This document shows positions 1 to 64,000 of a stretch of 64,000 nucleotides of DNA, in pieces. Position 1 is the first letter of the stretch. Each line of letters begins with the position of its first letter. Source of the stretch: Paracoccus laeviglucosivorans (GTDB lineage: Bacteria; Pseudomonadota; Alphaproteobacteria; Rhodobacterales; Rhodobacteraceae); NCBI RefSeq assembly GCF_900182695.1, contig NZ_FXTK01000003.1, positions 62,001 to 126,000 of the forward strand, read 5' to 3'. The translations under genes were made by a program, and so were the position numbers. Below the pieces are notes generated by a model, which saw only the letters and a program-made list of their open reading frames with translations, did no database searches and was not told the origin of the DNA.

Positions 1-31
1 TGCCGATGGCAATGGCAAGGATCAGTTCCAT
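1..31 (-). CDS. mrpC: MrpC/PhaC Na+/H+ antiporter subunit, N-terminal fragment
   Basis: Only the first ten codons lie in the window (MELILAIAIG), running off the left edge. The ATG is at 29-31, four bases after the mrpA stop. A good Shine-Dalgarno (AAGGAG) is formed by the last codons of mrpA. The residues match the usual start of the NuoK-like C subunit of multisubunit cation/proton antiporters, and the position after mrpA is the normal operon order. Identification rests mostly on context. Confidence 0.75.
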   Translation of the reverse strand, partial: MELILAIAIG

Positions 32-35
32 CGGT

Positions 36-2912
36 TTACTCCTTTTCCTCGGCGTCGCTGGGGCGCGTGCGGGGCGCGACGCGCAGCGACTGGTGGGCAA
101 TCGCGATCAGCATGATGACGATGGCCCCGACCACCAGCGAAAAGACGCCAAGGTCGAACAGCATCGCGGTCGAGGCGGGAACCTTGCCGATCATCGGAAT
201 GTCCAGATATTGGTAATGCGTGGTCAGGAAGGGCATCCCGAAGATCCACGATCCGGCCCCGGTCGCCGCAGCGATGCAGATGCCCGCACCCATCCAGCGC
301 ACGGGCAGGATGGTCAGGCGCGCCTCGACCCAGCGGACATTGGCTGCGACATATTGCAACAGCAGACCGATCGCGAAGGTCACGCCCGCCGCAAAGCCGC
401 CGCCGGGCAGATCGTGGCCGCGGAAGAACAGATATGCCGCAAGCGCGATGATCGGCGCGAACATCCACTGCATGATAACGGCAGGCACGAACAGATAGGA
501 TTCCAGCGCCTGCTCCTCGGCCTCAAGCTGGGGACGGGGGCGTTCGACGCTTTCAGGAGCGGGACGGAAGCGGCGCAGCAGCGCATAGACGGTCAGGCCC
601 ACGATCGCCAGAACCGCAATCTCTCCGAATGTGTCGAATGCGCGGAAATCCACAAGGATCACGTTGACAACATTCGTGCCGCCACCTTCGACATAGGAAT
701 GGCGCAGAAACCAGTCGCCGACCGAGTTGCCGGGCTTGGTCAGCAGCACCGCCAATGAAATGGCGGTCATGCCGACACCACAGAACACGGCGATCAGCAA
801 ATCGCGAAAGCGGCGCAGGCGAGGCGAGAATTTCTCATCCCCCGGAATTTCCTGATCGCGTTTCGGCAGCCAGCGCATTCCCAGCAGCAACAGCGTGGTC
901 GTTGCGATTTCGACCAGCAACTGCGTCACGGCAAGGTCGGGGGCAGACAGCCACACGAATGTCGCGCAGGTCACCATGCCCGCACCGCCCATCAGGACCA
1001 GCGCGGCAAAGCGGTGATACTTGGCCTGCCAAGCGGCACCGATGGCGCAGGCCCCGCCCACGATCCACAGCAGCGCGAAAACCAGTTCGCGGCTGTTCAC
1101 CTCGGGCATGGGGACGTTCCACTCCAGCGGACCAAGCGCGAAATAGGCGCCCGCCATCCCCATCAGAACCATCGCCCGCAGCTGCGCCTGCAGGCCATGC
1201 GCCGACAGCAGGCGCAGTGCGGCCTGCGGCAGCCGCTTGGTGAACAGATGCAGCGCGGGATCGAACATCGCGCCGAAGTTCAGCGCGCGCATCAGCGCCG
1301 GGCCTTCCTCGCCCGCGTCGATCCAGCGGCGTGGCAGCAGGTAGATCAGGACGCCCAGGCTCATGGCGATTATGCTCATGATCAGGGGGGCGTTCACGCC
1401 GTGCCAGATCTTGAGGCTGTAATAGGGCAGGTCTGGCCCAAGGATCGCGATGGCGGCGCTTTCCAGCCAAGGTCCAAGCATGACCTGCGGCGCGATGCCC
1501 ACGGCCAGACAGATGGCGACCAGCAGCCCGACCGGCAGGCGCATCAGGTGATGCGGCTCATGCGGCTCATGCGGGAGGTCGGTAGCTTTGGGGCCGAAGA
1601 AGACCGTGATGATGAAACGCAGCGAATAGGCGGCGCTGAACGCGCCCGCCAGCACGGCAATATAGGGCGCGGCGTTGTCCAGCAGGCTGCCGTTGTGATG
1701 CGTATAGGCGGCATCAAAGAACATTTCCTTGGACAGAAAACCGTTCAGCAGCGGCACACCCGCCATTGCCGCCGATGCGATGATCGCAAGCGATGCGGTG
1801 ATGGGCATGAACTTGGCCAGCCCCGACAGGCGGCGCATGTCGCGCGTCCCCGCCTCATGGTCGATGATGCCAGCAGCCATGAACAGCGATGCCTTGAACA
1901 CCGCGTGGTTCACGATGTGGAACACAGCCGCGATGACCGCCAGCGGCGTGCCGATTCCCGCAAGTGCCGTGATCAGGCCCAGATGGCTGATCGTGGAGTA
2001 AGCCAGCATCCCTTTCAGATCGTGCTTGAACAGCGCGACGAATGCGCCCAGCAGCAGCGTGATCAGGCCGATCCCGGTGACGATCTGGAACCACGCATCG
2101 GTGCCGCCAAGCGCGGGGTGAAAGCGCAGCAGCAGGAAAACCCCGGCTTTCACCATCGTGGCCGAATGCAGATAGGACGAAACCGGCGTCGGCGCAGCCA
2201 TGGCATTGGGCAGCCAGAAATGGAACGGGAACTGCGCCGATTTGGTGAACGCGCCCAGCAGGAACAGGATCAGCACCACCGGATAAAGCGGATGCGCCGT
2301 GATCTTGGTGCCCGCCTTCAGCACATCGTCAAGCTGATAGCTGCCGACGATCTGGCCGATCAGCACCATCGCGACCAGCAGGCACAGCCCACCCGAGGCC
2401 GTGACGACCAGCGCCATGCGCGCGCCGTCACGGGCATCCTGACGGTGAAACCAATAGCCGATCAGCAGGAATGACACGAGGCTGGTCAGTTCCCAGAACA
2501 CCACCAGCATGATGATGTTGCCCGACAGGATCAGCCCCGCCATGGATCCGGCAAAGGCCAGCAGACAGGAATACAGCCGCGGCACCGGATCGTCCGGCCC
2601 CATGTAATAGCGGGCATACAGGATCACCAACATCCCGATCCCGGCGACCAGCACCATGAACAGCCATGCAAAGCCGTCGATGCGGAAGGTCAGGTCCAGC
2701 CCGATGCTGTCGGCCCATTCGAATTCGCCGATGATCCGCCCGCCTTCGGCGACTGCCGGGTAAAGCACCGCAAGGATTCCGAGTGCGACCGCCATCGTCA
2801 GCCCGGCAAGCCAAGTTTCGGCGTTTCGTGAGCCGACTGGAAGTGTGGCCGCAAGGGCAGCAGAGATGAATGGCGTCAGAACAAGCAGCAACAACAGGTT
2901 CTGTTCGACCAT
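36..2912 (-). CDS. mrpA: Fused MrpA/MrpB (PhaAB) monovalent cation/H+ antiporter subunit A
   Basis: This 958-residue polytopic membrane protein is the large subunit of the Mrp/Mnh/Pha Na+(K+)/H+ antiporter, used for pH and sodium homeostasis in the inner membrane. The N-terminal two thirds is the NuoL-like proton-translocating domain, including a FTKSAQFPFHFWLPNAM segment near residues 223-239. The C-terminal ~170 residues match MrpB (MnhB), ending in a short charged tail. A and B are therefore fused, as in the alphaproteobacterial group 2 (pha) operons that lack a separate mrpB. The ATG follows a 157-base gap from the preceding gene; mrpC starts four bases downstream. Seen: length, fusion, order. 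Family function is established; the exact ion is not shown. Confidence 0.93.
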   Translation of the reverse strand: MVEQNLLLLLVLTPFISAALAATLPVGSRNAETWLAGLTMAVALGILAVLYPAVAEGGRIIGEFEWADSIGLDLTFRIDGFAWLFMVLVAGIGMLVILYARYYMGPDDPVPRLYSCLLAFAGSMAGLILSGNIIMLVVFWELTSLVSFLLIGYWFHRQDARDGARMALVVTASGGLCLLVAMVLIGQIVGSYQLDDVLKAGTKITAHPLYPVVLILFLLGAFTKSAQFPFHFWLPNAMAAPTPVSSYLHSATMVKAGVFLLLRFHPALGGTDAWFQIVTGIGLITLLLGAFVALFKHDLKGMLAYSTISHLGLITALAGIGTPLAVIAAVFHIVNHAVFKASLFMAAGIIDHEAGTRDMRRLSGLAKFMPITASLAIIASAAMAGVPLLNGFLSKEMFFDAAYTHHNGSLLDNAAPYIAVLAGAFSAAYSLRFIITVFFGPKATDLPHEPHEPHHLMRLPVGLLVAICLAVGIAPQVMLGPWLESAAIAILGPDLPYYSLKIWHGVNAPLIMSIIAMSLGVLIYLLPRRWIDAGEEGPALMRALNFGAMFDPALHLFTKRLPQAALRLLSAHGLQAQLRAMVLMGMAGAYFALGPLEWNVPMPEVNSRELVFALLWIVGGACAIGAAWQAKYHRFAALVLMGGAGMVTCATFVWLSAPDLAVTQLLVEIATTTLLLLGMRWLPKRDQEIPGDEKFSPRLRRFRDLLIAVFCGVGMTAISLAVLLTKPGNSVGDWFLRHSYVEGGGTNVVNVILVDFRAFDTFGEIAVLAIVGLTVYALLRRFRPAPESVERPRPQLEAEEQALESYLFVPAVIMQWMFAPIIALAAYLFFRGHDLPGGGFAAGVTFAIGLLLQYVAANVRWVEARLTILPVRWMGAGICIAAATGAGSWIFGMPFLTTHYQYLDIPMIGKVPASTAMLFDLGVFSLVVGAIVIMLIAIAHQSLRVAPRTRPSDAEEKE

Positions 2913-3069
2913 TCGGCATCCTTCGCAGGTTCAGGGATTTCGTGTCCTCATCATAGCCGTTGCCGACCTGAAAACACAACCGCGAGCCGTCGAAAATTAT
3001 ATGCCTTCTTCCCGTCGATGACACGTTTTTTATCGCATTTGCAACGGGATCGACGCGGCTATTTAAGCG

Positions 3070-4311
3070 TCAGCCATTTCCAAGCCGCGTGATGTCCTGC
3101 ATTTGGCCGCCCGTCACCATGATCTCGGACGGCAGGGGGTGGCTGATGAAGTAAAGCGGGCTGGCCGTCGGGCCGTAGGCGCCGGCTGCATGAATTGCCA
3201 GCAGATCGCCTTCGTCCAGCCGCGGCAGCTCGACCGCGCCGCCCAGCTTGTCGATCGAGGTGCAAAGCGGGCCGGAGATGTCGTGCTTTTCGACCGGCAA
3301 TGCGCCGTCCTGATCGCCACCGACGCGATGCATGACATAGTTGCGCCGCAGCACCATGCCGAAATTCCCCGAGGCGGCCAGATTGTCGTTCAGACCGCCG
3401 TCGCAGATCGCGATGCGGCTGCCGCGCGATTGTTTGACCGACACCACGCGGGTCAGGAAATAGCCCGCCGGACCGACCAGATGTCGCCCAAGTTCCAGCA
3501 CCAGACGGGCCGAGGGGAAGCGGGCGCGGAAATCGTCCAGCTCCGGGCCGATGGTCGCTGCGATCTGGGACAGGTCCAACGCCTGTTCGCCGGGGTGATA
3601 GGGGATGCCCAGACCCGATCCGAAGATCAGCTTTTCCGGGCGCAGGTCCAGCGCCGAGCAGGTCTCGGTGAACACCTGCATGAAGATGCGCCAATTTTCG
3701 CAGATCGCATCGGGCTTCAGGCTTTGCGTGCCGGAATAGATGTGCAGCCCGATGATGCGCAGGTTCGGCAAGGCGGCAATCTGCGGCAGGATTTCGGCCG
3801 CATCCTCGACATCCACGCCAAAGGCGCTGGGGCGACCGGCCATCTGATCGCCAAAGCCTTTGGGCACACGATCGGGCGCAAGGCGGATCAGCACGGGCTG
3901 GACGCGGCCCAGTTCACCCGCGATGGCATCGGCCAGCCGCGCTTCGCGCAGGCTTTCCAGCACCAGTTCGCCCAAGCCCGCCTGAATCGCGGGACGCAGT
4001 TCGAATTCGCGCTTGGCCGGACCGGTAAAGCTGATCAGCTCGGGGTTCCAGCCTGCCTGTTGCGACAGCGCGAATTCCCCACCCGAGGAGATGTCCAGAT
4101 AATCCAGACGGTCGCGCATCCAGTCCAGCAGTGCCGGACTGGGATTGCTTTTCACCGCATAGCTGATCGCGAACCAGCGGCCAAAGGCTGTGCGCAGCGC
4201 CTCAAGTCGCGACGCGATTTCGTCGGTAAAATAGACATAGGCGGGCGTGCCATAGCGCGCCGCCGCCTCGGCCAGATGATGATCCAGCGTCTTATCCAAG
4301 CGTTGCAACAT
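3070..4311 (-). CDS. PLP-dependent decarboxylase, group IV (DAP/ornithine decarboxylase fold), carrier-protein-associated type
   Basis: A 413-residue alanine-racemase-fold decarboxylase. Near the N terminus it has YVYF followed by the pyridoxal lysine motif YAVKSNP (about residues 53-59); mid-protein GLHIYSGTQ; later a glycine-rich GSGLGIPYHPGE and a C-terminal GAYGPTASP segment. It resembles LysA-type enzymes, but the setting behind an AMP ligase and a carrier protein matches the 'exosortase A system-associated' decarboxylase subfamily rather than lysine synthesis. I chose the ATG at 4311, giving a 20-base overlap with the ACP gene; an in-frame TTG at 4347 is less likely. Last gene of the operon. 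The substrate is unknown: a free diamino acid or a carrier-bound acyl amino acid are both possible. Confidence 0.8.
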   Translation of the reverse strand: MLQRLDKTLDHHLAEAAARYGTPAYVYFTDEIASRLEALRTAFGRWFAISYAVKSNPSPALLDWMRDRLDYLDISSGGEFALSQQAGWNPELISFTGPAKREFELRPAIQAGLGELVLESLREARLADAIAGELGRVQPVLIRLAPDRVPKGFGDQMAGRPSAFGVDVEDAAEILPQIAALPNLRIIGLHIYSGTQSLKPDAICENWRIFMQVFTETCSALDLRPEKLIFGSGLGIPYHPGEQALDLSQIAATIGPELDDFRARFPSARLVLELGRHLVGPAGYFLTRVVSVKQSRGSRIAICDGGLNDNLAASGNFGMVLRRNYVMHRVGGDQDGALPVEKHDISGPLCTSIDKLGGAVELPRLDEGDLLAIHAAGAYGPTASPLYFISHPLPSEIMVTGGQMQDITRLGNG

Positions 4312-4528
4312 AGCCCGAGATCCGATCCACCGTGTCGAAATTCTCAAGCGTCACGTCGCCCGGCTGGATGACCGAGCCGGTCTTTTCCTCGATGAAGGTA
4401 ATCAGGCTGACCATCGACACCGAATCAAGCAGTCCCCCCGAGAAAAGCTCGGTCTGCCCGTCGATTTCTTCTTCGATGTTCAGTTCATCACGCAGGTATG
4501 CAAGCAGTTCTTGCTGGCTCAGGCTCAT
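4292..4528 (-). CDS. Stand-alone acyl carrier protein (phosphopantetheine carrier)
   Basis: A 78-residue acidic four-helix carrier protein. The LLDSVSMVSL stretch carries the serine (about residue 36) expected to receive 4'-phosphopantetheine, in the usual DS context of ACP/PCP domains. The ATG at 4528 lies 13 bases after the stop of the acyl ligase. The 3' end overlaps the decarboxylase gene, suggesting translational coupling. It is not the housekeeping fatty-acid ACP, because it sits inside a ligase-carrier-decarboxylase trio. It probably receives the adenylated acid made by the ligase. The cargo is an inference and unknown. Confidence 0.85.
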   Translation of the reverse strand: MSLSQQELLAYLRDELNIEEEIDGQTELFSGGLLDSVSMVSLITFIEEKTGSVIQPGDVTLENFDTVDRISGYVATLG

Positions 4529-4541
4529 GGGTCTTACCTTG

Positions 4542-6119
4542 TCATTCACTTGGGACAGTGTCTTCCTTGGCGGTCCGTATGATGGCCGGACGGTCCAGCT
4601 TGCCGCTTGCCGTGCGGGGCATCGCGCCTTGCCATGCATGGAACCGCAATGGCCGCATATAATGAGGCATGGTCCTTGCGCAATGCGCCGCGAGCGCGGC
4701 CTGTTCGGCACCGGGCAAATATGTCACGGAAACGTGAACCGCCTGCCCGAAATCGGGGTGATCGACGCCGTAGGCCACGACATCGGTGACCAGACCGCTT
4801 TGGGACAGACCGTCCTCGACCTCGGTGGGGGACAGCCGGAAACCCAGCGTCTTTATCATCTCGTCCATGCGGCTGACGAACCACAGGTCGCCGTCCTGAT
4901 CGACGCGGACCAGATCACCGGAATAGACCACGGGGTCGTCCCCCAGGAGATGCGCCAGTTCGGGGCAGGAGCGGATCTTCAGCGCCGTCACTTCGGGCTT
5001 TTCCCAGTAACCCATGCTGACCAGCGGCCCGGCATGGACCAGTTCGCCCTGTTCGCCGGGACCGGCGATCCCTTCGCCATGCTTGATCGCAAAGACCTGT
5101 GCATTCGGGATCTGCTGGCCGATCGAACCCATCTTGGCCGCGAATTTCGCAGGCGGCAAATAGGTCGAGCGGAAAGCCTCGGTCAGGCCATACATCAGGA
5201 AAATGTCCACGCCCGGAAATACCTTGGGCATCAGCTCAAGGATGTTCGGAGGGATCTTGCCGCCGGTATTGGTCACGCGGCGCAGCGCAGGCAGATCAGT
5301 CGGACTGGCATCCAGCAGCCGCACGATCTGGTTCCACAGGGGGGGCACACCCGCGATGGTCGTGACGGCCTGCTCCTGCGCCATGCGCACCACTTCGGCG
5401 GGCATGGTCAGTGGTTGGTGGACGATCGTGCCACCCAGCAGCATCATCGTCGTCAGCTGGTTAAGCCCTGCGTCAAAGCTGTAAGGCAGCACCGAAAGCA
5501 GCCTGTCATCCTGCGTCAGGCCCAGATACTGCGCGACGGAAATCGCGCCCGCGCGAATATTGCGATGGCTTAGCATCACGCCCTTGGGCGCCCCGGTCGA
5601 ACCCGAGGTGTAGATGATCATCGCCAGCCCCAAAGGGTCGATTTCGTCGGGCGCAGAGCCACTGTCGGCGGCAAGCGCCGTCCAGAGGTCCGCGCCCTGG
5701 GCAAGACCCTCGGCCTTGCCTTGAACCAGAAATGCGGTGTCGGGCGACAGGGCATGATCGCCCTGAAGCGTCTTCAGCGATGCCTGCGTCAGGATGACGG
5801 CGCGGGCGCGGCTGTCCTTGGCGACATAGGAAAGCTGCGCGGGCGACCAATGGCTGTTGACGTTGACGACGACCGCACCGGCTTTCCATGCGCCGAACAT
5901 CGCCGCCGCTTCGTCGATGCTTTTGCGCAGATGCACCAGCACGCGGTCACCGGGGCGGATGCCGCGGGCGCGCAGCCAATCGGTGACGCGCCCTGCCTCG
6001 GCCACGAATTCCGCATAGGTCACACTGCGTTTGGCATCGATTGCAGCGATTTTGCTGCCATGCTTGGAAAGGTTGTCGGCCAGCATGTGCCACATGGCAC
6101 GGTCAAAATCGTTACACAT
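4542..6119 (-). CDS. AMP-forming acyl-CoA/acyl-ACP ligase (ANL superfamily), carrier-protein-associated
   Basis: A 525-residue adenylate-forming enzyme. The P-loop-like core motif IYTSGSTGAPKGVMLSH is present near residue 165-182, followed by MYGLTEAF (A5), YSGDLVRVDQDGDLWFVSR (A7-A8) and a C-terminal ASGKLDRP with the catalytic lysine. These are the full set expected of an active ligase/A domain. I start at ATG 6119, overlapping the upstream acetyltransferase by 8 bases; the longer reading adds only an Arg-rich out-of-family leader. It should activate a carboxylic or amino acid as AMP-ester and load the small carrier encoded next. Closest in architecture to the exosortase-A-associated acyl ligases, but no exosortase is present here. 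Confidence 0.88.
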   Translation of the reverse strand: MCNDFDRAMWHMLADNLSKHGSKIAAIDAKRSVTYAEFVAEAGRVTDWLRARGIRPGDRVLVHLRKSIDEAAAMFGAWKAGAVVVNVNSHWSPAQLSYVAKDSRARAVILTQASLKTLQGDHALSPDTAFLVQGKAEGLAQGADLWTALAADSGSAPDEIDPLGLAMIIYTSGSTGAPKGVMLSHRNIRAGAISVAQYLGLTQDDRLLSVLPYSFDAGLNQLTTMMLLGGTIVHQPLTMPAEVVRMAQEQAVTTIAGVPPLWNQIVRLLDASPTDLPALRRVTNTGGKIPPNILELMPKVFPGVDIFLMYGLTEAFRSTYLPPAKFAAKMGSIGQQIPNAQVFAIKHGEGIAGPGEQGELVHAGPLVSMGYWEKPEVTALKIRSCPELAHLLGDDPVVYSGDLVRVDQDGDLWFVSRMDEMIKTLGFRLSPTEVEDGLSQSGLVTDVVAYGVDHPDFGQAVHVSVTYLPGAEQAALAAHCARTMPHYMRPLRFHAWQGAMPRTASGKLDRPAIIRTAKEDTVPSE

Positions 6120-6654
6120 CCGCCTTCTCCTGCTTTTTCGCCGCAAAGATCGGCAGGCTGGGATAGATTTTGGCCGGAGAGCCAATCACCACGCTGTCCG
6201 AAGGCACGTTGGTCGAAACCGCAGTATTCGCCCCGATCCGCACCCGGTCGCCGATCTTGATTGGCCCGAGAATAGTCGAGTTCACGCCGATGAAAACATC
6301 ATCCCCGATGATCGGTGCGCGCCCACGCATATTCGTGCCGATGGTGACGTTGTGCATGACCCCGCAACGGTCGCCAATTACCGCTTCGGGGTGGATCGAA
6401 AGCGACCCTTCGGCATGGATGATGTGAAAATCCTCGCCCAGTTTGACCTGAGGCGGAATCCACACCTTGGTGACATTCAGGATGAATATCTTGAAAAAGC
6501 CGTAAAGCTTGTTTGCCAGCCAGCGTGCCGCAGGATTACGGATGCCCAAAGCCCAGTGGCCATAGCGATAGATCGCCAACGAAACAAAGGCGGCTTCGGT
6601 CAGCGAGCGACCGTGGCGGATATAGTCGCCCTTGACGACTTCAAACAGACTCAT
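6112..6654 (-). CDS. Serine acetyltransferase-like left-handed beta-helix acyltransferase
   Basis: 180 residues. The second half is a run of hexapeptide repeats (for example around SIHPEAVIGDRCGV and IIGDDVFIGVNSTIL) typical of LbH O/N-acetyltransferases of the CysE/colanic-acid type. HIIHAEGSLSI and the C-terminal VIGSPAKIYP are family hallmarks. The N-terminal ~60 residues are short compared with true CysE. Its place in a polysaccharide or conjugate operon argues for acetylating a sugar or amine rather than making O-acetylserine. It overlaps the ligase start by 8 bases. Confidence 0.8.
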   Translation of the reverse strand: MSLFEVVKGDYIRHGRSLTEAAFVSLAIYRYGHWALGIRNPAARWLANKLYGFFKIFILNVTKVWIPPQVKLGEDFHIIHAEGSLSIHPEAVIGDRCGVMHNVTIGTNMRGRAPIIGDDVFIGVNSTILGPIKIGDRVRIGANTAVSTNVPSDSVVIGSPAKIYPSLPIFAAKKQEKADV

Positions 6655-6732
6655 GCGAGTAACTCAATAACTTGGGCGGAATACCTTGTAGCGTATGATT
6701 CCGCGATCGCAGGGAAAAACTCAACCTGACGT

Positions 6733-7794
6733 TTAGGACGAGTTTTTTGGTTCCCCCTTGTGGATAAGGTCAATGGTGGCCGCGATTTCGTCGAAATCCA
6801 CGGCAAAGGATTCAGCGTGGCCGTGCCCGACGACCATGGCAAAACGCTGCTGCCAACGATCGGTCAAAAGCTTCATGGCGGTCGTCGCCCGGTCGGGTGG
6901 TTGGATCGTCAGCAAAGTGCCACCCGGAGGCATGGCCGCGATCCCGTGGTTCAACTGGCTGCCTTCGACACCCGCAACGATATGCGCGTCGCAGCAGGCC
7001 GCCATCAGTTCGTCCACACTGTGATCTTCGGGAAACATCACGCGGAAACCGAAGTCGCGTTCCAGCCGCTCGGCAACTGCCGCTTCATTTTCAAGCGTGC
7101 GCAGATCGCCAGACTTGCCGCGCAGCAGGAACACGCCGGGGCGCAAAGCCCCGGTGGGATGCGGGATCAGCCGGTTCCGCATATCCTGCGCACGTGCCAT
7201 GCGATGGCTGTTGTTGGCGTGATCGTCGAACAGGAACACTTCGTCCAGATGCAGGTTCGTGACATGACCGGGCGACAGGCTCAGCAGTTCTTCGTAGCGG
7301 GGCACATGGCCTGCGCGGGGCGGCATGGTGGTCAGCGGATGACCCGCTGCCTCGGCCAGGCGATAGGACAGGCAATCGTCCAGCAGCCAGTTTCCGAACC
7401 AGCGATTGCCGACCCATGTCTCATAGAATGCGCCGCTGGGGATTTCCTGCATCAACGGGAAGCTCAGCTTGTGCCGCCGCGACCGCAGATGCAGCGACAG
7501 ACCGCGCGAATACAGCACGCCATCGACAATATCCACGTCTGGCAGGCGATAGCCCATCGTTGCGCCGATCGGTTCCGCCGGATCGCCGGCAAGCGACTTG
7601 ATCAGCAGTGGCAGGGTGGTGAATTCGGTGCGGGTGATCCGCTCGGCCTGTCCGGGCAGGATGATCACCGGCGGCACGCGCAGGATTTCCGCCGGGGCGA
7701 TTTCCCAGCGATCAGTCGCGGCGGCGGCAATATCGCCCGTGCCCAAGCCCAGCAGCAGGCCCAGCCGATAGGTCAGGGGACGCAGCGACATCAT
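6733..7794 (-). CDS. GT61-family glycosyltransferase (DUF563)
   Basis: 353 residues. The C-terminal half has the family pattern: VFLLRGKSGDLRTLENE (beta strand plus nucleotide-binding region), then ERDFGF, and the diagnostic GVEGSQLNHGIAAMPPGGTLL loop corresponding to G-x-H-G-A-G-L-x-N in related enzymes. No signal peptide or membrane span is evident, so it is likely cytosolic. GT61 enzymes in bacteria act in capsule or LPS assembly, often adding xylose, GlcNAc or similar sugars; the donor cannot be read here. The start overlaps the upstream esterase stop (ATGA). 78 bases separate it from the acetyltransferase gene downstream, still compatible with one transcript. Confidence 0.75.
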   Translation of the reverse strand: MMSLRPLTYRLGLLLGLGTGDIAAAATDRWEIAPAEILRVPPVIILPGQAERITRTEFTTLPLLIKSLAGDPAEPIGATMGYRLPDVDIVDGVLYSRGLSLHLRSRRHKLSFPLMQEIPSGAFYETWVGNRWFGNWLLDDCLSYRLAEAAGHPLTTMPPRAGHVPRYEELLSLSPGHVTNLHLDEVFLFDDHANNSHRMARAQDMRNRLIPHPTGALRPGVFLLRGKSGDLRTLENEAAVAERLERDFGFRVMFPEDHSVDELMAACCDAHIVAGVEGSQLNHGIAAMPPGGTLLTIQPPDRATTAMKLLTDRWQQRFAMVVGHGHAESFAVDFDEIAATIDLIHKGEPKNSS

Positions 7795-8963
7795 GCGCCT
7801 GCCCCCTCAATTGCGGCGACCAGCCGGGACGCGATCATGTCGTGATCCTTGGCCGAGGGGTGCCACAGGCATGCCTTACGCTCCAGCTTGGGCAGCACGA
7901 CCAGCAAGACGCGCGTGCCATCGGCTTTCAGCGCGGCCTCGGCGGCGCGATAGGGGGTGACCAAAGGATCACCATATTCGCCAAAGGCTAGCAGCACCTG
8001 CAGGGCGCCGGGATTTTCGCGGACCCGCGCACGAACGAACTCGGTCAGGGCTGGTCCAAACGCTGCGCTTAGGGCGGCTTGATCGGCCCAGGGTTCGTCT
8101 GGCCCGAAATCCGAGCCGAAATCGTTCGATCCGATCCCGGTCACGACAATATCCGCAGGCGGTTGCGGCATTCGGGCGGCAGCCGGATCGCTGGGCAGCG
8201 CCAGCGGATAGCGGCTGGGCATCGTCGTTTCGGGCGAGGCGCCGCCGTAATTTCGCAAAAGCCCGATCCCCGAGCGCGCGATGACGCGGTAATCCGCCCC
8301 CAGCATTGTCGCCACCTGCGGGCCAAAGCTGCGGCTGGTGTCGGTGGCGGCAAAAACCTCATCCTCGCTGCAATCGCGGGTGTTTGAGGTATTGGCAAAG
8401 CCCACCGTGTCCGAATCGCCTATGAATTCGATCAAGCGCGCCGCGGGTTCAGGGCTGGGCAGCGCCGATGAACGCCCGCCGATCAGGATGCCGCCGAAAC
8501 CCGCAGGCATCGAGGACTCGCTGATTTTTTCCACGCGGATGCGATGTTCGCCCGCAGTCAGATTGGAAATGCGCAGATCCTGCGCACCGGGCTGGGAAAT
8601 CTCGACATGATCGCCGCCGTCCAGCGTGATGCGCCAACGGTTCGTGACATCCTGAAACCGGACCGAGACATCCGTGCCGGTAAATCGCGCCTCGACGTGA
8701 AACGCCGGCCATTCCTGCAACAGCGTGTCGCGCGGACCCGCAGCCGTGCGCCCGCTGATGCGCATCGGCAGCGGTTCAAGATCGGCCTCGGGCGCGACCA
8801 GTTCGGCGGCCATGCCTGCGGCCTCCGCATCCATCTTCACGACCTCCAGCGGGGGGACGGGGACATGGGGGCGCGCAGGCTCAGGCCAAAGCCGAGTAAC
8901 CATGAAAACAACAAGCGCCGCTGCCAGTGACAGCAACGACAGACCAGATAACCTCTTCCGCAT
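7791..8963 (-). CDS. Exported SGNH/GDSL carbohydrate esterase, CE2-like
   Basis: 390 residues. A positively charged N terminus is followed by a hydrophobic helix (LSLLSLAAALVVFMV), so it is membrane-anchored or secreted. The N-terminal half resembles a jelly-roll found in CE2 esterases; the hydrolase half begins with IEFIGDSDTVG, where GDS carries the nucleophilic serine, and ends with a HPSAKDH stretch with the catalytic His. The acid residue normally two before that His is not obvious (CLWHPS), consistent with the Ser-His dyads described for some CE2 enzymes. ATG 8963 follows GAGGAAC. It is the first gene of the operon and probably trims or transfers acetyl groups on a surface glycan. Confidence 0.72.
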   Translation of the reverse strand: MRKRLSGLSLLSLAAALVVFMVTRLWPEPARPHVPVPPLEVVKMDAEAAGMAAELVAPEADLEPLPMRISGRTAAGPRDTLLQEWPAFHVEARFTGTDVSVRFQDVTNRWRITLDGGDHVEISQPGAQDLRISNLTAGEHRIRVEKISESSMPAGFGGILIGGRSSALPSPEPAARLIEFIGDSDTVGFANTSNTRDCSEDEVFAATDTSRSFGPQVATMLGADYRVIARSGIGLLRNYGGASPETTMPSRYPLALPSDPAAARMPQPPADIVVTGIGSNDFGSDFGPDEPWADQAALSAAFGPALTEFVRARVRENPGALQVLLAFGEYGDPLVTPYRAAEAALKADGTRVLLVVLPKLERKACLWHPSAKDHDMIASRLVAAIEGAGA

Positions 8964-9085
8964 CGTTCCTCGCCATGCGAATCCAAGCAATCATGCGGCT
9001 GTGTGGAAAAACTGTCCACTTCACCATATGGGCAGGTTTGCGCTGCGATGCGGCGCAGGATGGGCAAGACGGATAGGGCGGGCAT

Positions 9086-9916
9086 ATGCGCAGATATCTG
9101 GTGGCAAGCGATTTGTCGGCACGCTCCGCTCAGGCGGTGGCCCGAGGCGTGCAGCTGGCGCTGGCATCGCATGACGCGGAACTGACCCTGCTGCATGTTA
9201 CCGACGATGCCGGACCCGACCGGCCAGAGGCCTGCGATCTGCTGCGTGCCCAACTGCCCAAAGGCGCGCCGCCGGGCATCCGTTGCATCGCAAATCCCGG
9301 CGACCCCGATGAGGTGATCCTGCGCGTCGCCGAAGAACTGGGCGTCGATCTGGTCGTCATGGGCATTCCCCGCGCCCGCCGCTTTCCGCAGGCGCTTGCA
9401 GGCACGACGGCCGAGCGCGTTCTGTCCGCGATCCGCAAGCCAGTGGCCGTGATCCGGCGCGATGCGGACCGTCCGTGGAACCGTGTGATGTTGGCCGCCG
9501 AGGAGGACGCGGCCACCGTCGCCGTCATCGCAGGCGGCACGGCATTGGGGCTGTGGCAGGGTGCGGACCTGACGGTGCTTCATGCGACGAACCTGCCCGC
9601 ACCGTCGGGCTTGCGCACCGCCGGGCTAAGTTCGGTCGATCTGCAGCGCATCGACATGCTGGCAATGGGTGAATTGGAACATCGCCTGCGCCGCCGTTTT
9701 TCCGCCCGGCTGACGGATGCCGCGCATCTGGATTTCGCCATGCGCCACGGCGCTGCGGCACAGGCTATCCTGGACCAGCAGAAACAGGACCATTTCGATC
9801 TGGTGGTGATGGGATCGCATGGGCAAGGCACGCTGTCGCGGCTGATCTGCGGTTCGACCAGCGCCGAAATCATCCGCGATCTGGATACCGACCTGATCTG
9901 TTTGCCCGAACCCTAG
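9086..9916 (+). CDS. Tandem-domain universal stress protein (UspA family)
   Basis: 276 residues made of two Usp folds. The first begins RRYLVASDLSARSAQAV and ends near residue 135; the second carries DLVVMGSHGQGTLSRLICGSTSAEII, the complete G-x2-G-x9-G-S/T ATP-binding signature. The equivalent signature in the first half (MGIPRARRFP) is degenerate, so only the C-terminal domain is expected to bind ATP. Single gene on the plus strand between two minus-strand polysaccharide blocks; its last four bases overlap the convergent colD stop. Confidence 0.9.
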   Translation: MRRYLVASDLSARSAQAVARGVQLALASHDAELTLLHVTDDAGPDRPEACDLLRAQLPKGAPPGIRCIANPGDPDEVILRVAEELGVDLVVMGIPRARRFPQALAGTTAERVLSAIRKPVAVIRRDADRPWNRVMLAAEEDAATVAVIAGGTALGLWQGADLTVLHATNLPAPSGLRTAGLSSVDLQRIDMLAMGELEHRLRRRFSARLTDAAHLDFAMRHGAAAQAILDQQKQDHFDLVVMGSHGQGTLSRLICGSTSAEIIRDLDTDLICLPEP

Positions 9917-11082
9917 AGCCGGAAGGCAGCCACCAGTCCAATCGCCTCGGCAATGTCATAGTGATGATTGCCGATGAAAAAGCCGTGTCGGTCAATGTCC
10001 TCGGCATTGGTCATCTGGCCGTGCAGGCTGTGTTCCATCAACCCAAGCACGGGATTCTTGGTAAAGTTGCCACTGACGATGGGACGGGTTTCAAAACCCA
10101 TATCGCCAAGCCGGGTCAGCACCTCGGCCCGCGCCAGTCCGCTTTCGGGGCGCACGACCAGCGAAAAGCCGAACCAGCTGCTTTCGCCCGTCTGGGCCTG
10201 AATGCGAAAGACCGGGTGATGGGCCATCGCGTCCTGCCAGCGCGCACCATTGGCGCGACGACCCGCGATCAGTGCGGGCAGCTTCTTGACCTGTTCACGC
10301 CCCAGTGCGCCCGACATCTCCAGCGGGCGCAGGTTGTAGCCCGGCAGCACGAAGCGGAAACTTTCCTGAAACGGATCATCGCTTTTCGTGCCGGTCAGGC
10401 GGTTCTCGCGCGGCAGATTGCGCGTCCAGCCATGCGCCCGCAAGGCCAGCATGATGTGGTAAAGTTCCTCATCATCGGTAACGACCAGCCCGCCCTCCAT
10501 GGTCGAGATGTGGTGCGAGAAAAAACACGAATAGCTGCCCATCACGCCGAACGTCCCGGCCTGACGCCCGGCAAAGGTCGCGCCCATGGATTCGCAGTTA
10601 TCCTCGATCAGCACGATCCGGCGGGGGCCGATCAGCGCGCGGATGGCGTCGAAATCATTGGGATTGCCCAGCAGGTTCACCGCCATGATTGCGCCGGTGC
10701 GGTCGTTGATCGCAGCCCCCAGCGCGGCCAGATCATAGTTCAGCGTATCGGCATCAATATCGACGAATTTTAGGTGCAGCCCATATTGGTGCAGCGGGAA
10801 AAAGGTCGTGGACCAGCTGACGGCGGGCACGATCACCTCATCGCCGGGCATCAGGCGCAGGTCGGGGTTTTGCGTATAGCGCAAGGCCGCAACCATGATC
10901 AGGTTGGCAGATGACCCGGAATTCACCATCACGGCGTAACGGCTGCCAGCGAAGGCGGCGAAATCGGCTTCGAACGCCTCGACCTCTGGTCCCATCGAAT
11001 AGCGGTCCGAGGCGATGACACGGGCCAGCGCCGCCTGCTCGGCATCATCCCAGCTTGAGGTCGCCAGCGGAAAACGGGTCAT
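9913..11082 (-). CDS. colD: GDP-4-dehydro-6-deoxy-D-mannose 3-dehydratase (ColD)
   Basis: A 389-residue member of the DegT/DnrJ aminotransferase fold. The PLP lysine is replaced by histidine: FFSHHISTMEGG around residue 188-198, with His191 at the position of the catalytic His of E. coli ColD. Downstream RAHGWTRNLP, LPGYNLRPLEMSGALG and TGESSWFGFS match ColD closely from memory. The enzyme removes the C3 hydroxyl of GDP-4-keto-6-deoxymannose using PLP or PMP with glutamate. ATG 11082 overlaps the colC stop by four bases. A perosamine synthase (Lys in place of His) is the alternative and is excluded by the residue seen. Confidence 0.88.
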   Translation of the reverse strand: MTRFPLATSSWDDAEQAALARVIASDRYSMGPEVEAFEADFAAFAGSRYAVMVNSGSSANLIMVAALRYTQNPDLRLMPGDEVIVPAVSWSTTFFPLHQYGLHLKFVDIDADTLNYDLAALGAAINDRTGAIMAVNLLGNPNDFDAIRALIGPRRIVLIEDNCESMGATFAGRQAGTFGVMGSYSCFFSHHISTMEGGLVVTDDEELYHIMLALRAHGWTRNLPRENRLTGTKSDDPFQESFRFVLPGYNLRPLEMSGALGREQVKKLPALIAGRRANGARWQDAMAHHPVFRIQAQTGESSWFGFSLVVRPESGLARAEVLTRLGDMGFETRPIVSGNFTKNPVLGLMEHSLHGQMTNAEDIDRHGFFIGNHHYDIAEAIGLVAAFRL

Positions 11083-11993
11083 GCCAAGATCTCCAGATAA
11101 TGCGCATAAGTCGCGGCAATGCCGTCGGTCAGGCTGGTCAGCGGTGCCCAGCCCCATTCCGTCTGACGCCGCACCGACAAAAGCTTCTGCCGCATCCCCA
11201 CGGGCTTGGTCAGGTCATGCGTGAACGTCCCCTGCCACCCGATCACCTGTGCGGCGATGCGGTAGTAATCATTGATCGAATGATCCTGTCCGACCCCGAT
11301 ATTCATCAGCCGGGGCGCCGCCGGGTCCAGCGCCCGCAGGATCGCGTCCGCCAGATCGGGCGCATACATGAATTCACGCCGCGCCTCTCCATCCCCCCAG
11401 ATATCGACCGTGGGGGCGTTCGCGGTTTTGGCCTGATGCAGCTTGTGAATAATTGCCGGCAGCAGGTGCGAGCGGCCCGGATCGAACTTGTCGAAAGGCC
11501 CGTAAAGATTGCATGGGATCAACGTCCGCCAGTTCAGCGACGCATCCTCGGCCCGCGCATAGTCGATCAGGCGCATCGCCATGATCTTGGCCAAAGCATA
11601 GCCTTCGTTCGTAGGCTCCAGCGCGCCGGTCAGAATCTGGTCTTCGGACAAATCCCGCCCCAGCGCCGCCGGGTAGACGCAGCTGGAGCTTAGGTTGATC
11701 AGCGTGCCCACGCCCGCCTCGCGGCAGGCCAGAACCACGTTCAGCCCGATCTGGGCATTCGCGGCCAGAAAGCGGACCGGCTCGGCCATATTGGCGTGGA
11801 TGCCGCCCACGACGCCCGCCGCATGAACCACCGCATCAGGGCGGTTGCGCGTCACATAGGCCCGCACCGCCGCGCCGTCCTGCAGGTCCAGATCACCGCG
11901 GGCAGGGGCCAGCAGCTCAAAACCGGACATCCCCGGATGGGCGCGCAGATTGCGCCCGACCATGCCATGCGCGCCGGTAATCAGCAGCCGCAT
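11079..11993 (-). CDS. colC: GDP-L-colitose synthase (ColC) / GDP-fucose synthase-type epimerase-reductase
   Basis: A 304-residue extended SDR. The N terminus has the GAHGMVGRNL dinucleotide motif; LINLSSSCVYP and NEGYALAKI give the Ser-Tyr-Lys catalytic set; CNLYGPFDKFDP matches the Fcl/WcaG family. Fcl and ColC are homologous bifunctional 3,5(5)-epimerase/4-reductases. Because it lies between gmd and colD in a tightly overlapped trio, the ColC role (making GDP-L-colitose) is favoured, but GDP-L-fucose production cannot be ruled out from sequence alone. ATG 11993 shares one base with the gmd stop. Confidence 0.8.
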   Translation of the reverse strand: MRLLITGAHGMVGRNLRAHPGMSGFELLAPARGDLDLQDGAAVRAYVTRNRPDAVVHAAGVVGGIHANMAEPVRFLAANAQIGLNVVLACREAGVGTLINLSSSCVYPAALGRDLSEDQILTGALEPTNEGYALAKIMAMRLIDYARAEDASLNWRTLIPCNLYGPFDKFDPGRSHLLPAIIHKLHQAKTANAPTVDIWGDGEARREFMYAPDLADAILRALDPAAPRLMNIGVGQDHSINDYYRIAAQVIGWQGTFTHDLTKPVGMRQKLLSVRRQTEWGWAPLTSLTDGIAATYAHYLEILA

Positions 11994-13117
11994 CACTGGC
12001 CCCCGGCCGATACCGGCAGGTCCAGCCCGTGATCCTTCAGCAGCGCGTGCCGCCGCGCGGTCTGCAGATCCGCCTCGACCATCTCGGCGATCATGTCGCG
12101 CAAAGGCGTTTCCGGCACCCAGCCAAGCTTGTCGCGCGCCTTGCTGGCGTCGCCCAGCAGGGTCGCAACCTCGGCGGGGCGGAAATATTTGGGATCGACG
12201 CGCATCACCACATCGCCCGATTTCAACGCGGGAGCCTTGTCGCCGCTGATCCCCGCGACCACCGCAACCTCATCGATACCCGCGCCGCGGAACTCCAGTG
12301 TGATGCCCAGCTCCTCGGCGGTCCAGATCAGGAACTGGCGCACGGAATGCTGCTCTCCGGTCGCGATGACGAAATCCTCGGGCGTGTCGCATTGCAGCAT
12401 CAGCCATTGCATCCGCACATAGTCGCGGGCATGGCCCCAGTCGCGCAACGCATCAAGATTACCCATGTACAGGCAGCCTTCCAGCCCCTGCGCGATATTG
12501 GCCATACCGCGCGTGATCTTGCGCGTCACGAAAGTCTCGCCCCGGCGCGGGCTTTCATGGTTGAACAGGATACCGTTGCAGGCAAACAGCCCATAAGCCT
12601 CGCGGTAATTCACCGTGATCCAATAGGCGTATAACTTGGCCACCGCATAGGGGCTCCGAGGGTGAAACGGCGTGGCCTCGGTCTGCGGTGTTTCGCGCAC
12701 CAGCCCGTATAGTTCGGATGTCGAGGCCTGATAGAACCGGCTGTGCTTTTCCAGCCCCAGAAACCGGATTGCCTCCAGCAGACGCAGCGTGCCGATGCCG
12801 TCCACATCGGCGGTATATTCGGGCGCCTCGAAGCTGACGGCGACATGCGACTGCGCCCCAAGGTTATAAACCTCGTCCGGACGCACCTCGGCCATGATGC
12901 GGGTCAGGTTGGAGCTGTCGGTCAGATCGCCGTAATGCAGGAAAAAGCGCGGCTTTTCCTCATGCGGATCCTGAAAGATGTGATCGACCCGCTGGGTGTT
13001 GAAGCTTGATGCGCGGCGCTTGATGCCATGCACCTCATAACCCTGCTCCAGAAGAAACTCGGCAAGATACGAACCGTCCTGTCCGGTCACACCGGTGATC
13101 AGGGCTTTCTTGGTCAC
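11993..13117 (-). CDS. gmd: GDP-mannose 4,6-dehydratase
   Basis: A 374-residue SDR converting GDP-D-mannose to GDP-4-keto-6-deoxy-D-mannose. It shows [19 protein letters not shown] at the NADP site, [10 protein letters not shown] and SPYAVAKLY for the catalytic Thr/Tyr/Lys, [17 protein letters not shown] and the C-terminal [13 protein letters not shown]. Length and motifs are those of standard Gmd. The start codon is GTG (13115-13117) preceded by GGAGACC. First gene of the gmd-colC-colD operon. No GDP-mannose synthesis genes (manB/manC) are in the window. Confidence 0.95.
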
Positions 13118-13135
13118 AGGGCGGGTCTCCGGTCT

Positions 13136-13168
13136 TGCGGCATCTCGACTGGTCCGCCGGATGCCGCA
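13136..13168. repeat. Inverted repeat upstream of gmd
   Basis: TGCGGCATC and GATGCCGCA form a 9-base perfect dyad separated by 15 bases, just upstream of the GTG start of gmd and downstream of proS. No T-run flanks either side, so it does not look like a classical terminator. It could be an operator or a weak hairpin. Confidence 0.4.
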
Positions 13169-13240
13169 TGATCGCGGCGCCCGGCTTCTCAGTTCTTCAA
13201 ATACCCATGCCGGCTTATCAACCGCAAGCTGTCTTCGACC

Positions 13241-14593
13241 TTAAAGCGCGGCATCCTTCACGGGCTGATACACCTCGACCAGCCGCGATACGGCTTCCTG
13301 CGGCGACATCTCGACCGCCTCGCCCGTGCGGCGCGAGGTCAGTTCGACCTTGTTATTGGCCAGACCGCGCGGACCGACGGTGATGCGCCACGGCAGACCG
13401 ATCAGATCCACCGTTGCGAATTTTGCGCCCGCACGCTCATCGCGGTCGTCGTAAAGCGGGTCCAGACCCTTGGATTTCAGCTCGGCATAAAGCGCCTCGC
13501 ACGCGCTGTCCGTCGAGGCGTCGCCCTGTTTCAGGTTCACGATGCCCACCTCGAAGGGCGTGACGCCCTCTGGCCAGATGATGCCCTTGTCATCATGGCT
13601 GGCCTCGATGATGGCGCCCAGCAGGCGCGAGACGCCGATGCCGTGGCTGCCCATCTCGACCGGGGTGCGGTTGCCATCGGGGCCGACGACGGTCGCGCCC
13701 ATGGATTCTGAATATTTCGTGCCGAAATAGAAGATCTGCCCGACCTCGATGCCGCGGGCGGTGCGGCGGCGCTCCTCGGGGATCTGGTCAAAGATCGCCG
13801 CGTCATGCGTCTCGTCGGTGCGGGCATAACGGCTGGTGAATTCCTCCAGCACCGCTTGGCACTGCTCGACGCTGTCGTAGTCGATCGCGCGGCTGCCGAA
13901 TTTCAGGTCGGTGATCTCGCTGTCATAGAAGACTTCGGATTCGCCCGTCTCGGCCAGCACCAGGAATTCATGGGTATAATCGCCGCCGATCGGACCGCCA
14001 TCGGCACGCATCGGAATGGCTTGCAGGCCCATGCGTTCGTAGCTGCGCAGATAGCTGACCAGATGGCGGTTATAGGCGTGCAGCGCCGCATCGCGGGTCA
14101 GGTCGAAGTTATAGCCGTCCTTCATCAGGAATTCGCGGCCGCGCATGACGCCGAAGCGGGGGCGGATCTCATCGCGGAACTTCCACTGGATCTGATACAG
14201 CGTCAGCGGCAGATCCTTGTAGCTGCTGACATGCGCGCGGAAGATGTCGGTGATGACTTCCTCATTGGTGGGACCATACAGCATGTCGCGCTTGTGGCGG
14301 TCGGTTATGCGCAGCATTTCTTCGCCGTAATCGTCATAACGGCCGCTTTCGCGCCACAGGTCGGCGGACTGGATCGTGGGCATCAGCACCGGGATATGAC
14401 CGGCACGGGCCTGTTCCTCATGCACGATCTGCTGGATGCGGTTCAGCACCTTCAGCCCCATCGGCAACCAGGAATAGATCCCTGCCGACTGCTGCTTGAT
14501 CATGCCGGCGCGCAGCATCAGCCTGTGGCTGACAATCTGCGCCTCCTTGGGGTCTTCCTTCAGCACGGGCATGAAATAGCGCGTCAGACGCAT
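13241..14593 (-). CDS. proS: Prolyl-tRNA synthetase, short (alphaproteobacterial) type
   Basis: A 450-residue class II aminoacyl-tRNA synthetase charging tRNA-Pro. Motif 2 region ([24 protein letters not shown], about residues 136-159) and motif 3 ([16 protein letters not shown]) are intact, followed by the anticodon-binding domain. The ~180-residue editing insertion of E. coli-type ProRS is missing, as is usual in alphaproteobacteria. The protein begins [13 protein letters not shown], a conserved start. Separate transcription unit between gmd and the divergent AI-2E family gene. Confidence 0.96.
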
Positions 14594-14718
14594 GGCGAAT
14601 TCCTCATCAAAGACCGCAACGGGTTAACCTACAGCGAAGAACGGGGCAACGCCCTTCCTTGCAAGCCGCGTCCAGACCGTCCAAATAGGTCACAACGCGC
14701 GCACGAAAACAGGAGATC

Positions 14719-16050
14719 ATGGCCATGCGGCTGCCGGCACAGAAGCAGGTCTGGTATTGGGGTGGGGCGCTTTTGGTGCTGTTGCTGGCACTGTGGACGC
14801 TGGGCAACGCGATCATGCCGTTCCTGTTGGGGGCGGCGATGGCCTATATGCTGGACCCGGTGGCCGACCGGCTGGAGCGTTACGGGCTGTCGCGCACCTC
14901 TGCGGTGGTGGTGATCACGGCCATCGTCATCCTGATCGTGGTCGCGGTCGTCCTGATGCTGCTGCCGGTTCTGGTGCGCCAGACCACGCAACTCGTCAAC
15001 ACCGCGCCCCAGATGGCCGAGCAGTTGCAGCAATTCCTGATGAACCGCTTCCCGCAGCTGTTCACCGAAGGCAGCACGGTCAATTCCGCCCTGACAGATA
15101 TGGGCAAGAACATCAGCGCACGGGGCGGGCAGCTTGTTTCCACCGTGCTGGGTTCGGTCATGGGGGTTTTCAGCGTGCTGGCGCTGATCGTCATCGTGCC
15201 GGTCGTGGCCTTTTACCTGCTGCTGGACTGGGACAACATGGTCGCCCGTCTGGATGAGCTTGTGCCGCGCGAACATGCGCCCACCGCCCGCGCCATCGCC
15301 TCGGAAATCGACAATGCGCTGTCGGGCTTCGTGCGGGGGCAGGGCATGGTCATCCTGATCCTTGGCACGTTCTATTCGGTGGGGCTGGGCTTTGTCGGTC
15401 TGCCCTTTGGCGTGGCGATCGGGGTGATGGCCGCGTCGCTGTCCTTCATCCCCTATGTGGGCGTGGTGATCGGCGGCGCGACGGCCATCGGGGTCGCGCT
15501 GTTCAGCTTCTGGGGCGATCCGTTCTGGATCGCCGCCGTGGTCGCGATCTTTGCCGTGGGCCAGATGGTCGAGGGGAACTACCTGCAACCCAAGATCGTC
15601 GGGGGCAGCATCGGCCTGCACCCGGTCTGGCTGATGCTGGCTTTGACCGTCTTCGGCACGATGTTCGGGTTCGTCGGTCTGCTGGTCGCCGTGCCCATGG
15701 CTGCGGCGATCGGGGTGCTGGTCCGCTACATGGTCGGCCGCTACAAGGAAAGCGCGCTATACACCGGCCGCGAAGTGCCTGCGCCGCCCGCGCCGCCGAC
15801 CCTGATCGAGCTGGTGCCGCGCGGCACCGTCGCCAAGGAACGCCGCCTTGCACAGATGTCGCATGACGTTCGCGTGGCCGAGATCCGCCGTCAGGACGAA
15901 CTGGCCGAACTGCTTGAGGAGCAGCAGGAACGCGCACGTCGCGACAAGAAACGCGACCGCCCGGCAGGCCCGCCTTCGCCTGCCGAACTGCATCAGGAAG
16001 CGCGTCTTGCCGAACAGGAACAGCGCGACGGCAAAAAGCAGGACGGCTGA
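14719..16050 (+). CDS. AI-2E family transporter (PerM/UPF0118 permease)
   Basis: 443 residues with about eight hydrophobic segments: two near the N terminus, a soluble stretch (residues ~90-140), then a transmembrane bundle. Conserved features are PFLLGAAMAYMLDPVADRLER and GNYLQPKIVGGSIGLHPVW. The C-terminal ~90 residues are hydrophilic and Arg/Glu/Gln-rich, likely a cytosolic coiled coil not present in all members. ATG 14719 follows AGGAGATC; a second ATG six bases on is possible. Substrate unknown; family members range from autoinducer export to Na+/H+ exchange. hda follows after 3 bases, so the two are likely co-transcribed. Confidence 0.88.
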   Translation: MAMRLPAQKQVWYWGGALLVLLLALWTLGNAIMPFLLGAAMAYMLDPVADRLERYGLSRTSAVVVITAIVILIVVAVVLMLLPVLVRQTTQLVNTAPQMAEQLQQFLMNRFPQLFTEGSTVNSALTDMGKNISARGGQLVSTVLGSVMGVFSVLALIVIVPVVAFYLLLDWDNMVARLDELVPREHAPTARAIASEIDNALSGFVRGQGMVILILGTFYSVGLGFVGLPFGVAIGVMAASLSFIPYVGVVIGGATAIGVALFSFWGDPFWIAAVVAIFAVGQMVEGNYLQPKIVGGSIGLHPVWLMLALTVFGTMFGFVGLLVAVPMAAAIGVLVRYMVGRYKESALYTGREVPAPPAPPTLIELVPRGTVAKERRLAQMSHDVRVAEIRRQDELAELLEEQQERARRDKKRDRPAGPPSPAELHQEARLAEQEQRDGKKQDG

Positions 16051-16053
16051 TCC

Positions 16054-16776
16054 TTGGCGCATCAGCTCGCCCTGGATCTGACGATCCCGCCCGCATTGTC
16101 GCGGGACGATTTCCTGACGACTTCGGCCAATCGCGATGCGCTGGCAATGCTGGATGCGCCCACGCATTGGCCGGGTGGGCGGCTGTTGCTGATCGGCGGG
16201 CCGGGGGCGGGAAAATCGCATCTGGCGCGCTTCTGGGCCGAGGAGAACGGCGCGCAGGTCATCCGCGCCTCCAGCATCTCGCCTGCGGGCGTTGACGGGT
16301 TGTTGCAGCCTGCGGGTGCGCTGGTCGTCGAAAATGCCCATCTGATCGCGGGTATCTCCGAGGCCGAGGATGCGCTGTTTCATCTGTGGAACCTTGCCGG
16401 CGCGCGCGAGGTGCTGCTGCTGATGACCGCCCGGACCCCGCCGCGCGACTGGGGCATCCGCCTGCCGGACCTGCTTTCCCGAATCGAATCCGCGACGCTG
16501 GCGGTTCTGGGTCCGCCCGATGACGCTTTGCTGCCCGCCGTGCTGGTCAAACTGTTCGCGGACCGCCAAATTCAGGTTGCGCCGGACGTGATTGGCTGGC
16601 TTTCGACCCGGATGGAGCGTGACCTTGGCATGGCGCGGCATCTTGTCGCAGCCATAGATCGTCAGTCTTTGGCGGCTCGACGCCCCGTGACGCGCAGATT
16701 GGCGGCAGAACTTCTGGACAAATTGTCGCCTGCAGATACATCATCGGCCCCCGCTTCACCGACCGAGAGATCATGA
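16054..16776 (+). CDS. hdaA: DnaA-related regulatory AAA+ protein (Hda/HdaA-like)
   Basis: 240 residues. N-terminal QLALDL is the clamp-binding-like motif of Hda; GGPGAGKSHLARFW is Walker A; VENAHLI occupies the Walker B position; the C-terminal region looks like the lid of a DnaA domain III. There is no DNA-binding domain IV. Hda with the sliding clamp stimulates DnaA-ATP hydrolysis and so limits re-initiation. Start is TTG at 16054 with AGGA upstream in the end of the previous gene; no ATG gives the QLALDL motif. Overlaps ppk1 by four bases (ATGA). Confidence 0.82.
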   Translation: MAHQLALDLTIPPALSRDDFLTTSANRDALAMLDAPTHWPGGRLLLIGGPGAGKSHLARFWAEENGAQVIRASSISPAGVDGLLQPAGALVVENAHLIAGISEAEDALFHLWNLAGAREVLLLMTARTPPRDWGIRLPDLLSRIESATLAVLGPPDDALLPAVLVKLFADRQIQVAPDVIGWLSTRMERDLGMARHLVAAIDRQSLAARRPVTRRLAAELLDKLSPADTSSAPASPTERS

Positions 16777-18938
16777 CACAGGCCGACTATCTCCGCACTC
16801 CGTTCCCGACTCCGCGCGAATTGCCCGATGGCACGCCCGAGGGGCCGGCACGTTTTTTCAACCGCGAGATCAGCTGGCTAAGCTTCAACTGGCGCGTTCT
16901 GGACGAAGCACGCAATCCCCGCGTCCCATTGCTGGAGCGGCTGCGGTTCCTGTCCATCTCGGCGACGAACCTTGACGAATTCTATACGGTTCGCGTTGCG
17001 GGCCTGCGCGAATTGGTGCGCGAAGCGAACAATACGCTGTCCGACGATGGCCTGAGGGCGTCCGAACAGTTGGCGCTGGTCAATGCCGACGCCCGTCGCT
17101 TGATGGGTGCACAGCAAGCCGTCTGGAACGGCCTGCGCCGCGAGATGGAGGTGGCGGACATCACCATCCTGTCACGTTCGCGCATCACGCGGGCCGAAGA
17201 GGAGTTTCTGCGCCGCTATTTCGTAGAGCAGGTCTTTCCGGTGCTGTCGCCGCTGGCCATAGATCCGGCGCACCCGTTCCCCTTCATCCCGAACCTTGGC
17301 TTTTCGCTGGCGGTTGAACTGGCGCACGAAACCAGCGGGCGGCAGATGCAGGCGCTGTTGCCGGTGCCGCAGCAGACCGCGCGGTTCATCGCGTTGCCGG
17401 GCGGCAAGCGGTTTCTTCGGCTGGAAGACCTGCTGCTGATGCATCTGCCCAGCCTGTTCCCCGGCTATCGCGACATCGGTCACTGCGCCTTCCGCGTGCT
17501 GCGCGACAGCGATCTGGAGGTCGAGGAAGAGGCCGAGGATCTGGTGCGCGAATTCGAAACCGCGCTGAAGCGGCGTCGTCGCGGCTCGGTCATCCGGCTC
17601 AAGATCACATCGGGCGCGCCCGCGCGGATGCGCAAGCTGATCATGCAGGAACTGCAGGTCGCCCCCGAGGAGGTTGTCGAGGTCGAGGGTCTGCTGGGCA
17701 TGGCCGATCTGCGCGAACTGGTGCTGGACAACCGCCGTGACCTGCAATGGCCCGGTTTCACGCCGCGCGTGCCGGAACGGGTGCAGGATCATGACGGCGA
17801 CATGTTCGCCGCCATCCGGCAAAAGGATATGTTGCTGCACCACCCCTATGAGACGTTCGAGATGGTGACGCGCTTTCTGGCGCAGGCCGCAGCCGATCCG
17901 AATGTCGTGGCGATCAAGCAGACACTTTACCGGACCTCGCGCGATAGCCCCATCGTGGACGCACTGTGCGAAGCCGCCGAGGCGGGCAAGTCCGTCACCG
18001 CGCTGGTCGAACTGAAGGCCCGCTTTGACGAGGCCGCGAACATCCGCCAGTCGCGCAGGCTGGAACGGGCGGGCGCGCATGTGGTTTACGGCTTCATGCA
18101 ATACAAGACCCACGCCAAGATCAGCACCGTCGTTCGCCGCGAAGGTGCGCAGCTGGTGACCTATACCCATTGGGGCACGGGGAACTATCACCCGATCACC
18201 GCGCGCATTTATACCGACCTGTCGCTGTTCACCTGCGATGCGGCGCTGGGGCGTGATGCGTCTAAAGTGTTCAATTATCTGTCTGGCTATGTGCAGCCCG
18301 AAGGGCTGGAAAACCTTGCCATCTCGCCCTTTGACCTGAAATCGAAGCTGATCGAGATGATCCAGCGCGAAGCTGAATTTGCCCGTCGCGGTCGGCCCGC
18401 CGAAATCTGGGCCAAGATGAACAGCCTGATCGAAAAGGACGTGATCGAGGCGCTTTACGACGCAAGCCAGGCGGGTGTGAAGATCAGCCTTGTGCTGCGC
18501 GGCATCTGCGGATTGCGCCCCGGCATCAAAGGGTTGTCCGACAATATCCGTGTCAAATCCATCGTCGGGCGTTTCCTTGAACATTCCCGCATCGTCTGTT
18601 TCGGCAACGGCCACGGGCTGCCCTCCAAGAAAGCGCGGGTGTTCTTCAGCTCGGCCGACTGGATGGGCCGCAACCTGAACCGCCGGGTCGAGGCGCTGGT
18701 CGAATGCATGAACGAAACGGTCAAGGCCCAGATCACCAGCCAGATCATGGCGGCCAATATGGCGGATGAGGCGCAAAGCTGGTTGTTGCAGCCCGACGGA
18801 CGCTATTTGCGCTATCTGCCTGCCGGGCGGGATGACCTGTTTTCGTGCCACAAGTTCTTCATGGAGAACCCGTCATTGTCGGGACGTGGGACCAAGGGGG
18901 CGCGTGACGTCCCGGCTTTGACCCATTCCGCCGATTGA
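16773..18938 (+). CDS. ppk1: Polyphosphate kinase 1
   Basis: A 721-residue polyphosphate kinase that reversibly polymerises ATP gamma-phosphate into polyphosphate. It contains FFNREISWLSFNWRVLDEA at the N domain, PYETFEMVTRFL, YKTHAKISTVVRREG and THWGTGNYHPITARIYTD with the catalytic histidine area, and NRRVEALVE near the end. Length and motifs are those of full PPK1. It is translationally coupled to hda and followed by ppx, giving a synthesis and degradation pair in one locus. Confidence 0.96.
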   Translation: MTQADYLRTPFPTPRELPDGTPEGPARFFNREISWLSFNWRVLDEARNPRVPLLERLRFLSISATNLDEFYTVRVAGLRELVREANNTLSDDGLRASEQLALVNADARRLMGAQQAVWNGLRREMEVADITILSRSRITRAEEEFLRRYFVEQVFPVLSPLAIDPAHPFPFIPNLGFSLAVELAHETSGRQMQALLPVPQQTARFIALPGGKRFLRLEDLLLMHLPSLFPGYRDIGHCAFRVLRDSDLEVEEEAEDLVREFETALKRRRRGSVIRLKITSGAPARMRKLIMQELQVAPEEVVEVEGLLGMADLRELVLDNRRDLQWPGFTPRVPERVQDHDGDMFAAIRQKDMLLHHPYETFEMVTRFLAQAAADPNVVAIKQTLYRTSRDSPIVDALCEAAEAGKSVTALVELKARFDEAANIRQSRRLERAGAHVVYGFMQYKTHAKISTVVRREGAQLVTYTHWGTGNYHPITARIYTDLSLFTCDAALGRDASKVFNYLSGYVQPEGLENLAISPFDLKSKLIEMIQREAEFARRGRPAEIWAKMNSLIEKDVIEALYDASQAGVKISLVLRGICGLRPGIKGLSDNIRVKSIVGRFLEHSRIVCFGNGHGLPSKKARVFFSSADWMGRNLNRRVEALVECMNETVKAQITSQIMAANMADEAQSWLLQPDGRYLRYLPAGRDDLFSCHKFFMENPSLSGRGTKGARDVPALTHSAD

Positions 18939-19006
18939 CGGCAAAAGGTTAATGCCCCATCCAGACCGTGGCGCACCAGCGTCCTGACGAAACCATGAGG
19001 ATCGCC

Positions 19007-20548
19007 ATGAACGGTGTCATGACCACCAGCGGGGAAACCATCGAGCCATTCGGCCGCTCGCTTTTCGAACGGGCTTCGGAACGGGCGCTGAGCCGCGTGG
19101 GTGTGGTGGATGTCGGATCGAACTCGATCCGCATGGTGGTCTTTGACGGCGCCGCCCGCTCGCCCGCCTATTTCTACAACGAAAAGGTCATGGCGGGTCT
19201 GGGGCAGGGGCTGGCCACGACCGGCAAGCTGAACCCCGAAGGGGCGGTGCGCGGCATGATTGCGCTGAAACGCTTTGCGGCATTGGCCGAAGGCATGGGG
19301 ATCAAGCCCCTGACCTGCGTGGCGACCGCCGCCGTGCGCGAAGCCGAGGACGGCCCCGCCTTTCGCAAGGCCGTCGAAAAGGAAACCGGCCTGAAACTGT
19401 GGGTCATCGACGGCGAGGAAGAGGCCCGGCTTTCGGCACAGGGCGTCCTGCTGGGCTGGCCCGAAGCCAAAGGGTTGGTCTGCGACATCGGCGGCAACTC
19501 GATGGAGCTGGCCGAGCTGGAAAACGGCAAGGTCGGTCGGCGCATCACGACGCCGCTGGGCCCGTTCCGGCTGCAACAGATCAAGGGCGGCCAGTCCGGT
19601 CTGCGTGACCACATCCGCGAGATCCTGGACCAAGCCGCCGAAACGCTGGGCCGCGAACATGAGCAGATCTATCTGGTCGGCGGCTCATGGCGGGCGATTG
19701 CGCGGCTGGATATGGAGCGTTCATCCTATCCGATGACGGTGCTGCACGAATACCGCATGTCGTCGCAGGACGTGACGCAGACGGTCAAATGGATCGCGGG
19801 GCAGAACCTGTCGGAGTTGCGCAGCAAGCTGGACATCTCGGCCAGCCGGATGGACCTTGTGCCGCTGGCCAGCCAGGTGCTGCGGCAGCTGGTGCTGAGT
19901 TTCCGTCCGAAATCGCTGGCAGTATCGTCCTATGGCATCCGCGAGGGGCTGCTCTACGAACAGATGCCCGCCAGCCTGCGTTCGCGCGACCCGCTGCTGG
20001 AGGCGGCGCGGTTTTCCGAACGCCAGATGGCGCGGATGCCGGGGTTTGGCAAGCGGCTGTATCAGTTCCTTGAGCCGATCTACAAGAATGTCGGCCCGGA
20101 ACGCGACCGGCTGATCAAGGCCGCCTGTCTGCTGCATGACACGACATGGCGCACGCATCCCGATTATCGCGCGGATGCCTGTTTCGACAACGTGACACGC
20201 GCCAATATGGCGGCGCTGTCGCATCCCGAACGGGTGTTTCTGGGGCTGGCGCTGCTGCATCGCTACAAAAACAGCCGCGCGGGGTCGCCCATGGCACCGC
20301 TATTCGCACTGCTTTCTGAAAAGGAAATCGCCGATGCCGAGGTGCTGGGCAAGGCGATGCGATTCGGCGCCATGTTCTCGGTCAAGGATCCCGCCGAGGC
20401 TGGCGAACTGCATTTTTACCCCAAGAAGAAGATTCTTGAGCTGAAACTGACCAAAATCGGCACCGCGCTATTGGGTGAGGTGGCTGAATCGCGGTTCAAC
20501 ACGCTGGCCACGGCGCTGGATGCGCAACCTGTCATACGTGCAAGCTAG
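19007..20548 (+). CDS. ppx: Exopolyphosphatase / guanosine pentaphosphatase (Ppx/GppA)
   Basis: 513 residues. The actin-like ATPase fold begins GVVDVGSNSIRMVVFDG; CVATAAVREAEDGPAF and LVCDIGGNSMELAE are the other phosphate-binding loops; the C-terminal third is HD-like (ACLLHDTTWRTHPDYRAD). It processively releases phosphate from polyphosphate ends and may hydrolyse pppGpp. I chose ATG 19007, six bases after GAGG; an ATG at 18995 and a further upstream start are alternatives. Lies 68 bases after ppk1. Confidence 0.92.
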   Translation: MNGVMTTSGETIEPFGRSLFERASERALSRVGVVDVGSNSIRMVVFDGAARSPAYFYNEKVMAGLGQGLATTGKLNPEGAVRGMIALKRFAALAEGMGIKPLTCVATAAVREAEDGPAFRKAVEKETGLKLWVIDGEEEARLSAQGVLLGWPEAKGLVCDIGGNSMELAELENGKVGRRITTPLGPFRLQQIKGGQSGLRDHIREILDQAAETLGREHEQIYLVGGSWRAIARLDMERSSYPMTVLHEYRMSSQDVTQTVKWIAGQNLSELRSKLDISASRMDLVPLASQVLRQLVLSFRPKSLAVSSYGIREGLLYEQMPASLRSRDPLLEAARFSERQMARMPGFGKRLYQFLEPIYKNVGPERDRLIKAACLLHDTTWRTHPDYRADACFDNVTRANMAALSHPERVFLGLALLHRYKNSRAGSPMAPLFALLSEKEIADAEVLGKAMRFGAMFSVKDPAEAGELHFYPKKKILELKLTKIGTALLGEVAESRFNTLATALDAQPVIRAS

Positions 20549-20696
20549 GCCAGTTCGCCTATGGATAGAAAAATCTGACTATTCCGTCAGGTCAGTCATT
20601 CGGACCCTTCCAAGTCCCCGGCATGTCTTGAACAATACAACCCAGCGGAGGTTTTCCGCGACCGGGCGGCCCTGTTTCGGGCAGGCCCAGACAGGG

Positions 20697-20723
20697 ACCG
20701 GTAGGTTATTTTAACCGGTTTTT
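20697..20723 (+). terminator. Possible weak terminator downstream of ppx
   Basis: Two ACCGGT hexamers (20697-20702 and 20714-20719) can pair, or alternatively GGTTA pairs with TAACC. A run of four to five T follows. The stem is short, so support is limited. Confidence 0.35.
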
Positions 20724-20777
20724 CAGGTAGTTGTTTCCAATCTGCCGGTCCCGTCAACTTTGCCGAAAAAAGTGGGG

Positions 20778-21827
20778 TCAAGCGCCCCAACTACGTTCAA
20801 GAACGCTGATCCAGTTCTTCCATGCGATCTTCTCGGTCAGTTCCTGACCATAGCCGTGATCCAGCATGGCTTGGGTCAGGTTTTGCAGCTTTCCGGCGTC
20901 GGACAGGTCATCGGGCATCTGCGCACCGTCGAAATCCGAACCCAGTGCCACGCCGTCTTCGCCCAGATGGGTCAGCAGATGGTCAAGATGGCGCAGGATC
21001 ACCTCGAACCCGTGCATCGGATCGCGGCGGCCTTTGGGGTGCAGGAAGCCCACGGCATAGTTCAGGCCGACCAGCCCCCTGCTTTCGCCGATGACCTGCA
21101 ACTGTCGGTCGGTCAGGTTGCGCGAACTGGGCGCAACCGCATGGGCGCAGCTATGGCTGGCAACCAGCGGGGCATCCGACAGGGCAGCGATGTCATCAAA
21201 GCCCTTTTCGTTCAGGTGCGACAGGTCCAGCATGATGCGCAGCTGGTTGCATTCGCGGACCAGCGCGCGCCCCTCGGCCGTCAGGCCCGGTCCGGTATCG
21301 GGCGAGGCGGGGAATGCAAACGGCACGCCGTGGGCATAACGGGTGGGCCGCGACCAGACGGGCCCCAGCGAACGCAGACCCATCGCGTGCCAGACATGCA
21401 GTGCGTCCAGATCGGCGATAGGCTCGGCGCCCTCGATATGCAGGATGGCGGCGATGCGGCCAGCGGCAATGGTTTCGCGGATCTGGGCCGCCGTCTTGCA
21501 GATCGTCAGGCTGCCCGTCCGCTCCATCGCCATCAGTTGCCCGGCCTGCGCCAATGCATGGGGCAGGGCGTCGGCCGCCAGCACCTCATCGGGCAAGGGC
21601 AGGACAAAGGGCGGGTTGGCTTTCAGGACGGCGGCCAGCGCATCGTCATCGCCGGCGGGCGAGGGCGTCCAGATCGCGAAAAAACCGCCGACCATGCCGC
21701 CCGCCTGCATCCGTGGCAGGTCCATATGGCCCTTGCCGTCGCCCGACAGCCACAGCCGGTCGCGCGCATTGCCCGCCTCGACCATGCGTTGCAGAAAATC
21801 GTTATGGCCATCGAAAACCGGAATCAT
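20778..21827 (-). CDS. Membrane dipeptidase, peptidase family M19
   Basis: 349 residues with the amidohydrolase barrel of renal-type dipeptidases. The metal motif is at the N terminus (FDGHNDF, His8 and Asp10). HIEGAEPI supplies the bridging glutamate; MLDLSHL and ASHSCAHAV carry the later histidines; GSDFDGAQMP is the conserved C-terminal Asp. It hydrolyses dipeptides, in some members D-amino-acid-containing ones. No signal peptide, so cytosolic. Monocistronic, convergent with ppx. Confidence 0.9.
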   Translation of the reverse strand: MIPVFDGHNDFLQRMVEAGNARDRLWLSGDGKGHMDLPRMQAGGMVGGFFAIWTPSPAGDDDALAAVLKANPPFVLPLPDEVLAADALPHALAQAGQLMAMERTGSLTICKTAAQIRETIAAGRIAAILHIEGAEPIADLDALHVWHAMGLRSLGPVWSRPTRYAHGVPFAFPASPDTGPGLTAEGRALVRECNQLRIMLDLSHLNEKGFDDIAALSDAPLVASHSCAHAVAPSSRNLTDRQLQVIGESRGLVGLNYAVGFLHPKGRRDPMHGFEVILRHLDHLLTHLGEDGVALGSDFDGAQMPDDLSDAGKLQNLTQAMLDHGYGQELTEKIAWKNWISVLERSWGA

Positions 21828-21940
21828 CTGGCATCCCCTTGTCGTTCAGACGCGCACCATGCGCCCCTTACGAAAGACCTTCAACCGCCGCGCGTCCGGT
21901 GTATCCTGATCTTGAAGAGCCAGGCAGGAGGAGCCAAGCA

Positions 21941-22264
21941 ATGACGCAAATCGCCAAGGATTTTCAGGGCCAGACCGTGATCTGCACGTTCGAGGTGACG
22001 CCCGGTTCCGCCCATGACGTGCTGGACGCGCTGGCCGAGGCCTACGATCAGGTGATCCGCCGCCAGCCCGGCTATATCTCGGGGGCGGTACATCTGAACG
22101 ACGCGCAGACCCGTATCGCCACCTATTCGCAATGGCAGGATCGTCGCGATTATCAGGCCATGCTGCGCACCGCCGAGATGCGCGAAAGAAACCGCGCCAT
22201 CCATGCCATGTGCCGCCATTTCGAGCCGGTGATGTATGAGGTGATCGACACTTGGCAAAGCTAG
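21941..22264 (+). CDS. Antibiotic biosynthesis monooxygenase (ABM) domain protein
   Basis: A 107-residue dimeric ferredoxin-like fold protein. The pattern VICTFEVTPGSAHDVLDAL and QPGYISGAVHLNDAQTRIATYSQW (split across the fold) is typical of ABM/DUF4188-like small monooxygenases or heme-degrading relatives. No cofactor-binding residue can be assigned. ATG 21941 follows a strong GGAGGAG. Precedes an orphan parA by 78 bases. Confidence 0.72.
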   Translation: MTQIAKDFQGQTVICTFEVTPGSAHDVLDALAEAYDQVIRRQPGYISGAVHLNDAQTRIATYSQWQDRRDYQAMLRTAEMRERNRAIHAMCRHFEPVMYEVIDTWQS

Positions 22265-22342
22265 GCCGATCACACACGAATAGCTGGTGCATTGCCCGGC
22301 GCTTGGCCCTAACCTGCCCATCAAAGCAGGAAAGGGGCAGGC

Positions 22343-22978
22343 ATGGCAGGACGCATCATCACTGTGGCGCAGCAAAAGGGCGGATCGGGCAAAACGACGG
22401 TCGCAGTGAACCTTGCCGTCTCGCTTTTGCGTCAGGGACATAGCGTCGCGCTGCTGGATACCGACCCGCAGGGCAGCATGGGCCGCTGGTTCATGGAGCG
22501 TCTTGAGCGTCTGGGCGAGAATGAGGGGCTGGAGTTCAGCACCTCATCCGCGTGGGGGGCCAGTTACGAATCGGAAAAGCTGAAGAAACGCTTCGATTAC
22601 GTGATCATCGACACGCCGCCCAAGATCGACAGCGATCTGCGCCCCGCCTTGCGTGTGGCTGATCTGGTCGTGGTGCCGGTCGCCACCAGCCATGTGGACC
22701 TGTGGGCAACCGAAGGCGTGCTGGATCTGGCCCGGCGCGAGAAATGCGATACGCTGATCATCCTGAACCGCACGCGGCCCAATACCCGCCTTGCCGCTGA
22801 AATCGCAGAAAAGGCCGAAGAGCTGGGGGCCGAGGTCGCGGTGGCGCAGCTGGCCAACCGTGTCGTCTATGCTGAAACGTTGGGGCAGGGTCTGGGCGCG
22901 GCCGATCCGGGGCGCAATCCCACGGCACGGGCCGAAATCGACACGCTGACGCGCGAAGTCCTGACTTGGCTGCCCTGA
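22343..22978 (+). CDS. Orphan ParA/MinD-family ATPase
   Basis: 211 residues. Deviant Walker A QQKGGSGKTTVAVNLA at the N terminus, DTDPQGSMGRW as switch I, VIIDTPPKIDSD as Walker B. It is shorter than chromosomal ParA and has no N-terminal DNA-binding helix-turn-helix. No ParB gene or obvious parS sites lie nearby, so it may position a protein complex or small cargo rather than DNA, as other orphan ParA proteins do. AGG-rich ribosome site (GGGGCAGGC) precedes ATG. Confidence 0.85.
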   Translation: MAGRIITVAQQKGGSGKTTVAVNLAVSLLRQGHSVALLDTDPQGSMGRWFMERLERLGENEGLEFSTSSAWGASYESEKLKKRFDYVIIDTPPKIDSDLRPALRVADLVVVPVATSHVDLWATEGVLDLARREKCDTLIILNRTRPNTRLAAEIAEKAEELGAEVAVAQLANRVVYAETLGQGLGAADPGRNPTARAEIDTLTREVLTWLP

Positions 22979-23003
22979 AAAACGGCAAATTATCGCCGTT
23001 TCC
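22979..23003 (+). terminator. Short hairpin after the orphan parA gene
   Basis: AAACGGC (22980-22986) pairs with GCCGTTT (22995-23001) around an eight-base loop, directly after the parA stop. The U-run is short, so termination may be partial. Confidence 0.4.
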
Positions 23004-23078
23004 GTAAAAAGCTGCGGGAACCCGGAAACATTTGCGGTGACGTAGCGTTCTCGCAGCATAACGCTGGGAGAGAGAGCT

Positions 23079-23365
23079 ATGAAACGTCTTATTCCTGTCG
23101 TGGTGATGCTGCCGCTGCTCGCCTCTGCCTGCGTGCCCGAGGCGCCTGCCACCGACCCCATTGAGCCGCCGCCCGTCGCCAACGATACCTGCGGCGCAAA
23201 CGCCTATCTGCCGCTGATCGGTCAGCAGACGCCGAACATCTCGGTGCCTGCCAACAAGGCATATCGCAGCTACAAGACAGGCGATCCGGTCACGATGGAT
23301 TTCAACGCGAACCGCCTGAACTTTGAACATGACAAAACCGGCAAGCTGGTCCGCGTCAGCTGCGG

Positions 23366-23369
<4 letters not shown>
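23079..23369 (+). CDS. I78-family peptidase inhibitor lipoprotein
   Basis: 96 residues. A lipoprotein signal peptide ends in LASAC (Cys18), so it is lipidated in the periplasm. The mature part matches I78 inhibitors: [14 protein letters not shown], the [20 protein letters not shown] segment and a closing RLNFEHD...VRVSCG, with two conserved cysteines. Such proteins inhibit serine proteases. Good ribosome site GGGAGAGAG before ATG. Convergent with uvrB, sharing four bases at the stops. Confidence 0.85.
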
Positions 23370-25552
<2,183 letters not shown>

Positions 25553-25690
25553 GGTTTCACCTTTGTTCCCGTTCTGAATCTGGCGCATTCGTCCAAGGAT
25601 GCAACCCCCATGACGCGATTTGCGTTCAGGCTTGCACCGCAGCCCGGCTTGGATGATAACGCAGCCAAGCAAGAACAGAGGGTTCCCGCC

Positions 25691-26002
25691 ATGCGAGTCC
25701 GTATCTATCAGCCCGCCCGCAACGCCATGCAATCGGGCACCGCACGCAGCAAGGAATGGCTGCTGGTGTTTCCCGCCGCAGATGCCCGCGAAATCGACCC
25801 GCTGATGGGCTGGACCAGCAGCGATGACACGCAAAGTCAGGTCAAGCTGCGCTTTGACAGCCGCAAGCAGGCCGAAGATTACGCCCGCGAAAAAGGTCTG
25901 GATTACGAAGTGGTTGAGCCTCGTGCCCGCGCCGCCAATGTCCGCACCCGTGGTTATGGTGAAAACTTCGCGACTGACCGTCGCGCGCCTTGGACACATT
26001 GA
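25691..26002 (+). CDS. NADH dehydrogenase accessory subunit, NDUFS4 (18 kDa) homologue
   Basis: 103 residues matching the ETC complex I subunit conserved region: [20 protein letters not shown], then [16 protein letters not shown] and [20 protein letters not shown]. This is the supernumerary subunit found in alphaproteobacterial and mitochondrial complex I, associated with the N module on the cytoplasmic arm. It is encoded away from the nuo operon. ATG 25691 follows AGAGGG. Divergent from uvrB. Confidence 0.9.
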
Positions 26003-26026
26003 TCTGGCGTTCAGCGCAGGATTTGG

Positions 26027-26060
26027 ATGGCCGGTGCCGATGCGCCGGCCATTTTCGTTT
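26027..26060 (+). terminator. Rho-independent terminator after NDUFS4-like gene
   Basis: An 11-base stem (26027-26037 with 26042-26052, one G-U pair) with a CGAT loop is followed by TTTTCGTTT. Placed 25 bases after the stop codon. Confidence 0.75.
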
Positions 26061-26165
26061 GCGCAGGGAATAATCTTTCCCTAACAGCCCAAATAAAACA
26101 CGTCTTGAATTGTCGTGTTTTGGGGCAACCCATGCCAGAATGCTCCTGAAGCAAGGAGATTCGGC

Positions 26166-26885
26166 ATGTCGCAAGATTGTCCCAACCTTCGCATTTTTGG
26201 CCCCGCCGATGGTCCCGTGGCGCAGCGCACGGCGTTGCTGCTGGCGCTGCGCGGGCAAAGCCCGTCATGGCAGTTTCGCGTGTCGCGCAACCGGCTGGTC
26301 GTCACGACGGCCAAAGGCGTGCTGCATATCGTCGAAGACGGTGCGGCCATGCTGGAACTGATCGAGGAGTTGCATCCCGACCAGCCACTGCATCCGACCC
26401 AACCGCAGCAGCGCGCCCGTCACCGCGAAATCATTGCGCTGGCCTTTAACGCGCAGGCTGAGTTTATGGGGGTGACGCGGGCGATTAACCTGCGCGATCT
26501 GGATATTGCCGTCTACAAGCTGCGCGAGACTTTGGCCACGATTGACGCTGCGCTAGGGCAAGCGCCCCTGCGCGTCATGTCCAACGCCGATGCGGCGCTG
26601 CTGCCCGTGCTGTGGCGCGCCGCGTTGCTGGACCGTCGCTGTCAGGCGCATCTTTTGGACGGGTTCCCTGCGCTGATCGCATATCTGCGCGACAGGTTGT
26701 CCGATGAACGGGTGCGCAGGATCTTCGGCCGTGGTGCAGCCATACGTTATTTGGCCGCGCTACAGGCCGGGCGGGCTGTCGTCGCCCATGATGACGTGCG
26801 CGAGGACTGGACTGCGCTGATCGACGACAGCAAATGCCGCGCCCGTCTTGTTCCGCTAAGCGAAAATGCCGTTGGCCTGAGATAG
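26166..26885 (+). CDS. Glutathione S-transferase-like protein
   Basis: 239 residues. The N-terminal ~75 residues have a degenerate thioredoxin-like GST domain ending in the typical IEELHPDQPLHPTQPQQRARHRE linker; the rest is helical. The canonical N-terminal catalytic Ser/Tyr/Cys motif is not evident, so enzyme activity is doubtful. ATG 26166 follows AAGGAG; the open frame extends 51 bases upstream without support. Monocistronic, upstream of tRNA-Gln on the opposite strand. Confidence 0.6.
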   Translation: MSQDCPNLRIFGPADGPVAQRTALLLALRGQSPSWQFRVSRNRLVVTTAKGVLHIVEDGAAMLELIEELHPDQPLHPTQPQQRARHREIIALAFNAQAEFMGVTRAINLRDLDIAVYKLRETLATIDAALGQAPLRVMSNADAALLPVLWRAALLDRRCQAHLLDGFPALIAYLRDRLSDERVRRIFGRGAAIRYLAALQAGRAVVAHDDVREDWTALIDDSKCRARLVPLSENAVGLR

Positions 26886-26962
26886 GAAGTCACCCGGAAA
26901 CGACGATTGAAGCAACGCGAAGTATCACGGTATTTTCTTGCTACTTCAGGGGGATACAGACT

Positions 26963-27037
26963 TGGCTGGGGCGGTAGGATTCGAACCTACGGTACACGGT
27001 ACCAAAAACCGTTGCCTTACCACTTGGCCACGCCCCA
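26963..27037 (-). tRNA. tRNA-Gln (anticodon TTG)
   Basis: 75 nt on the minus strand with encoded CCA. Acceptor stem TGGGGCG / CGCCCCA, D-arm GCC-GGC, anticodon stem ACGGT/ACCGT with loop TTTTGGT (TTG at 34-36), T-arm with GTTCGAATC. All arms pair. The U1:A72 acceptor pair is usual for tRNA-Gln. Confidence 0.96.
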
Positions 27038-27133
27038 ACTCTGTGGAGGCGTATCTATCCAAGCGCGCTGGGGGGTGCAAGGGGATTTCTGAAAAATCTT
27101 GTGGGCAGATTTACAGACGGTTAAGTCGCCCGC

Positions 27134-28351
27134 ATGGAACAGGTGGACACGATCATTTTGGGCGCTGGCGCGGCAGGCATGTTCTGCGCCGGATCTATAC
27201 TGAACATAGCCGGCACAGCGGGGCATCGCGTGCTGGTTGTCGATCATGCGCGCGCGCCGGGGGAAAAGATCCGCATTTCGGGCGGGGGCAGGTCGAATTT
27301 CACAAACCTTGCGACGCAGCGCGAACGCTTCCTGTCGGACAATCCGCGCTTCTGCGCCTCGGCCCTGTCGGGCTATCGGGCCGAGGATTTCGTGGCCCTG
27401 GTCGATGGGGCGGGAATCGCGTGGCATGAAAAGACGCTGGGGCAACTTTTCTGCGATGGCAGCGCGCGTCAGATCGTCGATATGCTGCTGAACCGGATGC
27501 GCGACGCGGACCTGTGGCTGGATACCTCGATCCATTCGGTCGAGGCGCGGGCGGACGGCTATCTGGTCGCGACCAGCCGTGGCGCGGTGCTGGCGCGCAA
27601 TTGCGTGGTGGCTACGGGCGGGCGCTCGATCCCCAAAATGGGCGCAACGGGCTTTGGCTATGATCTGGCGCGGCAATTCGGCTTGCGCATGGTCGAACCG
27701 CGGGCAGGGCTGGTTCCTTTGACCTTTGCCGCGCAGGATCTTGACCTGTGCCGCCCCCTTGCCGGTCTGTCGGTCGAGGCGGTGGTCAGTCACGGCCACG
27801 GCAAATCCGCGACACGGTTCCGGGACGGGCTGCTGTTCACGCATCGCGGGCTGTCCGGTCCGGCGATCCTGCAAATCTCCAGCTTTTGGCATCCCGGCGA
27901 GGAGATCACCGTCGATCTGGCGCCTGACATCGACATCGCAGCCCAGATGCGGGAACAGCGCGGCAAGGCGGGGCGCATGGCGATCTCAACCGCGCTGGCG
28001 CGACTGATCCCGGCGCGGCTTGCGGATGCGATTGTGGCGGAACTGGGCTTGGACGGCGCAAGGCTGGCCGATCAGGCCAATCCTGTGCTGGAACGGCTGG
28101 CCGCACGGGTCAATCGCTGGCAATTGCGGCCCGTCGGGTCCGAAGGTTGGCGCACGGCCGAGGTGACGGTGGGCGGCGTCGATTGCCGCGGCCTGAACGC
28201 CCGTGACATGCAATCGCGCGACGTGCCGGGTCTGTATTTCATCGGCGAAGTGGTCGATGTGACCGGCTGGCTGGGCGGCTATAACTTTCAATGGGCATGG
28301 GCCTCGGCCCACGCAGCGGCGCGGGGCATCGTCGCGACACCCCGCGGCTGA
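27134..28351 (+). CDS. HI0933/BaiN-type FAD-dependent oxidoreductase
   Basis: A 405-residue flavoprotein. N-terminal dinucleotide fold (IILGAGAAGMFCAG), then the family signature KIRISGGGRSNFTN, VVATGGRSIPKMGATGFGYDLA, and C-terminal GLYFIGEVVDVTGWLGGYNFQWAWASA. The family is widespread and largely uncharacterised, with BaiN acting on enoate-type bonds. This one falls in the subgroup often called flavo_PP4765. Monocistronic and convergent with kdsA, two bases apart. Confidence 0.9.
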   Translation: MEQVDTIILGAGAAGMFCAGSILNIAGTAGHRVLVVDHARAPGEKIRISGGGRSNFTNLATQRERFLSDNPRFCASALSGYRAEDFVALVDGAGIAWHEKTLGQLFCDGSARQIVDMLLNRMRDADLWLDTSIHSVEARADGYLVATSRGAVLARNCVVATGGRSIPKMGATGFGYDLARQFGLRMVEPRAGLVPLTFAAQDLDLCRPLAGLSVEAVVSHGHGKSATRFRDGLLFTHRGLSGPAILQISSFWHPGEEITVDLAPDIDIAAQMREQRGKAGRMAISTALARLIPARLADAIVAELGLDGARLADQANPVLERLAARVNRWQLRPVGSEGWRTAEVTVGGVDCRGLNARDMQSRDVPGLYFIGEVVDVTGWLGGYNFQWAWASAHAAARGIVATPRG

Positions 28352-28353
28352 AT

Positions 28354-29187
28354 TCAGCCCATCACCGGATCGGATTTTGCCAACTGGTCGAACCGCATAA
28401 GCGAGGCGATCAGGTCCGGCATCTTGTCCAGATAGATCATGTTCGGCCCGTCCGAAGGCGCGTGATCTGGGTCCTGATGCGTCTCGATAAAGACGCCGGC
28501 CACGCCCAGCGACACAGCGGCCCGCGCCATGACCGGCGCATATTCCCGCTGCCCGCCCGAGGAGCCGCCCTGACCGCCGGGCTGCTGCACCGAATGGGTG
28601 GCGTCCATGATGACCGGATAGCCGGTCTGCGCCATGATCGGCAGGCTGCGCATGTCGGCGACCAGCGTGTTATAGCCAAAGCTCGCGCCGCGTTCGGTCA
28701 GAAGGATCCGCTCATTCCCGGTCGATGCAACCTTGTCGGCGACGTTGGGCATGTCCCAGGGCGCTAGGAACTGGCCCTTCTTGATATTGACCACCGCCCC
28801 TGTTTCGCCCGCCGCCAGCAACAGATCGGTCTGGCGCGACAGGAATGCCGGGATCTGGATGATGTCCACGACCGCGCCCGCCGCGCGGGCCTGTTCGATA
28901 TCATGGATGTCGGTCAGGACCGGGCAACCGATGCGGTCACGCACCTCCTCCAGCATTCGCAGACCTTCATTCATGCCGATCCCGCGCTTGCCCGAAAGCG
29001 AGGTGCGGTTGGCCTTGTCGTAGCTGGCTTTGAAGATGAAGCCCGCGCCCGATGCCGCGCAGGCCTTGGCCAGCTTTTCAGCGATCATCAGGGCGTGGTC
29101 CAGCGTCTCAAGCTGGCAGGGTCCTGCGATCAGGACCAAGGGAAGGTCGTTGCCGAATGTGACGTTGCGGACCTGGACGTGTTTCAT
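28354..29187 (-). CDS. kdsA: 3-deoxy-8-phosphooctulonate (KDO-8-P) synthase
   Basis: A 277-residue class I/II DAHP-fold aldolase condensing phosphoenolpyruvate with arabinose 5-phosphate. Visible motifs are LIAGPCQLET, FKASYDKANRTS, GCPVLTDIHD, QIPAFLSRQTDL and IMDATHSVQQPGG. The residue after KASYDK is Ala-Asn as in metal-independent enzymes (N in place of Cys, not verified by alignment). It sits at the end of the kpsT-kpsE-kdsA set, overlapping kpsE by four bases, consistent with supplying KDO for the capsule lipid linker or LPS core. Confidence 0.95.
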   Translation of the reverse strand: MKHVQVRNVTFGNDLPLVLIAGPCQLETLDHALMIAEKLAKACAASGAGFIFKASYDKANRTSLSGKRGIGMNEGLRMLEEVRDRIGCPVLTDIHDIEQARAAGAVVDIIQIPAFLSRQTDLLLAAGETGAVVNIKKGQFLAPWDMPNVADKVASTGNERILLTERGASFGYNTLVADMRSLPIMAQTGYPVIMDATHSVQQPGGQGGSSGGQREYAPVMARAAVSLGVAGVFIETHQDPDHAPSDGPNMIYLDKMPDLIASLMRFDQLAKSDPVMG

Positions 29188-30902
29188 GAAGATACCTGTT
29201 CGCGAAGGATCGAAGCGGTCAGCGACAGCATCAGGTAGATGCCGGCGAAAAGCAGGAACGCGACAATCGTGTTCTGGAAAGCCTTGGGATAGGTCGCCTC
29301 GTCGGGCGGAACGGGCGCGATTGAAAGCGCGAGGTAGCGGACCTGCTTGTTCGCCTCGATCCGTGCGCTTTCCATCTGCGCGGCGGCGGTGGCAAGCAAT
29401 TCCTGGCGCGTCACAAGATCGGATTCAGCGATACGGATTTCACCCGCAATGGACGCGAGCGAGCCGCGCACAGCGTTCCCTTCGGTCAACTGCGCGCGGG
29501 TATCGGCCAGCATGGTCTGCAGTCGCGAAATATCGCCTTCGACGCCAGCGACACGGCTGCGGTTGGGCACATCGTTGGATTTCAGCTGGCCAAGCTCAAG
29601 CTGCTTGGTAGCCAGTTGCCGCTCAAGCTCGGCGATATGGCCCATGATGACGCTGCTTTCGGCAACAGGGTCCAGCACGCCCAGCTTTTGCTGCAATTCC
29701 TGCACCCGGACCTGCGCCTGCTGCACCTTGGTTTCGGCATCGTTATAGCTTTCGACCGAGCCGCGCATCTGGTCTTCGCGCAAGCGGGAGGTCAGCTGGT
29801 CGATCTGCCCTTCGGCGTATTTGATCAGCGCCAGCGAGAATTGCTGGCTTAGCGTCGGATCGGGTGCGATGACTTCCATGTTCAGCACGCCCTCGGTAGG
29901 GTCATAGCCGATCTTTACCGAATTCTGGTAAAGCTTATACGCCTGTTCGTTCGTCGCATCCGGGGCCAGTCGCAGGATCGGATCGATCGAGGCATCCTGA
30001 AACGCCTTTTTGAAGCCCAGATCCTTGTCCAGCCGCATCATGGCGTCGCGCGAACTCAGATAGCTTTGAACCGATACGGAATCCGGGTTGGTCGCCAATT
30101 GGGTGCCGCTGAACAGGCCGCTAAGTCCGCTGGTATTCGCCTGTTCGGCCTGCTGGATCTGGAACTGGCTGTCAGTCGCGTAAAGCGGCGTTGCCACGGT
30201 GAAATAGTAATAACCCGCAATCAGCGTCGGGATGCCGACAAAGGCCACCAGCCGGGCAAACAGCATCAGCAGCTTGCGGCGGCGGCGCCGGGCGATGTCG
30301 CGCTGGATGCGCATGATCTCGGCCGCGCGCCGGTCCTCGGTCAGTTCCTCGCGCGTGGGCAGGTTGGTCGAACCCGGCGCGATGGGCACGATTTCGGTGC
30401 CGCGCCGCTTGGGCATGTTCTGCCGTGCGGGTGCCGGGACGTTCGCGCGTGACTGCGCCTGATCGTTGATGATCTGGCCCAAGGCTGCGCGGTGAAACGG
30501 GTCGATACCGCGATCGCGCAGCAGAACCACCGCCTCATGATCCGAGGCGGCCTGAATTTCATGCATGGCCGCGATCCGGCCTGCCATGCGCAATTGCCGG
30601 GCGGTCAGGTTCTCGGCCTTCACCGCCTCGATCCGGGTCTGGATCGACGGCTCGGCTGCCGCAGGGGCGGGCAAAGGTTTTTGTGCCGCACCGGGGAATT
30701 GCATCCCCGCAAAGCCGTCATCGTCCCCATCCGGGGCAAACAGGCTGGACGGGTCTGCCGCGATGCGCGCCTTGGCATCGTCGCGCTTGTGGACTTCGAC
30801 TTGCACCGAACGGGGCGAAGCGGCGCCGGGTTCGCGCCCAAGGGCCAGAACCGATTCCTCGCGGCTGATGCGATAGACGCGCGCCTTAGGCGGTGTAGTC
30901 AT
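29184..30902 (-). CDS. kpsE: Capsule export inner-membrane protein, KpsE type, with long N-terminal extension
   Basis: 572 residues, a polysaccharide co-polymerase of the ABC (group 2) capsule system. Membrane span 1 is at about residues 211-233, then a periplasmic region with long coiled coils (residues ~380-510), and span 2 near the C terminus (FQNTIVAFLLFAGIYLMLSL). E. coli KpsE is about 380 residues and lacks the 210-residue charged, Pro/Ala-rich cytosolic extension seen here. The protein bridges the KpsMT transporter and the outer-membrane exporter KpsD. ATG 30902 overlaps the end of kpsT by 17 bases. Confidence 0.85.
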   Translation of the reverse strand: MTTPPKARVYRISREESVLALGREPGAASPRSVQVEVHKRDDAKARIAADPSSLFAPDGDDDGFAGMQFPGAAQKPLPAPAAAEPSIQTRIEAVKAENLTARQLRMAGRIAAMHEIQAASDHEAVVLLRDRGIDPFHRAALGQIINDQAQSRANVPAPARQNMPKRRGTEIVPIAPGSTNLPTREELTEDRRAAEIMRIQRDIARRRRRKLLMLFARLVAFVGIPTLIAGYYYFTVATPLYATDSQFQIQQAEQANTSGLSGLFSGTQLATNPDSVSVQSYLSSRDAMMRLDKDLGFKKAFQDASIDPILRLAPDATNEQAYKLYQNSVKIGYDPTEGVLNMEVIAPDPTLSQQFSLALIKYAEGQIDQLTSRLREDQMRGSVESYNDAETKVQQAQVRVQELQQKLGVLDPVAESSVIMGHIAELERQLATKQLELGQLKSNDVPNRSRVAGVEGDISRLQTMLADTRAQLTEGNAVRGSLASIAGEIRIAESDLVTRQELLATAAAQMESARIEANKQVRYLALSIAPVPPDEATYPKAFQNTIVAFLLFAGIYLMLSLTASILREQVSS

Positions 30903-31539
30903 AATACTGCTTTGCCTCTTCGAGCGTTTCAAATTGATATAGCCTGCCGTCGCGCAGAACAGCGGCAGTGCTGCAGAATTTTTCAATCGTGCGCGCCTGA
31001 TGCGACACCACGACGACCGTCGCGGATTTCAGCCGCTCATAAAGCACCGCCCCGGCTTTGCGGTTGAATTCCACATCGGTCGTCGTGGGCATGCCTTCGT
31101 CGATCAGATAGATGTCGAATTCCAGCGCCAGCATCAGCGAAAACGTGAAACGCGACCGCATCCCCGCGCTGTAGGTGCCCACCGGCATGTCGAAATATTC
31201 GTCGATGTCGGTCAGCCAACGGCAAAACGCCTCAACGTAATCGGGGTCCAACCCGTAAATACGCGCGATGAATCGTGCGTTTTCATTAGCGCTTAGCGTC
31301 GGGGTCACGCCGCCCATGAAGCCCAGCGGAAACGAGACGCGGCAATCCGTTCGGATCGTGCCCTCATCCGGTTTCTCCAGACCGCACATCATGTTGATCA
31401 TGGTGGTCTTGCCGGTGCCGTTTGGGGCAAGAATACCGATCGACCTGCCAAGCTCGATCCTGAAGGATGCCTGTTCCAGGATCACCTTGCGTTGCGTGCC
31501 GGTCCAGAACGACTTGGACACATTATCGAATTCAATCAT
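30886..31539 (-). CDS. kpsT: Capsule polysaccharide ABC exporter ATP-binding protein
   Basis: A 217-residue ATPase. Walker A GILAPNGTGKTTMIN, signature YSAGMRSRFTFSL and Walker B FDIYLIDEGMP are as in KpsT, including the helper tail EAKQYYDYT. It powers export of lipid-linked capsule together with the permease KpsM, which is not encoded beside it or anywhere in this window. I start at ATG 31539 after GAGG; a longer frame exists upstream. Divergent from the UDG-family gene. Confidence 0.92.
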   Translation of the reverse strand: MIEFDNVSKSFWTGTQRKVILEQASFRIELGRSIGILAPNGTGKTTMINMMCGLEKPDEGTIRTDCRVSFPLGFMGGVTPTLSANENARFIARIYGLDPDYVEAFCRWLTDIDEYFDMPVGTYSAGMRSRFTFSLMLALEFDIYLIDEGMPTTTDVEFNRKAGAVLYERLKSATVVVVSHQARTIEKFCSTAAVLRDGRLYQFETLEEAKQYYDYTA

Positions 31540-31745
31540 CAGGACGCCTCGATGCCGCAGCGCCGCAATAGCGTTACCGTCGGCGATGGTAAATGACTTA
31601 AACGCACGACCGCCGCGTCCGGTCGGATGATCCTGGCCGGACAATATGCCCGGACCGCGTTCCTGTCCACTCTGGCGTGCATTGCCCGATTTATCGTGAT
31701 CAGGCGGGGCTTAATTTCGTGCCATTTCGTTCATATTTTCCAGGC

Positions 31746-32348
31746 ATGGACCTGTCCGCCCGTATTTCCCGCTGCAACCTATGCGCGCCGCGTTTCGCCG
31801 TGACCGCGACCCGTCATGCACCGCGTCCGGTGGTCTGGTTTCAGCCCGGAGCGCGTGTGTTGATCGTGGGGCAGGCGCCGGGGATGCGGGTTCATCTGGC
31901 GGGGCGGCCCTTTGCGGATCGTTCGGGCGACCGGCTGCGCGACTGGATGGGGGTGGACGATGCCGTGTTCTATGACCGCGCCCGCATCGCCATCGTCCCG
32001 ATGGCATTTTGCTTTCCGGGCTATGATGCAAAGGGGTCAGATCTGCCGCCGCCGCCGATCTGTGCGCAGACCTGGCGCGATCAGGTCATGGCGCAATTAC
32101 AGCCACGCCTGACGCTGCTGGTCGGCGGTCATGCGCAACGCTGGCACCTTGGAAAGCCCGGTCCGGGCGGCGTCACGGCGACGGTGACGGGCTGGCGCGA
32201 TCATGCGCCGGGGATCTTTCCCTTGCCTCATCCGTCGTGGCGCAATACCGGCTGGCTGAAACGAAACCCGTGGTTCGATGCCGAATTGCTTCCGGCGCTG
32301 CGTCACGCGGTTACCGATGCGTTGAAGGATGAAGATGACCCAGCTTGA
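31746..32348 (+). CDS. Uracil-DNA glycosylase superfamily protein
   Basis: 200 residues. An N-terminal CNLC pair precedes VLIVGQAPGMRVHLAGRPFADRSG (motif A region, G-Q-A-P-G), and FPLPHPSWRN supplies the HPS motif B. The organisation follows the COG1573/family 4-5-like clade, but the full four-Cys Fe-S ligand set cannot be confirmed. Base-excision repair is a reasonable but unproven role. ATG 31746 is 18 bases after the track-length start ambiguity region; an earlier in-frame ATG at 31677 lacks family residues. Overlaps sseB by 14 bases. Confidence 0.75.
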   Translation: MDLSARISRCNLCAPRFAVTATRHAPRPVVWFQPGARVLIVGQAPGMRVHLAGRPFADRSGDRLRDWMGVDDAVFYDRARIAIVPMAFCFPGYDAKGSDLPPPPICAQTWRDQVMAQLQPRLTLLVGGHAQRWHLGKPGPGGVTATVTGWRDHAPGIFPLPHPSWRNTGWLKRNPWFDAELLPALRHAVTDALKDEDDPA

Positions 32349-33087
32349 TGACCTCTGCCGCCGCCCGTTCCACGAAGCCCAGCCCGCGCAGCGTGCCCGC
32401 ATCCTGTCGCGCCTTGCAGATACCGAGCTTTTCGTGGCGCTGACCGCCGAACCCGTCGGGGATCAGGCGGAATTGCAGATCTATGACCTGCCGGACGGCG
32501 CGGTGGCCCTTGCCTGCGATGCCGAAGATCGGTTGGCGGGCTTTCTGGGCGGTCCCGTGTCCTATGTCGCGCTGCCGGGTCGGGTGCTGGCCGCGACTTT
32601 GACACCCGAAGGGCGCGGGCTGCTGCTGAACCCCGGCCACCCGTCCGAAATGCTGCTTGAGGCCGAGACGCTGGATTGGCTGGCCCGCGCGCTGGAGGCA
32701 GAGCCCAGCATGGCGGGCGAGGATGCGCCCGAAAAGATCGGCGCGCCGCGTCCACAGGCCTTGCTGCATCTGGCCGAGCCACTGGCACAGCGTCTGGGCG
32801 ATATGCGGGGCCTGATCGAATCGGCGGCGCTGGTCGCCTGTGACTGGGCAGATGGCCGGACGAATCACATGCTGATCCTTAGGGGCGTGGACGAAGATCG
32901 CCGCGCGCCGATCGCCAAAGCCTTTGCTGAACTGCTGGCGTTCCTGCCCGAAGTGGCGGGCGGAACCGACATCGCGTTCAGCGATTCGGCACTGCCCCGG
33001 CTGGCATTGGTGCTGGAGCCGCCGCCGGCCACTGCCGACGAACCCGTGCCGCAGCGCGATCCGAATGCGCCGCCGCGTCTGCGTTGA
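32335..33087 (+). CDS. SseB family protein (SseB N-terminal domain)
   Basis: 250 residues. The first ~120 match the SseB N domain: FVALTAEP, then a LQIYDLPDGAVALACDAEDRL stretch and PGRVLAATLTPEGRGLLLNPG. The rest is a second alpha/beta domain with DWADGRTNHMLILRGVDE and a Pro-rich tail. Function is poorly defined; E. coli SseB affects enhanced-serine sensitivity. Start 32335 follows AAGGATGAAG; a second ATG two codons earlier is possible. Shares bases with the UDG-family gene, so coupled translation is likely. Confidence 0.75.
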   Translation: MTQLDDLCRRPFHEAQPAQRARILSRLADTELFVALTAEPVGDQAELQIYDLPDGAVALACDAEDRLAGFLGGPVSYVALPGRVLAATLTPEGRGLLLNPGHPSEMLLEAETLDWLARALEAEPSMAGEDAPEKIGAPRPQALLHLAEPLAQRLGDMRGLIESAALVACDWADGRTNHMLILRGVDEDRRAPIAKAFAELLAFLPEVAGGTDIAFSDSALPRLALVLEPPPATADEPVPQRDPNAPPRLR

Positions 33088-33102
33088 CCCCCGGAAAGCG
33101 CG

Positions 33103-33128
33103 AAGACCCGCCCCAAAGGGCGGGTCTT
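33103..33128. terminator. Bidirectional terminator hairpin
   Basis: AAGACCCGCCC (33103-33113) pairs perfectly with GGGCGGGTCTT (33118-33128) around a CAAA loop. It lies between two convergent genes, so it can serve sseB and the DUF882 gene. No long T-run is present. Confidence 0.75.
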
Positions 33129-33159
33129 AGCATGATCGCGCGATCTTGAACCTGCGTGA

Positions 33160-33720
33160 TCAGGCGCCCCAGTGGCGCACCGGTCCGCAATCCATGTGAA
33201 CGAAATTCGAGCGCGAATATTTTCCAACGCCACCAGCCTGGCAGGCTGCGGCAGCTTTGTACATCTGCGAAACCGAACGCGATTTAAGGCGTAGGTCAGC
33301 AGCTTTCCCCACCATGTGCAGCGAATTGCGGGCAACGCCCGAAGAACGCGAACGCAGCATGGCATTGGTTTTGGGGGAACGGTAACCCGACAGCATCATG
33401 TAGGGTTCGTTGGTCTGCAGCAGCCTGTGCGAGGCAGCGGCAATATCGATGGTGCGGGGATCGACCCCGATCACTTCGCCCGTGCGCCAGTCGCGCATGA
33501 AGACGTTGATTTCATTCAGTGCGTCGCGGATGTATTTCCCATCGACCCAATAAACTGTGTCGATGCTTTCCCCGGTGCGTCCCGAATACATGCGGACCCG
33601 GCGAATATCGCCTGCGCCGCGCATCAGACCGAAGGCATTGGCCATAACCGGCGCTGCTGCCACCGTCGTCGTCGCGAACACACCAAGGATGCCGCGACGC
33701 GAGATAGTTTCAAACGTCAT
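33160..33720 (-). CDS. Tat-exported DUF882/peptidase M15-like protein
   Basis: 186 residues. The N terminus has a twin-arginine signal (SRRGILGVFATTTV) with cleavage probably after MANA. The mature domain matches the DUF882 (YcbK-like) M15A fold: MLSGYRSPKTNAMLR, NSLHMVGKAADLRL with metal His/Asp, and FVHMDCGPVRHWG with the second His. Likely a zinc-dependent D,D- or L,D-carboxypeptidase acting on peptidoglycan. It is divergent to an L,D-transpeptidase, a sensible pairing for cell-wall remodelling. Confidence 0.88.
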   Translation of the reverse strand: MTFETISRRGILGVFATTTVAAAPVMANAFGLMRGAGDIRRVRMYSGRTGESIDTVYWVDGKYIRDALNEINVFMRDWRTGEVIGVDPRTIDIAAASHRLLQTNEPYMMLSGYRSPKTNAMLRSRSSGVARNSLHMVGKAADLRLKSRSVSQMYKAAAACQAGGVGKYSRSNFVHMDCGPVRHWGA

Positions 33721-33881
33721 GTCAGATCGCCTGTCCTGCTTCGTTTGTTTTGCCGGCCCATTCTCCGGCAGGCTCCGGTTTACCCGGAACTGCTTAACAA
33801 TATGTCACCACCGCGCGAGCCGAGGAAAGCAAATCATTCCCTGCAAGGCGGAACTTCGCCATACTCGGCAACAATCCGCCG

Positions 33882-35687
33882 ATGATTAAGGCGATTCGGA
33901 ACGCAACTGAAGGTTTTGAAAATCCCGTGGTCGCAAAGCATCACTGCCGCAACAAAACTGTTACCGTCTCTCGACCCAGAACCCAGCAAATGTCAGGTAT
34001 TTCGCACCTGAGGATAGGGTTTTCGGAATTGGCTGGGACGTTTTCGATTCGCGCATTGGTTGTTGCGGCCCTTTTGGGCGGATTTGCGCTGACGCAACCC
34101 AAGGTTGCTTTCTCGCAGGCGCTCGAGGTCGCGCCGGTGGCTGCGCTTCCCGCCCCGCGCCTTGCCTTCTCGGGTGCGGAAATGGAGTTGGCCCAAGCGG
34201 TTGCGGGCTATCCGGGCCTGGCCGATTTCTATGGCAGCAACGGTCTGAAACCCATCTTTCAGGGCGAACAGGGTGCGACCCGCCGCGCGGCGTTGATTGA
34301 CGCGATCGGGCAGGCGGCAAGCCATGGCCTGCCGCCCGCGCGTTATGGCCAGACGCGATTGGCCGAACTTGATCGGGCAGGGGCCGATTCGCTTGATGGC
34401 GAACTGGCATTTGCCGTCAGCTTTCTGCGCTGGACCCGCGATCTGAACGGTGGCCTGCTGGAACCCCAGCGCGTCGACCCAGGCATCAAGCGGAAACTGG
34501 AGCGTCCGGGCACCGGAGATCTGCTGCGCGGCTTTGTCGCCAGCACCGATCCAGCGGCATGGCTGGAGGGGCAGGGACCGCAGGACCGCAACTATCAGGC
34601 GTTGCGCACCGCATTGCATGGCAAGTCAAACCTTGTCGCGGTTCCCGGCACGCCGCTGGTCCCGTCCGGCACCTGGCGCGAGGGCATGAGCGGGCCGGAA
34701 ATCGGCCTGCTGCGCGGCAGGCTGGCCGCGATGGGTTTTTTGCCCAGCCCAGCCGTCGCCTATGACCAGTTTGACGCGCCGCTGGCGGTGGCCGTGGCCG
34801 AGTTTCAGGCCGAGGCAGGACTTAGCCCTGATGGGGTCGCCGGTCCCCGCACCGTCGTCCGCCTGAACGGCGGACCGGCCGAGGGCGCGACCGCGATCCT
34901 TGTCGCGCTTGAGCGGATGCGCTGGATGTATGGCCAAGACCCGATGGCGCGTCAGGTCTGGGTCAACCTGCCCGAATTCAGCGCTCGCATCATGGATGGT
35001 GGGCAGGAGGTCTTTGAAACGCGCGTGGTCATCGGCAAGGCGGACCCGGAATACGAGACCCCCGAGTTTTCCGAGACGATGAAATACATGGTGGTCAATC
35101 CGCGCTGGAACGTACCGCGTTCGATCACCGTCAAGGAATATCTGCCGCGTTTGCAGGCCAATCGCAACGCCGTGCGCCATCTGGATGTTGTGGACGGCGC
35201 GGGCAATGTCATTTCGCGCGACCGGATCGATTTCCGCAAATACACGGCGTCCAACTTCCCCTATCGGATGCGGCAGAAACCCAGTGATGACAATGCATTG
35301 GGCGCGGTCAAGTTCATGTTCCCGAACCCTTGGAACATCTATCTGCACGACACGCCGACCAAGCATCTGTTCAACAACAGCACCCGCGCCTATTCGCATG
35401 GCTGCATCCGCATCGGTCGCCCCATGGATCTGGCGCATGAACTGCTGCAAGGGCAGGTCGGCAACCCCGAGGGCGTGTTTTCCAAAGCGCTTGCCTCGGG
35501 GCGCGAGACGTATCTGAACCTGAAATCCCCCGTTCCGGTGCATCTGGTCTATTTCACGGCCTTTCCCGATGCATCGGGCAAAATCCGGCGTTTCCCGGAT
35601 ATTTATGGCCGCGACGCGCGGGTCTATCAGGCGCTGGTGGCGGCGGGCATCGACAGCGGACTGGATTCTGTCGCCCTGCGCAACTAG
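33882..35687 (+). CDS. L,D-transpeptidase of the YcbB (LdtD) type
   Basis: 601 residues in the longest form. A hydrophobic signal/anchor (IRALVVAALLGGFALTQ) lies at about residues 53-69, followed by a peptidoglycan-binding domain (PDGVAGPRTVVRLN) and the YkuD catalytic domain with SHGCIRIGRP, whose Cys is the nucleophile (~residue 507). It makes 3-3 crosslinks or attaches proteins to peptidoglycan in the periplasm. The start is uncertain: ATG 33990 gives a 565-residue protein with a more normal signal peptide. Divergent from the DUF882 gene; lpxD follows after 28 bases. Confidence 0.88.
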   Translation: MIKAIRNATEGFENPVVAKHHCRNKTVTVSRPRTQQMSGISHLRIGFSELAGTFSIRALVVAALLGGFALTQPKVAFSQALEVAPVAALPAPRLAFSGAEMELAQAVAGYPGLADFYGSNGLKPIFQGEQGATRRAALIDAIGQAASHGLPPARYGQTRLAELDRAGADSLDGELAFAVSFLRWTRDLNGGLLEPQRVDPGIKRKLERPGTGDLLRGFVASTDPAAWLEGQGPQDRNYQALRTALHGKSNLVAVPGTPLVPSGTWREGMSGPEIGLLRGRLAAMGFLPSPAVAYDQFDAPLAVAVAEFQAEAGLSPDGVAGPRTVVRLNGGPAEGATAILVALERMRWMYGQDPMARQVWVNLPEFSARIMDGGQEVFETRVVIGKADPEYETPEFSETMKYMVVNPRWNVPRSITVKEYLPRLQANRNAVRHLDVVDGAGNVISRDRIDFRKYTASNFPYRMRQKPSDDNALGAVKFMFPNPWNIYLHDTPTKHLFNNSTRAYSHGCIRIGRPMDLAHELLQGQVGNPEGVFSKALASGRETYLNLKSPVPVHLVYFTAFPDASGKIRRFPDIYGRDARVYQALVAAGIDSGLDSVALRN

Positions 35688-35715
35688 ATCATCCCCAAGG
35701 AAAAGGGGATCTCGC

Positions 35716-36840
35716 ATGACGATAACCATGGCGGAACTGGCATTGGCGCTGGACGCCCGGCTTTGGGGTGACGGCGCGCAAAAGGTGACGGGCGCGGCCG
35801 AGGCGGGACAGGCGGTTGACGGGCAGGTCTCATTGGCGACGACACCCGCCTATGCCGAGCGGCTGGCCCCCGGCAGCATCGCCATCGTGGCCGAAGGCAT
35901 GGACCCCGACGCTTACGGGCTGAAGGCTGCCGTTCTGGTGCAGCGTCCGCGCGTGGCCATGGCCAGCCTGACCCGCGCCTTTGACCGCGGGCTGGAACTT
36001 GCGCCCGGCATCCACCCGACCGCTGTGATCGACCCCAGTGCAGAAATCGGCGACGGCGCGGCCATCGGCCCCTTTGTCGTCATCGGCGCGCGCGTGCGGA
36101 TCGGGTCCGGGGCGCAAATCGCCTCGCACGTTTCGATCGGGCGCGACACGGTGATCGGGCGCGACCTTCTGGCGCATCCGGGCGCGCGCATCGCGCATGA
36201 GGTGACGATCGGGGATCGCGTCATCGTGCATCCCGGCTGTTCCATCGGTGCGGATGGTTTTTCGTTCGTCACGCCCGAGAAATCCGGGGTCGAGGAAATC
36301 CGCGAAACGCTGGGCGAACGCCGCGCGATCCGCGAACAGCACTGGACCCGCATCCATTCGCTGGGCGGGGTCGAGATCGGTGACGATGTCGAAATCGGTG
36401 CAAATACCACTATCGACCGCGGCACCATCCGCGCCACCCGCGTCGGACGCGGCACCAAGATCGACAATCAGGTGCAGGTCGGCCACAACTGCATCATCGG
36501 CGAAGACGTGATGCTATGCGGCCTTGTAGGCATCGCAGGCTCGGCCCGGATCGGCAATCGCGTGGTTCTGGGTGGGCAGGTCGGCGTGTCCGACAATATC
36601 TTTGTGGGTGATGACGTCATCGCGGGCGGTGCCACGAAAATCTTTACAAATGCGCCCGCAGGCCGCGTGCTGCTGGGCAGCCCCGCCGTGAAGATGGAGA
36701 CCCATGTCGAGGCGCAAAAAAACATCCGCAGGTTGCCGCGCCTTTATGCACAGGTGGCAGAGCTTCGTGAAACTGTTAAGAAACTGATGGAAAAGCGCCC
36801 GGACGACGGTTCCAATACCAAGGACCGCAGCGAGGGCTGA
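35716..36840 (+). CDS. lpxD: UDP-3-O-(3-hydroxyacyl)glucosamine N-acyltransferase
   Basis: 374 residues, third enzyme of lipid A synthesis. The N-terminal uridine-binding domain is followed by about ten left-handed helix hexapeptide repeats (IDPSAEIGDGAAIGPFVVIG and onward), DGFSFVTPEKSGVEEI with family-specific residues, and the catalytic His region VQVGHNCIIGE. ATG 35716 follows AAGGGGAT. An ACP and a ketoacyl synthase follow, suggesting a module tailored to the acyl chain used on lipid A. Confidence 0.95.
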   Translation: MTITMAELALALDARLWGDGAQKVTGAAEAGQAVDGQVSLATTPAYAERLAPGSIAIVAEGMDPDAYGLKAAVLVQRPRVAMASLTRAFDRGLELAPGIHPTAVIDPSAEIGDGAAIGPFVVIGARVRIGSGAQIASHVSIGRDTVIGRDLLAHPGARIAHEVTIGDRVIVHPGCSIGADGFSFVTPEKSGVEEIRETLGERRAIREQHWTRIHSLGGVEIGDDVEIGANTTIDRGTIRATRVGRGTKIDNQVQVGHNCIIGEDVMLCGLVGIAGSARIGNRVVLGGQVGVSDNIFVGDDVIAGGATKIFTNAPAGRVLLGSPAVKMETHVEAQKNIRRLPRLYAQVAELRETVKKLMEKRPDDGSNTKDRSEG

Positions 36841-36852
36841 TTGGAGGCCGAA

Positions 36853-37113
36853 ATGACAGAAGTCCGTGACCGCATCATCCAGATCATTGCCGAACAGGCC
36901 ATGCTGGACCCGGCGCAACTGAAGCCCGAAATGTCCATTCAGGAAATCGGCATCGACAGTCTTGGCCTTGTCGAATCCATCTTTGCCATCGAAGAGGAAT
37001 TCGACATCTCGGTGCCTTTCAACGCCAATGAGCCGGAGAAATCGGACTTCGACATCTCCTCGCTCGGCTCGATCATCGCAGCCGTCGAGAAGCTGGTTTC
37101 CGAAAAGGCATGA
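36853..37113 (+). CDS. Acyl carrier protein, likely dedicated to lipid A
   Basis: 86 residues, acidic; the phosphopantetheine serine is in EIGIDSLGLVE (~residue 36). It is distinct from the canonical AcpP and is flanked by lpxD and a KAS, a context known from AcpXL systems in Rhizobiales, although its sequence is shorter than AcpXL. ATG 36853 follows GGAGG. The stop overlaps the next start by four bases. The cargo cannot be read from sequence. Confidence 0.85.
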   Translation: MTEVRDRIIQIIAEQAMLDPAQLKPEMSIQEIGIDSLGLVESIFAIEEEFDISVPFNANEPEKSDFDISSLGSIIAAVEKLVSEKA

Positions 37114-38456
37114 GCGCCAAACGTAAGGGTGAAAAGCCCGCGAAATCAGGCGCAAAGACCAAAAAGGTCACAGGCAAGGTGAAGTCCGCAACCAAGGCCG
37201 CGCGGACTTTGCTGGGCCGGGTGATCATGGGGCGTCATGCCAACGGGATGCGTCGCGTCGCGATCACCGGCATGGGCACCATCAACGCGCTTGGCCGCGA
37301 CGTGCGCTCGACCTTCGAGGCGATGCGAGAGGGGCGCTGCGGCATCGGTCCGCTGGATTTCCGCGATGTGGACCGGCTGGCCGTCAAGATTGGCGGTCAG
37401 GTCCGGGACTGGGAGCCGGAAACCTATTTCAACCGCCAGCAGATCGTCCTTTACGATAAGTTCACCCAGTTCACCCTGCTTGCCGCGCGTGAGGCGGTCG
37501 AACAGTCCGGGCTGGTATTCGAAGGCGAGCTTGGCCTGCATTCCGGCGTCGTGCTGGGGACGGCTGCGGGCGGCATGAACACGTGGGACGAAAACTATCG
37601 CACGGTTTATGAGGAAGGAAAGAACCGCGTTCACCCCTTTGTCGTGCCGAAGCTGATGAACAACGCCGCATGTTCGCATCTCAGCATGGAATACGGGTTG
37701 CTTGGGCCCAGCTTCACGGTCGCGACCGCCTGTGCCAGTTCGAACCATGCGATGGGCATGGCTTTCAACATGGTCCGCTCGGGCGCGGCCACGGTCATGC
37801 TGACTGGCGGGTCCGAGGCGATGCTGTGCTTTGGCGGCGTCAAGGCGTGGGAAGGTCTGCGGGTCATGTCCAAGGATGCCTGCCGCCCGTTCTCGGCCAC
37901 CCGCAACGGGATGGTGCAGGGCGAAGGTGCGGGCATCTTCGTCTTTGAGGATTGGGAACATGCCGTGGCGCGCGGCGCGGATATCCTGGCAGAGGTCGTG
38001 GGATTCTCCATGTCAGCGGATGCGCAGGATATCGTCATGCCTTCGCCCCAAGGGGCCGAGCGGACGATCACCAACGCCATGCTGGACGCGCATATGCGTC
38101 CCGAGGAAGTGGGCTATATCAACGCCCACGGCACGGGCACTGCGGCCAATGACAAGACGGAATGCGCAGCGGTGGCCCATGCCTTTGGGCATCACGCAGA
38201 TCGGCTAATGATCTCATCGACCAAATCCATGCATGGTCACCTGATCGGCGGCACGGGCGCGGTCGAGCTGCTGGCCTGCATCATGGCGCTGCGTGACGGG
38301 GTGATCGCCCCCACGATCGGTTACGAAGAACCGGACCCGGAATGCGCGCTGGACGTGGTCCCGAACGAGGCGCGCGAGGCGAAGGTGGATGCCGTCCTGT
38401 CGAACGCCTTTGCCTTTGGCGGGCTGAACGCGGTCATCGCGCTTCGCAAGGTCTGA
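37110..38456 (+). CDS. Beta-ketoacyl-ACP synthase (FabF-like) with Lys-rich N-terminal extension
   Basis: 448 residues. The thiolase-fold domain begins RRVAITGMGTINALG at about residue 48; the nucleophile is in VATACASSNHAMG; the two catalytic His lie in NAHGTGTAANDKTE and KSMHGHLIGGTGAVE. The first 47 residues are unusual: ten lysines in the first 29, then an Arg-rich stretch. Starts at ATG 37227 or 37248 would remove them; the coding-like codon use favours the long form but the ribosome site there is poor. Probably elongates the acyl group carried by the adjacent ACP. Confidence 0.85.
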   Translation: MSAKRKGEKPAKSGAKTKKVTGKVKSATKAARTLLGRVIMGRHANGMRRVAITGMGTINALGRDVRSTFEAMREGRCGIGPLDFRDVDRLAVKIGGQVRDWEPETYFNRQQIVLYDKFTQFTLLAAREAVEQSGLVFEGELGLHSGVVLGTAAGGMNTWDENYRTVYEEGKNRVHPFVVPKLMNNAACSHLSMEYGLLGPSFTVATACASSNHAMGMAFNMVRSGAATVMLTGGSEAMLCFGGVKAWEGLRVMSKDACRPFSATRNGMVQGEGAGIFVFEDWEHAVARGADILAEVVGFSMSADAQDIVMPSPQGAERTITNAMLDAHMRPEEVGYINAHGTGTAANDKTECAAVAHAFGHHADRLMISSTKSMHGHLIGGTGAVELLACIMALRDGVIAPTIGYEEPDPECALDVVPNEAREAKVDAVLSNAFAFGGLNAVIALRKV

Positions 38457-38462
38457 ACGGGC

Positions 38463-38486
38463 AGGGCGCGGCTGCGCGCCCTTTCC
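38463..38486 (+). terminator. Hairpin terminator after the KAS gene
   Basis: AGGGCGCG (38463-38470) pairs with CGCGCCCT (38475-38482) around GCTG, followed by TTCC. Placed seven bases after the stop. The downstream T-run is weak. Confidence 0.55.
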
Positions 38487-38502
38487 TAACTGCCAGCAAT
38501 GA

Positions 38503-38859
<357 letters not shown>

Positions 38860-38889
38860 TCCGCCCAAGGCGCATCTGATGCGGATTTG

Positions 38890-39543
38890 TCAGTTCATCG
38901 TCGTTTCGGTCGCCATGATTTTGGCCCGAGGGGCGTGAGCGGACATCACGCAGTCCAGAAAATCATCAAAAATGTCGGCGGCCATCATGGCCGCCGCACG
39001 CTCATCCTGCTGCAGCCAAGGATCGGTCGCACGTTCGATGATGACGATATTGCCGCCCCGGACCAGACAGTGCAGCATCAGGATAAGCTTGGGCACGTCG
39101 GTCTTGGGGTCAAGAATGCCAAGATCGCACATCTCATGAAATTTACGCTCGAAAAGATCCCGCATGGACAGCGTAAAGCGGTGAAGCGCGCTGTCATCGG
39201 CAAAGGTGCCGTTAAGGCCCTGTGTCAGCAGCCGGAAAAGCGTGGGATTGTCGCTGGCCCATTCGCTATAGCTTCGCGCCAGCGAACGAAGCTGCATGTC
39301 TGGCCTTCGCGACGCCGAGCCGATCATCCCCTTGCGTAGGGAATCGTTCAGCAGCACGACCGCGTGGTAAAGCAGCCCTTCGTCCAGGTCTTCCATCGAT
39401 GCGAAGCAATGCTGTGCTGCATCGGGATCGACTTCGGCAATATGGGCAAGCTCGTGAATGGTTCCGGGCAGAACTTCGCCCCGGTCCAACAGCTCTTTCG
39501 CTGTGACGATCAACTTCTGGTATAGGTTTCCCTGTTCCGCCAT
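38890..39543 (-). CDS. TetR-family transcriptional regulator
   Basis: 217 residues. An N-terminal helical DNA-binding region (LYQKLIVTAKELLDRGE, IHELAHIAEVDPDAA) resembles a TetR HTH though with a weaker consensus; the remainder is an all-helical ligand/dimer domain. I favour ATG 39543, preceded by AGGGGCG; ATG 39567 or 39564 would add 7-8 residues. A perfect 12-base dyad lies at 39575-39602 just upstream, likely its own operator. The ligand and regulon are unknown. Confidence 0.65.
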   Translation of the reverse strand: MAEQGNLYQKLIVTAKELLDRGEVLPGTIHELAHIAEVDPDAAQHCFASMEDLDEGLLYHAVVLLNDSLRKGMIGSASRRPDMQLRSLARSYSEWASDNPTLFRLLTQGLNGTFADDSALHRFTLSMRDLFERKFHEMCDLGILDPKTDVPKLILMLHCLVRGGNIVIIERATDPWLQQDERAAAMMAADIFDDFLDCVMSAHAPRAKIMATETTMN

Positions 39544-39574
39544 CTGACGCCCCTGCGTTGGCATCATCAGCGTA

Positions 39575-39602
39575 ACACAGTTCCGCCAATGCGGAACTGT
39601 GT
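39575..39602. promoter_or_regulatory. Perfect inverted repeat, candidate TetR operator
   Basis: ACACAGTTCCGC (39575-39586) and GCGGAACTGTGT (39591-39602) form 12-base arms around CAAT, 8 bases upstream of the farthest possible start of the TetR gene. No T-run follows on either strand, so an operator is favoured over a terminator. It also sits after the typA stop. Confidence 0.6.
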
Positions 39603-39634
39603 ATTTTCAAGGGACAAGCCGGATGCTGAAAAGA

Positions 39635-41455
39635 TCAGCCTTCGCTGCGCGACTGCCGCTTACGCTCATGCGGGTCCAGATAGCGTTTGCGCAGACGAAT
39701 GTTCTTGGGCGTCACTTCGACCAGTTCATCATCGTCGATATAGGCGATGGCCTCTTCCAGCGACATGCGAACCGGGGGCGTCAGGCGGACCGCTTCATCC
39801 GTGCCCGAGGCACGCACGTTGGTCAGCTGCTTGCCCTTCAGCGGGTTCACTTCCAGATCGTTGTCGCGCGAATGCTCGCCGATGATCATGCCCTGATACA
39901 GCTGCTCTTGCGCGCCGATGAAGAACTTGCCGCGATCTTCCAGTTTCCACAGCGCATAGGACACGGACACGCCGTTTTCCATGCTGATCAGCACGCCCTG
40001 ACGGCGACCCTGGATCGGGCCTTTATGCGGTGCCCAGCTGTGGAAGATGCGGTTCAGCACGCCGTTGCCGCGCGTGTCGGTCATGAAATCGCCCTGATAG
40101 CCGATCAGACCGCGCGACGGCACATGGGCCACAATGCGGGTCTTGCCGACGCCTGCGGGCTTCATTTCGACCAGATCGCCCTTACGCTCACCGGTCAGCT
40201 TTTCGATGACGGCGCCGGTATATTCGTCGTCAACATCGATGATAGCTTCTTCGATCGGCTCCATGCGGACGCCGTCTTCTTCCTTGAAGATCACGCGAGG
40301 ACGGCTGATCGACAGCTCGAACCCTTCGCGGCGCATGTTTTCGATCAGCACGCCCATCTGCAATTCGCCGCGACCCGACACGATGAACGCATCGCCGCCG
40401 GGAGTGTCTTCGACCTTGATCGCGACGTTGACCTCGGCTTCTTTCATCAGGCGCTCGCGGATGACGCGGGACTGAACCTTTTTGCCTTCCTGACCAGCCA
40501 GCGGGCTGTCGTTGATGCCAAAGGTCACGCTGATGGTCGGCGGATCAATCGGCTGCGCGGGCAGGGCGGTTTCCACCTCGGGGGCGCAGATCGTGTCTGC
40601 CACGGTGGCTTTTGCCATACCGGCCAGCGTCACGATATCGCCTGCAACGGCTTCGTCGATCGGCGTCTGGGTCAGACCGCGGAACGCCAGCACCTTCGAG
40701 ATACGGAACTGTTCGATCCGCTCGCCGTCGCGCGACAGCGCCTTGACGGTGTCGCCAGCCTTGGCGCGACCGGATTCGACACGGCCCGTCAGCAGACGGC
40801 CCAGGAAGTTGTCCGAACCCAGCGTGGTCGCCAGCATCTGGAAGGGCTCGTCCTGTTTCGCGATCTGCTTGGGCGGCTCGACATGGCGCAGCACCAGATC
40901 GAACAGCGCTGACATGTCCTTGCGCGGGCCGTCCAGCGTCTCGTCGGCCCAGCCACCGATGCCCGAGGCATACAGATGCGGGAAGTCCAGCTGTTCGTCA
41001 TTCGCGCCAAGGTTGGCGAACAGGTCGAAGACCTGATCAAGCGCCTGATCGGGCTCTGCCGCAGGCTTGTCGACCTTGTTCAGGATGACGATGGGCTTCA
41101 GACCCAGCGCCAGCGCCTTCGAGGTCACGAATTTCGTCTGCGGCATCGGGCCTTCGGCCGCATCGACCAGCAGGCAGACGCCATCCACCATCGACAGGAT
41201 CCGCTCGACCTCGCCGCCGAAATCGGCGTGGCCGGGGGTATCGACGATGTTGATGCGGGTGCCTTTCCACTCGACCGAGGTGGCTTTGGCAAGGATGGTG
41301 ATGCCGCGCTCACGCTCGATGTCGTTGCTGTCCATCGCGCGTTCGGCCACGGCCTGATTTTCGCGGAAGGAGCCAGACTGTTTCAGAAGCTGATCAACAA
41401 GAGTGGTCTTGCCGTGGTCAACGTGGGCGATGATCGCAATATTGCGGATGTCCAT
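39635..41455 (-). CDS. typA: Ribosome-associated GTPase TypA/BipA
   Basis: A 606-residue translational GTPase. G1 [16 protein letters not shown]3 [14 protein letters not shown] and NKVDKP (G4) are intact; the C-terminal domain carries [17 protein letters not shown] typical of BipA. It assists 50S assembly, mostly under cold or stress. The start is the ATG at 41455. Its leader is a strong nested hairpin that covers the ribosome site (see the leader entry). Confidence 0.97.
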
Positions 41456-41517
41456 AAGAAGCTGGCCTTTAGCTGAAGTTGCGGCCCCCCTACCTTACGG
41501 GGGGCCGAAAGGCCAGC
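41456..41517 (-). promoter_or_regulatory. Structured 5' leader of typA, possible translational switch
   Basis: Directly upstream of the typA ATG, the minus-strand transcript reads a 10-base arm (41508-41517) pairing with 41461-41470, and within it a 9-base arm (41499-41507 with 41482-41490) capped by an 8-base loop. The AAAGG at 41470-41466, the only Shine-Dalgarno-like stretch, lies in the outer arm. Both helices are perfect by eye. No U-run follows. Pairing should lower translation until opened. Function as an RNA thermometer is inference. Confidence 0.55.
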
Positions 41518-41535
41518 ATCAATCGCATCTGGACC

Positions 41536-41610
41536 TTAGCGCAGGCCCAACATGCTGAGGATGAACAGCACGACGACGACAAGGCCGACAAGGTAGATGA
41601 TCGAATTCAT
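41536..41610 (-). CDS. 24-residue membrane microprotein
   Basis: Predicted peptide MNSIIYLVGLVVVVLFILSM-LGLR: a single hydrophobic helix with charged end. ATG 41610 follows AAGGAC; the TAA is at 41536-41538. It is upstream of typA on the same strand, 18 bases before the leader hairpin begins, so it may be co-transcribed. Very short open frames can be chance, but the ribosome site, hydrophobic content and stop are convincing. Similar tiny peptides of this form are frequent in Rhodobacterales, from memory. Confidence 0.6.
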   Translation of the reverse strand: MNSIIYLVGLVVVVLFILSMLGLR

Positions 41611-41714
41611 GGCGCAGTCCTTTTCTGCCGGATCGATTCCGCTTCCGGCTAAGGGGTTACAGTCACTAGCTTAAACCCCGATGCGCAGGCGGGGTTCCCT
41701 GTCGATCCACGCGA

Positions 41715-42143
41715 TCAGCGACCGCGTTGCGCCAATGCCTCGATCATGGGACGGATGCCAGACAGGTCGTAGCCCGCATTTGCAGCAGTGCCCAACAGAT
41801 CATCGGTCGGCTCGGCCCCGGCGCGGGTCAGCGCCCAAAGCACGGTCGAGCGGTTGCCCGAACGGCAATAGGCGATCTTGCGGCCGGGCAGGGCCAGCGC
41901 CTCGGCCTGCGCCTCGACCATCTCGGGGGTGATCTGGCCGGGGTTAAAGGGGATCTCGCGGTATTCCATGCCCGCCGCCTCGGCTGCGGCGCGGATGGCG
42001 TGGCTGTCCATGTCCGGGCCAACCTCGGCATCGGGGCGGTTGTTGATGACGACGCGGATGCCCGCCTCGGCCAGCGCCGGGATTTCCTCGGGCAGGATCT
42101 GGCCCGAGACGACGAGTTCGGGTGAGATTTCGCGCAGGTCCAT
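41715..42143 (-). CDS. TIGR01244-type sulfur transferase/phosphatase domain protein
   Basis: 142 residues of the DUF442/BLH-associated phosphatase-like fold. VVSGQILPEEIPALAEAGIR and the CRSGNRSTVLW loop (Cys nucleophile followed by R) are characteristic. In Bacillus-type blh proteins this domain precedes a metallo-hydrolase; here it is alone. Role unclear, possibly sulfide or persulfide metabolism. Monocistronic between typA leader gene and gph. Confidence 0.82.
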   Translation of the reverse strand: MDLREISPELVVSGQILPEEIPALAEAGIRVVINNRPDAEVGPDMDSHAIRAAAEAAGMEYREIPFNPGQITPEMVEAQAEALALPGRKIAYCRSGNRSTVLWALTRAGAEPTDDLLGTAANAGYDLSGIRPMIEALAQRGR

Positions 42144-42234
42144 GCTGATGCTCCCTTGGGCTGGCCAACTGTTACGCCCTGACGGATCGTTCCCTTTCGC
42201 CGTCCTGTCAAGCGTTCAGCAAGGGCTGACGGGA

Positions 42235-42918
42235 TCAGCTGATCGCCACGGTCTCCTCGACCAGCAGAGGCAATTGGCCATAGTCGTCGAAATTCGCCGT
42301 ATGCAGCATCTGTCCAATCGGGGTTTTACGATAGCCGCGCGTGTAAAGCAGGAATGGCACGGCGGTATTGGCGGCGCATTCCGCATCGAATTCGCTATCG
42401 CCGACATAGACGCCCTTTGGACTATGCGGATCCGCCCCAAGCCCCGTGAAGGCCGCACGCAGCGGGGCGGCATCGGGCTTTTTCTGCGGCATTGAATCGC
42501 CACCGATGATCGCACCGAACAGTCCCGTGATGCCGAAATGATCAAGAATGGCGCGCGTCGGCCCAAGGGGCTTGTTGGTGCATATCCCCAACGGATAGCC
42601 GCGATCCGCCAGCACGGACAGCGCGTCTGCCACATTCGGATAAAGCCGGGTCAGCGCATTCGCATCCTCGTAGCGCGCCATGAAGGCAGCCACCATGTCG
42701 CGATGCGCCTCGACCGGCAGGCCGGTTGCGGCGATCACGCGCCGCCACAGCAGATCGACGCCGCCGCCGATGAAGCCGCGCACCTGATCCAGCGTCAAGG
42801 GCGGAACATTGCGCTGCCGCAGCACCACGTTCACCGTCGCATGGATGTCGGGCGCGCTGTCGATCAACGTGCCATCCAGATCAAAGACCACGGGGCAGGG
42901 GGCGAAGCATGTGTTCAT
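42235..42918 (-). CDS. gph: Phosphoglycolate phosphatase (HAD family)
   Basis: 227 residues. HAD motif I FDLDGTLIDS near the N terminus, motif III KPDAAPLRAAF and motif IV VYVGDSEFDAECAANT are present. It dephosphorylates 2-phosphoglycolate. The ATG directly abuts the stop of the preceding thioredoxin-like gene, so the two form an operon. Confidence 0.9.
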   Translation of the reverse strand: MNTCFAPCPVVFDLDGTLIDSAPDIHATVNVVLRQRNVPPLTLDQVRGFIGGGVDLLWRRVIAATGLPVEAHRDMVAAFMARYEDANALTRLYPNVADALSVLADRGYPLGICTNKPLGPTRAILDHFGITGLFGAIIGGDSMPQKKPDAAPLRAAFTGLGADPHSPKGVYVGDSEFDAECAANTAVPFLLYTRGYRKTPIGQMLHTANFDDYGQLPLLVEETVAIS

Positions 42919-43470
42919 TCAGCACTTCCATTTGATCGAGCAGCCCATCGACGGGACCTGTTCCCGCGGACCCTGCCCGGTTTCGGCGATCTGGATCATC
43001 GCCTCGAAAAGTTCGCGACGTGCATCGGGGGCACCGGCACTGCGGCCCGAGCTATCCAGCCGACCGCGATACTGCAATTCAAGATCGGCGTTATAGCCAA
43101 AGAAATCGGGCGTGCATTCCGCGCCATAAGCCCGCGCCACCGCCTGCGTTTCGTCATAAAGATAGGGAAAGGTGAACCCTAGGCGCTGCGCCAGTGTTTT
43201 CATATGCTCAGGCGCGTCCTGCGGGTATGACACGATGTCATTGGCCGAGATCGCGACAACACCGATGCCATATGCCTGCAGTTCACCTGCATCACGCTGA
43301 ACGCGGTCGATGATCGCCTGCACATAAGGGCAATGGTTGCAGATGAACATGACCAGCGTGCCGCGCGCACCGGCAAGCTCATGCAGGCTGAAAATCCGGC
43401 CGTCTGGATTGGGCAACGAAAAGTCAGAAGCTCTAGCGCCGAAATCGCAGACCGGAGGGCTGACAGCCAT
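42919..43470 (-). CDS. Thioredoxin-fold protein (AhpC/TSA-like, CxxC)
   Basis: 183 residues. ASDFSLPNPDGRIFSLHEL then MFICNHCPYVQAI, giving a C-N-H-C redox motif, and YGAECTPDFFGYNADLEL later. This matches the ResA/AhpC-related cytoplasmic group with the conserved SIKW end. No signal peptide. ATG 43470 follows AAAGGAATTC. Likely peroxide or disulfide reduction; partner unknown. Confidence 0.82.
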   Translation of the reverse strand: MAVSPPVCDFGARASDFSLPNPDGRIFSLHELAGARGTLVMFICNHCPYVQAIIDRVQRDAGELQAYGIGVVAISANDIVSYPQDAPEHMKTLAQRLGFTFPYLYDETQAVARAYGAECTPDFFGYNADLELQYRGRLDSSGRSAGAPDARRELFEAMIQIAETGQGPREQVPSMGCSIKWKC

Positions 43471-43691
43471 GAGAATTCCTTTCAACGCGCCGTATGGATT
43501 GGTTTAACGGTTATGCTTGGTCAGGCCGATGGGTTTGGCTGACAATATGGGCCAAAGTATGATCACCGCGCCGTGAAAATATGCCCATCGCGGACGTGAA
43601 AATGTCAGTTGAATTACATAATCATGGTTATCAATACGACGACTGTCTCCATACCCCGTCATCGGGAAACGCCAGATTTAACGGGAAATTG

Positions 43692-44345
43692 CTATTTCTG
43701 CCGCTGACTGGCAAGGAAAACAGCGCGCTGCGCGTCGAACGCACGCAGATATGCGGGACGCGCTTCGCCGCGTGCCACGTATCGCGCCACAAACGGGAAT
43801 TCGTCCAGCAGCCCCGTGCCGTGCAGCATCCGCAGCACCGTCACCATCAGCAGATCGGCGGCGCTGAAACCACCATCCAGCCAATCCGCATCGCCCAGAT
43901 GATGCGACAAAACCCGCAGACGGTCGCGGATGCGTCCCTCGACCACCACCATGCGGTCGTGGTGCCATGATTTGTCCTGATCGATGATCATGGCGATGTC
44001 GTGGTCAAAGATCGGCGGCTCGACGCTGTTCAGGGCGGCAAACATCCATGCGATGGCGCGGGCGCGCGCGTTCTCCTCGGTCGGAAGCAGCCCCCGATGC
44101 TTCTGCGCGATGTGCAGCACGATCGCGCCGGATTCGAACAGCTGCAGATCGCCTTCTTCATAGGTCGGGATCTGGCCGAACGGGTGCAGCCGCAGATGCG
44201 CCGGAGCCTTCATCGCGGCGAATGAGAGCAGCCGGACGTCATAGGACTGGCCGACCTCCTCAAGCGCCCAGCGGACGCGCATGTCGCGGGCAAGACCCTG
44301 ACCGCCATCCGGGGACGCCTCGAACGCAGTGATCACGGGTTTCAT
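43692..44345 (-). CDS. Glutathione S-transferase family protein
   Basis: 217 residues. The N-terminal thioredoxin domain (MRVRWALEEVGQSYDVRLL and PFGQIPTYEEGDLQLFESGAIV) carries the cis-Pro and the QxxES glutathione contact. The C-terminal helical domain contains WLDGGFSAADLLMVTVL, matching the N-capping box. ATG 44345 follows GGAG. Monocistronic. Substrate unknown. Confidence 0.88.
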   Translation of the reverse strand: MKPVITAFEASPDGGQGLARDMRVRWALEEVGQSYDVRLLSFAAMKAPAHLRLHPFGQIPTYEEGDLQLFESGAIVLHIAQKHRGLLPTEENARARAIAWMFAALNSVEPPIFDHDIAMIIDQDKSWHHDRMVVVEGRIRDRLRVLSHHLGDADWLDGGFSAADLLMVTVLRMLHGTGLLDEFPFVARYVARGEARPAYLRAFDAQRAVFLASQRQK

Positions 44346-44511
44346 GTCATGGCTCCGAGTTGTTCCGGCGGCGTGGTCGATTATGCCCGTCAAATGCGCC
44401 CGCGTCATCCGCTGTCGGAATTGCGGCACAGAACGCCTTGGTTTCCGGCGGCGATCTTGCGGCGGACCGGGGCTTCCCTTACATCAGAAGGAAACCAGAA
44501 AGGACCCGCCC

Positions 44512-44754
44512 ATGGCGATGGAAGCCCAGGACATCGAAGCGCTGATCCGCGCAGCCTTCCCCAAGGCGAGCATCTCGATCACCGATCTTGCAGGCGACGG
44601 CAACCACTATGCCGCCGAGGTGATCGACGAGAGCTTCCGCGGGCTGAATCGCGTTCAGCAGCAGCGCGCGGTCTATGCGGCGCTGCGCGGCAAGATGGAC
44701 GGTCCGAATGGCGAACTGCATGCGCTGGCGCTGACCACAAAGGCGCCGGAATAG
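44512..44754 (+). CDS. BolA family protein
   Basis: 80 residues: IRAAFPKASISITDLAGDGNHYAAEVID and then RGLNRVQQQRAVYAALRGKM, the BolA fold. BolA-like proteins bind glutaredoxin-coordinated [2Fe-2S] clusters; the gene for a CGFS monothiol glutaredoxin follows. ATG 44512 follows AAAGGA. Confidence 0.92.
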   Translation: MAMEAQDIEALIRAAFPKASISITDLAGDGNHYAAEVIDESFRGLNRVQQQRAVYAALRGKMDGPNGELHALALTTKAPE

Positions 44755-44829
44755 CCACAGGATTACCGCGCCGGATGCAGGCCAGACTGGCCGCAGAGCC
44801 TGCGCAATCACAGCAAAAGGAAGACCCCG

Positions 44830-45192
44830 ATGACCGATACGCGGCAGAAGATTCAAGACACCATCGACGCTGCAGATGTGGTGCTGTTCATGAAGGGCAG
44901 CAAGGAAATGCCGCAATGCGGTTTCTCCAGCCGCGTGGCGGGCGTGCTGAACTACATGAATGTCGAATACCGTGACGTGGACGTGCTGAAGGACGCGGAT
45001 ATTCGTCAAGGTATCAAGGACTTCTCGGACTGGCCGACGATCCCGCAGCTTTACGTCAAGGGTGAATTCGTGGGCGGCTGCGATATCGTGACCGAGATGA
45101 CGCTGTCGGGCGAGCTGGACCAGCTACTGGACAAGGCCGGCATCGCCTATGACAAGGATGCGGCCAACAAAATCCGCGAGGCGAACGCCTGA
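44830..45192 (+). CDS. grxD: Monothiol glutaredoxin, Grx4 family
   Basis: 120 residues with the CGFS site (Cys30) and [20 protein letters not shown] for glutathione contact. It coordinates bridging Fe-S clusters with BolA, used in Fe-S trafficking. Ribosome site AAAGGAAG before ATG. Forms a likely unit with the bolA gene. Confidence 0.94.
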
Positions 45193-45216
45193 TCCCTGCC
45201 CCGTGCAGGACATCGA

Positions 45217-45243
45217 AAAAGGCCCGCCATTGGCGGGCCTTTT
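45217..45243 (+). terminator. Strong rho-independent terminator after grxD
   Basis: AAAAGGCCCGCC (45217-45228) pairs with GGCGGGCCTTTT (45232-45243) around ATT, with a T-run. Also workable for the convergent minus-strand gene ending at 45253. Confidence 0.85.
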
Positions 45244-45252
45244 GCTTACCTA

Positions 45253-45978
45253 TCAGCGATGCCATGTCTGGTCGTCATCATTCCAGTCGTCATAGCCATC
45301 GTCGAAATCGTCATCCGCATCATCATCCCGGTGCCGCCAGTCCTGAAGCCGCGAGGCAAGCGTAATACCCACCGCGAACGCCCCCAAAAGCGGCGCATAG
45401 GTGCCGATGCCGCCATCACGCGCCGCACCCAGCTTGCGCCCTGCAAGGCTGACGATCTGTGGCGGGATGCCCAGCTTGCGCACCGTATCCTCGCCTATAT
45501 GACGGGTCGCGGAATAGACCCGCGCCTCTGCATGATCGGCCATCCGGTTTGCGCGATAGCTCAGGTCGTCGGCCAACGAGTGAGCGCGGTTTTCGGCTTT
45601 GCCCATGAACTCATCCGCCTTGGCCGACACCCGCCCCAGTGCCGCATCAGCGGCATCCGACACACGGGTGACGGCCGTATTGGCCAACAGGTTCAACTGC
45701 TCCTGCACCTCGGTGCGCAGCTCTTCCGAGCTGGGCGCCCGATGACGTTCCTTGCGGGCCATCATCAACAGGATCACCCCGATCAGCACCAGAACGCCGC
45801 CCATCGCCAACGAGGCGTTCATGGACCCCCATCCCAGATGATGGGCCAGATAGGTCCATAGCGCGGCCAGCAGAAAGCCCGCGCCAAGCAGCATGGCAAC
45901 CCCTGCCCCCGACGCCAGCCCCACCCGGCGCAGCTTGTCCGTCAGGGCAAGCTGCATGTTTCTGGCATAGGCGAACAT
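45253..45978 (-). CDS. Phage holin family (Holin-X) membrane protein
   Basis: 241 residues. Two hydrophobic segments near residues 25-45 and 57-74 (GVAMLLGAGFLLAALWTYL, GGVLVLIGVILLMM), then a helical region with Ala-rich repeats, a further short hydrophobic stretch and an Asp-rich C terminus (DDDADDDFDDGYDDWNDDD). It matches the holin-X/DUF1469-type membrane proteins, usually not real phage holins. Seven bases separate it from the DUF883 gene upstream, so they form an operon. Confidence 0.7.
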   Translation of the reverse strand: MFAYARNMQLALTDKLRRVGLASGAGVAMLLGAGFLLAALWTYLAHHLGWGSMNASLAMGGVLVLIGVILLMMARKERHRAPSSEELRTEVQEQLNLLANTAVTRVSDAADAALGRVSAKADEFMGKAENRAHSLADDLSYRANRMADHAEARVYSATRHIGEDTVRKLGIPPQIVSLAGRKLGAARDGGIGTYAPLLGAFAVGITLASRLQDWRHRDDDADDDFDDGYDDWNDDDQTWHR

Positions 45979-45985
45979 GCCGGGC

Positions 45986-46444
45986 TCAGCGACGTGCGAT
46001 GATCAGGCCAAGCAGGAAACCGACGCCTGCTGCAATCCCAAGGGCCTGAGCGGGATTGCGGCGCACCATGCCGGATACGTCGTCATAGTAATCCTCGGCA
46101 TAGGCGGCGGCTTCACCGGCACGACGCTCGCCTTCGCGATACAGGCGGCGGGCTTCGTCACGGGCATGTTCGGCATATTCGTGGCCGCGTGCACGGGCGT
46201 CATGCAGGTATTCGTTGCCGCGACGGCGCGCGTTCTCGACGAACTCGGCACCTTTTTCGCGGGCGGTATCGACGAATTCGGCACCGCGTGCGCGTGCATT
46301 GTCCAGCGCCTCACCGGCGTCGTCGGCAGCCCGTTGGGCATGGTGGCGCACGTCATCCGCAGCGCGACGGGCTTCACGGCCCACATCATCCGCCGCACGA
46401 CGCGCTTCGGCCTGAAGGTCTTTGTTGGTATCAGAGTTTGCCAT
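45986..46444 (-). CDS. DUF883/ElaB-like membrane-anchored protein with LEA-type 11-mer repeats
   Basis: 152 residues. From residue 13 to 111 nine units of exactly 11 residues follow one another, for example FVDTAREKGAE, FVENARRRGNE, YLHDARARGHE, reminiscent of group 3 LEA proteins. The C-terminal region (NPAQALGIAAGVGFLLGLII) is the conserved DUF883 membrane anchor, and ends in Arg-Arg. ATG 46444 follows AAAGGATGG. ElaB/YqjD proteins dock ribosomes to the membrane; the desiccation-type repeats suggest stress protection as an alternative. The upstream direction is divergent from a sulfotransferase gene. Confidence 0.75.
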   Translation of the reverse strand: MANSDTNKDLQAEARRAADDVGREARRAADDVRHHAQRAADDAGEALDNARARGAEFVDTAREKGAEFVENARRRGNEYLHDARARGHEYAEHARDEARRLYREGERRAGEAAAYAEDYYDDVSGMVRRNPAQALGIAAGVGFLLGLIIARR

Positions 46445-46611
46445 GTTCCATCCTTTCGGGATCGACATTTCGTTCGGGATAGAAACTGCCCAGATTGCGG
46501 ATTGTTCCGGCGGTTGGCGGGAAAACTTCGACATGAACAGTCACCATCGGGGCACGATACCGCCTGCCCGTTTCAGGCGCGAACTTGACCCTGCCAAGCC
46601 GCGGGTAACTG

Positions 46612-47316
46612 ATGTATGGCTGGGCCAATCGCAACAAGATGGAACTGACGGGGACAATGCTGAATTTCGACCACGCCTTTATCATGACCTATGGCCGTTC
46701 AGGTTCGACCTTGCTGCAAGGTTTGCTGAACACGATCCCCGACGCCGAAATTCGCGGTGAAAACGGCAATGCCCTTTTCGTGCTTTTCCTTGCGGTCAGG
46801 GCGCTTCGGCAAAGTCAGGCGCATAGTGCCCCCAGCACCGAGCCGACGCATCCGTGGTATGGCGCAAGCCTGATAGATTATGACAGCTATGAGGCGGGCC
46901 TGATTTCGCAGTTCAAGGCGAATGTCATGCCTCCGTCCCAAGGCCGCAGCCTGACAGGGTTCAAGGAAATCCGCTACCAGACGATGAATTCCAACGATCT
47001 GGGAAAATTCCTGGGCTTTGTTCGCAAGCACTTCCCCCGGACCGCCTTTATCATCAATACCCGCGATCTGGACGAAGTCGTTGCCAGCAATGCGCGCGCC
47101 AAGCATCAGGTGTCCGAAACGCATATCCGCGCCGCCGACGAAAACTTTCGTCACTATGCGCAGGAAAACCCGGATCACGCCTATCACGTGCATTATGACG
47201 ACTACATCGCCGACCCATCGCTATTGGATGGGCTTTTCGAATTCCTGGGTGCGCCGCTGGATCAGGCCGCGGTGACGCAGGCTCTGGCAACCACCCATTC
47301 TGTCCGCACGAAGTGA
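46612..47316 (+). CDS. PAPS-dependent sulfotransferase family protein
   Basis: 234 residues. The 5'-phosphosulfate loop is TYGRSGSTLLQGLLN and the 3'-phosphate region is FIINTRDLDEVVASNARAK; GFKEIRYQ precedes it. The protein is short but includes both PAPS contacts. Start is uncertain among 46612, 46639 and 46657; the GGGGAC before 46657 suggests the shortest. No acceptor enzyme is adjacent. Surface glycan or lipid sulfation is possible. Confidence 0.7.
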   Translation: MYGWANRNKMELTGTMLNFDHAFIMTYGRSGSTLLQGLLNTIPDAEIRGENGNALFVLFLAVRALRQSQAHSAPSTEPTHPWYGASLIDYDSYEAGLISQFKANVMPPSQGRSLTGFKEIRYQTMNSNDLGKFLGFVRKHFPRTAFIINTRDLDEVVASNARAKHQVSETHIRAADENFRHYAQENPDHAYHVHYDDYIADPSLLDGLFEFLGAPLDQAAVTQALATTHSVRTK

Positions 47317-47395
47317 AATCAAGGACGCGGGGCGCATGAAAACGCGCCCTGCCCGACTGTTCAGGCCGTGCCGTAGCGTTCAGTTTTTTGGGTGA

Positions 47396-47472
47396 TGGTA
47401 CCGCCTCCCCGGCTCGAACGGGGGACCTCTAGATCCACAATCTAGCGCTCTAACCAGCTGAGCTAAGGCGGC
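47396..47472 (-). tRNA. tRNA-His (anticodon GTG), alphaproteobacterial form
   Basis: 77 nt on the minus strand with encoded CCA. Anticodon loop TTGTGGA between CTAGA and TCTAG gives GTG. The acceptor stem starts G1 against T72 (GCCGCCT/AGGCGGT), the discriminator base is A73, and the base before G1 is T, so G-1 is not encoded. All other arms pair normally. Confidence 0.96.
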
Positions 47473-47588
47473 ACTGGCGGGTATCTAGCGCCAGCCAACG
47501 GGGGATGCAAGGCCGTCTTGCCGCTTTTTCCGCTGCAATGTAATCAGAGTTTCACAGAATTATGCAGCCGCAAGGCAGAAGGACAAAA

Positions 47589-47813
47589 ATGGGCATCAAC
47601 AGCCAAAGCGAAATCGCCGCGAATCTGCAGATCGGGCCGACCGACCAGGGCATGGTGCGAATCTATGTCGAAGGCGATGGCGTCGATCTGCCGCTGGATT
47701 TCGATCCAGACGAAGCCGAGGAAATCGCTGAGGAACTTTTGGCCGCAGCCGAAGCCGCGCGTGGCCTTGGCGATGGCGGTTCGGGCAGCAAAGCTAAGAA
47801 ACCGCGCCGCTGA
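47589..47813 (+). CDS. Conserved Rhodobacterales small acidic protein (DUF6324-like)
   Basis: 74 residues: SEIAANLQIGPTDQGMVRI then a YVEGDGVDLPLDFDPDEAEEI region and a Lys/Arg-rich end (KAKKPRR). No catalytic motif. It seems to be a single small domain with an acidic patch and basic tail. I recall the family name from memory and am moderately sure. ATG 47589 follows AAGGAC. Convergent with mmcB; the 3' ends overlap by 20 bases. Confidence 0.65.
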   Translation: MGINSQSEIAANLQIGPTDQGMVRIYVEGDGVDLPLDFDPDEAEEIAEELLAAAEAARGLGDGGSGSKAKKPRR

Positions 47814-48282
47814 CAACGCCCATCGGGTCGGTCGCGGCCAGAAGTCGCGTGGTGGACACCCGCGCGATGTCACGCAAGATGCGGTTGCGCCGTGCCCCGG
47901 CCAGCCGCGTTTCGGGGGCCATGCGGATCAGCTCGGCCCCCCAGTCATCGGCGCGGATCAAACCGCTGCCCTCGGGCAAAAGCTCATCGGGGAAATCGCA
48001 ATCGACAGCCCAGAAAAAGCGGTCGCAGAATTCCAGATAGCCCTGCCATTTGCGGTCCGACACAAAGTCCGCACGACAGCTTTTGCATTCCACGACCCAG
48101 ATCTCCCCCTTCGGGGAAATCGAGATCACATCGACGCGCAGCCCGCCCGCAGGCACGAATTCGGGCAGTGCTGCATGGCCCAGGCTGGTCAGCATCCGCG
48201 CCACACCGCGCGTCAGACGTTGGCCGGGCTTTTCAAGGCTGGGTTTTTCGGGGGCGGGAAAGACGGGATCGGGCATCGACAT
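47794..48282 (-). CDS. mmcB: MmcB family DNA repair nuclease-like protein
   Basis: 162 residues. RVDVISISPKGEIWVVECKSC, with the E-x-K nuclease-like core, and DFVSDRKWQGYLEFCDRFFW match MmcB (PF06319). Known in Caulobacter as a mitomycin-C-induced repair factor. ATG 48282 chosen; the longer frame adds an unrelated leader. The catalytic Asp/Glu set is plausible but unverified. Confidence 0.82.
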   Translation of the reverse strand: MSMPDPVFPAPEKPSLEKPGQRLTRGVARMLTSLGHAALPEFVPAGGLRVDVISISPKGEIWVVECKSCRADFVSDRKWQGYLEFCDRFFWAVDCDFPDELLPEGSGLIRADDWGAELIRMAPETRLAGARRNRILRDIARVSTTRLLAATDPMGVVSGAVS

Positions 48283-48560
48283 GCGCGAAACATGAACCAA
48301 AAGCGAACATTTCGCAAGCCTGCCGCATCCCGACCCCTTGCGCAGCACCCTGCCCCGGCCTAATTATCAGAGCTGGCGGGTTTCTGCTCTTCTCGTGCGC
48401 GGCCACTTTTTCCACTGGCCTATAATTTCACCGAGGGGGCTGGCTCTGTCGGGGCCCTGGCTCCGTTACCCGGCTCCCACCTGGACATCCAGGCTTTCGG
48501 GGAAACTTGCGCTGCCACGGTTGCTGCGGTTCCCGCCGCCTTATCGCCCCATCATCCGCC
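48283..48560. other. Intergenic region without recognisable gene
   Basis: Between the mmcB start and the DUF481 terminator I see no coding frame with a ribosome site and no strong RNA structure. An AT-rich stretch (CCTATAATTTC) sits at about 48419-48429; it could hold a promoter, but orientation and function are not clear. Confidence 0.4.
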
Positions 48561-48594
48561 CGTAAAACGACAGGGACGGCCCGTAGGCCGCCCC
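48561..48594 (-). terminator. Terminator of the DUF481 gene
   Basis: On the minus strand 48586-48594 pairs with 48573-48581 (one G-U) around a TACG loop, then TGTCGTTTT follows. It is 34 bases beyond the DUF481 stop. Confidence 0.7.
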
Positions 48595-48627
48595 CTTTGT
48601 TACGAGAGAGAGATGAGAGAGTTCGGC

Positions 48628-49560
48628 TTAGAAGCCGTAGACCAGCGACACGCCCAGCGTGTTGTCGGTGCGGATATTGCGGTCCGAGACGTATTCGGTC
48701 TTGTAGGACACGCGGGTCGCGAAGGCTTCCGACATCTTGAAGTTCACGCCCAGTTCGTTCGTGATCGTGTCGTTCGCATCCGAGGTCAGATAGTCGGTGT
48801 CGTTCGTGACGAAAACGTTGTCGTTGAAGCGGTGGTAGAACCGCGACGACAGCAGGTAACCCACATCGGTGTTCGAGTCGGTCGAAAGCGTGCCGGTGCT
48901 GGGATCCAGCGGATCCTCGACTGCTTCGACTTCCTTGGTATAGCGCACGCCGACGGCGGCCTGCACGCGCCATGCGGTGGTGTCGTTGTTGATGACGCGG
49001 TAACCCGGACCAAAGCCCAGATAGGCGTCACGCTTCAGACGACCGTCCAGCGCACCAAAGCTTTCGCCGCTCGACAGCGTAACCGGGTCATCGGCCAGCG
49101 CGTCGGTGGCCAGGCGGCCCAGACCGAAGGCATAGAAACGGTCATTGATGTTATACATGCCTTCGTAGATCACGTAGGTCTTTTCGGTGTCCTTGTCGCC
49201 GGCGTTGTTTTCGCCGAACTCAAGCAGGATGCCGACCGATTGCGAGAACGGCCCCTGATTGTGCGACAGACGGCCCGACAGGTTGAAGTCCTGATTTTCG
49301 CTGTTGCCGGTCGAACCGATATAGGACAGCGCGACCGAACCGAAGGTGCCCTGACGCTGATCCGGGGTGCCAAAGCGATAGGCGTCATCCGAGCGCGCAA
49401 AATCGTCCTGCACGTCCCGTTCCAGATCGCGCTGCGCTTCGCTGACATCGGTGATGCCGGTGGCGTTTGCACCAGCCATGGTTTCCGACTGCGCGAAAGC
49501 AGGAGAGGAGAAGCCAACAGCAAGGGCGGTTGCGCCAGCGAGATAGGCAAGTGCTTTCAT
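48628..49560 (-). CDS. DUF481 outer-membrane beta-barrel protein (YdiY-like)
   Basis: 310 residues. A signal peptide ends at AFA-QSE (residue ~23). The remainder is a run of alternating strands ending in an aromatic C terminus (LVYGF), as in BamA-assembled barrels. It matches DUF481 proteins such as YdiY, whose role is unclear (acid or salt induced in some). ATG 49560 follows AAGGAC. A 510-base gap lies upstream. Confidence 0.85.
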   Translation of the reverse strand: MKALAYLAGATALAVGFSSPAFAQSETMAGANATGITDVSEAQRDLERDVQDDFARSDDAYRFGTPDQRQGTFGSVALSYIGSTGNSENQDFNLSGRLSHNQGPFSQSVGILLEFGENNAGDKDTEKTYVIYEGMYNINDRFYAFGLGRLATDALADDPVTLSSGESFGALDGRLKRDAYLGFGPGYRVINNDTTAWRVQAAVGVRYTKEVEAVEDPLDPSTGTLSTDSNTDVGYLLSSRFYHRFNDNVFVTNDTDYLTSDANDTITNELGVNFKMSEAFATRVSYKTEYVSDRNIRTDNTLGVSLVYGF

Positions 49561-50024
49561 CTTGTCAGTCCTTTTTCTGAACCTTGTATGCCCGCAGCCT
49601 GTCTTTCTTGGGTCACGAGCATTTCTGATGAGCAGAACCTAGACCCCGTCCCGGCACCCATAAAGGGGCGCGGAAATCACACGCAGCCTCGCAAAATCGT
49701 GAGATTGCTGTGGTTTTGTTGCATCGGCGAAATCTTTCCGATGTGAAATTGTGATGAAACTTTTACGTATCGGCGGCCCGGATCAAGATTATTACCCGGT
49801 ATCAGGCGGTAATAGGCAACCGCAGCACTCACGAAACATGAAATGCGGGAAATAAAGCCTGGTGAGAAACTTTCATGCTTATTATTTGGGCGAATCTTGA
49901 AATGGGGATGCAACAGATGTTGTTGCACCACTCCCACAGTATTCTCGAAATAGCTGGCTTTTTGCGGGAACCAATCACGCCCGCACACGTTCATGCGCGC
50001 TGTGCAAAGGTTGTCCGAGCATAG
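49561..50024. other. Long AT-richer intergenic region
   Basis: This stretch is visibly poorer in G+C than the rest of the window. It holds the upstream region of the DUF481 gene, a 7-base perfect dyad (TGCAACA/TGTTGCA, 49909-49927), and many stops in all frames apart from a doubtful 105-codon minus-strand frame. It may hold regulatory sequence or a small RNA. Nothing can be named. Confidence 0.4.
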
Positions 50025-50055
50025 AAAAAGCCCGGACGCATTGCCGGGCCTTTTT
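50025..50055 (-). terminator. Terminator downstream of nusB
   Basis: AAAAAGCCCGG pairs with CCGGGCCTTTTT (one bulged base) around a seven-base loop, with A/T runs on both flanks, so it can act in either direction. It lies after the nusB stop on the minus strand. Confidence 0.75.
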
Positions 50056-50071
50056 AAATCGTTGTGGCTCT

Positions 50072-50572
50072 TCAGAACGCTTCCGGTCTTGCTTCGCGGG
50101 CCATATGGTCCAGCACCGCATTCACGAATTTGGCTTCACGGCCTTCTGGAAAGAAGGACTGGGCGATGCGGACATATTCGGTGATGACGACCTTGGGCGG
50201 TGTGCCCGGCTCGACCAGTTCGGCACCGGCGGCGCGGAACAAAGCGCGCAGCACCGGGTCAATGCGGTCGATGGGCCATTTCGCCACCAAGGCGCGATCC
50301 GTCGCCTGGTCGATCTTGGACTGCCAATTCACCGCATCGTTCAGGATGCGGGTGAACAGGTTCATGTCGGCCTCGACCGAAACCATGTCCTCATCCTCGT
50401 CCAGCCGCCCGATCCGCCAGTTGCGGAATTCGACCATGACGCGATCGGCGGACTGGCCTGCAGCCTCCATCTGGAACAGCGCCTGCACCGCATAAAGCCG
50501 CGCCGCCGAGGTGCGTGCCTGACGTTCCGCTTTTTCTTCCGGGCTGCGCCGGTTTCCGCCCTGCCCGCTCAT
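50072..50572 (-). CDS. nusB: Transcription antitermination factor NusB
   Basis: 166 residues, all helical: SAARLYAVQALFQMEAAG at the N terminus and LRALFRAAGAELVEPGTPPKVVITEYVRIAQSFF later, matching NusB (rRNA antitermination complex with NusE). Overlaps ribH by four bases; the ribH-nusB order is the common bacterial arrangement. Confidence 0.93.
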   Translation of the reverse strand: MSGQGGNRRSPEEKAERQARTSAARLYAVQALFQMEAAGQSADRVMVEFRNWRIGRLDEDEDMVSVEADMNLFTRILNDAVNWQSKIDQATDRALVAKWPIDRIDPVLRALFRAAGAELVEPGTPPKVVITEYVRIAQSFFPEGREAKFVNAVLDHMAREARPEAF

Positions 50573-51117
50573 GCGCCGCGCTGCCCGTCAAGTTCGCCTG
50601 CAAGGCGGATAATATCCGGTTTCGACGCAGAATCGCCGACCGTCCGGGCTTCCCAGCCACGCTTCAGCGCGATCAGATGCAGGGCCGCCGCTGCCGCGCC
50701 GCCACCTTTGTTCTGGCCGTCTGGATTAGCGCGGACCTCGGCCTGTTCGTAATTTTCGACCGTCAGGATGCCGTTGCCGATGCAATGGCCTTGCAGCCCC
50801 AGCAGTGTGATCCCGCGCGAGCTGTCGTTGCAGACGGTGTCGTAATGCGTCGTCTCGCCCCGGATCACGCAACCCAGCGCAACATAGCCGTCATATAGAC
50901 CGCGCGCCGCAGCAAGGCCGATGGCGGTCGGAACCTCCAGCGCACCGGGAACCTCGACCAGATCGATGGTCGCGCCAGCCTCGGCTGCAATCGCCCGTGC
51001 CCCCGCGATCTGCGCTTCGGCGATCTGGCGGTAATAAGGCGCCACGACGATCAGAAGACGCACGGCACCTTCGATCTTGGGCAGCGGCAATTGATAGTGT
51101 TCGATGCTGGCGGCCAT
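50569..51117 (-). CDS. ribH: 6,7-dimethyl-8-ribityllumazine synthase
   Basis: 182 residues. LVEVPGALEVPTAIGLA and GCVIRGETTHYDTVCNDSSRG with the substrate His are diagnostic. It condenses the pyrimidine with dihydroxybutanone phosphate in the penultimate step of riboflavin synthesis. ATG 51117 lies 4 bases from the ribB stop. Confidence 0.95.
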   Translation of the reverse strand: MAASIEHYQLPLPKIEGAVRLLIVVAPYYRQIAEAQIAGARAIAAEAGATIDLVEVPGALEVPTAIGLAAARGLYDGYVALGCVIRGETTHYDTVCNDSSRGITLLGLQGHCIGNGILTVENYEQAEVRANPDGQNKGGGAAAAALHLIALKRGWEARTVGDSASKPDIIRLAGELDGQRGA

Positions 51118-51121
51118 ACTC

Positions 51122-52240
51122 TCACTCTTTCGGAATCGAACGGGTGGAATGGATCGAAAGCCCGTAGGCGTCAAGCCCGACGATCTTTACAGGTGCCGAA
51201 TTGGTCAGCAAGACCAGATCCGACAGACCCAGCGCTGACAGGATCTGCGCACCCAGCCCGTATTGACGCAGCACATGCGGCGAAACCTCGCCCTGAATCG
51301 GCAGCTTGGTTTCCAGATCACGGAAAAGCACGACGACGCCGCGACCTTCCTGCCCTATCAGGCGCATGGCGGCGGACAATTCGCCCGCATCCTCGCGTCC
51401 GATGCCCAGCACGTCATGCAGCGGGTCCAGCGCGTGCATCCGCACCAGCACGGGCTGACCGCCAGTCAGATCGCCCTTTGTCAGAACGATATGTTCGGCG
51501 CCCGATGTCTCATCCGCGAAGACCCGCATCATCCAGTCGCCACCGTGGATCGAATGGACGGGGCGCTGCGCCCGTTCCGCGATCAGGTTGTCGTGGCGGC
51601 GGCGATAGGCGATCAGATCGCTGATCGTGCCGATCTTCAGCCCGTGCTTCTGCGCGAACGCCACCAGATCGGGCAGACGCGCCATAGTGCCGTCTTCGTT
51701 CATGATCTCGCAGATGACGCCCGCCGGGTTCAGCCCGGCCAGGCGTGATACATCCACCGCAGCCTCGGTATGGCCGGCGCGGACCAGCACGCCGCCTTCG
51801 CGGGCGCGCAGGGGGAAGACGTGGCCGGGGGTCGCGATGTCGGCAGCACCCTTGGTCGGGTCGATGGCGACGGCGATCGTGTGGGCGCGATCGTGGGCGC
51901 TGATGCCGGTGGTCACGCCCTCGCGCGCCTCGATCGACATGGTGAATGCTGTTTCATGACGGCTGGAGTTCTTGGCGCTCATCAGCGGCAGACCCAGCGC
52001 GTCCAGACGTGCGCCGGGCATCGACAGGCAGATCAGCCCGCGGCCATGCGTCGCCATGAAATTGATCGCCTCGGGCGTCGCCATCTGCGCGGGGATGACC
52101 AGATCCCCCTCGTTCTCGCGGTCTTCGTGATCGACCAGAATGAACATGCGGCCGTTGCGGGCCTCATTGATGATCTCTTCGGTTTTCGAGATCACGTCCG
52201 ACCAGTCACGCTCGACGGGTCCGGGTTTCTCATACTGCAT
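51122..52240 (-). CDS. ribB: 3,4-dihydroxy-2-butanone-4-phosphate synthase with degenerate GTP cyclohydrolase II domain
   Basis: 372 residues. The DHBPS domain is intact: [40 protein letters not shown] and a HTEAAVD stretch. The second half aligns with GCH II, but the three zinc cysteines are absent: the region normally C-x-S-E-C-L-T-G-D and R-C-D-C-G reads [13 protein letters not shown] followed by GREDAGEL. So only the RibB activity is expected, and another RibA is needed. ATG 52240 follows AGGAG. Overlaps the hypothetical gene upstream by 11 bases. Confidence 0.9.
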
Positions 52241-52814
52241 CCGCAACTCCTGCAAACTGGGTCGGCCCTTTGAAAAAGGATTGTCCGCTGACGAAACCTG
52301 CCAGACCGCCCGCCGTCATCATCTCATGTTCATGTGCCGTTTCGCCGATCATCAGAACGGCGTCACCGGGTAGACCCTGCGCACGCAGCCATGTCTTCAT
52401 CTCATCCCGCATCTGCGACCAGCTTGCGCCGAATGGCGGCAAATCGCGCCCCGAGGCCGCGCCGATCTGGCGGGCCAGCACATCGGGCGACAGGCCCGGC
52501 GCGCAGCCAAGATGCGACTGCGCCGCGCTGGCCGCAATCCGGGCGATTTCAGCGGCCGCAACAGGCTGGCCGCGACGAAAGACCCCAAGCGCGTTCGAGG
52601 AATAAAGAAACGCCACCAGATCGCGCCCGGTCGTCGCCCGAACGCCCGCATAGGTCTTGTAATCCAGCCCCAGATCGCGGGCGCGGCGCACCTGCATCCG
52701 CACCACTTCGATGGGCAGGCGTGCGCCCAGAAGCTCGCGCCGCGCGACGGTCCAGCAATGGGCGCGGTAGCCGCTGCCCGTTCCCGGCCCGCCATTATGG
52801 CCGATGCCTGCCAT
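52230..52814 (-). CDS. Conserved hypothetical protein in riboflavin operon (IGHNGGP motif)
   Basis: 194 residues, not recognised. It starts MAGIGHNGGP, a Gly/His/Asn motif that recurs at the N termini of several alphaproteobacterial orphan proteins. A helical HTH-like stretch (PIEVVRMQVRRARDLGLDY) lies at about residues 34-52, and the C-terminal half has MIGETAHEHEMM. No membrane span or signal. The start overlaps the ribE stop (TGATG) and the stop overlaps ribB, so translation is coupled to riboflavin genes. Function unknown. Confidence 0.7.
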   Translation of the reverse strand: MAGIGHNGGPGTGSGYRAHCWTVARRELLGARLPIEVVRMQVRRARDLGLDYKTYAGVRATTGRDLVAFLYSSNALGVFRRGQPVAAAEIARIAASAAQSHLGCAPGLSPDVLARQIGAASGRDLPPFGASWSQMRDEMKTWLRAQGLPGDAVLMIGETAHEHEMMTAGGLAGFVSGQSFFKGPTQFAGVADAV

Positions 52815-53407
52815 CAGGCGAACTCGGCCAGACGTGCGACGTAACGCGCCATCGTGTCGATCTCCAGATTGACGGCATCGCCCTGGCGCGCATCGCCCCA
52901 GGTGGTGACGGTCTGGGTATGCGGGATCAGGTTGACGCCGAAACGGTTGCCATCCACCTCATTCACGGTCAGCGACGTGCCGTTCAACGCGACCGAACCT
53001 TTTTCGGCGATGAACCGTGCCAGCGCATCGGGGGCCGCAAATGTGACGCGGGTGCTGTCGCCTTCGTCGCGCATCTCCTCGATGGTGGCGACGCCGTCCA
53101 CATGGCCGGACACGATATGACCGCCCAGCTCGTCCCCAACGCGCAGCGCGCGTTCAAGGTTCAGGCGCTTGCCCGCAGCCCAGCCATTCGCGCCGATATT
53201 GGTTTTCGACAGCGTTTCCGCCGATATGTCCACGTCGAACCAGTCCGCACCCTTGCCCACGACCGTCAGGCACACGCCGTCACATGCGATCGAGGCACCC
53301 AGTTCGACCCCGGCCATGTCGTAGCCGCAGACAATGCGCGCCCGCATGTCGCCACGCATTTCAACGCTTTCGACCTTGCCGATGTCGGTGATGATGCCGG
53401 TGAACAT
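52814..53407 (-). CDS. ribE: Riboflavin synthase, alpha chain
   Basis: 197 residues in two tandem lumazine-binding barrels; MFTGIITDIGKVESVE starts the first, and SGHVDGVATIEEM the second, with ACDGVCLTVV and LNGTSLTVNEVD being the paired lumazine-contact strands. It dismutates lumazine into riboflavin. Normally it would follow ribD; here the capsule block separates them. Confidence 0.95.
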   Translation of the reverse strand: MFTGIITDIGKVESVEMRGDMRARIVCGYDMAGVELGASIACDGVCLTVVGKGADWFDVDISAETLSKTNIGANGWAAGKRLNLERALRVGDELGGHIVSGHVDGVATIEEMRDEGDSTRVTFAAPDALARFIAEKGSVALNGTSLTVNEVDGNRFGVNLIPHTQTVTTWGDARQGDAVNLEIDTMARYVARLAEFA

Positions 53408-53493
53408 GCCGCCCCCAATTTCGCAATCCTGCGCCGAGACCTAGAGCTTTGGACGGCATTCTTCAAGCAATCCCGAGCCTATATGACACGCAG

Positions 53494-53523
53494 TTGCCGG
53501 AAACCCCGTGACTTGCCTTTATA
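53494..53523 (+). promoter_or_regulatory. Weak sigma70-like promoter candidate for kpsS
   Basis: TTGCCG (53494-53499) and TTTATA (53518-53523) are spaced by 18 bases in an AT-rich pocket. This would give a ~115-base leader before GTG 53645. Only a by-eye match. Confidence 0.25.
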
Positions 53524-53644
53524 TATGATGCATTCCCTCACGCGGCACGGCATTATCCGCGACAGGGCCGAGTATTTTTTTCTGTATTGTATCAAACCGA
53601 AGCGATTGAGCCGGAGCCATGACCTGCGTCATGGAAAGATCGAA

Positions 53645-54988
53645 GTGACGATATTGTCCCCTGCCCCCGTGCCGGTCCTTCCGGCCGAGATCGCGGCACG
53701 TCCTGCCGAACGGCGCGTCTTCCTGATGCTGCAAGGTCCGCATGGTCCGTTCTTCGACCGTCTGGCGAAACTTCTGCGCGATGCGGGCGCGGTCGTGTGG
53801 CGTGCGGGCTTCAACGCCGGGGATGAATTTTTCTGGACCGATCCGGCGCATTTCATCCGCCACACCGGCACGCCGGAAGAATGGCCCGCCCATCTTGACC
53901 GCATAATTGCGCAAAAGGGCGTGACCGACATCGTGCTTTACGGCGATGTCCGCCCGATCCACGCCAGCGCCCGCGAAGCCGCACTGCGTTTCGGCATCGT
54001 GCTTCACGTGTTCGAGGAGGGTTATCTGCGCCCGTTCTGGATCACCTATGAACGTGGTGGCTCGAACGGGCATTCGGCGCTGATGGGCATCCCCCTGCGA
54101 GAGATGCGCAATGCCATGCGCGGGCGTGCGGGCGATCAGATGACCCGCCCGCCAGCACGCTGGGGCGATATGCGCCAGCACAAATTCTATGGCGCGCTTT
54201 ACCATTTCTTCGTGCTGATCGCGAACCGGCAATACAAAGGGTATCGCACGCATCGTCAGATCGGGGTGTTTCAGGAATTCCGCCTGAACTTTCGCCGCCT
54301 GTTGATGACGCCCATCGACATGCTGGCGCAGCGGCGCGAAGCCTCGACCGTGCGGGGTGGCGGCTTTCCCTATGTTCTGGTGCTGATGCAGCTGGAACAT
54401 GATTCGAATTTCGTGGCGCATTCCGAATTCGCCCGCATGTCGGAATTCACCGATCAGGTGCTTGAGGAATTCGCCCGCTCGGCCCCGCGTCATCACCGCA
54501 TCGTTTTCAAGGCGCATCCGCTGGAAGATGGGCGGGGCGGCATCCGACCGGCGATAATTCGCAAAGCGCATGAACTGGGCATATCCTCGCGCGTCCATTA
54601 TGTGCGCGGCGGCAAGCTGGCGCAGCTTCTTAATCAGGCGCGGGCAACGGTGACGGTCAATTCGACCTCGGCGCAGCAGGCGCTGTGGCGCGGCCTTCCC
54701 GTCAAGGCAATGGGGCGCGCGGTGTTCGACAAGCCAGGATTAGTGTCCGATCAGCAACTTGCCGAATTTTTCGACGACCCCAAACCACCTCATGCATGGG
54801 CTTATCGGTTTTATCGCGATTTCCTGCTTGAGAGCAGTCAGGTTCCGGGGGGCTTTTATTCCAAACGTTCACGCGATCATGCGCTGCGTATCGTCGTCGA
54901 TATGATGCTGGCCGCCGAAGATCCGTATGAGGCGTTGGTTGCCGGACGTGGGAAATATAGGCAACAGCTCGAAACTTATACAGAATGA
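53645..54988 (+). CDS. kpsS: Capsule polysaccharide KpsS-type KDO transferase
   Basis: 447 residues of the DUF354-like capsule KDO transferase fold (GT family now associated with KpsS/KpsC). FLMLQGPHGPFFDRLAKLLR, VLHVFEEGYLRPFWITYERGG with the conserved acidic and aromatic residues, and HRIVFKAHPLEDGRGG then STSAQQALWRGLPV near the end are all family features. KpsS starts the poly-KDO linker on phosphatidylglycerol in E. coli. I start at GTG 53645 because the in-frame ATGs at 53482 and 53527 lie in non-family, AT-rich DNA; this choice is uncertain. First gene of the kpsS-kpsD-kpsC block. Confidence 0.85.
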   Translation: MTILSPAPVPVLPAEIAARPAERRVFLMLQGPHGPFFDRLAKLLRDAGAVVWRAGFNAGDEFFWTDPAHFIRHTGTPEEWPAHLDRIIAQKGVTDIVLYGDVRPIHASAREAALRFGIVLHVFEEGYLRPFWITYERGGSNGHSALMGIPLREMRNAMRGRAGDQMTRPPARWGDMRQHKFYGALYHFFVLIANRQYKGYRTHRQIGVFQEFRLNFRRLLMTPIDMLAQRREASTVRGGGFPYVLVLMQLEHDSNFVAHSEFARMSEFTDQVLEEFARSAPRHHRIVFKAHPLEDGRGGIRPAIIRKAHELGISSRVHYVRGGKLAQLLNQARATVTVNSTSAQQALWRGLPVKAMGRAVFDKPGLVSDQQLAEFFDDPKPPHAWAYRFYRDFLLESSQVPGGFYSKRSRDHALRIVVDMMLAAEDPYEALVAGRGKYRQQLETYTE

Positions 54989-55088
54989 CATCTGGCTTAT
55001 TTATAGAATTTTCATTCATGCTGGGATAACTTGCCAGTCAAAAGATACGGCAAAGCCGAATTCGGACGAGAGAGACAGGAGTAACAAT

Positions 55089-56267
55089 TTGACCGCATTG
55101 AGTTTTTCGCGCGTCGGCGACGGTTTTGGCGTCACGTCAGGCCGTTCCTGGGCCCGCCGGATCGGCAAGATCGCCGTGATCGGTGCTGTTGTGTTGGTTT
55201 CGGCTTGCGGTTTGCCCCGCTCCGGTCCCAGCAAGAAAGAAATCTTCAGTGGTTCGGTCGAGAAAGGCGGTTCAAGCCACATCATCACCGTTGATGATCG
55301 CGTGAACCGCGCGGCCAACTTCTCGCCCGCCTATGGTTTCGGTGCGGACTTCCAGCGCGCCGGTCAGGTCGGCGCCGACGAAGTGCGCCCCGGTGACGTT
55401 CTGGGCCTGTCGATCTGGGAAAACGTCGATGACGGCCTGCTCGCCTCGATGGGTGCAAGCTCGACCCAGCTGCAGGAATTGCAGGTGGACAGCCAGGGCT
55501 ACATCTTCGTGCCTTATGCCGGTCGCGTCCTTGCCGCGGGCAACAGCCCGGACGAGCTGCGCCGCATCATCACGCAGAAACTTGAAACCCAGACCCCCGA
55601 CCCGCAGGTCATGGTAACGCGCGTCGCCGGTGACGGTGCCACCGTTTCCGTCATGGGCAAAGTGAACGCGCAAGGCGTCTACCCGATCGAGCGTCCGACC
55701 CGTTCGCTGTCCTCGATGCTGTCGCGCGCAGGCGGTGTTTCGATCGAGCCCGAGGTTTCCGTCGTGACCGTCAAACGCGGCAATGCAAGCGGTAAAGTGT
55801 GGCTGCGCGACCTGTATTCGAACTCGCGCAACGACATCGCGCTGCGTCCGGGCGACATCATCCTGGTCGAGGAAGACCAGCGCAGCTTTACCGCGCTTGG
55901 TGCGCTTGGTGGTCAGACCAAGGTTCCCTTGGGCAACGAAAGCATCAACGCCATCGAAGCGGTAGCCATGGTGGGCGGTCTTTCGACCACGCTGGCCGAC
56001 CCGAAAGGCGTCTTCGTCCTGCGTGACGAACCGCAATCGGTCGCCCGCGCCGTTCTGGGCCGCAACGATGTCTACGGCACACAGCGGATGGCCTATGTGC
56101 TGGACCTGACCAAGCCCGACGGCATGTTCATGGCGCGCGATTTCGTGATCCGTGACAGCGACACGGTTTATGTCACCGAAGCGCCCTTCGTGCAGTGGCA
56201 GAAAACGCTTCAGTCGATCCTTGGCACCGCCTCGGATGTCGGCACGACCAGCCGCACGTTCGAGTAA
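55089..56267 (+). CDS. kpsD: Polysaccharide export outer-membrane lipoprotein (KpsD/Wza type)
   Basis: 392 residues. A signal with lipobox VSAC leads into the polysaccharide biosynthesis/export domain (PGDVLGLSIWENVDDG, LQVDSQGYIFVPYAGRVLAAG) and two SLBB-like domains (VSVMGKVNAQGVYPIER; FTALGALGGQ). It forms the outer-membrane channel for capsule or EPS. Start is TTG 55089 with a strong GGAG eight bases upstream; no ATG lies in this region. The DNA after the stop carries a terminator-like hairpin. Confidence 0.88.
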   Translation: MTALSFSRVGDGFGVTSGRSWARRIGKIAVIGAVVLVSACGLPRSGPSKKEIFSGSVEKGGSSHIITVDDRVNRAANFSPAYGFGADFQRAGQVGADEVRPGDVLGLSIWENVDDGLLASMGASSTQLQELQVDSQGYIFVPYAGRVLAAGNSPDELRRIITQKLETQTPDPQVMVTRVAGDGATVSVMGKVNAQGVYPIERPTRSLSSMLSRAGGVSIEPEVSVVTVKRGNASGKVWLRDLYSNSRNDIALRPGDIILVEEDQRSFTALGALGGQTKVPLGNESINAIEAVAMVGGLSTTLADPKGVFVLRDEPQSVARAVLGRNDVYGTQRMAYVLDLTKPDGMFMARDFVIRDSDTVYVTEAPFVQWQKTLQSILGTASDVGTTSRTFE

Positions 56268-56271
56268 GCGC

Positions 56272-58260
56272 GTGCAGCACGATCTTGAGGCCGCCGGGGA
56301 TTCCCGGCGGCTTTTCGTTTACAATGGCGGCTTTTTCACCAGGCCGCGCATCCGCCGCATCATGTCGCTGGCAGGATGGATCCCGACAATCGGACTGCCC
56401 GGCCCCGACGACCTGATCGGAGTTTGGGGCGCAAGCCCCACTGCATGGCGCGGTGAACGCATGGCGATGCGCCGCGGCGCGGGCCTGATGCGGGTCGAGG
56501 ACGCCTTTCTGCGTTCCATCCTGCCCGGCCGCGCGCCGGGGCTTGGCAAACGCGGACCTATCGGCCTGATCCTTGATCCGCACGGCCTGCATTTTCGCCC
56601 CGACACCCCATCGCTGCTGGAACGACTGATCGCGCAGCCGCAGACTGCCGCCATGCAGGATGCCGCCAAAATGGGTATCGCGCGGCTGATCGCAGCGGAT
56701 CTGTCCAAATACAACGCGCATCTGCCCACGACCCCACTGCCCAAACCGGGCTATGTGCTGGTGATCGACCAGACGCGCGGCGATGCGTCGCTGCTGGGCG
56801 CGGGACGGGCGGAATTCGCAGCAATGCTGCAAGCCGCGCGGGACGAAAACCTCGGCGAGCGCGTGGTGATCCGCAGCCATCCCGAAACCGCATCCGGCCT
56901 GCGTCCCGGTCATTTCACCCGCGACGACCTGCGCACGGGTGACGAATTCTGCGATGGCCCCGTCTCGCCTTGGGCTCTGCTGGCTGGCGCGGCGCGTATC
57001 TATGTCATGTCTTCGCAACTGGGGTATGAGGCGATGCTCGCCGGGCATCGTCCCCGCATCTTTGGCCAGCCGTTTTACGCGGGCTGGGGCCTGTCGGAGG
57101 ATCAGCATGGCTTTCCGCGACGCGCGCCCCGGACCATTCAGACATTGTTCGCCGCCAGCCACCTGATCGCGCCCGTCTGGTATGATCCCTGCGCCGACCG
57201 CCTGACCGATTTCGAAGGCGCGGTTCGCCAGTTGGAGGCCGAGGCGCAGGCATGGCGTCAGGACCATGCCGGACATCTGGCTTATGGAATGCGCCTGTGG
57301 AAACGGCCCTTCATGGCGCGCGTCTTCGGTAACGGACGCGGCGTGCGGTTTACCGCCAAGCCGCAGGGCACAACGCTGGCATGGGCCAATCGCGCAAATG
57401 AAGCCCCCGGCGCGATCCGCGTCGAAGACGGCTTTATCCGTTCGCGCGGGCTTGGCGCGGCGCTGGTTCCGCCCCTGTCGCTTGTCGCCGATGATCTGGG
57501 CATCTATTACGACCCGACCCGCGAAAGCCGCTTCGAACGCATCATCGCGCTGCCGCTGCCGCCTCAGGGGGGGGCGCGGGCGCAGGCGCTGGCCAAGGCG
57601 CTGAACCGCGCAGGTGTCACGAAATACAACCTTGCCGGCGCCGTTCCAGACCTGCCACCGGGTCATCGTATTCTCGTGCCGGGACAGGTCGAGGATGACG
57701 CCTCGATCCGTCTGGGCGCGGGGGCGGAACGCACGAACCTTGCCCTGCTGACCCGCGCAAGGGCGGAAAACCCCGATGCCGTGCTGATTTATAAACCCCA
57801 CCCTGATGTCGAGGCGGGGCTGCGTCCCGGCCTGATCGGTGCGGATGATCTGGCCCGGCTTGCCGACGTGGTGGCCCAGCAGACCAGTGCCAGCGCATTG
57901 ATGGCACAGGTCGATGAGGTGTGGACCATCACCTCGACCATGGGTTTCGAGGCGCTGCTGCGCGGCATCCCCGTCACCACGCTGGGCGCGCCGTTCTATG
58001 CAGGCTGGGGGCTGACGCGCGACCTTGGCCCTGTGCCCAACCGGCGGCAGACGCAGGCCGATCTGCCCAAACTGGCCCATGCCGCGCTGATCGCTTATCC
58101 GCGCTATTACGATCCGGTCAGCCGCCTGCCTTGCCCGCCCGAGATTGCGCTGATGCGCCTGTCCGATCCGCGTTTCACGGCCAAGGGGGGACTCGCGAAC
58201 CGCGTGTTGGCCAAGATGCAGGGCATCTTCAGCAGCTATGCGTGGATTTGGCGGCGTTAA
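56272..58260 (+). CDS. kpsC: Capsule polysaccharide KpsC-type KDO transferase
   Basis: 662 residues in two similar halves, each with a VEDAFLRS/VEDGFIRS motif and a C-terminal FYAGWGL (twice), as in E. coli KpsC, the dual beta-KDO transferase. GVWGASPTAWRGE and STMGFEALLRGIPV are among the shared signatures. The start is a GTG at 56272, four bases after kpsD; family-like residues (RRLFVYNGGFF) lie immediately downstream. An ATG at 56362 would lose them. A perfect hairpin and T-run (56290-56315) lies within these first codons. Convergent with ribD, overlapping four bases. Confidence 0.87.
   Translation: MQHDLEAAGDSRRLFVYNGGFFTRPRIRRIMSLAGWIPTIGLPGPDDLIGVWGASPTAWRGERMAMRRGAGLMRVEDAFLRSILPGRAPGLGKRGPIGLILDPHGLHFRPDTPSLLERLIAQPQTAAMQDAAKMGIARLIAADLSKYNAHLPTTPLPKPGYVLVIDQTRGDASLLGAGRAEFAAMLQAARDENLGERVVIRSHPETASGLRPGHFTRDDLRTGDEFCDGPVSPWALLAGAARIYVMSSQLGYEAMLAGHRPRIFGQPFYAGWGLSEDQHGFPRRAPRTIQTLFAASHLIAPVWYDPCADRLTDFEGAVRQLEAEAQAWRQDHAGHLAYGMRLWKRPFMARVFGNGRGVRFTAKPQGTTLAWANRANEAPGAIRVEDGFIRSRGLGAALVPPLSLVADDLGIYYDPTRESRFERIIALPLPPQGGARAQALAKALNRAGVTKYNLAGAVPDLPPGHRILVPGQVEDDASIRLGAGAERTNLALLTRARAENPDAVLIYKPHPDVEAGLRPGLIGADDLARLADVVAQQTSASALMAQVDEVWTITSTMGFEALLRGIPVTTLGAPFYAGWGLTRDLGPVPNRRQTQADLPKLAHAALIAYPRYYDPVSRLPCPPEIALMRLSDPRFTAKGGLANRVLAKMQGIFSSYAWIWRR
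56290..56315 (+). terminator. Terminator-like hairpin at the kpsD-kpsC junction
   Basis: GCCGCCGGG (56290-56298) pairs with CCCGGCGGC (56303-56311) around GATT, followed by TTTTCGTTT. It begins 23 bases after the kpsD stop and inside the first codons of kpsC as I place them. It could terminate kpsD transcription partially or attenuate kpsC. Confidence 0.7.
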
Positions 58261-59252
58261 TCGCGCAGCCAGCGATGGAACAGATCTGGCCCGATGCGCC
58301 GCGTTTCGACCAGCCGAAAACGCGGCGCATCGGCCAATCGGGTCAGTCCCAATTCGCCGGTGGCGGGGCGCCCGTCCCCCCCCAGCACCACGCCTGCGGT
58401 ATAGCCGACCAGTTGATCGACCAACCCGGCCCGCAGCAGACTGGCGGCCAGAACCCCGCCGCCTTCGCAAAACACGCGCGTCAGGCCACGCGACCCCAGT
58501 TCGGTCATAAGCGCATCGGGATCGCCACCGACCTGCCAAAGCGGCCCATGATCCGCGCCTTCGGGCGGCAGGTCCGGCAGTACATCCGAGGACACGACGA
58601 CCCGAACCGGCTGACGCACCGATCCAAAGCCGCGCACGTTCAGTCCCGGTCGATCGGCGCGCGCCGTGCCGCCGCCCACCATCACCGCGTCATGGATCAT
58701 ACGCAGCGCATGGACATGGCGGCGGGCAGCCGGTCCTGTGATCCACTGGCTTTCGCCGTTGGCGGTGGCGATCCGTCCGTCGAAACTGGTCGCAAGTTTC
58801 AGCGTCAGCATCGGCCGCCCCTGCATCACTCGCGTCAGGAAACCCTGCTGCATGGCGCGTGCCTGCGCCTCGCGCACGCCGGTCGTCACCTCGATCCCCG
58901 CTTCGCGCAGCATCGCATGGCCACGGCCCGAAACACGCGGATCGGGATCGGTCATGGCGCTAACGACACGCGCAACCCCCGCTGCGATCAACGCATTGGC
59001 GCAGGGCGGGGTCTTGCCGAAATGTGAACACGGCTCCAGCGTGACATAGGCCGTGGCACCACGCGCGGCATCGCCCGCCTGCGCCAGTGCCCGAACCTCG
59101 GCATGGGGGCGGCCGCCGGGCTGGGTCCAGCCGCGCCCGACGATGCGACCGTCCTGCACGATCACGCAACCCACGGCCGGGTTCGGCCAGACATTGCCCA
59201 ATCCGCGCCGGGCCAAACCCAGCGCGTGATCCATGTGCTGGGCGTCGTTCAC
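58257..59252 (-). CDS. ribD: Bifunctional riboflavin deaminase/reductase RibD
   Basis: 331 residues. Zinc deaminase motifs HAEVRAL and [11 protein letters not shown] lie in the N domain; [18 protein letters not shown] and the reductase fold ([18 protein letters not shown]) follow. It deaminates and reduces the pyrimidine intermediate of riboflavin. Stop overlaps kpsC; start overlaps nrdR by four bases. Confidence 0.94.
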
Positions 59253-59713
59253 TCGCCGACGGCGCCGGGACGCAGTTCGGACACGAACTTGTCGAAATCG
59301 TCGGCTGCCTGGAAGTTCTTGTAAACACTGGCAAAGCGGACATAGGACACGGTGTCGATCCGGGCCAGCGTCTCCATCACGATCTCACCGATGACCTTCG
59401 ACGGCACATCGGTATCGCCCATGCTTTCCAAACGCCGCACGATGCCTGAAATCATCTGGTCGATCCGCTCTGGATCGATTGGGCGTTTCTGCATGGCGAT
59501 GCGGATGGAACGCTCCAGCTTGGCGCGGTCGAAATCCTCGCGCCGACCGCTGGTCTTGACCACGACCAGATCGCGCAACTGCACCCGTTCATAGGTCGTG
59601 AAACGGCCACCGCAGGCCGGGCAGAAACGCCGCCTGCGGATCGCCACGTTATCTTCGGCAGGACGCGAATCCTTTACCTGGGTGTCCACATTTCCGCAGA
59701 ACGGACAGCGCAT
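59249..59713 (-). CDS. nrdR: Transcriptional repressor NrdR
   Basis: 154 residues. N-terminal zinc ribbon (MRCPFCG and [12 protein letters not shown], four Cys), then an ATP-cone ([20 protein letters not shown]). It represses ribonucleotide reductase genes in response to ATP/dATP. In many alphaproteobacteria it heads the rib operon, as here. Confidence 0.95.
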
Positions 59714-59799
59714 CCATTGTCCCCCGATAGGTCAGAACCGCAGCCAGTATAGGCAAGCCCGAAAGCCTTGGGTAGTCCGCAGTTGCCACCACAAGATAA

Positions 59800-61035
<1,236 letters not shown>

Positions 61036-61052
61036 GCGCCGCTGACAGAAAC

Positions 61053-61085
61053 AAAACCGCCGCGAGATGATCGCGGCGGTTCTTT
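61053..61085. terminator. Bidirectional terminator between TRAP genes
   Basis: AACCGCCGCGA (61055-61065) pairs perfectly with TCGCGGCGGTT (61071-61081) around GATGA, flanked by an A-run and CTTTC. It separates the convergent takP and dctM genes. Confidence 0.8.
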
Positions 61086-61088
61086 CAT

Positions 61089-62909
61089 TCAGTTTGCAGG
61101 CGCGCCCAGCCCCGGTGGCGGACCCGATAATGGATCCAATCCCCCCGAGGGTGCCGCAGGTGCCGCATCCGGCGCCGGGGCCGTGCCGCCGCCGAAATCC
61201 GGCACGCCGCCCAATCCGCCAAGGTCGCCAGCCGCTGGCGCATCGCCACTGGCAGGTGCGCCAAACGGATCGCCAAGACCGCCCAGCCCGCCAAGTCCCT
61301 GCGTCTCGGGAATTTCGATCGTGACGTTGGTGGTATCGATGGGCGGGCCCTTGTAATGCATGACAAGCCCCGGAAAAGCCATCACGATGCCGACCATGAC
61401 AAGCTGGATGCAGACATAGGGGACCGCGCCCCAGTAGATCTGACCCGTCGTCACCGGCTCCATCATGCGGCCCGTCACCTTGTCCTTATACGCGACCTTG
61501 GGCGCGACGGATCGCAGGAAGAACAGCGAAAAGCCGAATGGTGGGTGCATGAAGCTGGTCTGCATGTTGACGCCCAGCAAGACGCCGAACCAGATCAGGT
61601 CGATCCCCAACGATTCCGCCGCAGGGGCCAACAGCGGCACGATGATAAAGGCCAGCTCGAAGAAATCGAGAAAGAAGGCCAGCAGAAACACCAGGATCGA
61701 GACGGCGATCAGAAAGCCGTATTCGCCCCCCGGCAACGAGGTCAGCAGATGCTCGACCCAGATATGGCCGTTGACGCCATAGAATGTCAGCGAAAAGACC
61801 CGCGCACCGATCAGGATGAACATGACAAAGGCCGACAGCCGGGTCGTGGCCAGCAATGCCTGCCGGATCACGTCATAGTTCAGCCGCCCTTTCATCGCGG
61901 CCAGCAACAGCGCGCCGACGGCGCCCATCGCGCCGCCTTCGGTGGGCGTGGCGATGCCAAGAAAGATCGTGCCCAGCACCAGAAAGATCAGTGCAAGCGG
62001 CGGGATCAGAACGATGATGACCTGCTGCGCCAACCGCGACATCAGGTTGGTCTTCAGGCTTTTGTCCAGCAGGGCCGCCACATAGACCGCGATGATGGCC
62101 AGCGCGGGGGCCAGAATGTCGGCATCCTTGCCGTGCGTGGGATAAAGCCAGCGAAAGGCGAACCAGCCGATTGCCGCCGTGACGAGCAGCGCGACCAGCA
62201 GCGACATGACGCCCGAACCCAGCGTCCGCGCCTCGGGCGGCAGTGCCGGGACTGAGGCAGGCTTCAGGATCGACGTGACAAAGATATACAGCATATACAG
62301 CCCGGTCAGCACCAGACCCGGAAACAGCGCACCTGCATACATGTCACCCACCGACCGCCCCAACTGGTCGGCCAGCACGATCAGCACCAACGAGGGCGGA
62401 ATGATCTGCGCCAGCGTGCCCGAGGCCGCGATGGTCCCCGATGCGATGCGCCGGTCATAGCCATAGCGCAACATGATCGGCAATGAGATCAGCCCCATCG
62501 CAATCACCGATGCCGCAACGACTCCGGTGGTCGCCGCCAGCAGCGCGCCGACGATGATCACGGCATAGGCCAGACCACCCCGGATCGGCCCGAAAAGCTG
62601 ACCCACGGTGTCGAGCAGATCCTCGGCCATGCCGGATTTTTCCAGCAGGATGCCCATGAAAGTAAAGAACGGAATGGCCAGCAATGTCTCATTTGACATC
62701 ACCCCCCATAAGCGTTCGGGCATGGCGTTCAGCAAAGGCCAGGACAGGTTGATCGTGCCGCCCGAAAGCGGTGCAAGCTCGACCCCGATGATAAAGAACA
62801 GCAGCCCGTTTGCGGCCAGCGCGAAGGCCACCGGATAGCCGAACAGCAAAAACATCACGAGCGAGGCGAACATGATCGGCGCCATGTTCTGCGCGATGAA
62901 GATCATCAT
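61089..62909 (-). CDS. TRAP transporter large membrane subunit (DctM) with glycine/proline-rich tail
   Basis: 606 residues with ~14 hydrophobic segments of the DctM type, longer than typical because of an extra inserted membrane region (about residues 230-330). Conserved patterns are FFTFMGILLEKSGMAED and the GVNMQTSFMHPPFGFSLFF segment. The last 71 residues (536-606) are Gly/Leu/Ala/Pro-rich (GLGGLGGLGDPFGAP and similar), not part of the normal fold. The start overlaps the dctQ stop (ATGA). It likely works with TakP. Confidence 0.9.
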   Translation of the reverse strand: MMIFIAQNMAPIMFASLVMFLLFGYPVAFALAANGLLFFIIGVELAPLSGGTINLSWPLLNAMPERLWGVMSNETLLAIPFFTFMGILLEKSGMAEDLLDTVGQLFGPIRGGLAYAVIIVGALLAATTGVVAASVIAMGLISLPIMLRYGYDRRIASGTIAASGTLAQIIPPSLVLIVLADQLGRSVGDMYAGALFPGLVLTGLYMLYIFVTSILKPASVPALPPEARTLGSGVMSLLVALLVTAAIGWFAFRWLYPTHGKDADILAPALAIIAVYVAALLDKSLKTNLMSRLAQQVIIVLIPPLALIFLVLGTIFLGIATPTEGGAMGAVGALLLAAMKGRLNYDVIRQALLATTRLSAFVMFILIGARVFSLTFYGVNGHIWVEHLLTSLPGGEYGFLIAVSILVFLLAFFLDFFELAFIIVPLLAPAAESLGIDLIWFGVLLGVNMQTSFMHPPFGFSLFFLRSVAPKVAYKDKVTGRMMEPVTTGQIYWGAVPYVCIQLVMVGIVMAFPGLVMHYKGPPIDTTNVTIEIPETQGLGGLGGLGDPFGAPASGDAPAAGDLGGLGGVPDFGGGTAPAPDAAPAAPSGGLDPLSGPPPGLGAPAN

Positions 62910-63526
62910 TTGCGCGGCTCCGTCTTGGTATCATCGTCAAGCGCGGCTTCCATGTCGCGCGCCATCGCCTCGCCCTCAAGCGCGGCAGCCTCATGCGCTG
63001 AAACGAACGGGTTCGGATCGGGGATTATGCCGCGCATCACCGCGATTTTCTTGACGATTTCCGATATGCCCTGAAAGAACAGCATGATGAAACCGGCCAG
63101 CAGCATGGCCTTGGCCGGCCACAGAACCAGCCCGCCCGCATTGGTAGAAACCTCTCCGCTATGATAGCTGCGCATCACCCACGGGATCAGCAGCCAGATC
63201 ATCAGCGTGATAAAGGGCATCAGGAACAGCACATGGCCGATCAGGTCGATCCAGTGCTGTCTGCGCCTGCGCCATATCCCATAGATGATGTCGATGCGGA
63301 TATGTTCGTTTTCCTTCAGCGTATAGGCTGCGGCACCCAGAAACGCCGCGCCGAACAGATACCATTGCAGCTCCAGCCAAGCGTTCGATGACGTATTCAT
63401 CACCTTGCGCACCACGGCATTGCCCGCGCTGACAAGAACGGCGACAAGGATCAGCCATGTCACCGCTTGTCCAATAAAGGTATTCACGCGGTCGATCCCG
63501 CGTGACAGGCCCAACAGGGCGTTCAT
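62906..63526 (-). CDS. TRAP transporter small membrane subunit (DctQ)
   Basis: 206 residues with four hydrophobic helices (WLILVAVLVSAGNAVVRKV, MLLAGFIMLFF and others) and the ELQWYLFGAAFLGAAAYTLKENEHIRID motif of DctQ proteins. ATG 63526 follows GGGAGG by 8 bases; a GTG three codons earlier is possible. Co-transcribed with the dctM gene downstream. Confidence 0.9.
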   Translation of the reverse strand: MNALLGLSRGIDRVNTFIGQAVTWLILVAVLVSAGNAVVRKVMNTSSNAWLELQWYLFGAAFLGAAAYTLKENEHIRIDIIYGIWRRRRQHWIDLIGHVLFLMPFITLMIWLLIPWVMRSYHSGEVSTNAGGLVLWPAKAMLLAGFIMLFFQGISEIVKKIAVMRGIIPDPNPFVSAHEAAALEGEAMARDMEAALDDDTKTEPRK

Positions 63527-63638
63527 GCCAGTCACCTCCCTAGCTATTTAGCCGCCCTCCTCAGGCGGATCGCCGGTTTTCCGGTCGTTGATAGGGGAAA
63601 GTTATGAATGAAGCGTTGATTCCGTCAAGCAGCGGTCC

Positions 63639-64000
63639 CTATAGCACTGTGGAAAGTGCAAGTAACGCTGCGACCTCGCCCACCTGTTGCATTGCGCCCA
63701 GCACATCGCCCGTCTGTCCACCCAATCGACGGCGGGCGTTTCTGGCGACAAGCGCCTGCGCCGTGCCGCAGGCAAGAACTGCAAGAACCGCCGCACCAAA
63801 GCCGCATAGCGCCGCAAGCGCCGCGCCGATGGCCAGCCCGGTCCAGACCGCGCCTGTGGTCGGGCGGCCTGCCAGCCTGCCCAGACCGTCGCTGCGCGCA
63901 GGTGGCAACCAGCGCAAACCAGCCCCCATGCCCGCCCGCGACAACGCAGCGGCAGCGATCAGCGCCAGCGCTGCTTGATCCGTATCAGCCAGCGCCGCGA
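63639..64000 (-). CDS. cobS: Adenosylcobinamide-GDP ribazoletransferase, C-terminal fragment
   Basis: About 120 residues at the C-terminal end of a gene that continues past 64000; the frame is open to the edge. ADTDQAALALIAAAAL, GRPTTGAVWTGL and RRLGGQTGDVLGAMQQVGE are CobS hallmarks; several membrane helices. CobS makes adenosylcobalamin phosphate/cobalamin. An internal TTG at 63944 is not the true start. Confidence 0.88.
   Translation of the reverse strand, partial: AALADTDQAALALIAAAALSRAGMGAGLRWLPPARSDGLGRLAGRPTTGAVWTGLAIGAALAALCGFGAAVLAVLACGTAQALVARNARRRLGGQTGDVLGAMQQVGEVAALLALSTVL

Follow-up and report, generated by a model that had tools for sequence, protein, structure and literature searches.

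A conserved six-gene Paracoccus operon whose ligase–carrier–decarboxylase trio may supply an aminoacyl group for a surface glycan

In Paracoccus laeviglucosivorans, six consecutive minus-strand genes (positions 3070–8963 of the window, the whole stretch of 64,000 nucleotides that was analysed) encode, in order, an SGNH/CE2 esterase, a GT61 glycosyltransferase, a hexapeptide enzyme (HEX), an AMP-forming ligase, a carrier protein and a PLP decarboxylase. The best explanation of their order, kinship, and pocket and motif residues, to which we assign a probability of about 0.5, is that ligase, carrier and decarboxylase make a carrier-bound omega-aminoacyl thioester whose acyl group HEX would move to a surface glycan. 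By sequence, these three proteins are related to enzymes that furnish certain antibiotics with building blocks, and they likely form a trio of the VinN–VinL–VinO/BtrK kind, in which aspartate or glutamate would be loaded through its side-chain carboxyl and then decarboxylated on the carrier. The six genes and three accessory genes upstream of them are:

3070..4311, minus strand: PLP decarboxylase of the BtrK clade
4292..4528, minus strand: stand-alone carrier protein, phosphopantetheine site S36 (Pfam PF00550)
4542..6119, minus strand: AMP-forming ligase with a VinN-like pocket (D216, T285, R317)
6112..6654, minus strand: HEX, hexapeptide acyltransferase with the serine-acetyltransferase fold but without its serine-site residues; candidate aminoacyl transferase
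6733..7794, minus strand: GT61-family glycosyltransferase (Pfam PF04577, 53 bits, cut-off 27)
7791..8963, minus strand: SGNH/CE2 carbohydrate esterase with a hydrophobic N-terminus (Pfam CE2_N; PDB 2w9x, 193 bits; S184, N280, H368)
9913..11157, minus strand: ColD-like sugar 3-dehydratase, accessory (ColD the best PDB match, 508 bits, SHH motif aligned)
11079..11996, minus strand: fcl/ColC-like epimerase-reductase, accessory
11993..13117, minus strand: gmd, GDP-mannose 4,6-dehydratase, accessory (TIGR01472, 581 bits, cut-off 415)

Gene calls and domain matches bore out six genes on one strand with the domains that an earlier, sequence-only reading had assigned to them. That reading had also described the genes as tightly packed, which holds for most spacings (SGNH–GT61 −4, HEX–ligase −8, ligase–carrier +13 and carrier–decarboxylase −20 bases) but not for the GT61–HEX gap of +78 bases. 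Its statement that the flanking genes make glycans stands for the upstream side, where a plus-strand universal-stress gene is followed by the ColD-, fcl/colC- and gmd-like genes, and falls for the downstream side, where an MrpA-type gene lies.

The conservation of gene order, which the same reading had left to a comparison of genomes, was confirmed within the genus. HEX is present in 29 of the 101 Paracoccus genomes searched, and all six genes occur in the same order in 24 of these, the present window included, indicating that the grouping is more than chance. The remaining five comprise two that lack only GT61, one in which the SGNH gene is moved and inverted, and two cut by contig ends; the ligase gene adjoins HEX in 29/29 (one of these cut by a contig end). 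These counts are based on tblastn positions, not on the crude gene caller, which gave wrong-strand ORFs, and of two pairs of genomes that look like duplicates (L009/L129 and L010/L127) only L129 and L127 are counted among the 29. The roughly 1.5 kb beside proS held no MrpA match in 17 of the 72 HEX-less genomes of the genus, picked from the matches listed, and a simple empty site was therefore not shown.

The esterase residues S184, N280 and H368 are invariant (30/30), the CE2 catalytic residues are kept, and the CE2_N domain together with the SGNH serine and histidine places the protein in CE2. The absence of GT61 from the block in two genomes counts against a glycan function, as does the lack of a dedicated polymerase or exporter within the block; both of these genomes carry four GT61 matches elsewhere, so that replacement is possible. 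The likely product of the upstream gmd-colC-colD genes is GDP-colitose. Colitose as a required partner was rejected: gmd, fcl and ColD adjoin the operon in only 11 of the 29 genomes (own included; contig ends leave two of the 29 uninformative), and a ColD search of 20 genomes (E <= 1e-60) placed the gene at the operon in three, which are our own and two chosen as controls, on another contig in two, and nowhere in 15. No lead came from the portions of the literature searched for colitose or for aminoacylated polysaccharides; part of one paper describes an exopolysaccharide region of P. denitrificans (PMC13235738), whose locus tags could not be matched to the operon.

The nearest NCBIfam models for the ligase and the decarboxylase are those of the exosortase-A system, TIGR03098 (499 bits, cut-off 592) and TIGR03099 (356 bits, cut-off 478), both of the model type 'hypothetical equivalog'. 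A positive control (L025) passes both cut-offs. The kinship with the exosortase-A ligase and decarboxylase noticed from the sequence alone is thus upheld, but family membership, for which the same models had been suggested as a check, is not; because both proteins score below the cut-offs, the Paracoccus trio is, by these scores, a sister variant of the exosortase-A trio, and the same shortfall weighs against our main explanation. The two ligases share the pocket triad, and the settings differ in that HEX, GT61 and CE2 stand in the exosortase's place. The absence of an exosortase, claimed earlier for the stretch, now extends to the whole genome (99.7% complete), in which PF09721 found no match. 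No account of the chemistry of the exosortase-A ligase and decarboxylase was found in the parts of the literature searched: the searchable text of Haft 2006 (PMC1569441) gave no term match, and the accessible part of PMC2907700 mentions exosortase and not the trio.

The proposed link between trio and glycan fared in two ways. The trio is conserved together with GT61, CE2 and hexapeptide enzymes, but as such it is not tied to glycans: in a Paraburkholderia genome (L017) that has no exosortase match, the trio passes the exosortase-A cut-offs and lies amid KAS III and acyl-CoA dehydrogenase genes, and some copies of the six-gene block sit amid housekeeping genes. Both contexts favor a rather unlikely alternative in which the product is a small molecule, aminolipid or glycolipid, with the trio giving the aminoacyl unit, HEX N-acylating and GT61 glycosylating, and no polysaccharide involved. 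A single glycosyltransferase, unaccompanied by polymerase or exporter, would suit such a product, and the bolagladin trio BolO–BolC–BolN feeds a lipodepsipeptide, according to the part of the source consulted (PMC7756342). Against it, a carbohydrate esterase with a hydrophobic N-terminus belongs to the block, none of the six genes encodes a KAS, PKS or NRPS, and gmd-colC-colD adjoin in the 11 genomes noted above.

HEX is labelled serine acetyltransferase in databases. Its best sequence matches and its fold are those of the serine O-acetyltransferases CysE/EpsC; the structure model (pLDDT 72), for which the best 50 matches of a fold search are all serine acetyltransferases, supports the fold only. 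HEX differs from these enzymes in its score against the EpsC model (97 bits, cut-off 150) and in W65, I79 and A113, which replace three aligned residues in 34/34 sequences; we take the replaced positions to be the catalytic Asp and the serine-binding Asp and His of serine acetyltransferase. One base histidine, H80, is retained. These features suggest HEX as the likely transferase of the aminoacyl group to a glycan, although it might be an ordinary O-acetyltransferase that draws on acetyl-CoA and has nothing to do with the carrier. In the latter case HEX and SGNH would be a conventional pair for glycan O-acetylation and deacetylation, and the trio's product would be used elsewhere, for example as the N-acyl group of a nucleotide sugar before GT61 acts. 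The acetyl-CoA-using fold class of HEX and the PDB names of CE2 enzymes, known as acetyl esterases, agree with this arrangement, which we nevertheless consider unlikely, given that HEX adjoins the ligase gene in every one of the 29 genomes, with an 8-base overlap here, and matches ligase and decarboxylase in its degree of conservation, which GT61 and SGNH do not.

VinN holds its amino-dicarboxylate with Asp, Ser/Thr and Arg, and the Paracoccus ligase keeps the same three: D216, T285 (Thr for Ser) and R317 are the equivalents of VinN Asp230, Ser299 and Arg331. The triad is found in 34/34 decarboxylase-linked ligases and 3/46 unlinked ones, a count that is not independent evidence on substrate since the linked ligases share ancestry; it also occurs in 120/120 relatives among the matches listed and in 0/7 paralogues examined from the same genome. 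Over the pocket segment VinN ranks first; in a PDB search with the whole ligase, gramicidin-synthase chains rank above VinN, which counts against a VinN-like reading, as do the replacements of VinN F231 by Ala and K330 by Phe. In the ligase model (pLDDT 82.9) the loop 312–319, including R317, falls below 50, and the best 50 matches of the fold search are general adenylate-forming enzymes, VinN not among them, so that the model speaks neither for nor against the proposed substrate. VinN F231 corresponds to Ala217, so that the bulky residue after Asp is absent; this residue is Tyr in 24 of the 34 linked ligases. Ala rather than Phe or Tyr at this position weakly favors glutamate and GABA over aspartate and β-alanine, and only weakly because six linked ligases from outside Rhodobacterales have Ala there as well.

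The decarboxylase finds BtrK as its best match in the PDB (218 bits vs 156 for the best DAP decarboxylase). A tree, for which the program gave a long-branch warning for some rows, joined 27 trio decarboxylases and BtrK in one clade (support 100/97) with 13 LysA outside; the trio decarboxylase of L013 (row L197) is counted in neither set. The Cys-Thr motif of BtrK is present in 26 of the 27, and Cys-Glu in 13/13 LysA. The protein scores 237 bits against the LysA model TIGR01048, below its cut-off of 297.9, and the genome holds a separate LysA (475 bits). These comparisons point to a likely BtrK-type enzyme that would act on a carrier-bound substrate. The carrier gene, for which an in-frame GTG start is possible at 4549, sits between those of ligase and decarboxylase, and D35-S36 of its product is invariant (34/34). 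A reading in which a genuine acyl-CoA ligase and a DAP-type decarboxylase for free amino acids yield a free amine or CoA thioester agrees with the family name 'acyl-CoA ligase' and the DAP decarboxylase kinship but is very improbable in view of the intervening carrier gene, the VinN triad, the BtrK clade with its lost LysA Cys-Glu motif, and the separate LysA.

In the mechanism that we propose for the carrier-built aminoacyl group, the ligase would adenylate Asp or Glu at the side-chain carboxyl, with D216 holding the amino group and T285 and R317 the alpha-carboxyl, and would load the activated amino acid onto carrier S36. The BtrK-like decarboxylase would then strip the alpha-carboxyl on the carrier, giving β-alanyl- or 4-aminobutyryl-S-carrier. 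HEX would take the acyl group from this thioester and pass it to a sugar; acyl-carriers are likewise the donors of LpxA and LpxD. GT61 would supply or extend the acceptor, and the CE2 esterase, outside the cytoplasm, would trim or edit the ester. The amine or acyl decoration of the sequence-only reading is hereby sharpened on its acyl side, by the logic of VinN/VinO and BtrK, to a carrier-made omega-aminoacyl thioester, and the free amine is dropped.

The trios of vicenistatin (VinN–VinL–VinO) and bolagladin likewise combine an adenylating enzyme, a stand-alone carrier and a PLP decarboxylase, but feed a PKS or NRPS, whereas the Paracoccus trio is coupled to HEX, GT61 and CE2. In butirosin biosynthesis (BtrK–BtrI), BtrK, which shares a clade with the Paracoccus decarboxylase, acts on glutamyl-S-carrier; this pathway feeds an aminoglycoside, unlike the Paracoccus block, and its loading enzyme, BtrJ, is of another ligase class. 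Dlt D-alanylation (DltA–DltC–DltB–DltD) also charges a small carrier with an amino acid for the surface by means of a ligase, and it has an SGNH-type partner in DltD, as the Paracoccus block has in its esterase. None of the six Paracoccus genes encodes an MBOAT as in Dlt, and, in a further departure from Dlt, the carrier-bound amino acid would be altered by a decarboxylase.

The triad in all 34 linked ligases and the BtrK clade suggest one chemistry for the exosortase and Paracoccus variants. More tentatively, we propose a system of carrier-built surface decoration, comprising side-chain charging, on-carrier decarboxylation and glycan transfer by a neofunctionalised enzyme of serine-acetyltransferase fold; the same logic would provide the chemistry that is missing for the orphan ligase and decarboxylase of the exosortase-A system. 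If this is true, machinery for antibiotic building blocks would also furnish bacterial surfaces with amine-bearing groups. The idea resembles Dlt but uses another building block, and the group concerned counts the laboratory organism Paracoccus denitrificans among its members.

The sequence-only reading had described six genes on one strand, and the analysis bore this out, placing six minus-strand genes over 3070-8963 of the window (G000:C3:62001-126000):

7791-8963, minus strand, SGNH/CE2 esterase
6733-7794, minus strand, GT61
6112-6654, minus strand, hexapeptide acyltransferase (HEX)
4542-6119, minus strand, AMP ligase
4292-4528, minus strand, carrier
3070-4311, minus strand, PLP decarboxylase

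From esterase to decarboxylase, the spacings are −4, +78, −8, +13, and −20 bases. Upstream of the block lie a universal-stress-protein gene on the opposite, plus strand (9086-9916), genes grouped with which occur at loci L123 and L135, and then ColD-, fcl/colC-, and gmd-like genes. The downstream gene, on our reading of the ORF, is MrpA-type and adjoins the block in relatives too.

HEX was found in 29 of 101 Paracoccus-genus genomes (E ≤ 1e-40), and block surroundings were compared in all 29, the own window included. A ligase match lies beside HEX in every one (one cut by a contig end), and the check on gene order proposed earlier returned all six genes in order on one strand in 24, the own window counted. 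L123 and L126 lack GT61 and keep the other five genes, SGNH is relocated and inverted relative to the block in L146, and contig ends cut the block in L150 and L151. P. denitrificans DSM 413 carries the six genes plus gmd-fcl-ColD, and the window ligase shares 87% identity with its P. shanxieyensis counterpart. The ligase occurs in 4 of 295 genomes of the wider family, own included (E ≤ 1e-120), where L147 has the identical six-gene order and L148 is contig-cut. The order is GT61-HEX-ligase-carrier-decarboxylase in an uncultured Rhodobacteraceae (L011) and HEX-ligase-carrier-decarboxylase-GT61 in Defluviimonas.

In a whole-protein PDB search with the ligase, the vicenistatin adenylating enzyme VinN comes after gramicidin-synthase chains and a further peptide synthetase; with the pocket segment it ranks first. 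PMC7756342 proposes that VinN D230 and S299/R331 recognize 3-methylaspartate by its amino and carboxyl groups (D230 is covered also in PMC11253843), and the window ligase has D216, T285, and R317 at these positions. When 80 ligase loci were split by the presence of a decarboxylase nearby, the D, S/T, R triad was found in 34/34 linked versus 3/46 unlinked ligases (Fisher p = 1.8e-19, overstated because the linked ligases share ancestry). In two of the three, the decarboxylase is cut by a contig end (L032) or the contig stops soon after the ligase (L039); the third, from Chitinimonas (L043, 10001-11503), has the full D, T, R triad, with no decarboxylase found in its 21-kb locus. Five pocket letters are identical to the window ligase in 120/120 relatives among the matches listed, and none of seven own-genome ligase-type paralogues examined has the triad. 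Position 231, Phe in VinN, is Ala in the window ligase and Tyr (24) or Ala (10, six outside Rhodobacterales) in the 34 linked ligases; we take Ala here as weakly favoring a longer substrate such as Glu.

The top PDB matches of the decarboxylase are two entries for the butirosin enzyme BtrK (218 bits; best DAP decarboxylase, 156), which, according to PMC7857480, decarboxylates glutamyl-S-BtrI to 4-aminobutyryl-S-BtrI. In a 47-row maximum-likelihood tree, BtrK groups with 27 trio decarboxylases in a single clade (support 100/97), outside which fall 13 LysA rows, that of the own genome included. BtrK's Cys-Thr is present in 26/27 trio rows (Cys-Ser in L040), and all 13 LysA have Cys-Glu there.

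HEX has the serine-acetyltransferase fold, and its relatives carry that name in public records. Of the aligned residues with catalytic or serine-site roles in serine acetyltransferases, the base His is retained (H80, 34/34), but two Asp and a His are replaced by W65 (W30, F2, Y1, A1 of 34), I79 (I33, V1), and A113 (A32, V2); HEX is therefore probably not a serine acetyltransferase, and the public name a probable misannotation. Median identity over 25 loci is 78% for HEX, as for ligase and decarboxylase, against 61 for the carrier, 56 for SGNH, and 55 for GT61. Because of this conservation, its overlap with the ligase gene, and its constant company, HEX is the best candidate for transferring the trio product.

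SGNH matches the carbohydrate esterase 2w9x (193 bits), with S184, N280, and H368 invariant in 30/30 and a hydrophobic N-terminus; Pfam is the sole basis for GT61. The adjacent DegT protein is ColD-like (508 bits, SHH motif aligned with ColD's), gmd scores above its cut-off, and the fucose-synthase-like reductase below that of Fcl; together (9913-13117, minus strand) they likely make GDP-colitose. These genes adjoin the block in 11/29 Paracoccus genomes, and ColD was absent (E ≤ 1e-60) in 15 of 20 genomes searched; they are one context of the block, outside its core. L136 keeps, of the set, only a 46-residue ColD match, an apparent remnant that suggests loss. Against a glycan locus count L141 and L147, with housekeeping or unrelated genes downstream of the decarboxylase (adenine deaminase, aldehyde dehydrogenase, M24 peptidase), and L011, with an ABC transporter set.

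Anatomy, conserved order, family placement, and pocket and motif residues are direct observations. The reading that joins them, to which we give a probability of about one half, is that the ligase would take Asp or Glu, loading and decarboxylation would occur on the carrier, HEX would transfer the group to a surface glycan, and CE2 would perform editing. Within it, the evidence is stronger for the chemistry on the carrier, taken by itself, than for a glycan as the destination.

The suggested resemblance to the exosortase-A trio holds in that TIGR03098 and TIGR03099 are the nearest models for ligase and decarboxylase, though both fall below cut-off. The sequence-only reading had seen no exosortase here, and the own genome (4.30 Mb, 82 contigs) gave no match either. 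L025 passes both cut-offs, with an exosortase ~9 kb from the decarboxylase on the same contig, and exosortase is present in 24 of 33 genomes searched (L032 and the genomes behind 32 of the 34 linked ligases). L017 (Paraburkholderia; KAS III and acyl-CoA dehydrogenase neighbors) and L030 (Mycobacterium; GT4, polysaccharide deacetylase, and UDP-sugar dehydrogenase neighbors) pass both cut-offs in genomes with no exosortase match, which makes the name of the family misleading in these two. The trio seems to be a portable supplier of aminoacyl thioester, with the exosortase label describing one context.
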